Shown here: positions 1 through 64,000 of the stretch, one piece after another
Numbering within the stretch: position 1 is the first letter of the stretch
Layout of the letters: each line of letters begins with the position of its first letter
NCBI GenBank assembly: GCA_963281255.1
Contig: OY725506.1
Span: 2,461,001 to 2,525,000 of the forward strand
Source of the DNA: Aphrocallistes beatrix
Taxonomy: Eukaryota; Porifera; Hexactinellida; Sceptrulophora; Aphrocallistidae
DNA: 64,000 nt
Direction: 5' to 3'
The notes under the pieces: model-generated
Told to the model about the DNA's origin: nothing
Database searches by the model: none
Seen by the model: only the letters and a program-made list of their open reading frames with translations
Position numbers and translations under genes: made by a program

Positions 1-474
1 GTAGTAATAGACTCTCAATACGAAATCCAGATCCTACGAAGCTTCTTAGACAGACAGCTGAACTTTATTCTTTAACTCTTGAATGTTAGTATTACTAACT
101 TGATATCTGAATTACCTGATTTATACCTGATTTATTTACTTGTATATGACTTTCCAAATTGATTAATTTGTTTTTACACGTATAATGTTGTTTATTAACT
201 TCGGTTCTTATTACAATGCATCTTGTTGCGATTTCTCAATTATATCATCCGATAATCAAATGGGATTTATTAAATAGTCTTCATCCTGGATATTTGAAGT
301 GAATAGATGCACATAATAATGGGTATGCCATAACCTACTCTAATAATGCTTCACATTAAAATAACCAAGGATGCGGGAATAGCCGAATGGATTAAAACAC
401 GATTAGCCTAAATCGTATCGGATAGGCATTTAGAATGTATTACCAGCATATATAACAGGGCATCAAAGCACACG
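1..474. other. Gene-free AT-rich sequence
   Basis: No coding region, RNA gene or terminal repeat was recognised here. It ends at the first Tc1-type MITE. Confidence 0.5.
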
Positions 475-960
475 CACTACCCGGACAAAAGTATTCGACC
501 ACCACGAAAACCTCCATACAAATAGTATTAAAGTGGATCTACTCATAATGGAATATGTACTCAAACAGTAAGACATATTCTATTTTTTTTTCAGATTCGT
601 AAACTACATATCCGAATTACTAATTTTTGAACTTTCAATACAAATACTAATTCACATGTAGAAAATGAACAACTTCTGCCACTTGGTGTATAATCGCCAC
701 CACATATAATTGCCGTGACTCGAGACAAGTTGCATCAAGTATCAAAGGTAGATTTTTATAATTTTGGGAGTTAGTAATTGAGTTGAGGATCTCAATTATG
801 AGTAATTAGAAGAATGTGTAGATTATGAATTACTAAAGTAGAAATCAAAAATAGTAGTATTTCTAACAGTTTGAGTACATATTCCTTAATGGATAGATCC
901 ATTTTAATACTATTTGTATGGAGGTTTCTTTGGTGGCTGAATACTTTTGTCCGGGTACTG
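475..960. mobile_element. Tc1/mariner-type MITE, copy 1
   Basis: The two ends are long inverted repeats, with cores CCGGACAAAAGTATTCGACC on the left and its diverged complement on the right, and the similarity runs about 90 bp inwards. The right end is followed by TA, as expected for Tc1/mariner; the left TA appears mutated to CG. There is no coding capacity. A second copy at 35351-36374 has the same ends and interior but contains a Helitron-like insertion, so this copy serves as its empty site. Confidence 0.8.
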
Positions 961-1145
961 TATATCAGTTGTCAAAATTTCGATTAGTCATCATATCATC
1001 GCAACAAGTCATTTTAAGCACGATTTTGGCAATTTTCTAAGCTGTTTTAAGCCTACTTCTAAATGTTATTAAGGGAGAATTTTTGTGTGAAATATAGTGA
1101 GCCAATGAATTGCCTAGAATTGATGCAGATGTATTTGTTTGTGTA

Positions 1146-1714
1146 CAGGGTGTACCATAATTATTGCCTTATTTTGAATTTTCTTTATTTGACCAATACT
1201 CCTCTACTAGAGCACTTTTCCCAAGTTCACTGTGATAAAGTTATTAACTACCCTTATACAGTAACAAAATATGTAAAACTATTTGAGCTACACAATAGCC
1301 TTTGTAGAATATTTGTATAATGATAAAGCCCTAAATCATCACTTATACATGTACAGGTGACCCAAATTGCTTTTCTGAATAAAATTTCAATAAAGCTATT
1401 AGAAGGTTTATTTCAATTTCTTTTGATGAACCACCTTCTGACTGCTACATATTACTGAAATACTTTCTAATAACTTTATTTTTAAATAATTTGCATTCAA
1501 ATTTGAGGACCAAGACATCCTTAAGTGAGTATTTATGATAAAAACATATCTTACTGAGCCTATTGTGTAGCTACTACGATGCTAACTTTTTAATTACCAT
1601 TTAAGGGGATTTAATAACTTCAATAAAGAGAAATTTGACTTAGTGCTCTAGATGGCTAGTATTGGCAATATTATATCTCAAAATTCCTAATAGGGCAATA
1701 ATTATGGGACACTG
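1146..1714. mobile_element. mariner-type MITE with CAGGGTGTACCATAATTATT ends
   Basis: The left end CAGGGTGTACCATAATTATT is mirrored by AATAATTATGGGACACTG at the right, and the similarity extends about 35 bp. Both ends are flanked by TA (1144-1145 and 1715-1716), the target duplication of the Tc1/mariner superfamily. The reading frame at 1063-1320 crosses the left boundary and has no recognisable domain, so it is not called as a gene. Confidence 0.75.
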
Positions 1715-1762
1715 TACATTGTTGTTGAAACAACATTTCCTGTCATAATTAATAATATATAT

Positions 1763-1936
1763 ATTTGTCACCTTTTGGGGGCGAAGGTGTGAAATTCCGC
1801 TTAGTCCTCCGAATTTCCTTGTAAAATGTTATTTCACACCTCCATGTCATTTTTCAAGTTTCTAGCTCCTGCCAATTCCTCAATCAGCTCGAACAAACAG
1901 ACAAACAAAAAAACCATCGAATTTTAATATATAAGA
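1763..1936 (-). mobile_element. Helitron-like family B, 5'-end fragment
   Basis: On the minus strand this starts with TCTTATATATTAAAA and continues with the gap-tolerant body seen in the other family B copies (12706, 13594, 24856, 43897), including the GGTGACAAAT segment. It is truncated and diverged. Next to it, at about 1950-1990, is a short stretch resembling family A interior sequence. Confidence 0.6.
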
Positions 1937-2373
1937 TATTAATATACACCTGTGATCAAAATTTCAGTCTTCTATCACATATAATAGTCCATGCACCAGG
2001 GGAGATGGTGGGTTCAAATCGAGGGGCTAACGCTAATATTGATTTTTGGCAAGCTATATACTCCCAGAGTTGGAAAATATATGATGGACTTTCAAGGAAA
2101 GTAGCTTTTGGTTGTTACTGGTATTATTCCAGACCAACTGTCAGATATTCGGACGGAACCTCCTTTCACAAAAATAATATTAAATGACCATATATATGGG
2201 TTTTAAGCTTCTAGTTGCACTCAGTTGACCAAGCGGAGTCGAAAGAGGGGTCTCTCGATATATTGCAAATTGTTTTGAAATGCTATAGTGTCACATTCTT
2301 GGGTTGCTATGGTGTTGCTAGGGTGAATATGTTTATTATTTGCCTTTCATTCGTCCATAATTTTCCTTGTCAG

Positions 2374-3012
2374 GTGTACATAAAGTGTGGTACCAAAAGC
2401 AGAGAGAGATTTGTTGACTTGAAAAAAGTTGCTGCTGTCGTTGGTCATGACATTTGCAGTGCACTTTCTGGAATGCATTCTTTCACAGGATGTGATACAG
2501 TTAGTACTTTTGGAGGAAAATGTACGGTCAGTGCTTTGAAGTTAATGCAGAAGACCAGGAAGTACCAAGAATTATTTACCAAGCTGGGAAAGGAATGGTC
2601 AATTACAAGAGACCTCTTCAATGTGCTTCAAGAGTTCACCTGTAAGCTATATGCTAACAAATGTCCATCTATCACTGTAAACGAGCTACGCTTTCTATTG
2701 TTCAGGGCAAAGAAAGGGGAGGTAGAATCAGGACAGTTGCCCCCTTGTGAAGATGTGGAGTGTAGAATCGAGCTCTTGAGCAGTATCCCAAGATTCCTAA
2801 TCCAAGTTGTCATGGGTGGATCATTGAAGATGGGAAATCTGCGATTCGCTGGATGACAGGATTACCAGCCCCAGATGCCATCTTTGAATTCCTATCTTGA
2901 AAGTGCACCTCAATCTGCAAGCTATCAAATTGCCAGTGCCTTGTCAACGGATTAAAATGCACAATTTTATGCAGACTGCAAGACTGCAATAATTGGCATG
3001 AAGAGAACAATC
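2374..3012 (+). pseudogene. Mobile-element-associated protein with Cys-rich (CXC-like) tail, broken
   Basis: The translation begins after a T-rich acceptor-like CAG (2371-2373) and contains GMHSFTGCDTVSTFGGKCTV and VNELRFLLFRAKKGEVESGQ. I recognise this pattern from repeated uncharacterised proteins in invertebrate genomes, from memory. The reading frame shifts near 2790. In the new frame come CHGWIIEDGKSAIRWMTG and a tail with repeated cysteines (CKLSNCQCLVNGLKC, LCRLQDC) like a tesmin/CXC zinc-binding end. One cysteine position is replaced by TGA near 2900. No catalytic residues can be assigned. It lies inside the inverted-arm composite and is probably its old cargo or accessory protein. 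The function is unknown. Confidence 0.55.
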
Positions 3013-3935
3013 AAGTGCAAGATTCACAAGATTACTCAGGTATTGAGGGGCTTAACTGTGATATTCATTGATCACTTGGTATACTAACATTTTTGTTAGC
3101 ATGAAAAATCACAACCGTAGTTAAGTTATCCACAAGGAAAAAATGTTGGATCGTATCACTTTATCTTGACATAAACTATTAATACTAAATGATACCAAAT
3201 TCATTATTTTTAGTCTGCTTCATGGACTTAAAGAAGGTCTCTGGGGCATTATTCTCAGATCGACTTAAACTTAACTTGTATTTAACTTAGACTAAGATTA
3301 CTTAGTTTTCATTAAGTTTTCTTAACTATACTTGTACTTAAATCTATACTTAGTTTTTTTGCTGGAAACTAAGAAATTACTAAGTAGTAAATAGTTAGTT
3401 TATGCGTCGAACTAAATAACAACTTAGTATTTCCTTAGTTTTGACTAAATATTTAGTTTTACTTAGTTCAATAATCACATGCAAGTTTTGTTTCATTTTG
3501 CATAGAAACCAAGTATTTAATAGTTTGGTCAATCAAAGGGCATTTAGAGATAGGTCAAATGACCCATCGAGTCAATTCATAATAATTATCATAATACTAC
3601 TCGTAACATGTTCATTATTCAGCAGCTTCACGTTTGCCTAAGATATTGAGTGGTGAAGACGTTTTTGTGGTAATTACTGTAAATCAAATCAATGTCGTAA
3701 AATTATACTACAGCTAATGGTGACTCTTCAATAAATAAATAGAGTTCTAATTGCGATAAAATTGGATCGTATCGTTCTTACCAAAAAATAATATTGCATT
3801 TATTTTCACATCTTTCCCTTTGCAAGGATGTAAAATAATATTTTCTATATAAAATTGTGAGTTAAGTCACTTTCGAAGTCGACTTAAAAAATATATTCAT
3901 TTAAGTTAAAAACTTAGTAAATACTTGTACTGTTG

Positions 3936-4324
3936 CGTGATATCTTGAGATCGTAATATTTTAAGATATCGTAGCATTCTGAGATTTAGTTTGGCTTACT
4001 CAAATGGCCTTGTGGTTCAATAGGTTCCATCGTGGCACTAAATTGTGGCACATGACAAAGTTTGATGGCACGTGACACAATTTACTATGGTACAACCCCA
4101 TATGGACCATGGACAGAGTATATTTTTCATTATTTGTCCATATGGGGTTCTACCATAGTAAATTGTCGCGTGCCACTAAATTGTGCCACATGCCATCAAA
4201 TTTAGTCATGTGCCACAATTTAGTGCCACGATGAACCGATTGAACCATAAGGCCATTTGAGTAAGCCAAACTAAATCTCAGAATGCTACGATATCTCAAA
4301 ATATTACGATCTCAAGATATCACG
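3936..4324. repeat. 389-bp near-perfect palindrome (foldback element)
   Basis: Left arm CGTGATATCTTGAGATCGTA... pairs with ...TACGATCTCAAGATATCACG at the right for roughly 180 bp, with a few mismatches around a central CCATATGGACCATGGA region. The boundary motif reappears at 4953-4975 (ATATCACGCAACAGTAC), on the far side of the Helitron-like copy. That copy therefore seems to have inserted into a duplicated boundary of this palindrome. Confidence 0.8.
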
Positions 4325-4363
4325 GTACTAAATCATCCATGGTTACTTAATACTAGGATCTCA

Positions 4364-4404
<41 letters not shown>

Positions 4405-4406
<2 letters not shown>

Positions 4407-4951
4407 AGCGCGCTTCGCTTGCTTGCGCTGCGCGGCTGGCAGACACTTTATGTCCGCCGGAGGCTCCCTTCGGTCACCTGGAGGTGACATTGGTTAATTA
4501 TAAGGGAGATAACATCTCTAAATATGTCCATCTTAGTGTTAAAACCGATTTCACTCGAAAAATCAACAAATTTGTCAATTTTAAAATTTTTGATGCGTAA
4601 TCATGACGTCATAACAAAGTGATGAGTCATCATTTTTTGATGAAAGTCGCATCATATGTGAGGTATCTTAGTATACAGATTCTATTAAAATTTCAGCCTT
4701 CTATCTCCTATAATGGCCGAGTTATGCCCGAATAACTGTGTTGCTTAACTTTTAAAAATGTGACAATGACGTCATAATTCCATGATGAGTCGGATTTTGC
4801 TCTGAGCTCAGAACTTACTGGAGCCATCACCAAAAGACTCCCACATGCCAAAAATCAGCTTTCTGTGCCTGGCAGTTTCTTCAATCAATTCGTAACAGAT
4901 ATATATATAGATATATATATACAAATACTAATCGAGTTTTAATAGTAAGGA
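4405..4951 (-). mobile_element. Helitron-like family A, full copy
   Basis: Minus-strand 5' end TCCTTACTATTAAAACTCG (at 4951), a TA-rich microsatellite, the body starting GTAACGAATTGATTGAAGAA, and a 3' end with two GC-rich hairpins finishing in GCGCGCTTG (at 4405). It has no terminal inverted repeats and no target duplication. This is typical for Helitron-type elements: 5' TC, 3' hairpin, insertion between A and T. There is no coding sequence. The 3' end CTTG departs from the usual CTRR. Confidence 0.75.
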
Positions 4952-5559
4952 TATATATATCACGCAACAGTACTAAGTAAATACTAAGTATTCAACCAAA
5001 ACTAGGTAAAACTAAGTATCTACCTAGTTTTGTTCAGTGAATACCAGGTTAAACTTTACTTGGTTTTTAGCAAAAAATTAATTAAATACTAAGTATACCA
5101 GATAAAACTAAGTAAATACTTAGTTTACTTAGTTTAAGTCGATCTGAGAATAAGGCCCCTGGCCACTAAAAGCTATGTTTAGAGGCGATATTCGTAGTGA
5201 AAACACATTTTCCAGCAATTTGAGGGGTGACTATATTGGCGCACTTTATCACCATAGCAACCCAAGAATGTGACATCATTGTATTTTCAAAACATTTTGT
5301 AATATATTGACCTCTCTTTCGACTCCGCTTGGTCAGCTGAGTGCAACTAGAAGCTTAAACCCCATATATATGGTCATTTAATATTATTTTTGTGAAAGGG
5401 GGTTTCGTCCGAATATCTGACAGTCGGTCAGGAATAACGCCAGTAACAACCAAAAGCTACCTTCCCTGCAAGTTCATCATATATTTTCCAACTATGGGAG
5501 TATATAGCTTGCCAAAAATCAACATTAGCGTTAGTCCCTCGAGGTGGTACCAATAACAT

Positions 5560-6295
5560 GACACGGATTGGAATAACGGCAATACATGTTCGGGTTGGGA
5601 TATTATACACTTCCAGAGATACACTCATAATGTTAAAGCCATATATTTTCATAGCCTATTTATTCGGTAGATGATACTCTAATATAAGTAATATACCAAA
5701 TTTTAAAGCCTAAACTTTTTCGTTAAAGTCCTACGCCTAAAGGAGGGTTTTGCGCTCTTCGAAAATGCTTTAGAAGGAGCAAAATATTGATACTGGCAGG
5801 TAGTACTGAAACAAATTTCAAACTAACAGCGGCCTTAATTAATGTACTCACTGATATTTTTTTCATTTCCTGTTGGTTAACAATAAGCAACAATGATAGT
5901 TGCTTATTATTAGCCAACAAGATTTATAAAAGATCTCCATAAAATTGTGCAGAAATTAATCTAGTGAACTAGACATTTTCATCCTTCTTGGATCGCTGTA
6001 AATGTGCATATTTCGTATACAACTAACCTTTTTCGCAGAATGTTTCAGATTATAAATTTCCTTTCAAGCTCTTAATATACTCGTATAAGTAGTAAATTGA
6101 GCTTGGTGATACACTCGGAATATTCACGAACGCTCTGTTCAGAGGTCTGGAGGTAACCAATATACCTATAAACCCGGATATTAGGGATATCCAGACAGTA
6201 TGCTCCCTTTCTACTGTCAGAATTTTTAGTAATATCGAATCCTAATTATGCCGGCGTAGATTGATTATTTGATTTCCCATATGCGGATAAGAGCA
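5560..6295. other. Gene-free spacer
   Basis: No convincing gene, terminal repeat or RNA was seen. The reading frames here are short and low in complexity. Confidence 0.45.
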
Positions 6296-6833
6296 TTCTT
6301 GTCACTATTAAAACTCGATCAATGTTTATATATATATCGCTGTAACGAATTGATTGAAGAAACTGCCAAGCACAGAAAGCTGATTTTTGGCATGTGGGAG
6401 TATTTTGGCTATGGCTCCACTAAGTTCTGAGCTCAGAGCAAAATGTTGACTCATCATGGAATTATGACGTCATTGTCACATTTTTAAAAGTTAAGCAATA
6501 CAGTTATTCGAGCTTAACTCAGCCATTATAGGAGATAGATGGCTGAGATTTTAATAGAATCTGTATACTGACATATCTCACATATGACGCGACTATCATC
6601 AGAAAATGATGACTCATCACTTTGTTATGACGTCATCATTACTCATCAAAATTTTAAAATTGATCAATTTTGTGATTTTTCGTGCGATATCGATTATAAC
6701 AGTAGGACAGACGTATTTGGAGATGTTATTCCCTTTATAACTAATCAATGGCGACCACAGGCGCCCAAAGTGCGCCTTCGGCGTGCACAAAGTGTCCGCC
6801 AGCCGCGCATCGCAAGCAAGCGAAGCGCGCTTG
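6296..6833 (+). mobile_element. Helitron-like family A copy
   Basis: The 5' end is diverged (TCTTGTCACTATTAAAACTC), followed by the family body and the shared 3' end GCGAAGCGCGCTTG at 6820-6833. A TA-rich run follows, and a Tc1 element has inserted in it. The next copy begins at 7979, so the two are head to tail with later insertions in the junction. Confidence 0.75.
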
Positions 6834-6847
6834 TATATATATATATA

Positions 6848-7467
6848 CACTAGCGGTCAAAAAGAATTACCCACCTCGATTTTTTTCAAAATTTGCCTTA
6901 TTTCTACTATCTCAAGGCCCGGTTTCTCTGAGCCTTCTTTGTGCCACATAGATATCGAAACATTTATTCCGTACTGAACCTTAACTTCAGCTCGAATCTG
7001 GGGTACAGTTTTAAAACGGTCGGATTTACATTTCCGAACGATTAGACGATCCTCTTTACTGCTGGTTTTCCGGGACCTTTCTGGGATCTGGCGATCGGCA
7101 ACAGATCCAGTCAGTCGTTGCTTCTGGAGGATGAGACTAACGCTCTTTCTACTGCAAACGAGTCGAGCTGCTATTTGCCGTGAAGAATAACCTTCTTCCG
7201 ACAGGACAACTATTTTCCTCACGTTTCTAAACTTATTCTTGGCTTAGGAGGCATCAAAAATTCGAAATTATTACATTTTTAAATCTCGGAAAAATTTCAA
7301 ACTCGTATTGAAAGTAGTCGGATAGTGATAACCATTTGATTGACTGGTAGCTACTTGAATAAATCGAGGTTGTATTAGAACTAGACAATGTAAGATCTTA
7401 TAATATCAATTCTAAGTAGCAACCAGTAGTAAATACTGTGGTGGGTAATTCTTTTTGACCGCTAGTG
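6848..7467 (-). mobile_element. Internally deleted Tc1-like transposon
   Basis: Inverted ends CACTAGCGGTCAAAAAGAAT / ATTCTTTTTGACCGCTAGTG match for about 27 bp and lie in a TA-rich target. About 620 bp remain of an element that is normally 1.3-1.7 kb. It encodes only the N-terminal DNA-binding part of the transposase. Confidence 0.85.
6857..7222 (-). pseudogene. Tc1-like transposase, N-terminal fragment
   Basis: About 85 residues match the paired-like helix-turn-helix domains of Tc1 transposases: LSEEGYSSRQIAARL, then CSRKSVSLILQK, then a basic linker and a second HTH ending at VQYGINVS. After this the sequence runs into unrelated residues. The whole DDE catalytic domain is missing, so no active enzyme is made. 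The first codon in frame is GTG, and an upstream exon or a mutated start is possible. A repressor role for the DNA-binding fragment is conceivable but not shown. Confidence 0.8.
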
Positions 7468-7481
7468 TGTATATAGTATAT

Positions 7482-7969
7482 ATGTCATGGGGAAGCTTCA
7501 AATTTGGTGGAATTTTAAATTCCCCTAGTGGAAATTAAAATTGGAGTTTCCACTGGGGGGAATTTCAATTGGAGTTTCCCCTAGTGGAAATTTAAATCTC
7601 CCTAGTGGAACTTTAAATTCCCCTAATGGAAATTTAAATTTCCCTAGTGGGAACTCTAATTAGGGGCAATTTAAAGTTTCACCAGTGGGACACCCAATTG
7701 TAAACGGCAAAATTTAGTCATTTGATTTTAAATACCCCCAGGGCAAATTATAATTAGAGTTCCCACTAGGGGAATTTAAATTTCCACTAGGGGAAACTCC
7801 AATTTTTTGAACGGCAAAATCTAGTCTTTAGAAATTTAAATTTACCCAGGGCAAATTCAAATTGGAGTTCCCACTAGGGGAATTTAAATTCCCCCAAGTG
7901 GAAACTCCAATTTGAATTTCCCCTGGGGGAACTTCAAATTCCCCCAGATTTGAAGTTTCCCCATGACAT
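7482..7969. mobile_element. Palindromic MITE built of CCCCTAGTGG-type units
   Basis: The ends ATGTCATGGGGAAGCTTCAA and its near-complement ending CCCCATGACAT form inverted repeats. The interior is a mosaic of about 20-bp units such as CCCCTAGTGGAAATTTAAAT in both orientations, so most of the element can fold on itself. It sits in a TA run between two Helitron-like copies. No coding. Confidence 0.7.
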
Positions 7970-7978
7970 ATATATATA

Positions 7979-8670
7979 TCTGTAACGAATTGATTGAAAA
8001 ACTGCCCAGCACAAAAGCTGATTTTTGGCATGTGGGAGTCTTTTGGCTATGGCTCCAGTAAGTTCTGAGCTCAGACGAAAATGTCGACTCATCATGGAAT
8101 TATGACGTCATTGTCACATTTTTAAAAGTCAAGCAACCGAGTTATTCGAGCATAACTCAGCCATTATAGGAGATAGAAGGCTGAAATTTTAATAGAATCT
8201 GTATACTAACATACCTCACATATGATACAACTATCATCAAAAAACGATAACTCATCACTTTGTTATAACGTCATCATTACGCATCAAAATTTTATAATTG
8301 ACAAATTTGGTGATTTTTCAAGTGATATCGATTTTAACACTAAGATAGACATATTTAAAGATGTTATCTCCCTTATAATTAACCAATGTGACCTCAGGCG
8401 ACCGAAGGGAGCCTCCGGCGGACAATTTGTGTCCGCCGGAGGCGCCCTTTGGGCGCCTGTGGTCACCATTGATAAATTATATGGGAGATAACATCTCTAA
8501 ATACGTCTGTCATAGTGCTATAATCGATATCGTCGAAAAATCATCAAATTTGTCAATTTTTAAAATTTTGATGCGTTATGATAACGTCATAACAGAGTGA
8601 TGAGTCATCATTTTTTGATAATAGTTGGGTCATACTTGAGGTAAATTAATATGCATAACTCTAGAAATTT
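7979..8670. mobile_element. Two Helitron-like family A copies joined tail to tail
   Basis: A plus-strand copy (7979 to about 8435, starting at CTGTAACGAATTGATTGAA and lacking its 5' tip) meets an inverted partial copy (about 8436-8670) at a perfect palindrome, centre GGCGGACAATTTGTGTCCGCC. Both copies have lost the final hairpin and the GCGCGCTTG end. The arrangement suggests inversion or tail-to-tail joining through the 3' hairpin. Confidence 0.65.
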
Positions 8671-8691
8671 GTAACCATCGAATTATAATTT

Positions 8692-9757
8692 TTACATTGC
8701 TAAAAAGCAGTTACTAGCAACAAATAGGATTTTGCGCAAGATATGACAACCACTCACAACACAAAACGGGCATACATTTACCCATGAATCACAGACATCG
8801 GCATTCAAGATATAATTCATTGATAGATCGACAAGGATATTCCTGGATGGTCCTTCTACTAACAATGCCATCATTTCGTTATCGTTTTCGATGCTACCAA
8901 AAATCTTCCAAGCAGTAACGATAGATTCTAGGACTAACTAGGGGATACTCCAAACCTCCACAATCGGAGAGATCTAGTAGCTTAAACTGAGATAAGGATG
9001 GTTCATCAATAAACAAATCTTTATCGATAGTTAATAAATCTCGACATATCCTACAATCATGACTACGTTTCAGGTATTGGTGTGTAGAATAACCAGCTAT
9101 ACTAAAAGCTAAAGATTGAAGGACCTAAATATTGCATTCAACGGCAGAGAGATCTGATAATGCACTCATAAATGGATCAAGGTCAACTTCGCGATTAGAA
9201 TCTACACCACCTTCAGATGAAAAAGATTCAAAAAATTCTTGTAATGTGGAAGTGCTAGAAACAGCCTGGCTAGAAAACAAGTTTAAAATGTTAAAAACTT
9301 TGAGACGGCGTTCTGAGTCTAAAATTTGAAGATACGAAACATGATAATTAGCACCTGACATCATGCGATAAAGCCCAACATGGTGTTATAATGGGTCTGT
9401 CTGTAAGATTGATGATAGGAGATAAGAAAAGCCACAATTCTCAGATAGATAATTTGTAATTTGAGGTATCACGAGGCACGCATGCTTGAAGCTTTTAAAT
9501 GTCTGCTTACTTAATTTGTCAGAAAGTGACTCCCAAGCATCCAACCAATAAACGATCCGAGTTAGAAAAGTAAATCGCTCGTCATTAAACGTCAAAGGCT
9601 TAGACATCGAGTCATTAAAACGCACATGTTTATACGGTACGCCGACATTAAAGATTTTCCACAGAGACAATAGAATCCCAACGAAGACTGAAGTGTTTGA
9701 TTTAAAAGCTGAACAGCGTTGGTCGTTCTGAATCCTTTCCATGACAAACCCTTTCAA
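8692..9757 (-). pseudogene. P-element-type transposase remnant (C-terminal half)
   Basis: Read 9757 to 8692, several frames give a P-element/THAP9-type C-terminal region: FNDERFTFLTRIVYWLDAWE (about 9560), GFSYLLSSILQTDPL then HHVGLYRMMSGANYHVSYLQ (9330-9410), HDCRICRDLL (about 9050) and LVDLSMNYILNADVCDSW (about 8800). Stop codons and frame changes interrupt it at several points. No N-terminal THAP zinc finger is present. The family assignment rests on remembered motif order. It abuts the MULE remnant upstream with no visible boundary. Confidence 0.6.
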
Positions 9758-10946
9758 TCTCGTTATCTGTATCAGAAATTATTTCGTTTAAAATTGCCAT
9801 GAAGTTCCATATTCTTGGATGGCTACAAATAATTCTCCTTTTGAGCTTTGCGTGGTAGCTTTCGGCTGCATTATTAGTTGTAATATCTGACTCAAAAATC
9901 GATAGTTCTTCAGCACTTATTTGACCGAGTCACCTTTTTCTAAAGTATTTCATTAGACTTTGTACTTGCAAGTTATCAGAGAGATCGAGAGACTGTAAAA
10001 GGTTATAAGTCTGCTGTATAACATTAGCTAGAAGAAAAGGGATAGCCATTAAACAGCGTACATATGTTGCAAACTCGTGATTTTCATGTCTGTGCTAGTC
10101 CGAGCTTTTTCTGCCAAGTTTTCTGCCAAATACGCTAAACAAAATGAAACCAACAGCCAAAATTTCTTACATTTGGATAAACTTCTTTCAATGCATTCCT
10201 TGGAGTTGCTTCTCAATCTGACATTGATACTATAGGTTGAAATTGGGGTACAAGGGAATCAATCTTATTTAATACTGCCTTATAAAGTTCTTGATCTTTA
10301 GTTATCATCAGACAATGTATGCCGGGTAAAGTATATCGACCAACAGCTATAAAAATCGTCCACAGCTGATAAAATTGGACAGGTACCGTATAAAAAGTTC
10401 CATCAAATTGAATACTTCTTATTTGGGGTAATAAATTTTTCAGTTTATTGGAGAAGAAAATTATTGCAGTATGGTTATCAATAGACACACTACATCTATA
10501 AAACTGACGGAATGTTGTAGTTGATAGCATCTCTGAAAATTATGTAGCATTTGCTGGAATCTTAGGCTGTAACATTCTTTTGGAGCGATACATGGCAGAT
10601 TCACATTCGCTAAATGAGACACTAGATCCAGGTATATCTTTTCTTGTTATGTCATCAAAAATCTTCCGTAAGTTATCTTGCGAATTTCGAACCTTAATTT
10701 TGCATTTCGATTTTAATTCATAAGCTGCACTTTGATATTCTCCTAAACCGTGGTTAGTATGGTAATCGGAGAAATCAGGTTTGTATCCATATGCAATTTC
10801 GCCGTCGCTTTACAGCCATCCTTGAAGAGAACGCATTTCAAATAAGTTTTGTTTTCTTTTACTTTGCATTTCAGATATTTGTACTCATCTGTTGTTGTAA
10901 AGACCCGTCCAATATGACGTCTATAATAGCCAACTGTGTATTCCAT
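9740..10946 (-). pseudogene. FLYWCH-type MULE transposase, broken
   Basis: The N-terminus has a FLYWCH-like zinc finger (YLKCKVKENKTYLKCVLF, then CKATAKLH), followed by SECESAMYRSKRMLQPKIP. The DDE region is IQFDGTFYTVPVQFYQLWTI with first catalytic Asp in FDGTF. Next comes a stop where this family usually has SDWE, then NVRNFGCWFHF, and near 9790-9850 the typical ITTNNAAESYHAKLKRRI. At least one nonsense codon and several frameshifts disable it. No terminal inverted repeats were found. Confidence 0.75.
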
Positions 10947-11104
10947 AAGAAATCAGTAGAAATGAATACTTAGGAGATATTACAAACATATTATATAGTG
11001 AATTAATATTGTTATTGTTATCACAATTCCTTGATAAGAGGCAACAAAACCCAAACTCATCATCGTATGGTTTCAATATAGTAGAATGAGAAACCATTAT
11101 AACG

Positions 11105-11200
11105 GAGTCGAACTAATAACAACCCTAGCAAAAACCGAATCAAACTAATGACAACCTATGATATCCGAACTAGTGACAACCTTAAGATTCGAACTAATGC
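11105..11200. repeat. Degenerate CGAACTAATGACAACC repeats
   Basis: Four diverged copies of CGAACTAATRACAACC at roughly 28-bp spacing. They may be the end of an old MITE, because similar repeated ends occur in the pogo-type MITEs of this window, but no partner end was found. Confidence 0.4.
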
Positions 11201-11473
11201 AGCGCCCCCCAATAAAATTTAGCCCGAGGCTATTGCATTCATCCCAAGTGACCAGACAAATACTGGTCTGACCAGCATTTCCGAACAAAACCAGCATAAT
11301 CAGAGTGACTACAAAAATATGTTACTCAATTGTAACTTAGCTTACTTATATTTAATATCGAAAATACTTACTTTTACAATCAATTTAAAACTTAGCAATA
11401 TATTGCTTAATTTCATTTATATACACATTCTTGATTTTGTGACTATGTCAGGACGAGCATTTGAATTCAAATG

Positions 11474-12293
11474 TGGAAACTTTCCAGGGAATATTCCCGG
11501 GAATTTATAAGACCTGGAAATTTCTGCATAGTGTATAAATAAATCTGATTGTTTCCGAGGCATTTCTCTGAGGAAAATAAATTAGAATTCGATTAAAACC
11601 TTTCTTTATTTGCCTCAAAGAATAAAGGAAAAATAATAAAAAAATGTAAATTATACAACCAGTGGCGAACTTATTCAAGATGGATCAATAATAAATGTAA
11701 TACAAAATCGAATAGTAGTAGCAAGTATAAGTTATCCGATTCTTCTATATACGTATAACAATCGGGAAACCTATCAAATAGTCTAACAATACGTTTCTGA
11801 CTAGTTATTAAGTGAAAACTGATATGAGACAAACAAAAGCTTATAGCTTATAATAATATATTGTATACAGCTCTAGTCAATGAATATCTGACAAATCTTA
11901 ACCTCATTGGAATGAAAAGTATATTGGCTATAATTGTTCTGAATCTTGTGATCTCGTGAATGACATTACAATTCAAAATATTGAATACAAAAATTGTGGC
12001 TGGTTGGAAAATCGTATACCGAGATGCAAATTAGATGGACTTTTCATATCTACTGGCCAAATTTAATGTATAATGGTGTAGCCAGGACCGGTATATTGAC
12101 AAATACAAACAAACAAACAAAATAATGCATTTTAGAGCTGGGCCACTATACAATATTATAGTCGGCACAGTTAATCTTTGAATATTTCTCATTATTAAAG
12201 AAAAACGAAAATTCCCAAAATTCCCGAAAATTTCCAGGTCTTATAAATTCCCAGGAATATTCCCGAAAAGTTCCCACCCTTTACAACCCTAAT
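11474..12293. mobile_element. Inverted-repeat element with GGAATATTCCCGGGAATTTA ends
   Basis: The left end GGAATATTCCCGGGAATTTATAAGACC pattern (from 11474) is mirrored at 12226-12293. The ends are about 45-50 bp and themselves partly palindromic. The right end runs into CCCACCCTTTACAACCCTA. The interior carries no recognisable gene. Confidence 0.65.
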
Positions 12294-12705
12294 CCTGCCA
12301 AGTTGGGATCGCCCTTTGGATCGTAACACAAGATTAATGGTATAACTCCTTCGGTAATTGACTTCAACGCATGAATATTTACTTCGAATCTTGCGAACAA
12401 TGCATTGGAATACATTTGAATTATATCTGCATAATAGTTTTTTGCACGACAAAACCTTTGAACTGGCCATCATAATACATGTACCGAAGGTAAAGCTATT
12501 GATAGCTAAGATTTGTGTAAAATCTTGAATGTCAAAAGTTTAATGCTTTTCATTGAGGACATATACTAGTAATATTACTAAATACACAAGCTAATCGAAA
12601 TATCCTGCAAATAAAATCTCGAATAGTTGAGGTACTTGTCCGCGAAGGACAAAACTTAATATTAATTAAAATATTTTCCACAAAGGAGAGGGTTCCCTGT
12701 ACAAA

Positions 12706-12975
12706 TCTTATATATTAAAACGCAAGGATTTTGTTTGTTTGTTTGTCCGAATTGATCAAAGAATTGGCAAGTCGTAGAGATACAAAAATTGGCATGTATG
12801 TGTCAAATGATGAATCTAGGATTAAGTTCGAAGATCTAAGCGAAATTTTCAAACCTTTTCAACAATACTATGTGCGGCTTCACTCTCACAATAGAAATCA
12901 TTGTACGACACTATTATAGGCTGTGTTTATCATCAATACTGCAAAGTAGTAACCTAAATAGATGTCTCAATGATA
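12706..12975 (+). mobile_element. Helitron-like family B, 5' fragment
   Basis: It starts TCTTATATATTAAAACGC and follows family B through GAATTGATCAAAGAATTGGC and AAATGATGAATCTAGGATTA. It is truncated at about 12975, where a family A 5' end (ATCCTTACTATGAAAACTCG) begins. Confidence 0.7.
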
Positions 12976-12977
12976 TT

Positions 12978-13547
12978 ATAGTGTATCCTTACTATGAAAA
13001 CTCGAGATTAATGTTGTATTGCTTATTGCTTAACTTTTAAAAATGTGACAATGATGTCATAATTCCATGATGAGTCGACATTTTCGTCCGAACTCAGAAC
13101 TTAGTAGAGCCATAGCCAAAAGACTCCCGCATGCCGAAAATCAGCTTTCTGTGCCTGGCTGTTTCTTTAATCAATTTGTTACAGCGATATATACGTATAT
13201 AAACATTGATCGAGTTTTAATAGTAAGGATATGTAACGAATTGATTGAAGAAACTGCCAGGCGCAGAAAACTGATTTTGGCATGTGGGAGTCTTTTGGCT
13301 ATGGCTCCACTAAGTTCTGAGCTCAGACGAAAATATCAAATCATCATGGAATTATGACGTCATATTGTCACCTTTTTAAAATTAGAAATTTCCGTTATTC
13401 GACCATAACTCAGCCTCTGTTATGACGTCATCATTACGCATCAAAATTTTAAAAATTGACAAATTTTGTGATTTCTCGTGCGATATCGATTATAATAGTA
13501 AGACAGACGTATTTGAAATGTTATCTCCCTTATAATTAATCAATCTA
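12978..13547. mobile_element. Family A Helitron-like copies, head to head
   Basis: A minus-oriented body (about 13020-13229) ends in the 5' tip complement TAATAGTAAGGAT. It is followed directly by a plus-oriented body (ATGTAACGAATTGATTGAAG, 13230 to about 13547). Both are truncated. A further plus 5' tip lies at 12978. Confidence 0.65.
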
Positions 13548-14340
13548 AATTTCTAACATATTTGTTGTGTTAAATTTGAAAGTTTTTGAGATATCTTATA
13601 TATTAAAACGCTAGGATTTTTTTGTTTGTTTGTCCGAATTGATTGAAGAATTGACAAGTCATAGAGATATGAAAATTGGCATTTAGGTGTCAAATGATAT
13701 AACTATGATTAAGTTATAAGATCTATGCGAAATTTTCGCACCTCTGCAAAAAAATGGAAAACAATTTTTCACGCCTTTTCTATACTAAATAAATGACTAC
13801 ACTATCACAATAGAAACCATTGTACGACACTACAATAGATCGTCATTGTTATTAAAATACTTCAAAGCCACAACTTATGTCTGATATCTTAAATGTATTA
13901 TAGTGTTTGGCAATAAAAAAGATTATCTGCATATTTTCACACCATTTGAAGTATTTGAAAAATATGCTAGCGACTTGCTTCCAACGGTTAACAATGGGTT
14001 TTCAGGGGTGTAGAATTCGAATATCATATTATCGTGTTCATGAGATTAATTATTTGTTCATTTTTTATTTCCGATAGTTCAATAAGGTAAACAAATTCTG
14101 GATACGCCACTGCCCCCTTCGAAAAATCCTGGCGAGAATCCTGAATACATTGACTATATTGACTGATTATAATTTGACAGTATCCTAGCAACTTATTCTG
14201 CCTTCAAACTTCTGTAATTTCTTTCAATTTCAATTTCTTTAGACGAATCAAATTGAATACTCTTCTATTCTGTTTGATATTAGTCCCTGATTTTTAACGA
14301 TGAATAAGTAGCATACTTCATGGATATTTCTAATACAAAA

Positions 14341-14955
14341 TTTATTTATTGCTTCGCGCGCGTCTTGAAGCGCAGCTGAATGCTCATTTCGAGAAGCAGA
14401 GCTCTCAAGAGAAAGCTGAGCGTCTTAAAGCGCAGCTGAATTACCAGACTGCTCATTATGCGGAGCAGAGCTCTCAGGAGAAGGCTGAACGTCTTAAAGC
14501 GCAGCTGAATTACCAGACTGCTCATTTCACAGAACAGAGCTCTCAGGAGAAGGCTGAACGTCTTAAAGCGCAGCTGAATTACCAGACTGCTCATTTCACA
14601 GAACAGAGCTCTCAGGAGAAGGCTGAACGTCTTAAAGCGCAGCTGAATTACCAGACTGCTCATTTCGAGAAGCAGAGCTCTCAAGAGAAAGCTGAGCGTC
14701 TTAAAGCGCAGCTGAATTACCAGACTGCTCATTATGCAGAGCAGAGCTCTCAGGAGAAGGCTGAACGTCTTAAAGCGCAGCTGAAGTACCAGACTGCTCT
14801 TTTCGAGAAGCAGAGTTCTCAAGAGAAAGCTGAGCGTCTTAAAGCGCAGCTGAATTACCAGACTGCTCATTTCGAGAAGCAGAGCTCTCAAGAGAAAGCT
14901 GAGCGTCTTAAAGCGTAGCTGAATTACCAGACTGCTCATTTCGAGAAGCAGAGCT
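14341..14955 (+). repeat. 69-bp tandem array, about 8.5 copies
   Basis: The unit begins CAGAGCTCTCARGAGAARGC and repeats every 69 bp from 14397, with partial units at both sides. It lies within the Helitron coding frame. Confidence 0.9.
14349..14918 (+). pseudogene. Helitron ORF start with 23-residue coiled-coil repeat
   Basis: Eight copies of a 69-bp unit encode QSSQEKAERLKAQLNYQTAH plus a variable FEK/YAE/FTE. The heptad-like spacing and high charge predict a coiled coil. Copies are nearly identical at the DNA level, so the array is young or homogenised. The frame closes at TAG in the last unit, where the other units have CAG; similar residues continue past it. The first codon in frame is TTG, so the true start is probably upstream or lost. 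In other invertebrate Helitrons a coiled-coil segment precedes Rep; its role is not established. Confidence 0.75.
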
Positions 14956-15059
14956 CGAGCGGGAGAAACTGCTTCATTTGCACAAATTTACATCCATGAT
15001 GGTACTCCTGAGGGAGAGCTGGAGAATCGCCAGCGACACCTTGGAGATGCGAGTCTCCC

Positions 15060-17254
15060 CGAACTGCGACTACTGCAGAACTTACTGCATGAAGTAAACC
15101 CCTACGTCTCTTACTTCAGACAAGGTGTCGATATGATGAGAGACAAGGGGGGAGTAGACGTTAGGATGACCATCAGAGCTGATGGTGCACCAGATCCGAG
15201 ACGCTATAACGTTCCAACTGCTCCCGAAATAGCAGTCATAATGCCTGGAGATGGCTACACTGAAGGTGTGGCAACCAGGGATATAGTGGTGCATTTCGTA
15301 CAGGAGGTTTAAAACGTATCACTGAAACCAATTGTGCATACGATAGCCTCCATTATGTTTTATTGTTTTCTTCAGGAGATAACGGCTGGCACCTGGGCAT
15401 TCCCCACAGTAGCGGGAAAGGCTGTGTCACTGCAATGGAGTTCTACTCTTACCGCCTGATGGTGAGGAGTTCTCTGAGCTATCTGCATCTCTTTGGCAGA
15501 CTGTTCCACCAGTATATCGTGGACATGTACGCTAAGGTTGAGCAGCAAAGGTTGAACTGCATAAAGTTAAACCTGGAAAAGATCAGAGTGGATCTATACA
15601 AAGGCCTGGCCGATGGAGTATCTGCAGGTGACGTCAATCCTATGGCGTATGGAAAGAGGGTCATACTACCTTCTTCCTTCACTGGCAGTCCTCGACAGAT
15701 GTTCGAGCTCTATCAGGACAGTATGTCTATCGTACGGAAATACGGTAAACCTGATTTATTTATTACATTTACATGTAACCCGAAATGGGAAGATATTTCT
15801 TCTGCTCTTTTATTAAATCAGAAAGTGACTGACCGTCCAGACTTAACTATAAGAGTATTTAAAATGAAATTGCGTGAACTGCTTAATGACATCTGCGTTA
15901 AGCATGTTCTAGGGAGACCACTCGCGCATGCATACACCATCGAGTTTCAAAAGCGCGGTCTCCCTTATGCACATATCCTGATTATCCTATCTGATCAGGA
16001 TAAACCTAGAGATCCTACTATGTATGATAAGTCATAGTCTGTGCTGAGATTCCTGACAAGGATCTCAACCCAGCCCATGCGGCAAAGTAAGGAAACACGC
16101 TGCCTGTATGCGCGATGGAAAATGCAGTAAGAAATACCCCAAAGTATTTTCTCAGTTTACCACAACCGGTAATGACAGCTATCCTATGTACAAACGTCGA
16201 AACAACGGCCGTACAGTTATTGTGAATGGAATTCAGCTGGACAATAGGTAGGTTGTTCCATACATACTGTCGTAAGTTAGCGTTACTTTAATAAGTTCTT
16301 TGCAATAGACTTCAGATCAGTATGCTAATAACTATAGAATAATTACGATTAGATTCTAGACTACTTACTAATCTGCTATCCTAACCTAGTTATATATATG
16401 ATTGATCGAGAAATTTACAATAGAGAACTACAGCAGTCTGTATTCTGCATTAGCAGTCCTAACAATACAACCCTTATTTACTTTTGAGATACAATGCTCA
16501 TATAAATATTGAGATTTGCTCTACCATTATTAGTGCTGTTAAATACCTCTACAAGTATGTGTATAAGGCCCATGATAGAGCTATTGTAGAATTTCGCATT
16601 AGTGATAGTGCTGGAAGTAGCACTAACAAAGCACCCATGGACGTCGACGAGATTGTCAATTATCTTGAAGCGCGTTATGTTTCTGCTACACTCTTTGCGT
16701 ATTAGCTTCATGCTAGCCTACAACATGTCATGAGGTTAGCTCTCCATCTGGAGCATCACCAGCCTTTCGTATTTACCGGAGATTCTGATTTGCAGGAGGT
16801 TCTTCGTAGACAGAGGGATACCACCCTTACAGGATGGTTTTTGGCAAACCAAATATACCTTAGTGCTCGCAAGCTCACATACACCAACTTCCCTGGTGAG
16901 TTTGTGTGGAATAAATCCAAACGTGAGTGGACCGAAAGGTTGAAAGGACATGGTAACATGATAGGTCGTGTCTATTCCGCCAATCCCGGTGGAGGAGAGC
17001 GTTACTTCCTCAGAATGCTCCTTAACCATGTAATAGGGTGTACCTGTTACCAGGATATCCGCACTCTCCCTGATGGCACCGTCTGCACTACCTTTAAGGA
17101 GGCGTGCCGTAGACGAGGCCTGTTGGAAGATGACCAGGAGTCCGATGACTGTCTCACTGAGGCCGCCACCTGTGCTATGCCAGCACAACTGCGACAGTTA
17201 TTTGTCACTATACTTCTATTTAATGAGCCATGTGACCCACTAGCACTGGAATAA
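15060..17254 (+). pseudogene. Helitron Rep (HUH endonuclease) with upstream N domain, broken
   Basis: The N domain is ELRLLQNLLHEVNPYVSYFR (about 15060) through ATRDIVVHFVQEV, then a frame change into LHYVLLFSSGDNGWHLG. The Rep catalytic strand reads FQKRGLPYAHILIIL (15945-15985): the first His of the HUH motif is Tyr. CSKKYPKVFSQF and DSYPMYKRRNNGR follow after a deletion. The nicking-tyrosine helix VKYLYKYVYKAHD is at 16540-16580. Stops occur at 16036, 16250 and 16703. After 16703 the frame continues with LALHLEHHQPFVF and a long Helitron-typical segment to 17254. As it stands the protein cannot be made, and it would lack a metal ligand. Confidence 0.85.
16272..16488 (+). other. Predicted intron in the Helitron Rep region
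   Basis: GTAAGT at 16272 and a T-rich TTACTTTTGAG acceptor ending at 16488 bracket 217 bp with no coding similarity. The flanking translations (VVPYILS, YNAHINIEI) become contiguous if it is removed, which matches the usual Helitron order. An old small insertion is the alternative. Confidence 0.5.
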
Positions 17255-17269
17255 CCATAATGCACCTCT

Positions 17270-17853
17270 AGCAGAGGATTTTCTACTTCGTGCGAGAATT
17301 CTTTTTCCCAATGTCAAATGGAATGCGTCTATTTTGAATAGTGCGTTACTAGATATCGAGAATCGGTTAGAAAAGCATGGAAAATCTTTATCCGATTATC
17401 TTTATCCCCACTCAAGATAGGAGTCCATTTGATCTACCGCGCATCATTCAAGATGAACTTGCATATGATGCACCTGAACTAGCCATAATTGCAGATACCA
17501 ACGTGCCTTTACTGAACCCTGATCAGTTTGAGCGCATATAACTGTATTATGGAGTCTATAGACAATCCTATTTCTGTGAACAAAGCATTTTTTGTTGACG
17601 ATCCCGGTGGGACTGGCAAAACATTTTTGTACAATACATTGTTAGCTAAGATTCGCTCCCGTAGTGAAATCGCACTAGCAATGGCTTCATCTGGAATAGC
17701 AGCTCTCCTCCTAGAAGGCGGGAGAACTGTCCATTCTAGGTTGAAAGTTCCTATCACATTGAATGAACTATCTGTATGTAATATCACTAAACAGAGTGCT
17801 CTAGCCAAACTTATACAGGGTGCTAAGCTTTTAGTTTGGGATGAAGCTCCTAT
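17270..17853 (+). pseudogene. Helitron Pif1-type helicase, first part
   Basis: The linker ends NVPLLNPDQFERI, then a frameshift near 17525. The helicase begins AYNCIMESIDNPISVNKAFF with Walker A DDPGGTGKTFLYN at about 17600-17623. It continues through SSGIAALLLEGGRTVHSRLK to the Walker B LLVWDEAPI. There the frame is cut by a hAT insertion at 17854. The second part resumes at 19078 in the same frame once the insertion and one copy of its 8-bp target duplication are removed. Confidence 0.85.
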
Positions 17854-19077
17854 CATAGGCGGAAAGTTTTGTAAAAAATCCATAATATCTGGGGGGCGAC
17901 CCACTCACAAACTACTAGTAGTTTAATTTTTTGCTCCTGTATCTTGTATTTGAATCAATTAGTTTTTTAATTAAGCAATAATATGTTGATAGTCAGGTAA
18001 TTAATATGTTATGATAAGCACAATATAATTAACGCAATAATTGAGTGGGACGAAATAATGAAGAAGCTGTGTATACTCACACAAGCGATTAATTAAGTGC
18101 TTTAAGTGCCCGAAAATGTTCTTTCTTTGTACTGTTTTATCGACAAATTCATCTGCGAGAGAATCATGTTCCATTGTACGAACGATATCCCTGTGTGCAG
18201 ACAAGATTCCGCAATGGTTCAGCTTTGTTGAGTCTGACTGCTTCGTAAATATGTGTGGATCCTACGTAACATGCTAAACGAACATTCAGCTTCGCATGTA
18301 CTCACAGGCAGGAACAAATAGATAACACATAATGAGTGCATATTGGGGATCATCCATTTCAACGCGTCTTCATCGACGAGTTTCCTTCTCAATATATCAA
18401 CCGTCATTGAGGCATTCTCCTGACGGCACCTTTCAAACCACATATTCCTCTCGAAACGCAGATTATCAAGATGGACGTCACCATCATAAAAGAGTACCAG
18501 CCTTGTCAGGTCTACATCTGTCATCTTTTCCTCTTCAAGAGTGCAGCGAATCAGTTCTACTATGTCGATATTTTGCTTTGAGTAACGCTCAGTTAGGGCC
18601 TTGAACCTGTTTCCATCACCGATATATAAAGATCTGTGTAAAATTCTTTAATTTGATCCTCTGTTGTCCTTGGGTTTCTTGGCGTAGTAGACCTGAATCA
18701 AGGGCTGACCATCTGAATCGGAAGAATCTCGAACTCGTTTAGAAGCCATTGTGATAAATCAAAGGGTGTAAGAAGCGAATCTAACTGGTTACAACAATAA
18801 CCCATTTATAAGATTAATCACAAATGATACACTACATTGTAACACTTCATGGGTATTAGGTATTCTAAGGATGAATATTATGCAACTCAATTAAAAGGGA
18901 TGACATAAAATCGAGGTGACACAATAACAATCATGGAGTTATTCATTTTGGTAGATGAAATTGTTGTGAATAAAATTATGGTCAAGATATCGTTAAGATC
19001 TGAACATCAAAAATTAAACAAACCAGGTTTTCAATTTCCAAATCTAGGGGGGGGCAGCCCCCCCCCCCCAACTTATG
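17854..19077 (-). mobile_element. Non-autonomous hAT element inside the Helitron helicase
   Basis: A perfect 8-bp duplication GCTCCTAT flanks it (17846-17853 and 19078-19085). The ends CATAGGCGG and (inverted) CATAAGTTGG share only a short terminal repeat, followed by G/C runs on both sides. It encodes a shortened hAT transposase on the minus strand. Its insertion splits the helicase Walker B region, so it is younger than the Helitron. Confidence 0.85.
18000..18750 (-). pseudogene. hAT transposase, internally deleted
   Basis: A start MASKRVRDSSDSDGQ near 18750 is followed, after a frame change, by EDQIKEFYTDLYIGDGNRFK and a helical segment, then the hAT C-terminal dimerisation domain: LFLPVSTCEAECSFSMLRRI (18240-18330) with TYLRSSQTQ. 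A stop follows at 18219, and similar residues run on to about 18000 (HRDIVRTMEHDSLADEFVDK). The zinc finger and the catalytic Asp residues of the RNase H fold are missing, so this is an inactive deletion derivative. Confidence 0.75.
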
Positions 19078-20181
19078 GCTCCTATGATGCATAAACATGC
19101 TGCTGAATGTATAGATCGGACATTGAGAGATCTCTGCTCCAATAATCTACCATTTGGCGGCAAGGTTATTGCATTTGGAGGTGACTTCCGACAAATCCTA
19201 CCTATCATTAGGCGTGGATCGAGGGCCGAGGTCGTATCAGCCTGCCTTAACAGATCTTCACTTTGGCACCATGTCAAAGTGATGAAATTGACCATAAATA
19301 TGCGTCTTCGAATGGATTCATGTCAGGATCATGAAGAGGTGAGTAACTTCTCTGACCTTTTATTGAGGGTAGGAGAAGGTACTGAGCCTCATGATGAGAA
19401 TAACATGATTCATTTAGATCACAAATATGTAGTACGTGGTGAGTCTATTGCAGACTTAGCCACTGCTATATATGGTAACATTAAAGAACACTTTACTAAT
19501 CGTGATTACATCACTCCGCGTATTATGATGTCTCCTAAAAATGAAACAACTGAAACGATAAATAAATACGTGATTGATCAACTTCCTGGAGAAGCAAAGG
19601 TATTACTGAGTGCAGACTCAGTAGATACCAGTCAGGCAGCTATGTATCCTACTGAATATCTTAATTCTATTACGCCTACTAGCTTACCTCCACACCGCCT
19701 CTACCTTAAGGAGTAAGCGTCAATTATACTCTTGTGCAGTCTCGATCCCACGAATGGGATGTGTAATGGCACCCGATTGCTAATTAGAGCATTTCTAAAC
19801 AATGTTATAGATGCTGAAATTGCCACAGGTATCCATTGTGACAAACGAGTGTTCATTCCTCGCATTATAATGACTCCTGAAACAGATTTTCCATTTGTTC
19901 TCAGACGGAAACAGTTTCCCATTCGCCCTGCCTATTGTATAACAATTAACAAAGGGCAGGGGCAGAGTCTAGAAACTGTTGGTATCTTTCTACCATCTCC
20001 TGATGCTATATTCAGTCATGGGCAATTGTACGTTGCCCTGAGTCGAGTTAAGAACCATAAGGGCTTGAAAGTCATGGTTTGCGGAGCAAACTATTCCACT
20101 TCGGGTGGCGTTTGGATTAGTGATTGTAATGTCAGCACATCCTATGAGGAGAGGACTACTTTAGTGTACAGAATAAAATGA
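19078..20181 (+). pseudogene. Helitron Pif1-type helicase, second part
   Basis: It continues from the Walker B residues with MMHKHAAECIDRTLRDL, then GGKVIAFGGDFRQILPII (motif III), SLWHHVKVMKLTINMRL (motif IV region) and LLSADSV. One in-frame TAA at 19714 interrupts LYLKE/ASIILLCSLDPTNG. The last motifs are RPAYCITINKGQGQSLETVG and GQLYVALSRVKNHKGLKVMV (motifs V and VI), and the frame ends naturally at 20181. Apart from the TAA and the hAT insertion, the helicase is intact. Confidence 0.85.
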
Positions 20182-20231
20182 CACAAAATTTAACCCGGAC
20201 CAATTTTGGCAGGGGGGACCAGTTTTTTCGT

Positions 20232-20400
20232 GACATGCCTAATTTACGGAACTTGACGGAACTGTTCCAGAATTTTAAATGCCTATTTTACGGAATATTC
20301 CATTCTGGATATTATAAATGCATAATTTACGGAGTGTTCCGTAAATTAGGTGCTCAGATTTTCCGAATGCTTCCGTTCCATTCCGTAAATTAGCTATGTC
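20232..20400. mobile_element. Palindromic mini-element, CTAATTTACGGAA type
   Basis: The left end GACATGCCTAATTTACGGAA is mirrored by TTCCGTAAATTAGCTATGTC at the right. Several internal TTTACGGAAT-type units occur in both orientations. Its length of 169 bp is almost the same as the related element at 21095-21262. Confidence 0.65.
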
Positions 20401-20576
20401 CAATATTTTAAAGGAGCGCATAGAAGAGCGTGATTCTTTATTCTGGGAGTGTTCACTATTTAACATTAGGAGTGGAGTGCGGAGGTTGAGTGCTCTCTTA
20501 ATATTGAAGTACGCTCAATGCCTTCCTAACTTATTACCGATGCAATAATTCCAATACCACCTCTCGACTTATGTCC

Positions 20577-20790
20577 CTGCAGGATACTTGCCAACCATTT
20601 TTGGCGGATGTCCCAATTTTATTTTACTCCTTCATTGAGCAAATTTTCACACAGTAGAGCTTGTTTTTCCTTGAAATTTCTCAATTATCTCTTGATTCTT
20701 TTTATTCTATGTCGTATATTATTCTTAGATTGTGTCTCGCCATGTCCCATGAAGATTCAATGCAGTGTCCTGCTTTAATCAAGGCTCGAT
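20577..20790 (+). repeat. CTTGCCAAC family fragment, copy 1
   Basis: It shares the order ATACTTGCCAAC, GGCGGGA/CCCG units, CTTCTATTGAGC, TGTCCCGC units with copies at 52368, 55322 and 57075. It is diverged. It is probably one end of a non-autonomous DNA transposon whose TIR is ATACTTGCCAAC (both ends are seen at 55895-56695). Confidence 0.55.
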
Positions 20791-21094
20791 CTCCAGATCT
20801 GTGATATTAGATCAGATGTATACCTGTCTTGTGTCCCTAGAGTAAGAAATCCTAGCTCCATTTCTTGATTAGTAGTGTAGAATACGATCACAGAAGCAGA
20901 CAGCCAAGGTGAGGAAGCTCTGGACACAGAAAGTCTACAAGTCCGTTATCCTGTCAAGATCCTTTCAGCTTGAAGTCAAGTATCCTCCTACCTGGTATGT
21001 TCCAGCTAGGAGGAGATTCCAAAGTTTAAAGGTAAAGAAATGTTCTGAATTATGGCGCCTTTCTCTAAATTCCGTCTCTTATCTGGCAGATCTT

Positions 21095-21262
21095 ATCGGG
21101 CATGCCTAATTTCCGGGACGGGACGGACCGTCCCTAAAATCTAGGTACCTAATTTCCGGCATGCAACGAGTCAGGATGCCTAATTTCCGAAACGAGACGG
21201 GTTAAGATACCTAATTTCCGGGACGAGATGCCGTCCCGTCCCGGAAATTAGGCATGCCCGAT
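21095..21262. mobile_element. Palindromic mini-element, GCATGCCTAATTTCCGGGAC ends
   Basis: A terminal inverted repeat of about 32 bp, ATCGGGCATGCCTAATTTCC and its complement, encloses four direct copies of CCTAATTTCCG and one inverted copy. It has the same plan and length as 20232-20400. A lone further end (GCATGCCTAGTTCCGGGACA) lies at 21370. Confidence 0.7.
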
Positions 21263-22710
21263 CTTACCTATCCCTGGGTCCTGGTTTTAAAACCTTGCTA
21301 GCGACGATAAAGGTCCTTATTATATATTTTCGGTTTTATAGGAGAATTCGACTTCAAAATAATATTAGGGCATGCCTAGTTCCGGGACAGGACAGGACCC
21401 AGGGTTGCATCTAGCGCCACTCAGCGAGGTTTGCATCCCCATGGAAATATTTTAAACCTCTACAAGCGCCTTTGCGTTCATTTACTCTTAAATGTAAGTA
21501 AAGGAACGAATTTCACTTCCTGCCCCCGTATCCCCCGAATTACTCCCTGGTTCAAGTTAGATTCATTCCTTTAATTAAAGAGAGATAGCATGTATGTCAC
21601 TTTACGTTTTGGTCGGAATTCCCGCCTTTTCAGTGTTATTTTCATAATTCTCTCACTTTCTCTGAAGGTTTATCCATTATGTCACTCTTTTCTATTACAA
21701 GAATAGTAATTTATAACTCTGCCCTCTAAACTCATCTCTGTGTCTCGCTTTCATTATATCTTAGTTAGTATATTTGAAATATGATATTCTTCCTCCATAT
21801 TATCTCTTTACATTTTAAAGTCACTGCTCAAATTTGGGATTAGTAAGGGGTTTCTTTTCTTTGTCAATAGGGGGTTGGAGGTCACAACTTATGTAAAGAG
21901 AGGATAGAGCATCCAGTGGATAGTTTTTCAGTATACGCTTTTATTATTGTTTTCTACCATTTACTGTCTCCTTTCACGCTTCAATTTTTGTCAGTATAAT
22001 GGAACAGTGGCATGGAGCCTTTATTAGGATTTGATAAAATAATAATCACACCTTTATAGATAAAATAATCGTGATTTCTAATTAGAAATATTTTAAATCA
22101 TTTCTCTGTTTCTGAGTTAAAGAAAGTAAATGATTTACTTTTCTATCATCTCCGCACTTGCTCGACATTCTAATTAATTCCTTCCTCTCAGGGGTGTAGC
22201 TAGACATTTCTCAAGAGGAGGTGCAGATTTTCAAAATATATTTTTAGGTGAACAGAAAGCGAGCGTTCTTAAAGGTGAGTCTGGAGGTGCTTGCCCCCAG
22301 GAAACTTTAAGTTCTTATATTTTCTCAAATGGATCTAATGCTATTTTTTAGTCTCTAATGAGCAATTATCTGTACTTAATTTATCTTTTATTTGGAGATT
22401 TATATACATCGCGATTGTATGACAGTCATTCTTAACGTTCTTACTAGACTTTAAAACTTATATGAGCCTGGAGAAACTAAGAGAAATGTTCGCATCTGCT
22501 CTTTTTAGCTCTCCTATCTCTGTTCCAGACACAAACATCCCTTATTGCCCGCTTCTGACCCTCCAACCCCCCTTCCTACTCCCCTGTTCCCTCCCATTTC
22601 CCATGTATCTGCTTAAACAGGGAAAACATTATCAGAAGCTATTCCGTTGAACTGTCGTTCTGACAGTCACCGTCATTATAATAATAAATGAAGTAGACAT
22701 TGTATTCTAA
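21263..22710. other. Gene-free region
   Basis: No gene was recognised. CAGGGGTGTAGCTAGAC at 22193 resembles a hAT terminus, but no partner was found. The reading frame at 22462-22650 lacks any domain. Confidence 0.4.
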
Positions 22711-22712
22711 TA

Positions 22713-23169
22713 CAGTGGATATCGGTTATAAGAACCACCGGTTATAAGAACATGTCGGTTATAAGAACCATTTATTTGGGAACGGATTCTTTTCTATTCA
22801 TTACTATTTAAACAGAACCGGTTATAAGAACATATAATATCGGTTATAAGAACATTCTATATCAATAATTTCTAGAACTATTAGTAGCTAAGTTCTCATC
22901 TTTTCATTCATACACAACCAATTTTGTAATTTCTGACTCCTGCATCTTCTACCTCGCTCACTTTTTCGAGCTCACTACTATTTATTAGGTTAGGGACCAA
23001 TCTTATAAACGATAAAAAGAACAAAATATGTTCTTATAACCGACATATCTAATCTCTTATGTCGGTTATAAGAACATGTTCTTATAACCGAAATACTGTT
23101 ATAAGAACATATCGGTTATAAGAACATTTTTTCAACTCCCAACGATGTTCTTATAACTGGTTTCCACTG
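22713..23169. mobile_element. pogo-type MITE with CGGTTATAAGAACAT repeats
   Basis: CAGTGGATATCGGTTATAAG at the left and CTTATAACTGGTTTCCACTG at the right are flanked by TA (22711-22712, 23170-23171). Each end holds several CGGTTATAAGAACAT units, a layout typical of pogo/Tigger-derived MITEs. The flanking sequence occurs without the MITE at 33914-33970, which supplies the empty site. Confidence 0.85.
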
Positions 23170-23171
23170 TA

Positions 23172-24470
23172 CATAAATTATTTATGAGATTTACATTCCA
23201 TCCCATTTATATATATCTGTCTACTAAGATCTACGAAGAAGAAAATATTTGAAGAGAGAACTGTCGCTGTAATTTACCATCAAGATAGTGGTAAAATGCT
23301 TGCCTGTGACGTCACTGCACTTATAAGAAGAGCTACTGATGCCAGATTACATTCATAAACTGTCAAACAGAGTGAGTTATATCGAATTTTATTACCTTTT
23401 TTCATTACTATTACAGCAAAAAGCTTAAGTACAATGAACTCTACACGAAACGACACTTCAGTCATTTTTCAATCTATTTATGAGATAGAAACTATGCAAA
23501 GATATACAACACATAATAGACAAACCACCTCTAAGCCAGATACCCACCCACTAACCCAGGAAATAAGTCTATGAAACCAGCCACTGAAACTAATTAGAAA
23601 AACTAGCCTACAAACCTTAAATCCAAACAATCAACCCCTAAGAATCCTAACAAATTCTCAATGATAGAAACTAACTAAACCACCGAAAACACGAGTGTAA
23701 AAGTAAAAAAGTAAAGTTATTAGATTTTATACCCCCCGAATCCATGCTAATATGTTCTCAGGGATTCACAATCCGGATGAGGTGCTAAACTTACTGATAG
23801 TTTATGACTGAGGGTATGCAGCATGTGTGTGTGTATACATATGATAGCATGTTTACAGAGAAAAACTCGGCTATCAGTAAGCAAGAAATATAGTACCTAA
23901 CTTTACCTTTAGCGAGATGACATCCTTAGTGCTTTCAGCTCGCTAACGTTCTGCAAGAGTGTAGGCTCAGATTACATTACCGAAGCAAAGTAATTAAGAG
24001 CAAAATGCAAATGACTAGGGCCTGGTTAGAATCCGTGACCTAAGCCTTGGTGTTCAAACGCCACGATAAAATATACACAGGAGACATCAAAACTTTTTAT
24101 CCTTCCGCTCCTCACTCCCTCATACTGACGTCCTTCAAACATTACAACACAATGAGGAAGATGGAACACCTGTTACTACAAATCTTACTCAAATATAACT
24201 ACCAAACGGAAGGCGATAAATTCTAATACCTCGGGAGCACAGGAATTTCCATGGGCTTATCACTGACACCTAAGCTAGCAGGAATGTGCACCGCATACCA
24301 CCTGAGGAGCTACCAGTCACCGATAGTCCAATTCCTAACTTTAATCTTCAACAACTTTGTATCCATCTATCCTATCGTATCACTAGCACTCCACCTATAT
24401 GTAGTTGTGTGTACTGTTTGTTGATCACAATATACACTGATATTATTATCTGAAAATTTGTTTACAAGTG
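23172..24470. other. Gene-free region
   Basis: No gene, terminal repeat or RNA was recognised. There is a short GT run near 23826. Confidence 0.45.
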
Positions 24471-24855
24471 AATTTCCATAAAAATATCCACGACTTTCAA
24501 TCATTTCAAATGGGTTGATTGGAAGTACAATCAGTTTGTGAGATTATTTATTATTTAATTCTCTTTCATAGGTAGAAGCGTTGTGCCAATGTGTTTTTGC
24601 GACATACTTGGATGAGAAGAATTACAGTTAATACAATCCTATTTCTTGAAGATTGGAGAGTGGAGCTGAATGGAATCACACTGCATTCTTGTGACGTAAT
24701 TCTGTTATTGGAAAAATATTATCTGTAGAATTATACAATTGCTGTGTATACTGAAATAGAATTATGTGTTGTTTAAAATAATATTCTTGAGATAATTATA
24801 TTAATCGACTAAAACAAATCATTTTTATGTTGAATGAATGAATTATTTATAGATA
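24471..24855 (+). repeat. Dispersed repeat, partner at 48772-49130
   Basis: It shares with 48772-49130 the blocks ATATCCACGACTTTCAAT, TGTGACGTAATTCT, GTATACTGAAATAG and AATTATGTGTTGT in the same order over about 370 bp. No coding. It abuts the 5' end of the Helitron-like element at 24856. Confidence 0.55.
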
Positions 24856-25468
24856 TCTTATATATTAAAACTCTAGGATTTTTTTGTTTGCCCGAATTGA
24901 TTGAAGAATTGGAAAGTCGTAGAGATACGAAAATTGGTATGTAGGTGTGAAATGATGAATCTAGGATTAAGTTCTAAGATCTAAGCGAAATTTTCACACC
25001 TCGCCGAGATAGGTGACAAAATGTGCTGACCAATCAACTTCGATTATTTACTATAATGCAAATACATTGGAATAAAATAGTAGTGACTTATGCATACAAT
25101 CAAAAGAACTATTTGTGATTGAAATTCATTGGTTTATGTGAGAACCAATCAATTATCAGCCTTTATAATGCCATTCACACGATTCTATTTCATATAAATG
25201 ATTGAATACTGCTATTTTGAGTCTATAATTTGATTGTTAGCAACAATTAAAGTGTGTTATATGCTACGATCAATCAATTCGATCATAAAATAACTTTTAA
25301 CGACATAGACTGGAATTGATTATTTAAGTATAATAATCTTTAGCAATGTGAACTTTGTATATTCAAATTGAGCTTACATTCAGGATTAGTTGACTTAATA
25401 CGAAGTAGATTATATTTATCACGAAACAAAATTTATGCTACAGTTCTGATTTCATTAATGTAACCGTA

Positions 25469-25510
25469 GACAAATGACAATCCAGCGCGCGCGCTGGATT
25501 GTCATTTGTC
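25469..25510. repeat. Perfect 42-bp palindrome
   Basis: GACAAATGACAATCCAGCGCG is followed immediately by its exact reverse complement. The left half is host (family B) sequence, as shown by the copy at 46980. The right half is an inverted duplicate made at the insertion point of the gene-carrying insert. Confidence 0.95.
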
Positions 25511-25531
25511 TTTTGTCCACTTTTGTCATTT

Positions 25532-26044
25532 GTCCACTTTAAATCGTAAAAAATCACGAAAAAATTACGTTAAGATTATCTCAGTATTTACAAACATTTT
25601 GGTATTTTTCAGCTCCACCGGATCAAAGTAAGACCTTGAAAAATTTAATATTTCATTTTCACATATAAATGTGGTGTATATTGTGTTAAAATCCACTTCA
25701 TCTGTTATAACTTCCATTCTCCATTAATAAAAGTTCTGAAAATTAGCTACAAATTCTAAATTAATAATACTTGTATCGAAAACGCCTAAAGTTATAATCT
25801 AGCCAACTAATTCTCGAATTATTGCGTCATCATGACAGTACAAAATTTCATTATAGCTCAGGCAATATTCATTATAAATCAATGAAACTTAAACACTAGA
25901 TCTATCTTACCCTTTTCTGCCAGATTGTCTCAAAATCTCGTCAAAATGCAAATTCATCATTAGATTATGACGTCTTAATTGTGTATAAAAAGTGGAAATT
26001 TTACCAATTCAATTTTTACAATTTTTACAATTTTTATCATTTTC
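25532..26044 (+). repeat. Left inverted arm of the gene-carrying insert
   Basis: It pairs with 28931-29452 over its whole length, for example GTATTTTTCAGCTCCACCGG here against CCGCTGGAGCTGAAAAATAC there. Differences are scattered substitutions and one indel of about 20 bp near 25855. Confidence 0.9.
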
Positions 26045-26417
26045 CGAGGCAAAAAGTGTCGATGGCAAGTACACGGCTACTGCAAAGTTGTTTTGGGTAT
26101 GCGCTATACCGATCTTTAGCGATCTAGAAAACGATGCGCGCTCCTATACACTACCCGACATTGTCTATAATGACATACTTTGAGATTGTATGAGCAAACG
26201 ACATTGCCCTCAATTGAGTTGGAATTGATTTGTGCTACGACATTCACCAGACTGAAATATTATTTATTAGAATATCTGTTTAGTGAAAATATCAATCTAT
26301 TGAGAAAATGTTTATATTGATAATATGAATATAATGAGAATATTAGTACATAGAATTCTACTACACTATTTCAACCGAAACCTTCCGCTATGATTACACC
26401 AATATTTGTTTATCTCG

Positions 26418-28571
26418 CTAGTCTTCGTCTGTACCATCGATCTCCTTCCAGAAACGAATTGCCCGTTTGGCTGACTCTCTAATGGGTCTAGCTGGTGCAT
26501 CAGCCTTTCTCTTATGGCCATCCTTCCTGGTGAAGTTGTATCGACCTAGTGCATCTACTGCAGTACTATGATGAGTGGTCTGTACCGCAGAGAAGTCATT
26601 GTGACATGACTCAATTTGCTCCTCTGTAAGGAGCTGTACCTTTCCTCGGTGTATAGAATACCAATCCATGAAGTGAGCGAGCAAGCAATGGATAAGAAGC
26701 GTTACTGTCAGTCCATTATCAAGCCACACTATCCTGAATTCGTAAAGGAGTCTTGCAACTTCTCCAATCTCTTCTCCAGCCCATGCAGCAGTTCGAAGTG
26801 AGTGCCATGCTCTGAGGACAAAAACGGAGCAATCCGAGAAGCCAGAGTCAATCCATAGAGATACAGCACCACTAGCACTTGAAACTGCTGAGGCGAGCCT
26901 AGTAACGTCCTTGCCAGCGAATGAGGGACACTTCATGTGCTCGGCTTTGAGTGTGCTGGTGCAGGTTGCGGTCAAAGCTTTCACTTGATAGTTGGTCTCC
27001 AGGAATACCAGAAGTTTGAGCTTTCTTGATTCCCATACATCCTTGCAGGTCGAGCCAAGTCGAGTCTCGCGTTGAAACAATTGCCGCAATATGCACATAG
27101 ATATGTGTAAAACAGGTATATGGAATATCTCTACAGGGTCATTTCCGAGGTCCAGAATAGGGTGATGTATCTGTCCATCAATGTGTCTTGCTCTGGCCGG
27201 CTTGGTTTTGAGTAATAAGGCTGCTTGATCTGCAGTCCTTGGAACGTTTCTGTTGTCCGGAGAGTAGATTTGGCTCTTGTTTACCCTCTTGCCAGTTGTG
27301 CAGCAGAACACACAAGCAGTCGTGGTGCAGCCAGTTAGCAATTGGGCGCACTTGAAGTCACATGCCACTGTTACATTATAATCGTCAAACATAGGGGACA
27401 GGTCATACATCATGCATGATAGTAGAGCTCGACTCTCACTAGCCTCTGAAATAGCGATGACGAATGGAATCTGTCTCTCTCCTTTGCCTTTGAAACTAAT
27501 GGCTTCTCCTTGGTGATTGATTATCACTTTTACAGATCCGCCGCCGCCATCAATTGACATTTTCAGACAGTCTCCAGACTTGTACTCTTGACTGACTAAT
27601 TCCCCACATATATCCCGAACAATTCCATATGTAGAATTTCGACTCTGCCTGTGTACTTCGCCAGTCTCAGCCATCCAAAACTTTGCCAATGTGTCAGTCG
27701 CTTCATGTAACAGATCATCAGCTTCTCCAAAGTTCTTTATGGCAAAGTGGGTCATATACTCAGCTCGTTCCGACACAATTGTTAGTCTTTTTGGGAGACG
27801 AACTGCAGAACCGATGAACCGATTCATGATAGTCATAAGACAGTCCATGGAGGAATTAGAGGTCGTGGTCACAAGCTGGAGCTGTCGAATGAAGGAAGTA
27901 GGAACTACAAGCTTTGTCCGCTTCTGGCTGGGGTTTGCTCGTTGGAAGGTAGTTGCCCTGCCATGATGACCTAATAGTTCAAAGGGTGCATCCTTGGGGA
28001 GACCTCGCGACTTACGAATGGCACTCAGCCCAGCTCGAACCAATTGATCGATTTGTCCAGCATCCTCAGCCTGAGCTATTAGGCCCTGTGTTAACTCCTG
28101 ACGAGTCTTCGCTGGTCGAAACGGAGTGATGAAAGAAAATCCTGGGGGTCTCCCTGCACCCTTTCTGTTTTTCTTCTTCCCCTTCCTCATCTTGAGCTTG
28201 TGGTTGTCACAATACCAGCATTTTTCTTCTGTGTGATCTGGCTTTGGCCACCTCCGCACTATACAGTAGTGTTCTATTCTTCTCTTGGCGAATTGCTTTT
28301 TCCAACTGTCCAGCTGAGCATTTGTATTAACGGTGAGAGTGATCTTGCAATTACCGCATATGGAAGAGGGACCAGTGAGATCTGAGTGCGAACCAGTTGG
28401 CCCTGCATATTCCTGGAATTCTTTATCCATCTTTAATGCCATACAATTTGTGATAGGGTACAGCACCACTTTGGACCATGAGACTCCACAACAGTAGCAG
28501 TACTCATTAAAGTGGGGACATACGAAAGGTATCACAGAGGAAGCAGGGGGTATAGATGAATTTATTATCAT
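26418..28571 (-). CDS. 717-aa transposase-like protein, family not named
   Basis: Uninterrupted from ATG. The N-terminus has Cys/His pairs that could bind zinc: CPHFNEYCYCC (18-28), CGNC (72-75) and CWYCDNH (118-124). A Lys-rich stretch follows, then an AT-hook-like GAGRPPG (138-144). The central part has SIDGGGGSVK with Asp341, then VACDFK with Asp405 and a CVFCC knuckle (420-424). Near the C-terminus are acidic residues in LLTEEQIESCHNDFS (647-661) and a basic tail. The order Asp, Asp, CxxC, late Glu resembles RNase H-fold transposases with an inserted zinc-binding domain, such as RAG1/Transib. I also recall DGGGG..K and D.K...L.G...C.FC patterns in uncharacterised animal proteins. The catalytic assignment is inference. 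Confidence 0.75.
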   Translation of the reverse strand: MIINSSIPPASSVIPFVCPHFNEYCYCCGVSWSKVVLYPITNCMALKMDKEFQEYAGPTGSHSDLTGPSSICGNCKITLTVNTNAQLDSWKKQFAKRRIEHYCIVRRWPKPDHTEEKCWYCDNHKLKMRKGKKKNRKGAGRPPGFSFITPFRPAKTRQELTQGLIAQAEDAGQIDQLVRAGLSAIRKSRGLPKDAPFELLGHHGRATTFQRANPSQKRTKLVVPTSFIRQLQLVTTTSNSSMDCLMTIMNRFIGSAVRLPKRLTIVSERAEYMTHFAIKNFGEADDLLHEATDTLAKFWMAETGEVHRQSRNSTYGIVRDICGELVSQEYKSGDCLKMSIDGGGGSVKVIINHQGEAISFKGKGERQIPFVIAISEASESRALLSCMMYDLSPMFDDYNVTVACDFKCAQLLTGCTTTACVFCCTTGKRVNKSQIYSPDNRNVPRTADQAALLLKTKPARARHIDGQIHHPILDLGNDPVEIFHIPVLHISMCILRQLFQRETRLGSTCKDVWESRKLKLLVFLETNYQVKALTATCTSTLKAEHMKCPSFAGKDVTRLASAVSSASGAVSLWIDSGFSDCSVFVLRAWHSLRTAAWAGEEIGEVARLLYEFRIVWLDNGLTVTLLIHCLLAHFMDWYSIHRGKVQLLTEEQIESCHNDFSAVQTTHHSTAVDALGRYNFTRKDGHKRKADAPARPIRESAKRAIRFWKEIDGTDED

Positions 28572-28591
28572 AATGAATAAACTGAAGGATA

Positions 28592-28637
28592 TCCTTACTA
28601 TTAAAAATCGATTAATATATATTTATTTATTTATTTG

Positions 28638-28698
<61 letters not shown>

Positions 28699-28860
28699 GT
28701 AACGAATTGATTGAAGAAACTGACAAGCGCAGAAAGCTGATTTTTGGCATGTGGGAGTCTTTTGGCTATGGCTCCACTAAGTTCTAACTTCAGACTAAGA
28801 AAATATCGACTCATCATGGAGTTGTGACGTCATTGTCACCTTTTACTTTTTCGAAATTTC
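28592..28860 (+). mobile_element. Helitron-like family A, 5' fragment with CTAT microsatellite
   Basis: The 5' end TCCTTACTATTAAAAATCG is followed by a run of CTAT units (about 28636-28698) in place of the usual TA run, then the body CTGTAACGAATTGATTGAAG up to about 28855. The rest is missing. It lies 20 bp upstream of the start codon of the 717-codon gene. Confidence 0.75.
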
Positions 28861-28930
28861 AAAATATTTCCATTTTTATTAGAATTACAATAAGAAATCA
28901 ATATGTGTATATTAATTAATGAGTTTGACT

Positions 28931-29452
28931 CGAAAATGATAAAAATTGTAAAAATTGAATTGGTAAAATTTCCACTTTTTATACACAATTATGACGTCAT
29001 AATCAATGATGAATTTGCATTTTGACGAGATTTTGAGACAATCTGGCAGAAAAGGGTAAGATAGATCTAGTGTTTAAGTTTCATTGATTTATGATGAATA
29101 TTGCCTGAGCTGTAATGAATTGAGTCATTGCTATGAAATTTTGTACTGTCATGATGACGTAATAATTCGAGAATTAGTTGGCTAGATTATAACTTTAGGT
29201 GTGTTCGATCCAAGTATTAGTAATTTAGAATTTGTAGCTAATTTTCAGAACTTTTATTAATGGAGAATGGAAGTTATAACAGATGAAGTGGATTTTAACA
29301 CAATATACACCACATTTATATGTGAAAATGAAATAATAAAATTTTCAAGGTCTTACTTTGATCCGCTGGAGCTGAAAAATACCGAAATGTTTGTAAATAC
29401 TGAGATAAGCTTAACGTAATTTTTTCGTGATTTTTTAAGATTTTAAGTGGAC
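28931..29452 (-). repeat. Right inverted arm of the gene-carrying insert
   Basis: Inverted partner of 25532-26044. It contains an extra stretch of about 20 bp near 29115-29135 (GAATTGAGTCATTGCTATGA). Confidence 0.9.
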
Positions 29453-29585
29453 GTGGGCCAGCGTACTTAGTATAAAACAAGAAAGCGAAATATTGTTTCT
29501 CCAATATTCCCAAGCGCCCACTGGGTAAATCTGCAGACACGCAGTGTCTGCAAGCCGCGCAGCGCAAGCAAGCGAAGCGCGCTTG

Positions 29586-30124
29586 TATTATATAACCGAA
29601 TTGGAAGAACTGCGAACAGCTATCAAACATGAGTGAGCTGATGATGCTCGGCTCCACCTCACTGCTCCAACTACCAATGTCAGACGTTTGGGTTTTGAAT
29701 ATCTCCCGCACGATGTATATAGTTCAGATTTGCTCCAAGTGACGGAGAAATTAAAAGATTTCCTTGCGGGAAAAGATTTAAGGAGTTTGGAATCCTGAGG
29801 TCAGAGGAAGAACTGGGAGAAAAGGGTATCAATTATTCGCCACAGGTATAGACAATCTTCTAGAAAGGTGCGACTGATGCCAAAACTCAAGGTATATTGA
29901 AAATCTTGATAGTGATTTAGATTGATATCTGATTGTATGCGCTTGTTTCATGATCATTACTCCTATGAATTATGGGACAACCCTTGTACATTTAGGAAAT
30001 TCAAATGGATTTCGAGGAATTGTTAATTCTTCACGAATCTATGAAAAGTTTATTAGTGATACAATATAATACTATTCAGCTGTCATTCTAGCATCTGCCG
30101 TTCTAACATTCACCGTCATTCTAA
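29586..30124. other. Gene-free spacer
   Basis: No gene was seen. Near 30076-30112 a stretch resembles the sequence before the repeat at 22680 (TTCACCGTCATT). Confidence 0.4.
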
Positions 30125-30172
30125 TCCTTACTATTAAAACTCGATTATTGTTTGTTTGTGTATGTGTGTATA

Positions 30173-30478
30173 CAGTAGGACGTCAGTTATCCGAACGGGT
30201 TGGGACCGCGGGGGTTCGGATAACTGAAGTTGTTATGTGTTTATATAGAAAAGTTGGTCAGTAGTACTAAGTAGTCATAATGATGAATATGGATAAAATA
30301 CTGATTAGCTTATGTAGGTATCATCAATAGTATATAAAATGATGGAAGTGTAATAATTTCAATTATCAACTCAGGATGCATCATTTATACATTTATTATA
30401 TTTTAATTTGGTCAACCAAGGGGTTCGGATAACTGAAGTGTTCGGATAACTGAAGTTCGGATAACTGACGTTCTACTG
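30173..30478. mobile_element. pogo-type MITE with GTTCGGATAACTGA ends
   Basis: CAGTAGGACGTCAGTTATCC at the left and GGATAACTGACGTTCTACTG at the right are flanked by TA on both sides (30171-30172, 30479-30480). TTCGGATAACTGAAGT units repeat inside each end. No coding. Confidence 0.85.
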
Positions 30479-30482
30479 TATA

Positions 30483-33397
30483 CAGGGGCGTCGGAAGCTC
30501 GTATGTCATGGGGGGATTAAAGAATAATAACATTATGAGATTCATTAACTTTAATTATTCATTGAGAATTTTGTATTTAAGAGCTAGGGAATTTGCCAAA
30601 CTTCCTTTCGCGGCGTTCATTACTTATGAACGCTCTTGCTATTTTCAGACACTCTGTTTCCCCAGATTTTTCCCTCTCGATTGCGAGAATGGACAGTTGG
30701 GTCATTCTTGCTTGTGTCATTGTCGATCTGAGCCATGTTTTAAGCCGACGAAGTACACTAAAGCTTCGTTCGGCACTCGCTCCAGAGACTCCAACTACCA
30801 ATAGAATTGTCACTAGCCGTGTAATATTAGGTAGCATATCTCTCACCTCTTTAGTCAATGACTTGTACATTGAAATAAAGCATGTAATCGACGTCACCGG
30901 TGACTTTTCTGACTTTACTAATCGCTTTAACATCTGAAGTTCGAATTGCAAATCTTCGACTGAAGATAAGTCATTCTTGTAAAAGGTGTACACAGATGAT
31001 ATCAAGCTATCTTTATTACCTTCTGTATTTATCACTGACAGGAAAAGCTGTTCAATATTACCTATCATACCCAAGTTAGTTTTATCGAAGGTATGTTTCA
31101 ATTTTTCAACCAACACATCTAAGAACTCTATAAACTTTGCTCTCCAATGTTCATAGGGGGATAACTGTAAGGCTGGAGTATAACTTGTTAGATTAATGTC
31201 GTATTCTATTATTGGATTCTTTTTGCGGATACGGTTTTCTTTTGGAGGATGAATATCTAATTCTTCAGAGATTTTCAAGCAATTTTTGTAAATCTCGTTG
31301 AAATCAGTGTCGTTCATTCTCATATCAGACAGCTCATCAATGACATAATTAGCTGCTTCTATAGCTCCAAAGATTGTGGCTTCTTTGGATTGTAGTGCCT
31401 TAGATAGCATTTCTACTCGTTTGAATATTGGAAGAAGCAAGTTAATTGAAAGTAGAGTCTCAAACTGATAAAGCCTAAGCTCGAAACCACGAGCAGTAGC
31501 TGCAGTTTTGGCATCTGCAGTCTCAGCTAAGTCATGCATCACTTGAAGCAGGACATCATATTCGTTTCGGGCTGCTGATAAAAGTTTACCACGAAGTACC
31601 CAACGAGTTGGACATGCTGGTCGTCGAACAGCAGAGTTTAGTTCGTCATCTGGATGAAGCTCACTGTGCAATTTCTTCACCAAATCAAATCTTTTACGGC
31701 TGTCACGTATAAAATTCGATTGAGAATTCAAAAATTGCATCAAATCACAACTCCAACGACTGCTTTCGATAGTATGTTGCAGATCTAAATTTAGACCGTG
31801 GTTTTTGCAATACACAAAAACAGCTTCTGGAACAATTTTCTGGATTTCTGCTCTCACGCCTTTATGAATTCCTATCATATTCGCTGCTCCATCATATATT
31901 TGACCGCGACAGTATGAAATATCAATATTAAGCCTTAGAAGTACATCTTTAATGGTATCTGCAATCTTCTCTCCAGTAGTTGAAACCATTGTGACTAAAC
32001 CCAGAAAGTATTCGTTTACAGTGAAATCTGGAGCCACGCTTCTAAGAATCACTGACAACTGTTCCTGTCCTGTAATATCTGTTGTTCCATCAGCACAAAT
32101 CATAAAGTACTTGAAATTTCTTAATTCTTCAGAAATTCGTCGTTGAACATCATGAGCTAATAGCTGGATAATCTCATTTTGAATATCAGGTGACATGTAT
32201 TCCAAACGGGTAGAAGAAAGACATTTGGAAAAACTAGTGCTATCAGTTGAGCGCAGTTTCATCAGCTTAATTAGTAAACCGGAGTCTGTATCATGGCCTC
32301 GAACTGGCAACGCACACTCACCCAGAAATTTCAGACTAGTTATTACTCCAACTAGGAAGCTCCGCCACTGTTCTTGCGAATTCAGCATGGCTGCATCCAA
32401 CTGAGTAGAGATAGTACCTTGCTTCGTGACATACAGCTGTACTTCTACTGCAACCTTGTGTTGCCGTGATTTCTTGTGGTCATGAAACTTTTCTATCGCT
32501 TTTTTCCAATTGCAAAATCCAATATTGCTATCAGTAAATGAAGGTTCAATTTTTAGATTATTAGGGAATTTTCGTTCTTGTAGTGTTTTGGGACATGGGT
32601 AACATATCACGATGTCGCGTTCCTGTACATAGTGCAAGAAATCAAAAGTTTCGAACCAATGTTTTTGGGGCTTTAAATTGATCAGATGATTTTTCCCAAA
32701 GGTTCTGAAGGGTAAACGATTGCAGTCTAGAGGGACATAGCGTTCTGTGAGACTTAATGAATTCACTAAGTCAGCTTCACCAATCACGATTTCATGTTCA
32801 TCTAACTCCACAGATTCGACATATGGTTCTATTGATTCTTCGAAACCAAGATGGGCCTCTTGATCCGTATTATTAGTGAATCCACCTTGAGATTGACTGG
32901 CCTTCGGTATTTTGCACATCTCTACAAGCGATATTTGTCGATGTCTCTTACGATTATTACTACCAGATGGACAGGTCATGTTTCTTTATTGTAGTTTTTA
33001 GAAATCGTCGAAATTAATTAAGCACAGAAACAACAAATCAATGATAAAATCGTAATCTGAGTTAATTTATATTAAGTTGAATCATTACTAGTGTCTCAGT
33101 AATAGTGTACTTTTTCATCACAGCAGATATGAAACAAATGGAAAACAATTTTATAAGTTATCAGTTATGTATACACACATAACAAGGTTTCAATCATCAA
33201 CATATTCTATGATTTAAAGTATCAGGCTTCAAACCAGTTTTCAAATTGCAGACTGGTGTATGAGGTTTCCTATTCAAGCTAAGAAATTTGAAATTTGTTA
33301 CTATCAAATCGCGATTACGCGTGGGGGGATAATCCCCCCTCGTTTAAATTATGGGGGGGATGAATCACCCCCATCCCCCCCGCTTCCGACGCCCCTG
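30483..33397 (-). mobile_element. Apparently complete hAT transposon
   Basis: Perfect 16-bp terminal inverted repeats CAGGGGCGTCGGAAGC (30483-30498) and complement (33382-33397). Perfect 8-bp target duplication ACTGTATA (30475-30482 and 33398-33405). One uninterrupted 800-codon transposase on the minus strand fills most of the interior. Its ends and coding frame show no decay, so it is recent and may be active. Confidence 0.95.
30577..32979 (-). CDS. hAT transposase (ZMYM1-like group)
   Basis: Intact 800-residue enzyme that would cut and paste the surrounding element. Basic N-terminus (KRHRQ), a TTF-type zinc-binding region around VICYPCPKTLQERKFPNN and HDHKKSRQHKVAV (120-180), then a DUF4371-like segment. 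The RNase H fold carries Asp297 in MICADGTTDITGQEQLSV and Asp363 in GQIYDGAANMIGIHKGVR. The CxxH-type position is seen in VYCKNHGLNLDLQH. The C-terminal dimerisation domain has the catalytic Glu737 in SGASAERSFSVLRRLKTWLR. The length and motif order are those of full-length family members. The start ATG lies 418 bp inside the right terminal repeat. Confidence 0.93.
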   Translation of the reverse strand: MTCPSGSNNRKRHRQISLVEMCKIPKASQSQGGFTNNTDQEAHLGFEESIEPYVESVELDEHEIVIGEADLVNSLSLTERYVPLDCNRLPFRTFGKNHLINLKPQKHWFETFDFLHYVQERDIVICYPCPKTLQERKFPNNLKIEPSFTDSNIGFCNWKKAIEKFHDHKKSRQHKVAVEVQLYVTKQGTISTQLDAAMLNSQEQWRSFLVGVITSLKFLGECALPVRGHDTDSGLLIKLMKLRSTDSTSFSKCLSSTRLEYMSPDIQNEIIQLLAHDVQRRISEELRNFKYFMICADGTTDITGQEQLSVILRSVAPDFTVNEYFLGLVTMVSTTGEKIADTIKDVLLRLNIDISYCRGQIYDGAANMIGIHKGVRAEIQKIVPEAVFVYCKNHGLNLDLQHTIESSRWSCDLMQFLNSQSNFIRDSRKRFDLVKKLHSELHPDDELNSAVRRPACPTRWVLRGKLLSAARNEYDVLLQVMHDLAETADAKTAATARGFELRLYQFETLLSINLLLPIFKRVEMLSKALQSKEATIFGAIEAANYVIDELSDMRMNDTDFNEIYKNCLKISEELDIHPPKENRIRKKNPIIEYDINLTSYTPALQLSPYEHWRAKFIEFLDVLVEKLKHTFDKTNLGMIGNIEQLFLSVINTEGNKDSLISSVYTFYKNDLSSVEDLQFELQMLKRLVKSEKSPVTSITCFISMYKSLTKEVRDMLPNITRLVTILLVVGVSGASAERSFSVLRRLKTWLRSTMTQARMTQLSILAIEREKSGETECLKIARAFISNERRERKFGKFPSS

Positions 33398-33912
33398 ACT
33401 GTATATATATATATATATATATATATATCTGTAACGAATTGATTGAAGAAACTGTCAGGCACAGAAAGCTGATTTTTGGCATGTGGGAGTCTTTTGGCTA
33501 TGACTCCAGTAAGTTCTGAGCTCAGATAAAAATGTCAACTCATCATGGAATTATGACGTCATTGTCACATTTTGAAAAGTTAAGGAATACAATTATTCGA
33601 GCATAACTCAGCCATTATAGGAGATAGAAGGCTGAAATTTTAATAGAATCTGTATACTAACATATTTCATATATGGTACAACTCTCATACAAATATGATG
33701 ACTCATCGCTTTGTTATGACGTCATCATTACTCATCAAAAATTTTAAAATTGACAAATTTGGTGATTTTTGACTGATATCGATTATAACAGTAAGGACAG
33801 ACATATTTAGAGATGATATCTCCCTTATAGTTAACCAATGTGACTCCAGGCGACCGAAAGTAGCCTCCGGCGGACACAAAGTGTCCGCCAGCCGCGCAGC
33901 GCATGCAAGCGA

Positions 33913-34093
33913 ATAATAAATGAAGTAGACATTATATTCTAATACATAACTTACTTATGAGACATAAACTCTATCTCGTTAAAATAGATCTAACATTATG
34001 GGAGAACTGTCACTGTAACATAATATATTCCTTATACTGTGGAGAGTTGAACTTGCTGCAAAATTCTCACTTCTTTCCAGAAAAGGCGTTGAA
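33913..34093 (+). repeat. Copy of the repeat that hosts the pogo MITE at 22.7 kb, without the MITE
   Basis: It begins AATAATAAATGAAGTAGACA exactly as at 22682. It then runs through CTAATACATAACTTACTTAT where the other copy is interrupted by 457 bp. It ends with GGGAGAACTGTCACTGTAA, as near 23255. Confidence 0.7.
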
Positions 34094-34176
34094 TCCTTAC
34101 TATTAAAACTCGATTAATATATCTTTATATCTATATCTATATCTATATCTATCGATCTATCTCATATATATATATA
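34094..34176 (+). mobile_element. Helitron-like family A 5' tip plus microsatellite
   Basis: TCCTTACTATTAAAACTCG is followed by TATC/TA units. The rest of the element is displaced by the inverted copy at 34177. Confidence 0.6.
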
Positions 34177-34708
34177 CAAGCGCGCTTCGCTTGCTTGCGC
34201 TGCGCGGCTGGCGGACACTTTGTGTCCGCCGGAGGCTCCCTTCGGTCGCCTGGAGGTGACATTGGTTAATTATAAGGGAGATAACATCTCTAAATATGTC
34301 CATCTTAGTGTTAAAACCGATTTCACTAGAAAAATAACCAAATTTGTCAATTTTAAAATTTTTGATGCGTAATGATGCGTCATAACAAAGTGATGAGTCA
34401 TCATTTTTTGATGAAAGTCGCATCATATGTGAGGTATGTTAGTATACAGATTCTATTAAAATTTCAGCCTTCTATCTATAATGGCTGAGTTATGCCCGAA
34501 TTACTGTGTTGCTTAACTTTTCAAAATGTGACAATGACGTCATAATTCTATGATGAGTCGACATTTTGCTCTGAACTCAGAACTTACTGGAGCCATAGCC
34601 AAAAGACTCCCACATGCCAAAAATCAGCTTTGTATGACCGGCAGTTTCTTCAATCAATTCGTTACAGATATATATATACACACATTAATCGAGTTTTAAT
34701 AGTAAGGA
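34177..34708 (-). mobile_element. Helitron-like family A, full copy
   Basis: It has both ends: 3' GCGCGCTTG complement at 34177 and 5' TCC complement at 34708. It lies head to head, 16 bp apart, with the plus-strand copy at 34725. Confidence 0.8.
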
Positions 34709-34724
34709 TATATATATAAGTATA

Positions 34725-34758
34725 TCCTTACTATTAAAACTCGATTAATGTTTGTGTA

Positions 34759-34828
<70 letters not shown>

Positions 34829-35340
34829 TATATATAGATATATATGTAACGAATTGATTGAAGAAAATGCCAGGCCCAGAAAGCTGATTTTTGCATGTGG
34901 GAAAGAGTCTTTTGGCTATGGCTCCACTAAGTTCTGAGCTAAGAGCAAAATGTCGACTCATCATGGAATTATGACGTCATTGTCACATTTTGTAAAGTAA
35001 AGCAATACAGTTATTCGAGCATAACTCAGCCATTATAGGAGATAGAAGGCTCAAATTTTAATATAATCTGTATATTAACATGTCTCACATATGGTGCAAC
35101 TATCACCAAAAAATGATGACTCATCACTCTGTTATGACGTCATCACTATGCTTCAAAATTTTAAAAATTGACAAATTTGGTGATTTTTCGAGTGATATCG
35201 ATTCTAACGCTAAGATGGACATATTTAGAGATGTTATCTCCCTTATAATTAATCAATGTGACCCCAGGCTACCGAAGGGAGCCTCCGGCGGACAAAAAGT
35301 GTCCGCCAGCCGCGCAGCGCAAGCAAGCGAAGCGCACTTG
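34725..35340 (+). mobile_element. Helitron-like family A, full copy with long TA run
   Basis: 5' TCCTTACTATTAAAACTCG, a run of about 40 TA units (34760-34840), the family body, and a 3' end AGCGAAGCGCACTTG at 35340. The open frames inside the TA run encode only Tyr/Ile and are not genes. Confidence 0.85.
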
Positions 35341-35350
35341 TATATATATA

Positions 35351-36374
35351 CTATCCGGACAAAAATATTCGACCACCACGAAAACTTAGATACAAATAGT
35401 ATTAAATTAGATCTTTTTAAAATGGAACAAGTCCCTAAACAGTATAATTTAGTTCAAATTCGTAATCTACACATTCTAATTACTCATAATTGAGAGTTTC
35501 AACTCAATTACTTATTCTTATGTAGAAAATTATCAGCCTCTGCCACTTTGTGTCACTAAACGCCATCATATATAACAAGCGCGCTTCGCTTGCTTGCGCT
35601 GCGCGGCTGGAGGACACTTTGTGTCCGCCGGAGGCTCCCTTCGGCCGCCTGGGGTCACATTGGTTAATTATAAGGGAGATAACATCTCTAAATACTTCTG
35701 TCATACTGTTAGTATAATCTATATCGCACGAAAAATCACAAAATTTACCAATTTTAAAAATTTTGATGAGTAATGATGACGACATAACAAAGTGATGAGT
35801 CATCATTTTTTAATGATAGTTGCATCATATGTGAGGTATGTTAGTATACAGATTCTATTAAAATTTCAGCCTTCTATCTCCTATAATGGCTGAGTTATGC
35901 TCGAATAACTGTATTCCTTAACTTTTCAAAATGTGACAATGACGTCATAATTCGATGATGAATCAACATTTGCTCTGAGCTCAGAACTTACTGGAGCCAT
36001 AGCCAAAAGACTCCCACATGCCAAAAATCAGCTTTCTACGCCCAACAGTTTCTTCAATCAATTCGTTACAGAGATATATATATATAAATAAATAAATAAA
36101 TATACATTAATCGAGTTTTAATAGTAAGGATGGCTGTGACTTGGGACAGGTAGCATCAAGTATCAAATGTTGATATTTATTAATTTGGGAGTTAGTAATT
36201 AAGCTGAGACTGAAGCTGAGACAATTATGAGTAATTAGAATGTGTAGTTTACGAATTTGAAATAAAAAATAGAGTATTCCTTACAGTTTGAGAACATATT
36301 CCTTTATGAATAGACCCAATTTAACCTATTTGTATGGCAGTTTCTGTGGTGGTCGAATACTTTTGTCCGTACTG
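35351..36374. mobile_element. Tc1/mariner-type MITE, copy 2, split by a Helitron-like insertion
   Basis: It has the same ends as copy 1 (475-960), with TA at 35349-35350 and 36375-36376. Its interior matches copy 1 up to 35575 and again from 36131. The sequence between is a family A Helitron-like copy. Confidence 0.85.
35576..36130 (-). mobile_element. Helitron-like family A copy with readable empty site
   Basis: Complete from the 5' TCC complement (36130) to the 3' GCGCGCTTG complement (35576). Compared with MITE copy 1, it was inserted on the minus strand between an A and a T without duplicating target bases, which is the Helitron signature. Confidence 0.85.
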
Positions 36375-36376
36375 TA

Positions 36377-36873
36377 TATATCTGTAACGAATTGATTGAA
36401 GAAACTGCCGGGCCCAGAATGCTGATTTTTAACATGTGGGAGTTTTTTGGCTATGGCTCCAGTAAGATCTGAGCTCAGAGCAGAATATCTACTCATCATG
36501 GAATTATGACGTCATTGTCACATTTTGAAAAGTTAAGCAATACAGTTATTCGAGCATAACTCAGCCATTATAGATAGAAGGCTGAAATTTTAATAGAATC
36601 TGTATACTAACATACCTCACATATGATGCAACTATCATCAAAAAATGATGACTCATCACTTTGTTATGTCGTCATCATTACTCATCAAAATTTTTAAAAT
36701 TGGTAAATTTTGTGATTTTTCGTGCGATATAGATTATAACAGTATGACAGACGTATTTAGGGATGTTATCTCCCTTATAATTAACCAATGTGACCCCAGG
36801 CGACCAAAGGGAACCCCACGGCAGACACAAAGTGTCCGCCAGCCGCGCAGCGCAAGCAAGCGAAGCGCGCTTG
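36377..36873 (+). mobile_element. Helitron-like family A body and 3' end
   Basis: It starts at CTGTAACGAATTGATTGAAG right after the TA run that received MITE copy 2, and ends GCGAAGCGCGCTTG at 36873. It lacks its own 5' tip and is head to tail with the copy ending at 35340. Confidence 0.75.
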
Positions 36874-37566
36874 TTGTCTTAACTACGCAAAATCCAGAGA
36901 TTTAACATCACAGGCCTTTAATCTTGCTGACAAATAGCCATGTATACTAATGAATAAATGATAACATAATTGGTTGACAGGAATTTGACCTAACTTAATG
37001 AACAAGTTATCATCACGTTTTTTAATTTGAAACCTGAATAGCTGAAAAGTTATTTGCAAAACAACCACTATCTGTTGACTGACATCTTAAAACTCCCAGC
37101 AGGCTTAAGTTAATTCCTATTTATAGTAAAATCTCCAATTTTTTCTGGCTTCCCCGCCCAAATTGCCTATACCTGAAATGACGCAGCAACATTCCTAGCC
37201 AAACTAGGGGTGTTGTTGAAATGCTATTACACTGACTAACTCGACTAGTGTTTCTTCTATGCTCCAAATGGTAAAGCCAACGTCATTGATTAGCTTTTGG
37301 AGACTATTCATTGTTAATTTTGGCAATTCAACAAATCCTTCAAACAGTTCCAGATATAATATGTTAGCCTAGTTTAGCAGTTCTATTACAATAAACATAC
37401 TAGAAAATACAACACATTCTACAAACCTAGAGTCCTATACTAATGCTGCTACAAGCCTAGGGTCCTATACTAATGCTAGAGGGAGTCATTCCAAAATATT
37501 TAAACAAAAAAATGTTAGTAGTTAATAACCACTACTCTAAACTAGGATACAAGATTGATAACTTTT
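36874..37566. other. Region downstream of the GTPase gene, no gene seen
   Basis: It would hold the 3' untranslated region of the minus-strand GTPase. It contains a 20-bp direct repeat, CAAGCCTAGGGTCCTATACT against CAAACCTAGAGTCCTATACT near 37420-37475. No terminal repeat was recognised. Confidence 0.4.
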
Positions 37567-40278
37567 TTAATTGTCCGTTTTGTAATCGATGAAAATCGCT
37601 GCTTTAGTCATAGACTTTTTTCCATATTGGAGATCTACACCTGATGTAGCTTGATCATTAACGGGCGTTCCCCACATACTCTCATATTCAGGATGGTTGT
37701 GAGGAATGAGCCTCTCACTTTTATATTGAATATTCATTTTATTCATTCTATCACTGATGTCTCTTCTCCAATCGAATTGACAACCTTTGTCACATTTTCC
37801 TTCAGCTGTAAGAATATCGAAGTATCCATTTGTAGGTTCGGTATAGAAGTGAGCAATTATGTTTCTAATCCCAAATCCCGATTCCCAATCACTCTCTTTC
37901 GCTGCTGTAGCTAGACCATGCAACATCGCAAATTCATTCCTTTCGTAGCCATAAGAATGAATGTTCATGAGGAATGTTTCTATGCTCTTGTCATCTGAAG
38001 TAAATTCAGAATCATTTGGAAATTTTTTTAAGTTATGGTGACTATGATAGACTATTGCTCTGAAGTTTGATGGTCTATCAAGTGAATTTCTCATGGCCTC
38101 TTTAACCCACTTTTTAACGTATTTAATATCTCCACCCATCAGATCGGTCCCATCAATTACAAAGCATATGTAGTATTTGATTCCGAATAGAGATCTGTAG
38201 ATCTCCTCAGGAGATGTGTAAGGAATGTATGTGATCTCTGTACCTTTGTTAGCATAGTAATTGAGTATTTCTCTTCCGTATCTATTCCAGATCTTTTTCA
38301 TTTTGTCGCGGTTCTCTCTTTGCAAAGTGACATATTCTTTTTCTGTAGGAAGACTCCAGTCCCATTGATCTCCGCACTTCTCCTTGAACTCCCACCACTT
38401 AATTTCCAGTCCAGGAATTGCTACCTGAGTATCTTCAAGATAATATTCACACATTATCAATATTGCTGTTTTATCTTCGTTAGTATTCCAGACTTTTCCT
38501 CCCATGGAGCATATCTGATGACCTGTCATTATTCGACATTTCCCTCCGTGTGGATGTATTTTTCTTTCACAGAATTTACCACAGCTAGGACACTGATGCG
38601 GACAGTTAGTAACTTCGGCTTCGAGATCGTCCTTTGTGCTTTTCAAAAGGTTTCCGTATTCAGCCTCAGTTACTTGATATTCATTGTCATTTAAAGTACG
38701 CAGGAATTCCTCTACGTATGTATTGATGTTGAAAATAGTTTCAGTGCTCCTGAACATGTTGGTGCATGATAACTTGTTAAATATTTCCTCTTCTAGTACT
38801 TGCGTTGGATTATGTGGTTTTTCAAATAGCACATAGGTCTTGTGTTTCTTCAGTTTTACACTATTTACCTCAAAGACATTGCTGAAGTGTTTCGCGAATT
38901 CTTCTGGACTCACTTTGGGATTGAGGTACATTACCAGAAATAATACCATTGCTTTAAGAGTAATTGCTGCTTTAGGAGTGTCTATTTCTGTTTCATTAAC
39001 AACCTCGAAGTTGCCATCTGCATCTAGTCCAATTCCTACTGGGCAATCTGATTTGATTTGCTCTGATGAGACACATTTAATTTTAAGTCCATCTAATAAT
39101 TCCTTTAGGACATCCTTGATCGGTGCTATTTGTTTAGTAAAATTGTCTCTCATATTCTCCACTATAATGTCGTAGAGTTCATTGGCACATTCGAGCCATT
39201 CTTCTTCGAATATCTTTTTCATGGTTTGATTCCGGTTACATGTGTACTGAATTATGATATTCTCTTCACCAATTGGATCTTTTATTCTATCAGATCTATT
39301 TAAATCTGTTCTAATCTTTGTATTTGCTAGTAACAAGATACTTGTATATGACAATCTTTCTTTTTTCTCATCAATAAAACTTTCAATGATATTTTGTTCA
39401 CAATCTGTGTTTACTTCTCTCCAAACAGCTGATAAGAAATCTTCAGCATATTTATTCGCTATTATCTGATCGCCCTCTCTCATCTTTTTACGATCCCAGT
39501 TCCCTCTTTCAGCCTTTCGAGTATCAATCTTTTGCAAGAAAAACACTAGTTTGCTTGTTTTTTCCTTATTTTCTTTCGATATAGATTCTTCTTGCTTTTC
39601 TATTTTTGCATTCAAAAGGGATTCGAATGCCAAAGCGAACGCATAAGTCGATATTGTCCTCTCAGCTGCATTTGTCAATTTTGCTTCAATGAAATTGATT
39701 TCATAATTAACAACTTTGCAGATGTGACACAGAAAGTCTACGATCTCTCTGACTGTTGAGTGAGAAATGCTAGGATCTCCATCCGTGAAATATTGGATGC
39801 GTTGAGAGATGTCGGAGATAAATTTATCCCAGGTACTTCTTTTGAAATTATTCGGATCTTTTAGTTGAGAAGCTAGCAACAATATTTGTACTTTCTTCCC
39901 AGGATTCCAAGTGATATCAGGATGGTTGTAATAACCAGAACAATATTGTATCAGTGGAAAACAGTTTTGCGGAACCCAATGTTTGAAATCTAACTGAATT
40001 TTTGTTCTAAGAAATCTTCGACCTTCCGTGAATAATGACTCTTTTGTTAGATATTCACAAGTTGATTTTCCTGTGTAAGGTGTCATTCCTTTTATGGGGA
40101 CTCGGTTCTCTTTCCAAGGATAAATGAACTGATCAGTTCCTGTAATGTTTTTGGTTTTATCGGAAAAACTTGAGAGCATTGTTTTTCTAAGATGTTCTAT
40201 AATGCCATTCATGCTAAACTTGAGATCACGAAAGAGAGTATATATGATCGGTTTGTTCTCCATTGTTCTTGACTCCAT
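37567..40278 (-). CDS. VLIG-like GTPase, C-terminal part with VWA-like domain
   Basis: 903 residues in this open frame, but the protein should enter it from the upstream frame near 40381, giving about 35 extra residues (FEKVWVNCFQSDSHEEEQAE). Residues 1-550 are mainly helical, like the stalk of very large GTPases. A Cys/His cluster CPHQCPSCGKFCERKIHPHG...CRIMTGHQIC lies at 559-590. Residues 700-860 read as a VWA-like fold starting ICFVIDGTDLMGGDIKYVKK. The metal site looks degenerate: D-G-T-D replaces the usual DxSxS. I recall GTPase plus VWA combinations in other eukaryotes, but not firmly. The likely role is cytosolic, innate-immunity-type signalling; this is inferred from the family only. 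Confidence 0.8.
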   Translation of the reverse strand: MESRTMENKPIIYTLFRDLKFSMNGIIEHLRKTMLSSFSDKTKNITGTDQFIYPWKENRVPIKGMTPYTGKSTCEYLTKESLFTEGRRFLRTKIQLDFKHWVPQNCFPLIQYCSGYYNHPDITWNPGKKVQILLLASQLKDPNNFKRSTWDKFISDISQRIQYFTDGDPSISHSTVREIVDFLCHICKVVNYEINFIEAKLTNAAERTISTYAFALAFESLLNAKIEKQEESISKENKEKTSKLVFFLQKIDTRKAERGNWDRKKMREGDQIIANKYAEDFLSAVWREVNTDCEQNIIESFIDEKKERLSYTSILLLANTKIRTDLNRSDRIKDPIGEENIIIQYTCNRNQTMKKIFEEEWLECANELYDIIVENMRDNFTKQIAPIKDVLKELLDGLKIKCVSSEQIKSDCPVGIGLDADGNFEVVNETEIDTPKAAITLKAMVLFLVMYLNPKVSPEEFAKHFSNVFEVNSVKLKKHKTYVLFEKPHNPTQVLEEEIFNKLSCTNMFRSTETIFNINTYVEEFLRTLNDNEYQVTEAEYGNLLKSTKDDLEAEVTNCPHQCPSCGKFCERKIHPHGGKCRIMTGHQICSMGGKVWNTNEDKTAILIMCEYYLEDTQVAIPGLEIKWWEFKEKCGDQWDWSLPTEKEYVTLQRENRDKMKKIWNRYGREILNYYANKGTEITYIPYTSPEEIYRSLFGIKYYICFVIDGTDLMGGDIKYVKKWVKEAMRNSLDRPSNFRAIVYHSHHNLKKFPNDSEFTSDDKSIETFLMNIHSYGYERNEFAMLHGLATAAKESDWESGFGIRNIIAHFYTEPTNGYFDILTAEGKCDKGCQFDWRRDISDRMNKMNIQYKSERLIPHNHPEYESMWGTPVNDQATSGVDLQYGKKSMTKAAIFIDYKTDN

Positions 40279-41783
40279 CCTGAATGCAGAGTATAAGTTA
40301 TCAAATTTTTCTTCGAGTTCAGCTTGTTCTTCTTCATGGCTATCACTTTGGAAGCAGTTAACCCAGACCTTTTCAAACTCTTTTTTAGTTCCTCATTATT
40401 AAATTCTAAGTATTTGTCAGCATTCTTGTCAATAGCTTCTTGAAATTTCTTCATATTCTCTTTTAACTTTATTTCAGTGAGTCTAGCCTTGATTTCTAAT
40501 TTGAGTTTATCTTCATAGATTTTTTTCTCCATGTAGATAAGTCTGTTCAAGTTTGATTTAGCTTCATCACACATATAACTCATTTTCTTGAGTAAACGAT
40601 CAGATTGACATTGTTCTGTGAAGTTCTTGAGAGCATCATCCTGATATTCTTTGAATTTGTCATCCAAATTTTCTTTCATATCTTCTAGTATTACTGTAGA
40701 AGGATTCCTCTTTTCGATTTTCTTTATTTTTAGGATTAAAGCTTTCGTAATCTCTCGATATATGTCTTTATTAGAATGAATTTTGATTTTCATTATGTCG
40801 TTCAATATTTTGCTAAGTCTGTTGCTACACCTTATCTCGTCTGTATTTCTGTACTTTACTATGTCTTGGTATTTGACGATAGTGTCCCAAATAACACCTG
40901 AGATTTCCATCCATTCACTCATTGTGTTGAATGGTGTTTCGTTATCAGAGATATCAGCTTTTAGTTGGTGAATAATGGACATGCGTAAATCAGCATATTT
41001 ATTTGCGAAACTCAATGTTGGATTTGTCTTACATAAATCAGAATCGAATAGCTTAGTTATAGTATTCAGAGATTCTGAGTTGAAAGCTGAAGGAAGAACA
41101 AACAAATTTTCTTTTGATACTTGAATTAAACCTGAAATTTTCAATCCTTCAGTTTCCATAAGATACGACTCTTCATTCAGTTTCTCCAAAAGAGTATTGA
41201 TCGAACTTAAATGTTTGTCTGGGTCTGGATCTGCTTGTTGATTGAGAACGAAGAATATCTTTGGAGCTTTTACCTTGCTCACTTTCAATTTGTTGAGAGA
41301 GTAAGCACAAATTTGTAAAAGATTCCGCATTTCCTCTCCAAGATCGCCTCTTACATTAATAATAACTACTTGTGACACCGCTAAACAGAACAACACCATT
41401 GTTCTATCAAAGTGAATTCCTGATTTTTTCTGAATGTTCTTTCCTCTTTCAATTGCATCTAATCCTTCTGTATCGAGAATGAGGAAATGATCTGAATCGT
41501 TGATTGGTTGACTGAGCTTTGAAAGAGAGGCATATATTCCTTTGGTGCACCTGCCAGCACTAGTCAAGAACTTACAACCGAAACAGTAGTTCAGTAGCGT
41601 AGACTTCCCAGAACTCTGAGGTCCGAATATGCTCACTACTATGGGTGGTCGTTTTCTGCTTTTAATTGAGGTTATTCCATTATTTTGACTTTCATAGAGA
41701 TCAGACAAAAGAATATCAATGTCTTGGTTAAAGAATCTGAGATTATCGCCATCAATCAACTCGAATGGTTCTCCTCGATCCAC
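40209..41783 (-). CDS. VLIG-like GTPase, main G domain
   Basis: Contains the GTP-binding domain: P-loop GPQSSGKS (54-61), RCTKG (switch I region, 78-82), DTEG (104-107) and LNQQADPD as the probable base-recognition loop (180-187). A helical, Lys/Glu-rich region follows to residue 480. The frame opens with a GTG, not ATG, at 41783, so in a eukaryote it must be entered from upstream. A 32-nt intron at 41797-41828 does this and adds HFYKYV before DRGEPFELIDGDN. The authentic coding frame leaves this one at about 40381; the last 60 codons are the wrong phase. The family match is to interferon-inducible very large GTPases. Confidence 0.88.
   Translation of the reverse strand: MDRGEPFELIDGDNLRFFNQDIDILLSDLYESQNNGITSIKSRKRPPIVVSIFGPQSSGKSTLLNYCFGCKFLTSAGRCTKGIYASLSKLSQPINDSDHFLILDTEGLDAIERGKNIQKKSGIHFDRTMVLFCLAVSQVVIINVRGDLGEEMRNLLQICAYSLNKLKVSKVKAPKIFFVLNQQADPDPDKHLSSINTLLEKLNEESYLMETEGLKISGLIQVSKENLFVLPSAFNSESLNTITKLFDSDLCKTNPTLSFANKYADLRMSIIHQLKADISDNETPFNTMSEWMEISGVIWDTIVKYQDIVKYRNTDEIRCSNRLSKILNDIMKIKIHSNKDIYREITKALILKIKKIEKRNPSTVILEDMKENLDDKFKEYQDDALKNFTEQCQSDRLLKKMSYMCDEAKSNLNRLIYMEKKIYEDKLKLEIKARLTEIKLKENMKKFQEAIDKNADKYLEFNNEELKKSLKRSGLTASKVIAMKKNKLNSKKNLITYTLHSGWSQEQWRTNRSYILSFVISSLA
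40380..40390 (-). other. A AAA AAG slippery heptamer between G-domain and C-terminal frames
   Basis: Minus strand reads CTAAAAAAGAG (40380-40390). In the G-domain frame the codons are CTA AAA AAG, so a -1 slip continues as GAG TTT GAA AAG GTC TGG, which is the frame that opens into the C-terminal part. A missing A in the run, genetic or from sequencing, gives the same picture. Confidence 0.85.
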
Positions 41784-41796
41784 GTACTTATAGAAG

Positions 41797-41828
41797 CTAG
41801 ATGAGAATTGTTTTAAAAAATTACTTAC
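41797..41828 (-). other. Predicted 32-nt GT-AG intron
   Basis: The donor is GTAAGT after AAACCA and the acceptor is TTCTCATCTAG before CTTCTATAAG. Removing these 32 nt fuses the two flanking frames without a stop and produces VNHFYKYVDRGEPFELIDGD, which fits the region before the G domain in this family. The intron contains stops (TAA) in frame and is very short for an animal. Confidence 0.7.
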
Positions 41829-42871
41829 TGGTTTACCTTTATTATTGTAGCGAGCATTATATTTATTTTACTTTCAATTTTCACCTGTTCTGAATGTATT
41901 TTAATTTCCATACAATCTCGAACAAATACATAGACATGCTTAGTTTTGGCTGTTATATTCTTCAAATCTTCTTCCATGCGAGATTTGTTTTTGCTATAGT
42001 CAGAATAACTGACATGAATTAATGCTATATCCAAGTTCTGGCAAACATCATAGATCACATTAACATCTGAGCATCTGTGACAATCTATGTAAGCCCATTG
42101 CGTAGATTCACCAATAACTCTTTGTCCAAAGAGATTTTTAGTAATCTGAATATCGATGGAACCTAAATGGAATGGACTGTTCTGAGGACTTCCCTTATCA
42201 AAATCTGTTTGAAGTATCAAATCCAGTAGATAGGATTTCCCAGTCGGATTCCAAGAAGCCCATCCTAACCCAAAAGAAACCAAACCACTGAACTGTTGAA
42301 GAGAGTACCAGAGTTCTTTACAGATTTTGAATCGACAAGATGTTTGTTCTGGAGGACTGAGTATTGGATAGTAGAATGGAACTGGATTACTGAACGAATA
42401 ATGTTCTATACAGAGACCTCTGACTACGGGTTCTGACATTTGAAAGATTAAGTGGAAGATGTCCAATGTAGTTAATTGTAAGTCAGTTGTATTTGCGATC
42501 ATCTGTGTGAGTTCTTTCAAAGGTAAACTACATTTAATGTAATAGAACGCCAGAGGTAAGAGTTCGTTTAGAATCCTTTTTGGTGATTGGCCTGATTTAT
42601 TTGCAATATTTATTAACTTATGAATCGAATCTGAAATAATCATTCTGTATGTAGTATGTGATATTTTCATGTCTCCTCCAAAATTCTCTCTCATGTTTTG
42701 AATTTGTTTCAATTGCTTTTGTCTACAATCGAGCATGAGTTCTTTGTCTGGATAGTACTGGAGTAGATAGCTTCTGATGACTCTCTCCATCCTATTTAAT
42801 TTTATGCTGAGTTGTCCTACATCATCAAGGCTGCTTGCTCTGATGCAGGTCTTATCTTCCATGCTTAACAT
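41825..42871 (-). CDS. VLIG/URGCP-like N-terminal and degenerate G-like domain
   Basis: 348 residues. The first 190 are helical and include LPLAFYYIKCSLPLKELTQM and YYPILSPPEQTSCRFKICKE. Residues 199-213 (SFGLGWASWNPTGKS) look like a P-loop; the G1 spacing is unusual, and IDCHR (266-270 region) follows where a DTEG would be expected. This fits the upstream, GTPase-like module of URGCP/VLIG proteins. It ends in TAA only as part of the predicted intron and is read into the main G domain. An ATG opens it at 42871, so it can be a start by itself if the preceding in-frame TAA is real. Confidence 0.75.
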   Translation of the reverse strand: MLSMEDKTCIRASSLDDVGQLSIKLNRMERVIRSYLLQYYPDKELMLDCRQKQLKQIQNMRENFGGDMKISHTTYRMIISDSIHKLINIANKSGQSPKRILNELLPLAFYYIKCSLPLKELTQMIANTTDLQLTTLDIFHLIFQMSEPVVRGLCIEHYSFSNPVPFYYPILSPPEQTSCRFKICKELWYSLQQFSGLVSFGLGWASWNPTGKSYLLDLILQTDFDKGSPQNSPFHLGSIDIQITKNLFGQRVIGESTQWAYIDCHRCSDVNVIYDVCQNLDIALIHVSYSDYSKNKSRMEEDLKNITAKTKHVYVFVRDCMEIKIHSEQVKIESKINIMLATIIKVNQ

Positions 42872-42883
42872 GGTATTGATTTT

Positions 42884-43660
42884 TTAAAAGTTTTTTGATC
42901 CTTCGAATTTCATGAAATATGTTTCTAGCTGTTTATATTCCTCTACATTCCTTCTTGGTAGTTGACGACAAAGTTCTTCCTGTAATTTGACATTTTTTGT
43001 TTCAATCAATTCTTTCAATTTCGTGATTGGATAAGTTTCAAAGTTTTTGTAAATAATTTCCAAAATGGTTTTCCCTTCATCTCCAGTGAATGTGATAAAC
43101 GTGCTCTCAACATAGTCTTCTATCTTGTCCTGGGGTATTTTTAACTCTTCTGCTATTTCTGGTATCGAGAATCTAGCGCGATATTTTTCTGCTATTTGTA
43201 ACCTTTCAGATTCAGTTAACGGATTTATTTGATTCATTTTAGAATATGCTATGTATGCCGAGACAACATATCCGTCAATACTGTGCAGTAAGGCAATCTG
43301 ATTTAAACTCTTCTGTGGATTCTTTTTTACCAACACTTTGAATTTTTTGATTTCTTTTTCAGGAACTTGATTGATCTTATAAGCCTTTAATTCGTCTAAT
43401 GCATATTTTGCAACGCTGTTTTTTAATTTTAACCTTTCAGCCAAGATTTCTCGTTCATCAAAAAACACTTGCCCCTCCTTAATCATAAATGCCACATTTT
43501 TTTCTGACAGTCCCAAATGGAGAAGTTGATCTTTTAAATACTCATCCCTCTCTGTATATGCTAAGCTTGAGTATGTATTTATGTTGATGCCGCCTCGAGT
43601 TAGCTTTGAACCTTGTACTGCTTTAAAAGGATTCAAATTGCTAGAGAGTTCTTTTGACAT
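42884..43660 (-). CDS. N-terminal helical protein or domain upstream of the VLIG GTPase
   Basis: 258 residues from ATG, in the same frame as the next coding block and separated from it by one TAA (42884-42886) and four codons. No known domain was identified. Two regions read like helix-turn-helix units: SLNQIALLHSIDGYVVSAYI and ERLQIAEKYRARFSIPEIAE followed by ELKIPQDKIEDYV. Predicted all-helical and charged. It could be the true N-terminus of the GTPase cut off by a nonsense mutation, a separate short protein from the same locus, or the product of an annotated stop that is read through. Confidence 0.65.
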   Translation of the reverse strand: MSKELSSNLNPFKAVQGSKLTRGGININTYSSLAYTERDEYLKDQLLHLGLSEKNVAFMIKEGQVFFDEREILAERLKLKNSVAKYALDELKAYKINQVPEKEIKKFKVLVKKNPQKSLNQIALLHSIDGYVVSAYIAYSKMNQINPLTESERLQIAEKYRARFSIPEIAEELKIPQDKIEDYVESTFITFTGDEGKTILEIIYKNFETYPITKLKELIETKNVKLQEELCRQLPRRNVEEYKQLETYFMKFEGSKNF

Positions 43661-43896
43661 CGAATGTTAAATGTTCGTTAATGCATATGATGATAAAAAC
43701 AATTCATAATTGATTTGAAAACCAATAACGGTTAAAACCTGCAATTTTTATTTAGTATTTGTAAAGGGTAATTTTGAAATTATATTTGAGATATTTCATT
43801 AACACATTCTATTTCTATTAATTTCAGCCTTCTATCACCTAAAAATTGTGATAGTTCTCTCTCTTACTACAAACTAACATGTATACGAGTTCTTTA
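43661..43896 (-). other. Upstream region of the GTPase locus
   Basis: AT-rich. No promoter motif can be assigned with confidence. A family A-like interior stretch (AATTTCAGCCTTCTATCACC) lies near 43823. Confidence 0.35.
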
Positions 43897-43967
43897 TCTT
43901 ATATATTAAAACGCTAGGATTTTATGTTTGTTTGTCCGAATTGATCGAAGAATTGTCAAGTCGTAGA

Positions 43968-44783
43968 CAGGGTTCCCTCTAAGGATCCAAAAATTTCGGT
44001 CCGACCGGCTGGCGCCGGCAGAGCATCGGCCACACCGTTTTCAAAACAAATTATATCGGCCGACAAATGTAGGGGCGTAACTAGGTTCAGCCCCAATGTA
44101 CGTCATTTGATCAATGGCATGTCTGGAGGGGCTCTTGTTTAAGGAATCGACTTTTTCATATTTTTTACTTTTATTTACATTTTACACTACTTTTCTCGTT
44201 GGTTAGTTATTTTCCCTTCTTTACCTCTCTCCTCTTTATCCTATTCCATATGCCTACTGCTGCCGAGCATATTCGTAAGGGTGCGTATGTTGATTGGTTA
44301 GAGGTCGTCGACGGCAGATTCCGTTGCAAGTTGTGTGTGGCACGTGGTTGTAGAAGTTCTGTCTGGTTCAAGTGGATCTCTTTCTTGGTGATGAGTTTCT
44401 CATCACCAAGAAAGAGATGCGTGATGCTCAGAGAGAACTAGAGGAGATTGAGAGGGGCATGCCTGCCATTTTGGAGGCAAGAATGCGCAAACGCCCCCGT
44501 GAAAGTGAATCGGAGGATTCATCGAATGAGTCAGACTTAGAGACCAGCGACTAGGGATACTCAGTTGTACTACTTCCCACACATACACAATGTTTCCTTT
44601 ATACCTTAATTTTTGTTAACATTTTTCCTTAATACATTTTTCTCAACCAAATTTGTGAAAGAAACATGTTTTCATGGTCAAAGTAAAAAAAAATATCGGC
44701 CTGCCATCGGCCGAAATCCAGTCAAAATCGGCCGGCCGTCCACCAAATTACCAAAATATCGGCCGGCCTTAGAGGGAACACTG
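43968..44783. mobile_element. Non-autonomous hAT element, CAGNGTTCCCTCTAAGG ends
   Basis: Ends CAGGGTTCCCTCTAAGG and CCTTAGAGGGAACACTG differ at one base. A perfect 8-bp duplication GTCGTAGA lies at 43960-43967 and 44784-44791. The terminal regions contain CGGCCGGC-type units. Inside is a BED-finger-like fragment (YVDWLEVVDGRFRCKLC) on the plus strand and, after a perfect hairpin, an open frame for an acidic C-terminal tail (RPRESESEDSSNESD). Confidence 0.9.
44376..44418. repeat. Perfect 20-bp stem hairpin with 3-nt loop
   Basis: ATCTCTTTCTTGGTGATGAG, TTT, then the exact complement. It separates the two coding fragments of the hAT element and looks like an inversion or foldback deletion scar. 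Confidence 0.9.
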
Positions 44784-45337
44784 GTCGTAGAGATACGAAA
44801 ATTGGCATGTAGGTGTCAAATGATGAATCTAGGATTAAGTTCGAAGATCTAAGCGAAATGTTTACACCTCGCCGAGATAGGTGACAAAATGTACTGACCA
44901 ATCAAACTAGATTATTTTATAATGCAAATACATTGGAATAAAATAGTAGTGAATTATGCACACAATCAAAATAACTATTTGTGATTGAAATTCATTGGTT
45001 TATGTGAGAACCAATCAATTATCAGCCTTTTATAATGTCATTCACACGATTCTATTTCTTATAAATGATTGAAACTGCTATTTTGAATCTATAATTTGAT
45101 TGTTAACAACAATTAAAGTGTGTTATATGCTACGATCAATCAATTCGATCATAAAATAACTTTTAACGACATGGACTGGAATTGATTATTCAAGTATAAT
45201 AATCTTTAGCAATGTGAACTTTGTGTATTCAAATTGAGCTTACACTTAGGATTAGTTGACTTAATACGAAGTAAATTATATTTATCACGAAACAAAATTT
45301 CTGCTACAGTTCTGATTTCAGTAATGTAACCGTAGAC

Positions 45338-46978
<1,641 letters not shown>

Positions 46979-47118
46979 CCGTAGACAAATGACAATCCAG
47001 CGTACTTATAAAACAAGAAAGCGACGTATTGTTCAAATATCCCCAAGCCCCCACTGGGTAAATCTGCGGACTCGCAGTGTCTGCAAGCCGCGCAGCGCAA
47101 GCAAGCGAAGCGCGCTCG

Positions 47119-47744
47119 TATTAATTATGACCCAATCTCCCGTGGCTATGTCGAGTGTTTTCTTACCTTTATCATACTTCTTCTTAGCCCTACCCGATTG
47201 GGTGCACTCCTGGTTTTCTCATGCAATTTCACTCACTTCTCTTCTTTACCGTCGTTCGAGATACTGACTGGTTGACCCTGTAACTTTTGTTGGAGTACAA
47301 CTACTGCTAATGAGCATTCGATTGGAGATCTCGGCTGACTGTCAAACGTCAACATGTGTGGAGATATTTTACTTGTCCAGATTATTATAGTAGAAAGTAA
47401 CCTCTTGCAAAAACACCAGGAACCCTTTCTAGGTGGCGTTCGAGCACATCAGGCAATGTATATACCACTTGTTTGACGAAGCAGATTTGTCTTTTGGTTA
47501 TCCCATCGGACTCTGGGTGTTATGGTGTGGTGTGAAGACTATGCTACACCTATTTGGCATACTGCTAGAAAATGTACGTGTGAATGAATAAATTGGGAAT
47601 TAGGAATAAAATGCATGAAATATTGTAGGTAATACACTATAAACAAACAATAATGCTTATCAAATATTATACACTGCATTTTCTCATAGTCGAAATCATT
47701 TCAATATATAATGGTTTGTTTTCAAAATTCGTTCCGTGAATAGG
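47119..47744. other. Gene-free spacer
   Basis: No gene, terminal repeat or RNA was recognised. Confidence 0.4.
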
Positions 47745-47746
47745 CT

Positions 47747-47895
47747 ATAGTATACGTAGCTGTATATCCCTAATTGGACTTGGAATGTTGAAGTGAAAGT
47801 GAAAGTTAATTGAAAGTGAACTGAAAGTGAAAATGAAAGTGGGAATTTTCTATTTATACCTTTGACCCCAAGTCCAAGTAGGGATATACTATATA
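47747..47895. repeat. Short inverted repeat around GAAAGT units
   Basis: ATATCCCTAATTGGACTTGG and CCAAGTCCAAGTAGGGATAT flank a run of GTGAAAGT/GAAAGTGAA units. This is a small foldback unit next to the MITE at 47898. Confidence 0.6.
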
Positions 47896-47897
47896 TA

Positions 47898-48264
47898 TGT
47901 TGCAGGCGAAATGCGTTTCGTCTGAAATATTACGCGAAACGCATTTCGCCTAGGCGGTGGGCGTTTCAATACAATCATGGGTAGTTAATATTGAACTAAA
48001 CGAAATTATACTTTAAAAATATAATATCCAAATGCAAGTATGTTCGTAGAATTTAGAAGGTGAATAATACAGAGTTCAGAATGTGAATAAATAAACAAAT
48101 GAAACATGATATAAGTCAGTTTGTTGTTTTTATTCGAAAATAGATTCAATCTCGTATCATTTCCTAAATAATCATATATATATTAGCTACCCATGAATGT
48201 ATTAAAACACCCACCGCCTAGGTGAAACGCGTTTCGCGTTGAAACGCATTTCGCCTGCAACATA
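47898..48264. mobile_element. MITE with GAAACGCATTTCGCCTGCAAC ends
   Basis: ATGTTGCAGGCGAAATGCGT at the left is mirrored by ACGCATTTCGCCTGCAACAT at the right. The match continues for about 60 bp to GCCTAGGCGGTGGGCGTTT / AAACACCCACCGCCTAGG. Each end contains internal palindromes of the GCGAAACGC type. The interior is AT-rich and non-coding. Confidence 0.8.
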
Positions 48265-48771
48265 GGTATGTACCGTCGATATTTTTCGCAATATCTCATC
48301 ACTTCCGCTTTCTATAATTATATATTCATATTTTCATTAACTTCAACTGCAAAGCTTTCTTTAAAGATATAAATAAGATCTCAACGTCTAATCTAGGCTA
48401 CTTCACAATGTAAACTTGATTTTTTCACTTTGAAAGTACAATGTGAATATTTCGTGAGTTATTAACATATTCAAATATCCTTATTTTGTGCTAAAATTAG
48501 TTCTCAACGGCTAATGTAAGGTACATCAATGTGTAGATTTCACATTTAGAATACTATAAAGTGAGCATTTCTCGAAGTATTCAGATCTTCACATTTCATA
48601 TTACTTCGAGTCAATTACTGGAGCTGCACAATCGGTTTGTCGAATGACATTATAAACCCATTTCAATTCTTTTCGAAATTTGAACCTATGTAGTTTTAGG
48701 TTTTGTTTACTGACTATAATATATATCTGATATCTATGTTTGAGAAACTTAATAAAACTGAAATATGTTAA
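48265..48771. other. Gene-free spacer
   Basis: No gene or terminal repeat was recognised. Confidence 0.4.
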
Positions 48772-49130
48772 AGATATCCACGACTTTCAATTATGTTAAA
48801 TGAATTGATTGAAAATACAATTAGTTTATGAAATCATTAATTATTTAGTTCTATTTTATAGGTTTATGATTTTTGAGGAGTGAAAAAGAACATTACCTAC
48901 TCATCATTCCTATTTCCTGAAGATTAGAGAGTAGAGATGAAGGAAATCGATGCATTCGTGTGACGTAATTCTAGAGTTAATGGAGACACCAGTGTGATGA
49001 TACAATAATTTATTTCTAGAATTCTTAATTATTGTGTAGACTGAAATAGTAATTATGTGTTGTATGAACTTTAATATTCATGAAATAATTATGTACCATA
49101 CTTTCATTCTAATTTTGAATGAGGATATCT
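48772..49130 (+). repeat. Dispersed repeat, partner of 24471-24855
   Basis: Same block order as the copy next to the gene-carrying Helitron-like element. It is diverged and non-coding. Confidence 0.55.
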
Positions 49131-49227
49131 ATTCAGTACATTGTTAGTGTATTGTAACACTAATGATTAAACCTGAAAACAGGTTCTTAAAATTCTCTTC
49201 CAAATACTTTATAGGAGCCAAGGCTGG

Positions 49228-49554
49228 ATTCAGTTAACCGGTTAACCGCCATCAATCTCGGTTAGCGGTTAAGCAAATCTTATCGGTTAGCCGATCTGCC
49301 TTATTTTCGAAATATTTACACTAATTTCATTGCTTTTCGACGGAGATTCATGAATTTTACTTCCAAAAATTTGATAATATATTATATATATAATTTTCAG
49401 TTAACTGAAAATTATCAAATTAATCAATATCAGATTAAATATTAGTCTAAAAATCGATATTTCAACCAATTAATATTTACAGCGGTTAACCGGTTAACCG
49501 CCCTAGAGGAAGCCAAAATAATCGAGCCCTAAAATCGGTTAACCAACCCCAACC
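49228..49554. mobile_element. hAT-like MITE with GGTTAACCG repeats
   Basis: CAGTTAACCGGTTAACCGCC near the left and GCGGTTAACCGGTTAACCGC near the right are inverted partners. The outer ends CAAGGCTGG and CCAACCCTG are roughly complementary, and TAGGAGC / TGGGAGC flank them, a probable decayed target duplication. Confidence 0.6.
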
Positions 49555-49559
49555 CTGTG

Positions 49560-50886
49560 GGAGCAATTGATGCAGATAGAATTTAGTTATAAAATTAGTG
49601 TGCATTTTCTTTGGTTTATAGTATAGCAACGTAACTATGCTTAGTTATGTCCAAAAAAGCAAGACATTAGATTGATTTATTCTGAAGAAAACTCCGATAC
49701 TACGTACTTTGTAAATACATAGAATAAAATGCTCGCAAGATTATAGTTAAGTCATTAATTAATTAAGACAAGCGCGTCTTAGAATTGATTATCTATATTC
49801 AGAAGGAAATTTTTCCCTTCTAATATTACTCGAATTGAAACTAATACAATTCCATATAAGTAGTTAGGTAATCAATCCAGCATAATATGCTCATTACTCA
49901 GTATATATGCTTGTGTACTGTGAAATTGCTAATACACAATCTAACTTAACTATTTCAAACACATATTACAACATTTATTCAAAAGCGAACTTATCCGCGA
50001 CTTCAAAATATCAAGTGAGTTCCTTGTGGAAAGAAATTTTTATAAAATGATTTAGTTATTCATTTGAAATATCAATTAATGTTAGAAACAAGTTTCCTTT
50101 ACAAATACACTTTATTTATTTAGATTCTTGCATTCAAGAATATCTTCAATTCAATCAAAACGTATACTACATTATTTCATCAACTTTCTACTCATCGAGA
50201 TCCTAACTTTGTGTAAGTTTAGTAAGATAGTTTCGTTCTATAATCATTAATTTATTGTTACTGTATTGTAAGACCATGCTAATGTTAAATTTCACCAAAG
50301 GGGTACCAAGTTTGAGGGGATTTCCGGAAGCTCTCTATCGGATTATGTGAGTGCCCTACAAACCTTACATATTTTTGTCGAAAATAAGGATTTTTGTCAA
50401 ATTTTGTTTCTTCCTCTTTGACAAAATCCATCCTTTGTGATCTCTCTATAACGTTCACATCTGTAATAGCGTTCTCCTACAGTTAATACGTTTATCAATT
50501 TAATAAACACCAACACTACCTAGGTAACTATTATAGACTCTTAAATATGTTATTTGCTTTATTTCATGTACATTTAATTAGCTGGATCTTAGGAATAGGA
50601 CAACTTATATTAGGGCTGTAGATTCCTTCTTGATCGATATCCAATACCCAATTTCCCTAAATATATTCCTTAATCACTAGCATTTTGCTGTTATTAACTT
50701 TTCAAATTCAAAAGATGGCTTCAGTCATTGCGCGTTTGATCGTTATCAGATAGTTCATGTGTCAATATTTTTTGCTGAAACTAAAAAGTAGGGAACCATA
50801 CTTGAAGTATAGTTGTAATTCAATATAGGTTTCTACTCGACCATCTCAGATACAATCATAGCATGATACTCTCCTTCAAAATTAAA
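49560..50886. other. Gene-free region
   Basis: No gene or structured repeat was recognised; it is AT-rich. Confidence 0.4.
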
Positions 50887-50969
50887 TCTTGTAATTAAAT
50901 TCCATCGTTGGTCATTGCAGGTATAGTTTATCCACCTGCGATGACCAACGATGGAATTTAATTACAAGA
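50887..50969. repeat. 83-nt hairpin, 36-bp stem, 11-nt loop
   Basis: Left arm TCTTGTAATTAAATTCCATC...TCATTGCAGGT (50887-50922) pairs with 50934-50969 at 35 of 36 positions, leaving loop ATAGTTTATCC. It stands alone, with no flanking terminal repeats or similar sequence in the window. Its size suits a microRNA precursor, but the near-perfect stem is equally consistent with a recent foldback or DNA repair event. Confidence 0.85.
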
Positions 50970-52367
50970 CTTTATTCCTAATAAAACTATTGACTGATTG
51001 ATTTAACACTGTTGATTATCAAAGATAAAATTGTGTATTAATATCTCGATTTATCTGCCAATATAACTCAAATTGTTATATTTACCTTCCTGCCTCTTCT
51101 TTTAAAATATATTGTCTAACTGAACCATTTCTATTGCTCATAACTAAGTACACCCTTTTGACTTCATAATCTTATTGTCTCGAATTTAACATTGAGGTAA
51201 AATGTCATAGTACCCAACCATTGTACTTCATTTAACAGCTGATACCTTCTTGTAGTTGTTTGCTATTATCTCCACAGTGCACTGTTCGAATATATTACTA
51301 TTTTGAATCTGAATGTATAGTAATTATGGAGATTCTCGTATCACTTTGAAAACTGGTTGCTATGTAGATATATATTATTGATTGATCAACGCGACTGGTA
51401 CACTACACCTCAAAACCAAATGATTTAATACATAACCTAATTAACATTAGTGAACTCATTATTAACTTTCTAATGACATGCATACCAGTATACGTATCTT
51501 CTTATTACGACCATAGCATGCTATTATCCTTATGAGCTTAGAGTTTAATCCACAATCTTGAACTATAATGGAATTTACTTAGTAGACATGTTTTTGGTTG
51601 AATATAGAGTAACTTATTTATTTATTTGATCAATGATGTTGTATCCTCCAAGAAGACAACACTATTTAGTAATTATATGATTATAATATTTCCTTTAATT
51701 TTTTTATGGAACTGAATTGAAAATAATATATCAGGAAGTGTGAGCTTGAGTTAATTAAGTGTCTACTACGTTTTGATTAATATAATTAGTATTAAAGCAT
51801 GAACCCGAAAATTAAGATAATTTCTAGTCTACAATAGCTTAATTATTTCTATTAATAAATTGCACTTGCCAGAGCACCGAGTACTGCTCGAAATTAGTGA
51901 TTTGTTCTAACTTCCACTTCAAAATTATAAAGTGTGACTCGCTTCTGCTCTTAGTCTTACAAATAAAGAGCGGCCCCAGTTTCCGCTCCAGAAAGAAATA
52001 GCGTTCGTATGTGTGTCGTGGCATTGATCCTGAGAGCAGCTCTTTTAAGACTGTCATTTGTTCGTATTCAAGATTGATCTATTAACAAGTTAATTTTATG
52101 TTCTAAACATGCACCATGTTAACTCCATACCTTTACTGCATTATTCTACCGATTGATGGAGATTAAATTACGATTTCAAACCCTTTGTACTCAATGAAGT
52201 TTTTCCTCCGTATTTAAATTATGTTATTTGCTGGAGAAGTATTTTGGATTTTCTAGGTCCAACTAAAAATTGTATAAAGAGGCCGCTTATCTCGCTTAAA
52301 ACTGTCATAAATTCCGCTAGCAACCATCTAAGCATCTCTCTTTAATGAAATATAAAAGAAATAACTT
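50970..52367. other. Gene-free region
   Basis: No gene was recognised. The minus-strand frame at 51839-52057 has no identifiable domain. Confidence 0.4.
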
Positions 52368-52540
52368 CATACTTGCCAACTGTTCGGTTTTTGGCAGGAC
52401 TTCCCGCTTTTACCACTCTTCTATTGATCTTATTTTCTCGAGTCTCTCGTTGTTTTTCTATTCTATGTATAGCCTTTCTTTTGCCCCCCCACTATGTCTG
52501 GGAAAATTTTACGCTGCGTCCCGCTTTATCATGTCTTGGG
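52368..52540 (+). repeat. CTTGCCAAC family fragment, copy 2
   Basis: CATACTTGCCAACTGTTCGG, then GGCAGGACTTCCCGC, CTTCTATTGATC and GCGTCCCGCTTT in the family order. Confidence 0.6.
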
Positions 52541-52594
52541 TTGGCATGTATGTATCTTGATAGAATATATTAATGCGCACTTGAACATATTAAT

Positions 52595-52645
52595 ATGGAA
52601 TCTGCGCTATATAAATGTATATTATTATTATTATTATTTCAATCC
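52595..52645 (+). repeat. Retroposon-like tail ending in TTA repeats
   Basis: CTGCGCTATATAAATGTATA followed by ATT units resembles the 3' tail of SINE/LINE-type elements found in many invertebrates, from memory. No body or target duplication was identified. Confidence 0.35.
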
Positions 52646-55320
52646 ATACAGCGATCCACATCTTCAATTCTGTTGCTTGGTCTTAATCAGATAGAATATA
52701 GGCGCGCAGGTATTAATTCCATTACCTTTCAACTGTGCAATTCTATTAAGTTTCAAGTAACATGGTATTTTAGATAGCCATATATGTACTAAAGCTGCAA
52801 ATTGCAATAGCCTCGCATAAAACATACATTTCTCATGAGACTAATCAGCTGTTAATTAGACAACCTCTAAAACCATAGAACCTTTTTATGTAGTAGATTA
52901 ACGGTAAATGGGAAAATGTAATTTACGTGATCTCTAGTGGGATTTTGTGATAAATATCTTATTCCAGATACTATATACATATATATACCACTATCTGCGG
53001 AGACTTCCCCCTCAGTGGGAATAGCTGGTGGTACATTTGGGCTAGCAATCAAAGGACGTAGATAAGGAACAGTGAGAGGTTAGAAGGGCTAAAACAATCA
53101 CCTGATTTTGGCAAAAATATCAATGTGATAGATCAATGATTCAAATATACATTATTCAAAAATTGCAGTCTATTACTATTATGCGAAATAAACTCATTAT
53201 CTAATAAAGCAATTGGGTTTAATCAAACTAAACTCGGCAATTACTGGGCATTATTTCAAGCTCACTCCAGTTGAAATAGGTTTTTCTACTCTGCATTCAG
53301 GAATACCACCATGATCCTTAGTACATTAGTGGACATTTCAATCCCTCTTTACCTAGGGATAGATCTTCAATTCTGATTTGAATTTTTGTTAATAATAGTT
53401 AGGGAGTGAAGTTGGTTTATACACATTAGAATATGTCTAGAAATAAGTATAATAAAGTGTTACAGCTTAATCAATTAGGATTTAGCAATGCAGTTGACTC
53501 CTCTAAATTGGGACAAATCTCTAGGAACTAAATATTTATCATACATAGAAGCTCAAGCAAAATCTCATCGATTAATTGGAACAAAATATCAATTTTCGTT
53601 TGTTCATGATTAATCGGAGTCTACTGTACTCTCGTATTTGTCATTCAAAGGTTTAGTTCTTATTTACTTCTTATATAAGTGTAGTTTAAGGCAAGATTTG
53701 ATGTTTAAATTTGTTTCTAGTTTCTTTATTGAAAGAATTTCTAATTCAAGAATATTCTATTTGATCAGTTTTACAATTCTCTTGATTCAGAATTTACAAG
53801 TGAGTATTCAATTATTTTATAATTTTTAGTAATAGAAGGAATCTGTTCATTATTTTTCATGAAGATAGGGAGCGAGTGAATGATTGCATTACTTCTAAAT
53901 TTAGAGAAATATAGTATTTTTAGCTGTAAAATTGCTGAAACTGTTGCGTACATTAGTTATTTCCCTAGAATAGTCCTATGAAATCTGATGTCAGTGTCAG
54001 ATATCTCATATTCAAATAATTTACATATGCACATCTGGTTAAATTTATTTATCACAATAATTATCTTGTGGGTATTACTTCCTTATAATAGATCTGCGAT
54101 ATGTTGAATTGTTGTGTATTTTATCTTGAAAATGTGTTTGTAGATTTCTATTCTAACAATTTCTAATTCACGAAATATTATTTGAACAGTGTTACTTTTC
54201 CGATACAGAATTTCAAGTGAGTTCTTATATAGCTTTGTCGTTGTTCATTTGATGATTCAGTTTCAAATCTATTTATATTAACCTGCATCATTAACATGTA
54301 TGATGATTGTGCTGATATTCATATTTTAAATAATACTTTACTTACGGTAATTACCACTACAACGTCTACCATATACGATTCAACTATTTTTATAATGTTT
54401 ACTCTAAAATGCATCGAATGGTTTAAACTACGGAAAATGTTTTCAACACCGTTATCTGCGTTCAATTAGTTCTTAAGGCTGTCCAGTAGATCAATTTATA
54501 AGTATTTAGACTGTTTAGTATACTTTCTATGGATCTTGATATTCTCACGATTAGATTCATTCTAGAATGACCATTTCACTGTTTACGTCATTGCTTTTAT
54601 CTTTCTTCGAAAGCGTCTTATCTGAGGAACATCATTTTTTGCGACACATAAAAACAAAATTTCTAGAGAAAACTACAGAAAATATATCAATTTTCAAAAA
54701 CAATCCTAAAGTTAAATTATGTAGTAAATATGCGTACTTTAATAATGCCAATTGATAGTTTATATAATACAATACAGCTTTGCTTATCCTAACACCGAAA
54801 ATATTATTTTAGCTTTTCCCCTTCAATCGTCAACTCGCTGTTTTAGGGGGTCGCTAAAATACGAATTCGCTCAAATGGGGTTCGTTTATATGTCTCTATG
54901 CATTGGATCAACGTTTATAATATTACATCTTTCAATATGATTGAGAAACTTCGTTAAAAAAGAAATTATTACAGAATAATATCCTTAATTTTCTAACAAT
55001 ACACATTTATAATAGTTAACACCCCATTGAATTAGTATTATTTCTATAATCTGAACAAATTCACTAATCCGAAAGACTTTCGATCATTGATACAGAGCTG
55101 TTCGGATTGGTGAGGGTGTACTGTATTTGCATTCATTAAACTTCATTTATCATTTCACTAATGTTAACAATATTTATCAAAGTTCCATGAGGGATATAAA
55201 AAAATTTTGAAATCCGCTACATTGAGATAAGAAAAAGTTGGAAGATCATTCTAATACAATGTTAAATAAGTGTACTGGAAATTATATGGTCGAATTAGTC
55301 TTGACTTACGTAGGTAATAA
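52646..55320. other. Gene-free region with diverged internal duplications
   Basis: No gene was recognised. About 80 bp near 53715-53800 and 54140-54225 are related (TTTCTAATTCAAGAATATT against TTTCTAATTCACGAAATATT, both leading to CAAGTGAGT). The block from about 54535 recurs in diverged form at 55705 (GATATTCTCACGATTMRA). GGTGAGGGTGTACTGTA at 55109 resembles a pogo MITE end. Confidence 0.4.
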
Positions 55321-55321
55321 G

Positions 55322-55515
55322 CATACTTGCCAACTGTCCCGTTTTTGGCGGGACGTCCCGATTTTTTCACTCTTCTATTGAGCTAATTTTTACGAGTGTC
55401 CCGCTTTTACATGAAATTTCCCCATTATGTCCCGCTTTTTTAATTCTATGTATAGTACATTTCTATTGCGTCCCGCCATGTCCCACCAAATTCAACGCTG
55501 AGTCCCGCTTTCCAT
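55322..55515 (+). repeat. CTTGCCAAC family fragment, copy 3 (best preserved)
   Basis: CATACTTGCCAACTGTCCCG, TTTTTGGCGGGACGTCCCG, then repeated GTCCCGC units at intervals of 30-50 bp. Confidence 0.65.
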
Positions 55516-55894
55516 ATATTTCAGTATAACTCTGAAATATTGGTTCTGGGGATCCAAATATTTCGAAATATTTGGACCGGGGAGAACCATTCTTGAGCAC
55601 TAAAATTTCGTGACAATTCCTTAAATCTGATTCATAAATGTTACTTATTAGCATTCGAATAGTAGCTTGTTAGGATGCGAATAGTAATTTTCAATATATG
55701 ATAAATTCTAGATATTCTCACGATTCAAATAATGCATGGAGTTACCATTTTTGGTGATAGCATGATTAATCCTTCCTTCGAAAGTTTCCTATCTGGAGCA
55801 CAGTGATTTGAGGGAAATTTGCATTCTCACCTCATATTCAGACTTCCACAATGATTACTACATTAAATCATTTCAATTAATTTGAGACTTATTC

Positions 55895-56695
55895 ATACTT
55901 GCCAACCTGAGCCATGATACACTCTGGAATGATTGGTCTCCCCTACGCGTGAATTGGGAAAATACGAGGATCATGATCGTCGATAATATGTAGATAATGA
56001 AAACCCGGGATTATCCTGCAGCTGTCCCGTCCTGTTCCGGAATTTAGTAACAACCATTACTGTTTAAGTGTTGGTGTACTAGAATGAGTTACTTCCTGGT
56101 GTCATACTGTGATATCATCAAATCCATAACATTATTATTATATCATTGAGGATAAGTATATTAATCAATTTGCGTTGTCAGGAGACAATACTTTCAACAT
56201 ACAGTGGAACCTGTATATAACGGCCACTCAAGGGACTGGACAAAATTGGCCGTTATACACAGGTGACCGTTATATACAGGTGTTTGTCTTAATCCCAAAA
56301 GGTATCAACGTAGTGCAATAAATATAAGATTTTAGAAATCCATTACTTGAAGTTATTACATGAAACTTGTTTATCGTTCGTAACAGGTCCTGTAATAAAC
56401 ACATAAAAAGGTAAAAAAGTTGATGGCCATTATTGACATATAGTGGCCGTTATAGAGAGGTGATGGCCTATACACAGTTTTAGGGTCAGAAAGGGACTAC
56501 AAACGGGTGGCCGCTGGCCGCGTTGAGCAGGTGACCGCTATACACGGGTTCAATATTATGGAATTTCGGACGGGACTATTCATTGGTGAGCGCTATAGAC
56601 AGGTGACCGTTATATAGAGTGGCCGTTATAGCAGGTTCGACTGTATGTCCAAAAAAGCGGAATGTCACGCCCAAAACGGGAAAGTTGGCAAGTAT
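55895..56695. mobile_element. DNA transposon with ATACTTGCCAAC ends, hosting a pogo-type MITE
   Basis: The left end ATACTTGCCAAC and the right end GTTGGCAAGTAT are exact complements. Near the right end CGCCCAAAACGGGAAAG matches the family ends in inverted form. The interior contains the pogo-type MITE 56203-56643. No coding. Confidence 0.65.
56203..56643. mobile_element. pogo-type MITE with TATAACGGCCAC ends
   Basis: CAGTGGAACCTGTATATAAC at the left is matched by GTTATAGCAGGTTCGACTG at the right, with TA on both sides (56201-56202, 56644-56645). Units such as GGTGACCGTTATA recur inside each end. Confidence 0.85.
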
Positions 56696-57074
56696 CCAAT
56701 TTTGAACACCTGAGCATTGTACATCCAATGTATGCCATGGAGACTTTCACACGGCCATTCGCACACAGCAGTATCTAATTGTTACCTTAGATCTCAGCGC
56801 AGAATCAGGGGCTGGAGCGGATTAGTCTCTTCCCCAACCCATAGAGCGAATAAAATTATAATTATATTATGTCCTGTGACAACGCGGCCGTTTGGCGTCT
56901 ATGAACACTTAAATTGCAAAACACAACAGCAAGGATACAATAGAAATATTCAATGATTGACTAAAATATGCGACACGTGTGCTTGCATTCATGTGCATTT
57001 ATTATGACTAGAGTCACTTAGTCAAAAAGAGATTATTTTTGCTGTACTAATGGAAACTATCCCTTTTCATACGT

Positions 57075-57190
57075 ACTACTCGTCCCATTCTTGGCGGGAA
57101 ATCCCGCTTTTATATCCTTCTATTGAGCAAATCTTCATGAATTCATAGATTTTGCCCTACGAGATTTAATACAGCGTCTCGCTTTTATTG
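57075..57190 (+). repeat. CTTGCCAAC family fragment, copy 4 (5' tip lost)
   Basis: CGTCCCATTCTTGGCGGGAA, CTTCTATTGAGCAAATC and GCGTCTCGCTTTTA in the family order. Confidence 0.5.
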
Positions 57191-57979
57191 TGGCTCAATT
57201 ATACAGACTTTTGGTGATTAGAGGATTATATGATAGAGCTTTTTCAAAAATCTGATGAAAGTTAATTATATCTCCATACAATTTACAAAATTATATTTTA
57301 TGCCTTGACACCTCCAATTTTACTGTTCCCAGTAGCTTCAACTTCCGAATTATGTTGAAGGCGAAAATAGGATTTGAAGGCATCCCTAGTTGTCCAATCC
57401 ATAGTGTCATTTAATAGAATAAGCAGTCCAGCCTCTCTTATTCCCACATTTAAAAATTCCAATCAAATCTGCAACCACTATAAATACTGAAAGATATTTT
57501 GAAATGAACAACATTTTAATATCAGTGTCTATTCATGGGTTTTAACGGAATTCTTTAGTTAAAACATAGGCGAACAGTGTATGACAATTGATGACAATCC
57601 ATATATTTGAAGTTATTAATGAAACTGCATCAGTATGAATAACTGATCTGTTGGTCCGCTGTTATGGATTAGCATGTCTATGTGCACTAATTTACTTTAA
57701 CCATTCTGTGGGGTTCAATTCTTTCGTGATAATTCTTCGGATTTGATTCATAATTGTTACATATCGCATGTAAATAGTAGCTAATCTGCATGCAAAAAGT
57801 GATTTTCAATACATAACGAATTGTGAATATTTTGAATACTGAATAAATTACTATTATGGACAAGGTTATTAAATAATTGAACGCTCTAATTATATGGTCA
57901 CTGTGATTTGCATCCTCCACATATCTGCTTTCTTATTATATTTAAGCATTCCCCTAATTTGAGCCCTTTGACTTAATTT

Positions 57980-60180
57980 TTGAATTGAACGAATACATTT
58001 TATAATTTAATATTTGTTGAAAATACTTATCTATACATGCTGAAGGAGCATACAAATCATTTTTGGATATTCAATTAATCGACTTTTATGCATCCACTGT
58101 TTGAATATCATGGACTCATAAAGAAAGTGGGTCTTTGGTTGTGAAACAGGATCGGTGGGCAATATATATGGTAATGTTTCCAAATGAGAATGATATAGGA
58201 ATTTTGCGTTATTTTTCTATGCAATAATTTCATTTTCAGTTTAAAATTTATTGAGTCATTACAGCATTACTGGAGGAAGCTAATCGTATACTAATGCACC
58301 ACGTTTGTTTTTCAGCTCGAATGACTTAAGTCCTGAGCCAAGTAAGAATATGCGCAAGATATGATTCATTATTTATCTGAAAAGTTGAAATTCCCACTTA
58401 ACTTAGCGAAGTTGAAATGATTTGTTTTCCAAAAAAATTTCAATCTTCGCTGCGAAAATTACTGCATTATCAAGTTTGTATTTGCAACTCAAATATATTT
58501 AAGTAGGAATATTGAGGTTCTTGAATACAAGGCTTGCCCCCCATAAATTTACTTAGTTCTCAGATTTGAATCTCTGATTGCGAAAGCTTATTTTTACGTG
58601 TGGCATTATAAACTCTGTATTACAATTAACTATCAAAAAAAAGAAACTAAAACGCTCTTAACACAAAGACTCAGCTGTACTAGCTCCGGATTTAACTCGG
58701 TTCCGTGATCTTTGTGAAGCCCGAAATACAACACATCGCAACGTGATTCATCTCGAATCAAAAGCGTCTACCTTCTCTCCCTCGAATTTGTACATACCAA
58801 CCGAAAAACCATTACCGTTCGCTCCTTTTGTACAATTCGTTTTCTAGTAGTAATGTTTGAAACTTTTCGCTTCTATTTTACAATCCCATTTTTACCTGGA
58901 AATGCATTTTACCGGACCATTTCCACGATAAAAGCCTCATTTCGGCCACTGTATCTACAATCCCCGCCCTAAAATCACGCCAGTTCACCTTTTTACAAAT
59001 ATGGCTGCTCCCGGTCCACATATCTACAGTTGGCAGCCTAAAAATACCTGGCACCAGTTCTAGGAAAATGTATTTTTATCTGAAAAGTACATTTTATGAT
59101 TTAATATTTGCTTAAAATGTTTGTGTATATTCGTCTTTTCAAAATACAATGTACGTACATTAAATACATATCGACCTCGTGAGATTTTGTTTTTATCTTA
59201 CATTCTATGCAATCAAATTTGCACATATCAAGACAATTCTCTATATAAAGGTAGTAAAAGTAACACGCAAATCATTGATAATTTCAGAAATTCAAATATA
59301 TTATATTCATTGACTTTTATTCTTTTGAAATTGATCGACTCTTTAGGGAAGTGGTTCTCTACCTATTTTTTCGATATATTTCAGGGACGGAGACATTTAG
59401 TTGAGAAACAGGATTTGTAGGGTACTATATCTTGATACTATTTTCTAATGAGACAAACATAAGAACTTTGGATTATAATTTTATGCAAAAACGTAAATAA
59501 TCTGTTTTAAAATATGTAAAATATCTGAGATCGATTTTTTAGGCAAGAAAAATGAGCAGTGAATCTTGATAGCATCTCTCACCGGTATGAAACCATATCG
59601 AGCTATTCCAGCATTACTGGAGGAGCTTAACGGTACACTAGGACACCATGTGTATTCCAGTCCGAATGATTTTTGTCCTGGACAGTCCTTTCAAAAGTTT
59701 AAAGCACGGGTTTTAAGTTTGATTATATGTACCACTCTAGCACGAGCTAAAATCAAGTAAGAATATGCCCAAGATATGATTCATTCTTTATGAAAAGTTG
59801 GAATTCCCACTTAACTTAGCGAAGTTCGAATAATTTGTTTAGAGGGTTCATTAGTGCAAGGCTTGCTCCATAATTTTTTTAAATTCTCAGTTTTGAATCT
59901 CTGACTCTGAATACCTATTTTTATGTGTGACATTGTATACTCTGTCACTATTAACTATAATATAGAAACGAATTTAAACACTCACAACCCAGAGGTTCGG
60001 CTTTACAAACTTCCGAATTTAACTCGGTTCTACGAGGATTGTGAAACTAACTTCCCGGAATAAACTACAGTTCAACTTGATCCACCAAAGACGTCCAACT
60101 TCTCCCCCTCGAATTTGTACATACCAACTGAAAAATCATTAGCTTCCGCTTCTTTTGTACAATTCGTTTTCTAATATTTG
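57980..60180 (+). repeat. Diverged tandem segmental duplication, two units ~1.1-1.3 kb apart
   Basis: Unit 1 (about 57980-58860) and unit 2 (about 59085-60180) share, in order, ACATTTTATRATTTAATATT, GAGAAACAGGATYKGT, CAGCATTACTGGAGGA, AAGTAAGAATATGC, CCCACTTAACTTAGCGAAGT, CTCGAATTTGTACATACCAA and CTTTTGTACAATTCGTTTTC. No gene can be recognised in either, although short open frames and splice-like sites occur. Confidence 0.7.
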
Positions 60181-62853
60181 CCTACTTTTTGCATATTTTT
60201 ACAATTTCGGTACACACACAACAACAGACCTACAAACACTAATCAAGTAAAGGCAACTCTATCCCATTAGTTACCTCCCTATCAACCTCAACTACCAACA
60301 CTCAGTCAACTAGAAACAACACAACCAACTACAGTACATCTACAATACTAGTAACTAACTACAGCCAAATACATGGGCTAACTACTTGTATAAGCAATAG
60401 CATTAATATACAGTATGAAATAACTATGGTAGCAACAGCACAATCATACAAAAGTAGAAGCAAAGCTAACTACAGTAATTACATTTAAATCTACAAGCTT
60501 AACTGAAGAAATGCCATAGCATTGAAGCTATTATTATACTCCATCTAACCAGAACAGAATTAACAAGCACAGATAAATTAAGTACAGTACATTGAGAACA
60601 AACGAACTACGTAAGTACAGTTTGAATTAGAACAGCAGAACAGCAGAAACAAAAGCACAAACCAAGCCAAGAATATCGTGCATATTAGAAGTTGAAAAGA
60701 GTTAAGTAAGTAGTAAAGTTTAATTTGTGCTTGCGTTGTTCATTACTATCCAAACTGTTATTATGATTATTATGATTATTAAATAATAATGGTAGTTAAT
60801 GACAAACTATGTTTGGTTGCACATATTAACAACTGAAATTAAGAGTTGAAAGTCTGAAAGGTAAGTACAATTTCTAACCTGTAAACAACGAATTTGAAAT
60901 CTAAAATATGTTCTCTACAACTTAATCACATTATTTCTAAAGTTATATAATTCCAATTTATTTTTAAGTAAATATTTTATAAAGTAGTGTGTTGTTAGTT
61001 AAACAATTACTCTGGTATCCTAAGTATGAAACTCAGATACTCCTAGTAGAATCTAAATATTTAAGTTGCAAATACTTCCTAAGCTGCATTAAGTAATGAT
61101 ATTTCATTTGATACTAATTATTCCAACTTTGTAGCGCTAGGTAGAATTTTTCAGAATGTAAGGTTATATTCCATTTTATTGTGCAAATGTGAATTTCTAC
61201 TATTCGAATTTCAGACATTGCATGAAACAGATCTATCATACAAAATTATTTGATCACTTCACCATTTACATACAAATAGAAATTAATTGTTCCATTCACG
61301 ACAAAGAATATAGTACACCCTCGCTAATCGAAGCAAGGTAAAAAATGCAATATCATTCACTTCTACAACTAATCATATTTCAGATTCAAAATATACACAA
61401 AAAATATTCATGTTAGAATATGTAATAGTGATTGAAAGTAGCGGTGTTGTGTTACATTTCGCTCCACCTGGTCTATCTTGTGCCACAGTCCAGTAGTGGA
61501 AATCCAACATATCCACCATATCTACGTCTTCATAGTGATTAATTGTTAAAAGTAATTCGTTGCATGAGAAATTCTCTAAATTACATAGCCTCAAAAGTTA
61601 TAAAATTGCAAAATTTAAAAGATCGATTAATTTAAGCCCTAAAACTTGATTAATAGTTCTGGCACTTCCATGCTAATCATCATGCTTATGCCTACGAGTA
61701 TTTTATGATTTTATGATTTATTTATAAATAGAAAGTCCAATATTTCAAATTTATAATCATGGCTAATGTTTTGATTAATTTAACTTTATTGGAAACGTAT
61801 TTAACTGCTAATTCATTGCTCTATTCGCCAAATTTTTCAGGTTTTAAAATTTGAGCACATCACCACTGCCTACATTCAATGTTTAAACTTGATCTTGAAA
61901 ATCAACCGTAAATATTTTTAAAAATTTTACTTTCGATTATAAGCAACAACCATGCATAGAAAGTATCGATAAACATAAGACAATGTACTAGTATATTAAA
62001 CATTTTCCATATAGCTAGCACACTAAAATACAACAGTATAGATTTTCAGATTCTAACTAGCTCCAAACCTATGTACCGCCCTCTTCCCTAGTTCCCATTA
62101 TTGACACTCATGCACGCTGTTGTGTTTCGCTGTGTTTATCTTCATACTTTTCATAATGTGAAAGTGACATTATGTTTTACATTTTGTGATTCGGGAGGCT
62201 TGTTAACCATTCCCACATTCAATTATATACGCAGCACCATACAAGTAACTAGCCGCTCTCGTTTGGGATTACTGACAAACTCATTTGAGGGTTTTTGACA
62301 GAACTACCAATCCATTAGCGGTGCCTATGCACATCAATGTGATGATCCATTACCATCATACCACCTCAAGTTAACTCTTGGCTATGCCACTGCTTGTAAT
62401 TCATCATAAATTGACTCAAAACGTGAGGAAATTTCAGTTTATATCTTCCATATCCATGTAAAATCTGTATATATATCTGTGTGAATATTTTCAATATTAT
62501 CTAAAATTTTGCATGCACGTCTTTACAATGAATCTGGTTTTGTTTGGATATTCGAGTATGTAGATTTAGGTTCAACCATATCTTAAGTTTTTGGCTAAGT
62601 ATATAAATGCCCGCGCTAAGTTGGAATATCCTATTTCACGCCACAAAGCTCAGAGATTCATACTGTATCTTTCATGTTCATGTACAATCTGTATATATTA
62701 CTACCCGGAGATAAGTTTTTGTATAATTCATTATGTCATGTGCAATTAGTTTTAAAATATGTCTATTCATTAAGATGAAGACTCCCAAACGGAAATTAAT
62801 ACAAATAATCGGTACCACCTTGTGCCAGATATGTCTTTAATTATTATTGTGCA
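60181..62853. other. Gene-free region, CA/AC-rich at its left end
   Basis: Low-complexity ACTA/CAAC-rich stretch at about 60200-60700. Nothing else was recognised. Confidence 0.4.
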
Positions 62854-64000
62854 CAGGGCCGTAGCAAGCTCATGAAAAGTGGTACGGCCATTCTTGATGG
62901 ATCAGACCGATCGTAGCGAGCAACCATATGGGGTCTTGCGGGCTTGCCTGCCACAAATCCTTTGAACCTTATAGGCTCAAATATCGATATCAGCAGTTCT
63001 TATCAAGCAACAATAGTTCATTTTTGTAAATATTAGTGACAAATGTTGTAATTATTCCAACCTAAATTATATTTTAGAATATGTGAACTAATTAGAAATC
63101 TAAAAATACAAGAACTAAAAGTACTTTTACGCTAATTTACCAAACATATTCAGTCTAATTTCTTTGGCAGCCACAAACATATCTCCAACCTCAGCTAAAT
63201 TCAGTGCATCTCTGTTTCTTCTTTATGGACGTGAAGTATCAATAGGTTATTGAGTCGTAATTGACTCATTGTGGACCTAAGGTAGGTCTTCAACCTTCGT
63301 AGTGCAGAAAATGATCTTTCAGAACAAGCATTTGTTGCTGGCATTATCAGCAGCAGTTTCATTAAGGTAAACACCTGGGAAAATGCTAGTTGCTGAGGTA
63401 GAACCAAATTACCCAAAAATTTCACTATGTTGTGGATGGTAATTTCTCCCTCTTCGGATTTATGAATGTCTTTAAACAATTCAAATAGGAGTGGTAGTTG
63501 TGCACGTAACTGATGCTTATCTAGATCATCATCGTAAAAGTTGAATACGAATTATAATTCATCCTCAATGTTTTTACCTCTGCAGGTGTTCAAAATGACG
63601 TCCTCCAAATTCCGATAAATCTTGTATCCAGGTTGATCAAATCTCTCGGTAATTGCTTTTATGACCAAATCTATGGCCTCATAGTATAGCATTCTGTAAT
63701 ACTCCTCTGGGGAAGAGTGATAGCAATCCCCAGTATTCCCAGTTTGAAATCGTTGAGGTGCACGATGCTTCCGTGGAAGATTTAGCATATAGACATCAAA
63801 ACGCTGCTGATCAACCAAAACTCGCTGATAAAAAAGATGAAATTTTTCAGGTTGACGAATTTATTTCAGAACATCAAGAGTCAACCTAGCTATATGTTGT
63901 CCTTCAGCTACTGATATAAACTGATGCTGTAATGTTTTACTGAGATTATCGCTATGTGTCAGTATAAGTGCACCAAGAGAGACCCCAAACAGAAAATAAA
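62854..64000 (-). mobile_element. hAT element, running off the right edge
   Basis: The left terminus CAGGGCCGTAGCAAGCTC is typical of ZMYM1-like hAT elements. The transposase remnant on the minus strand starts 350 bp inside. The other terminus and the target duplication lie beyond the window. Confidence 0.65.
63201..64000 (-). pseudogene. ZMYM1-like hAT transposase, C-terminal half
   Basis: Read from the edge: LGALILTHSDNLSKTLQHQF, then ISVAEGQHIARLTLDVL, a stop, DQQRFDVYMLNLPRKHRAPQ, SPEEYYRMLYYEAIDLVIKA, a second in-frame stop at 63552, FKDIHKSEEGEITIHNIVKF, and the dimerisation domain IMPATNACSERSFSALRRLK with TYLRSTMSQLRLNNLLILHV at 63240-63330. The catalytic Glu (SERSF) is kept, but two stops interrupt the frame. 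The N-terminal zinc finger and catalytic Asp residues would lie outside the window. Confidence 0.85.

What the first reader, a model, noticed from the sequence alone, without database searches (positions are those of the whole stretch)
25488..29457. Intact 717-codon transposase-like gene between long inverted arms, a candidate undescribed DNA transposon
A 3.97-kb insert has two inverted arms of about 515 bp, roughly 95% identical by eye, and one uninterrupted gene. A related Helitron-like copy at 43897-47118 shows the uninterrupted target. The protein has zinc-binding pairs at the N-terminus, Asp341 in SIDGGGGSVK, Asp405 in VACDFK, a CxxC knuckle at 420-423 and a late acidic cluster, an order like RAG1/Transib-type RNase H transposases. 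Its ends match none of the superfamilies I know. High arm identity and an open frame suggest recent activity.
Basis: partly seen in the sequence, partly recalled or inferred. Interest (0 to 1): 0.82.

Follow-up and report, generated by a model that had tools for sequence, protein, structure and literature searches.

The report
Chapaev-like transposon making six-base duplications
A family of recently active jumping genes whose cutting enzyme looks like a distant cousin of the RAG1 immune recombinase, and which duplicates six bases of host DNA on landing where its described relatives duplicate two to five.

Summary
The insert is real: one of at least eight copies of a DNA transposon (F1) in an unnamed 100.5-Mb genome. 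Six near-complete copies are 99.5-99.9% identical. Complete copies have 5'-CAC..GTG-3' ends; the window copy has lost its left CAC. Arms are about 520 bp. Five of six copies with two readable ends show exact 6-bp target duplications (one shows 5); the window copy's target, CCAGCG, exists empty at 46997-47002. A relative at about 28% protein identity (F2) also makes 6-bp duplications (3 of 3 read). All nine 6-bp duplications have CG at one end. The protein matches nothing in Pfam, but profile comparison ties it to a large in-genome family with CAC ends and 4-bp duplications (E 3.9e-18) and, more weakly, to in-genome Transib (P 3.2e-5; 0 of 100 permuted controls as good). Its motif order (D, D, C(2)C, LH, H(4)H, E) is that of the Chapaev-Transib-RAG1 group. 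I read it as a Chapaev-like lineage with an unusual 6-bp, CpG-associated insertion: a new variant of a known kind.

The parts
25482..25487 (.). left target-site duplication CCAGCG
   Evidence: read directly; empty site at 46997-47002
25488..25531 (.). 44-bp filler between target duplication and element: inverted copy of the flank plus a partial second copy of the element tip
   Evidence: perfect palindrome 25468-25511; tandem unit TTTGTCATTTGTCCACT
25532..26044 (+). left terminal inverted repeat; terminal CAC missing in this copy
26418..28571 (-). intact transposase gene, 717 codons, no intron needed
   Evidence: residues 1-717 match without a stop in three other copies
28203..28520 (-). N-terminal cysteine-rich zinc-finger-like region (C18, C25, C28, C72, C75, C103, C118, C121)
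   Evidence: cysteines shared with F2; similar CxxC pairs in F4/F5; zinc binding inferred
27549..27551 (-). D341, proposed first catalytic Asp
   Evidence: invariant in seven aligned proteins, F1 included; aligned with Asp of Transib DGLDGSG
27357..27359 (-). D405, proposed second catalytic Asp
   Evidence: aligned with Transib D389, Lys two residues on in all; Asn in the F3 copy P0001
27303..27314 (-). C(2)C motif C420-C423
   Evidence: invariant in seven aligned proteins, F1 included
27105..27107 (-). H489 of the LH motif
   Evidence: H489 invariant in seven aligned proteins, F1 included
26673..26690 (-). H(4)H motif H628-H633
   Evidence: conserved in F2 and in the two F5 proteins; aligned with Transib LHRVLAH
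26619..26624 (-). E650/E651, proposed catalytic Glu
   Evidence: aligned with Transib SEE; 245/246 residues after D405
28932..29455 (-). right terminal inverted repeat ending AAGTGGACGTG
29456..29457 (.). 2-bp filler GG
29458..29463 (.). right target-site duplication CCAGCG
46997..47002 (.). uninterrupted target CCAGCG in a related repeat

Best explanation
It is an autonomous cut-and-paste DNA transposon of a divergent Chapaev-like lineage within the CMC/Transib-RAG1 group of DDE transposases. Inferred mechanism: the N-terminal cysteine-rich domain and the pre-catalytic region bind the roughly 520-bp inverted ends; the RNase H-type core (D341, D405, E650 or E651, with zinc held by C(2)C and H(4)H) cuts at the 5'-CAC tips; the excised element is joined to target strands six bases apart, preferably at CGNNNR, giving 6-bp duplications. 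Shown here: multiple near-identical copies, CAC/GTG ends, 6-bp duplications, an empty target, an open frame, motif order and remote homology to Transib. Inferred: catalysis, fold, zinc binding, end binding and target choice by the enzyme.
For: Copies and ends. Target duplications: F1 6 bp in 5 of 6 copies with CAC and GTG both present, 5 bp in the sixth, plus the window copy behind fillers; F2 3 of 3 loci read, a fourth unreadable. CG at one end of 9 of 9 six-bp duplications, against 4.96% of window hexamers; the narrower CGNNNR or its complement also fits 9 of 9, against 2.37% (pattern chosen after seeing the data). Homology: F1-F3 profile against F4/F5, 99.0% probability, E 3.9e-18, 534 columns. 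Eight F1-F5 rows against seven in-genome Transib rows: probability 72.6%, P 3.2e-5, 394 columns with D, D, C(2)C, LH, H(4)H and E in register; 0 of 100 column-permuted profiles reach score 50.4 (maximum 25.1); reversed 15.9; hAT 15.6. In each of three smaller sets 0 of 100 permutations reach the real score. The bridge is truly Transib: phmmer of P0004 to solved transposase 6pqn at E 1.6e-23 and to RAG1 chains; P0005 passes the Pfam RAG1 cut-off, 26.9 bits. PF06918, described as Chapaev transposase (PMC3985635, passages read), gives one hit in the genome, in an F4 locus (22.2 bits, E 0.0043).
Against: No Pfam hit for the window protein at E up to 10 and no convincing PDB sequence relative: single sequence, two hits at E 0.29 and 2.3 to unrelated proteins; profile, none. 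The PF06918 hit is below its 25-bit cut-off, on F4 and not on F1, and the F4 protein P0007 itself has no Pfam hit. Smaller profile comparisons with Transib are only marginal (P 0.011, 0.0049 and 0.039; 0.0097, 0.019 and 0.061), and BLASTP finds one short match (E 0.003) or nothing below E 2. Six-bp duplications lie outside the 3-4 bp given for Chapaev and the 2-5 bp given for CMCT. The structure model is useless (pLDDT 34).
Confidence: 0.7

Rival explanations
1. It belongs to a separate, undescribed superfamily of the CMC/Transib group, sister to Chapaev rather than inside it, defined by 6-bp CpG-directed insertion.
For: 6-bp duplications in two lineages about 28% identical; no Chapaev Pfam hit on F1.
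Against: Long profile match to F4/F5, where F5 has Chapaev-style CAC ends and 4-bp duplications.
Confidence: 0.25
2. It is an IS3EU or Dada element, two superfamilies described as making 6-bp (IS3EU) or 6-7-bp (Dada) duplications.
For: Duplication length only.
Against: The fungal IS3EU families in PMC12730594 end TAYGG..CCRTA (passages read). Dada elements with clear ends sit in small RNA genes, and Dada-U6 and Dada-U1 lack terminal inverted repeats (PMC3706591, passages read). F1 ends CAC..GTG, has long inverted repeats, and none of the 9 F1/F2 loci scanned shows an Rfam match at the gathering threshold. No IS3EU or Dada protein was available for comparison.
Confidence: 0.03
3. The gene is a host gene or domesticated transposase at a fixed locus.
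For: A long open frame.
Against: Dispersed 99.5-99.9% identical copies on different contigs with target duplications and an empty site.
Confidence: 0.02

Closest known systems
Chapaev superfamily (CMC group)
   Same: 5'-CAC/GTG-3' ends; D, D, C(2)C, LH, H(4)H, E order; cysteine-rich N-terminus; profile link through F4/F5
   Different: 6-bp instead of 3-4-bp duplications, with CG at one end in 9 of 9; no Pfam PF06918 match for F1 itself
Transib / RAG1
   Same: order and approximate spacing of D, D, C(2)C, H(4)H, E; CAC at the ends
   Different: in-genome Transib has CACAGTG ends and 5-bp duplications (2 of 2 read), as RAG-like transposons do (5 bp, PMC7204232, passages read); F1 has CACGTCC ends, about 520-bp arms and 6-bp duplications
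EnSpm/CACTA, Plavaka, ESTA, Lanisha (CMCT)
   Same: C(2)C and H(3-4)H layout as described in PMC12730594
IS3EU and Dada
   Same: 6-bp (Dada 6-7-bp) duplications
   Different: different ends; Dada also differs in lacking terminal inverted repeats (U6 and U1 types) and in its targets

Membership tests
[quoted passage not shown]
   six of the eight copies with mapped ends have both; the window copy lacks the left one and L016 the right one
Chapaev | 3-4-bp target duplication | tested here: not met
   6 bp in 5 of 6 F1 copies with both ends and in 3 of 3 F2 loci read; the related F5 does meet it, 4 bp in 7 of 10
Chapaev | C(2)C, LH and H(4)H motifs with DDE | tested here: met
   catalysis itself untested
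Chapaev | match to PF06918 (DUF1280) | tested here: inconclusive
   none for F1 nor for F4 protein P0007; one sub-threshold hit in the genome, in another F4 locus
Chapaev | grouping with Repbase Chapaev transposases in a tree | not testable with these tools
   Repbase sequences not held
Transib | 5-bp target duplication | tested here: not met
   6 bp in 5 of 6, 5 bp in one; in-genome Transib shows 5 bp in 2 of 2
Transib | RSS-heptamer-like ends | tested here: not met
   CACGTCC shares CAC, and little more, with CACAGTG
Transib | sequence match to Transib/RAG1 | tested here: inconclusive
   remote only; no PF12940 match for F1
CMCT clade | C(2)C and H(3-4)H between second D and E | tested here: met
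CMCT clade | 2-5-bp target duplication | tested here: not met
   6 bp in 5 of 6 F1 copies and 3 of 3 F2 loci read
IS3EU | TAYGG..CCRTA ends (fungal families of PMC12730594) | tested here: not met
   CAC..GTG ends
Dada | insertion in small RNA genes | tested here: not met
   no Rfam match at gathering threshold in 9 loci, 55,573 bases

The most novel reading that the evidence does not exclude
F1 and F2 found a distinct superfamily of RAG1-related transposases that joins ends six bases apart and reads CpG in the target. With F5 (4 bp) and Transib (5 bp) in the same genome, one enzyme fold would set the spacing of the two strand-transfer sites at 4, 5 or 6 bases.
Probability: 0.3. Interest if true: 0.65.

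Novelty: new variant of a known kind. Interest (0 to 1): 0.45.

Why it matters
Duplication length is treated as diagnostic of DNA-transposon superfamilies (stated so in PMC3706591, passages read). Here one homologous enzyme group in one genome yields 4 bp (F5) and 6 bp (F1, F2), alongside 5 bp in its Transib relatives. That makes it testable how a RAG1-type transposase sets the stagger and whether it reads CpG. It also adds a divergent, apparently recently active relative of the enzyme behind antibody gene rearrangement.

Tried and rejected
Single-sequence AlphaFold2 of the window protein: mean pLDDT 34, pTM 0.22, so no fold search was run. The second structure job was not used: the tool admits window proteins and loci from other tools, and the relatives came from the genome tools. 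Short block HMMs were weak: the H(4)H-E block scored 3.3 bits on F1 with 7 of 5000 shuffles as good and -0.4 on the F2 C-terminus (116 of 5000); the D-C(2)C block was not significant on F1 (1531 of 5000) and was 84 of 5000 on F2 and 87 of 5000 on F3; profile-profile comparison replaced them. I first took H484/H489 as the H(4)H motif; H484 is not conserved, and the conserved pair is H628/H633. Searches of viral contigs, species genomes and phage records found no relative; the plasmid and E. coli collections were not searched. Ends of F3 and F4 and the right end of the F2 copy L042 were not determined; of the F5-like loci only the ten pairs sharing one end pattern were read. In one search the row for the window copy (L009) is empty because its query file had not yet been written; one search made that comparison. 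The host was not identified. Two classification papers that I recalled are not held.
Full report
What is there. The 717-codon frame at 26418-28571 (-) sits between inverted arms 25532-26044 and 28932-29452. DNA and protein searches of the genome find seven further copies, on contigs C1 (two), C2, C10, C11 (two) and C14, and decayed pieces on C6 and C2 (counts are lower bounds). Six near-complete copies, the window's included, were aligned: the 15 pairs are 99.46-99.92% identical with gaps set aside. Four copies, the window's included, match residues 1-717 without a stop, one of them over 2130 instead of 2151 bases; one on C11 matches 1-702; the other three are shifted or broken. The tips of the two arms differ by the same substitutions in the six copies, apart from single changes in L013 and L014, so arm identity does not date the insertion but copy identity does. 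A TATC array upstream of the gene varies from 9 to 15 units among the six.

Ends and target duplications. Copies with both ends begin CACGTCCACT and end with its inverse; the older copy L015 has lost sequence just inside its right tip but keeps GTGGACGTG. Of eight copies whose ends were looked at, six have CAC and GTG: five carry exact 6-bp duplications (CGAATG, CGGTCA, CGCATG, CGACTG, CTAACG) and one, L010, carries 5 bp (CAAGC). In the window copy the target is CCAGCG on both sides, with a 44-bp filler on the left, a 2-bp filler on the right, and CAC lost on the left. The eighth copy, L016, has near-copies of the element tip outside its right end and cannot be read. A perfect 44-base palindrome (25468-25511) spans the left target and the start of the left filler. 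That is what fold-back or opened-hairpin repair would leave, but it is inference.

A second family with the same habit. A relative at about 28% protein identity (F2; loci L037, L038, L040 and L042) has its own long inverted ends starting CACGGGGG or CACGAGGG and 6-bp duplications in the three loci read: CGGTCA, TGATCG, CGGTCG. In L037 the reading frame breaks off just before the last catalytic motif and continues in another frame, by frameshift or intron. All nine 6-bp duplications of F1 and F2 have CG at one end, and all nine fit CGNNNR or its complement; in the window 4.96% and 2.37% of hexamers do. The narrower pattern was chosen after seeing the data.

What the protein is. F1 has no Pfam match at E up to 10 and no convincing PDB relative by sequence. 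Searches for relatives inside the genome gave a third lineage, F3, whose best copy P0001 has Asn in place of the second Asp, and a large group F4/F5 with 95 and 80 overlapping matches listed for two queries. The F1-F3 profile matches the F4/F5 profile at 99.0% probability and E 3.9e-18 over 534 columns, from the N-terminal cysteines to just past H(4)H. F5 is itself a transposon. In the copy examined its inverted ends align over 881 columns at 95.9%. Twenty matches to its tip form ten end pairs; exact 4-bp duplications flank seven of ten and three have none; one of the seven lies in a run of G and one has a degenerate right tip.

Link to Transib and RAG1. A Pfam RAG1 search of the genome, with 19 weak hits and none over the cut-off, led to another family (P0004, P0005). 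P0004 matches the solved Transib transposase 6pqn at E 1.6e-23 and RAG1 chains more weakly; P0005 passes the Pfam RAG1 cut-off as a whole protein. Two copies read have ends CACAGTG and 5-bp duplications CAAAT and GAAAA. Eight F1-F5 rows against seven such Transib rows gave hhalign probability 72.6% and P 3.2e-5 over 394 columns, with D341, D405, C420/C423, H489, H628/H633 and E650/E651 falling on the Transib counterparts. None of 100 column-permuted profiles, the reversed profile or the neighbouring hAT protein came near. With less input the signal falls: P 0.011 for F1-F3, 0.0049 for F4/F5 and 0.039 for F1 alone, each still above all 100 permutations. Earlier comparisons of two to four sequences on the F side with two Transib sequences gave P 0.0097 to 0.061. 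So the link is remote; it rests on the whole set and on motif register.

Which superfamily. Passages read in PMC4079192 give Chapaev hallmarks as generally 3-4-bp duplications, invariable CAC and GTG ends, and C(2)C, LH and H(4)H motifs. One section and passages read in PMC12730594 describe a CMCT clade with CA..TG ends in most cases and 2-5-bp duplications. PMC3985635 (passages) equates PF06918 with Chapaev transposase, and the one PF06918 hit in this genome falls in an F4 locus, below the cut-off; the F4 protein P0007 has no Pfam hit. PMC4411706 (passages) groups Chapaev with Transib and describes a zinc-finger domain shared by Chapaev and RAG1; F1 has a cysteine-rich N-terminus, but its identity with that domain was not tested. 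F5 meets the Chapaev hallmarks tested. F1 meets the ends and motifs but not the duplication length. I therefore call F1 Chapaev-like, not a tested member of Chapaev.

Mechanism. Shown: mobility in the recent past, ends, duplications, an empty site, an open frame, and motif order. Inferred: the enzyme binds the long arms, cuts at CAC, and joins to target strands six bases apart at CpG-containing sites, with D341, D405 and E650 or E651 holding metal and C(2)C plus H(4)H holding zinc, as in RAG1 (RAG1 residue roles recalled). The single-sequence model (pLDDT 34) neither supports nor refutes this.

Print. Searches of the held open library returned no paper that I recognised as describing a CMC/Chapaev lineage with 6-bp duplications. 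Most listed papers were seen only as titles and starts of abstracts; passages were read in PMC12730594, PMC7204232, PMC3985635, PMC4411706, PMC4079192 and PMC3706591. Repbase itself was not searchable, so a database-only description is possible.

Noticed in passing
L052-L055, L058, L059 (contigs C2, C15, C17, C10): Transib elements with long open frames; two copies read have ends CACAGTGGTTTA, identical in the first seven bases to the consensus V(D)J heptamer (recalled), and 5-bp duplications CAAAT and GAAAA.
   Followed up: partly
L062-L064 (C8:1011137-1015087) and nine further end pairs: F5, a Chapaev-like family with long inverted ends (about 880 bp in the copy examined) and 4-bp duplications in 7 of 10 end pairs; the related group lists 80-95 matches in the genome, and the four proteins scanned have no convincing Pfam match.
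   Followed up: partly
window 25468-25531: Perfect 44-base palindrome and partial second element tip at the left junction, suggesting fold-back or template-switch repair during insertion.
   Followed up: partly
L016, right end near 8018: Several near-copies of the element tip (TTTTAAGTGGACTA) outside the right end of another F1 copy, a second aberrant junction.
   Followed up: no
window 30577-32979 (-): Open 800-codon hAT-type transposase gene (PF14291, PF05699) next to the insert.
   Followed up: partly
L039 (C1:1955475-1956356) and loci on C15, C3, C10, C2: F3, a third lineage with mostly broken copies; its best copy carries Asn at the second catalytic position.
   Followed up: partly
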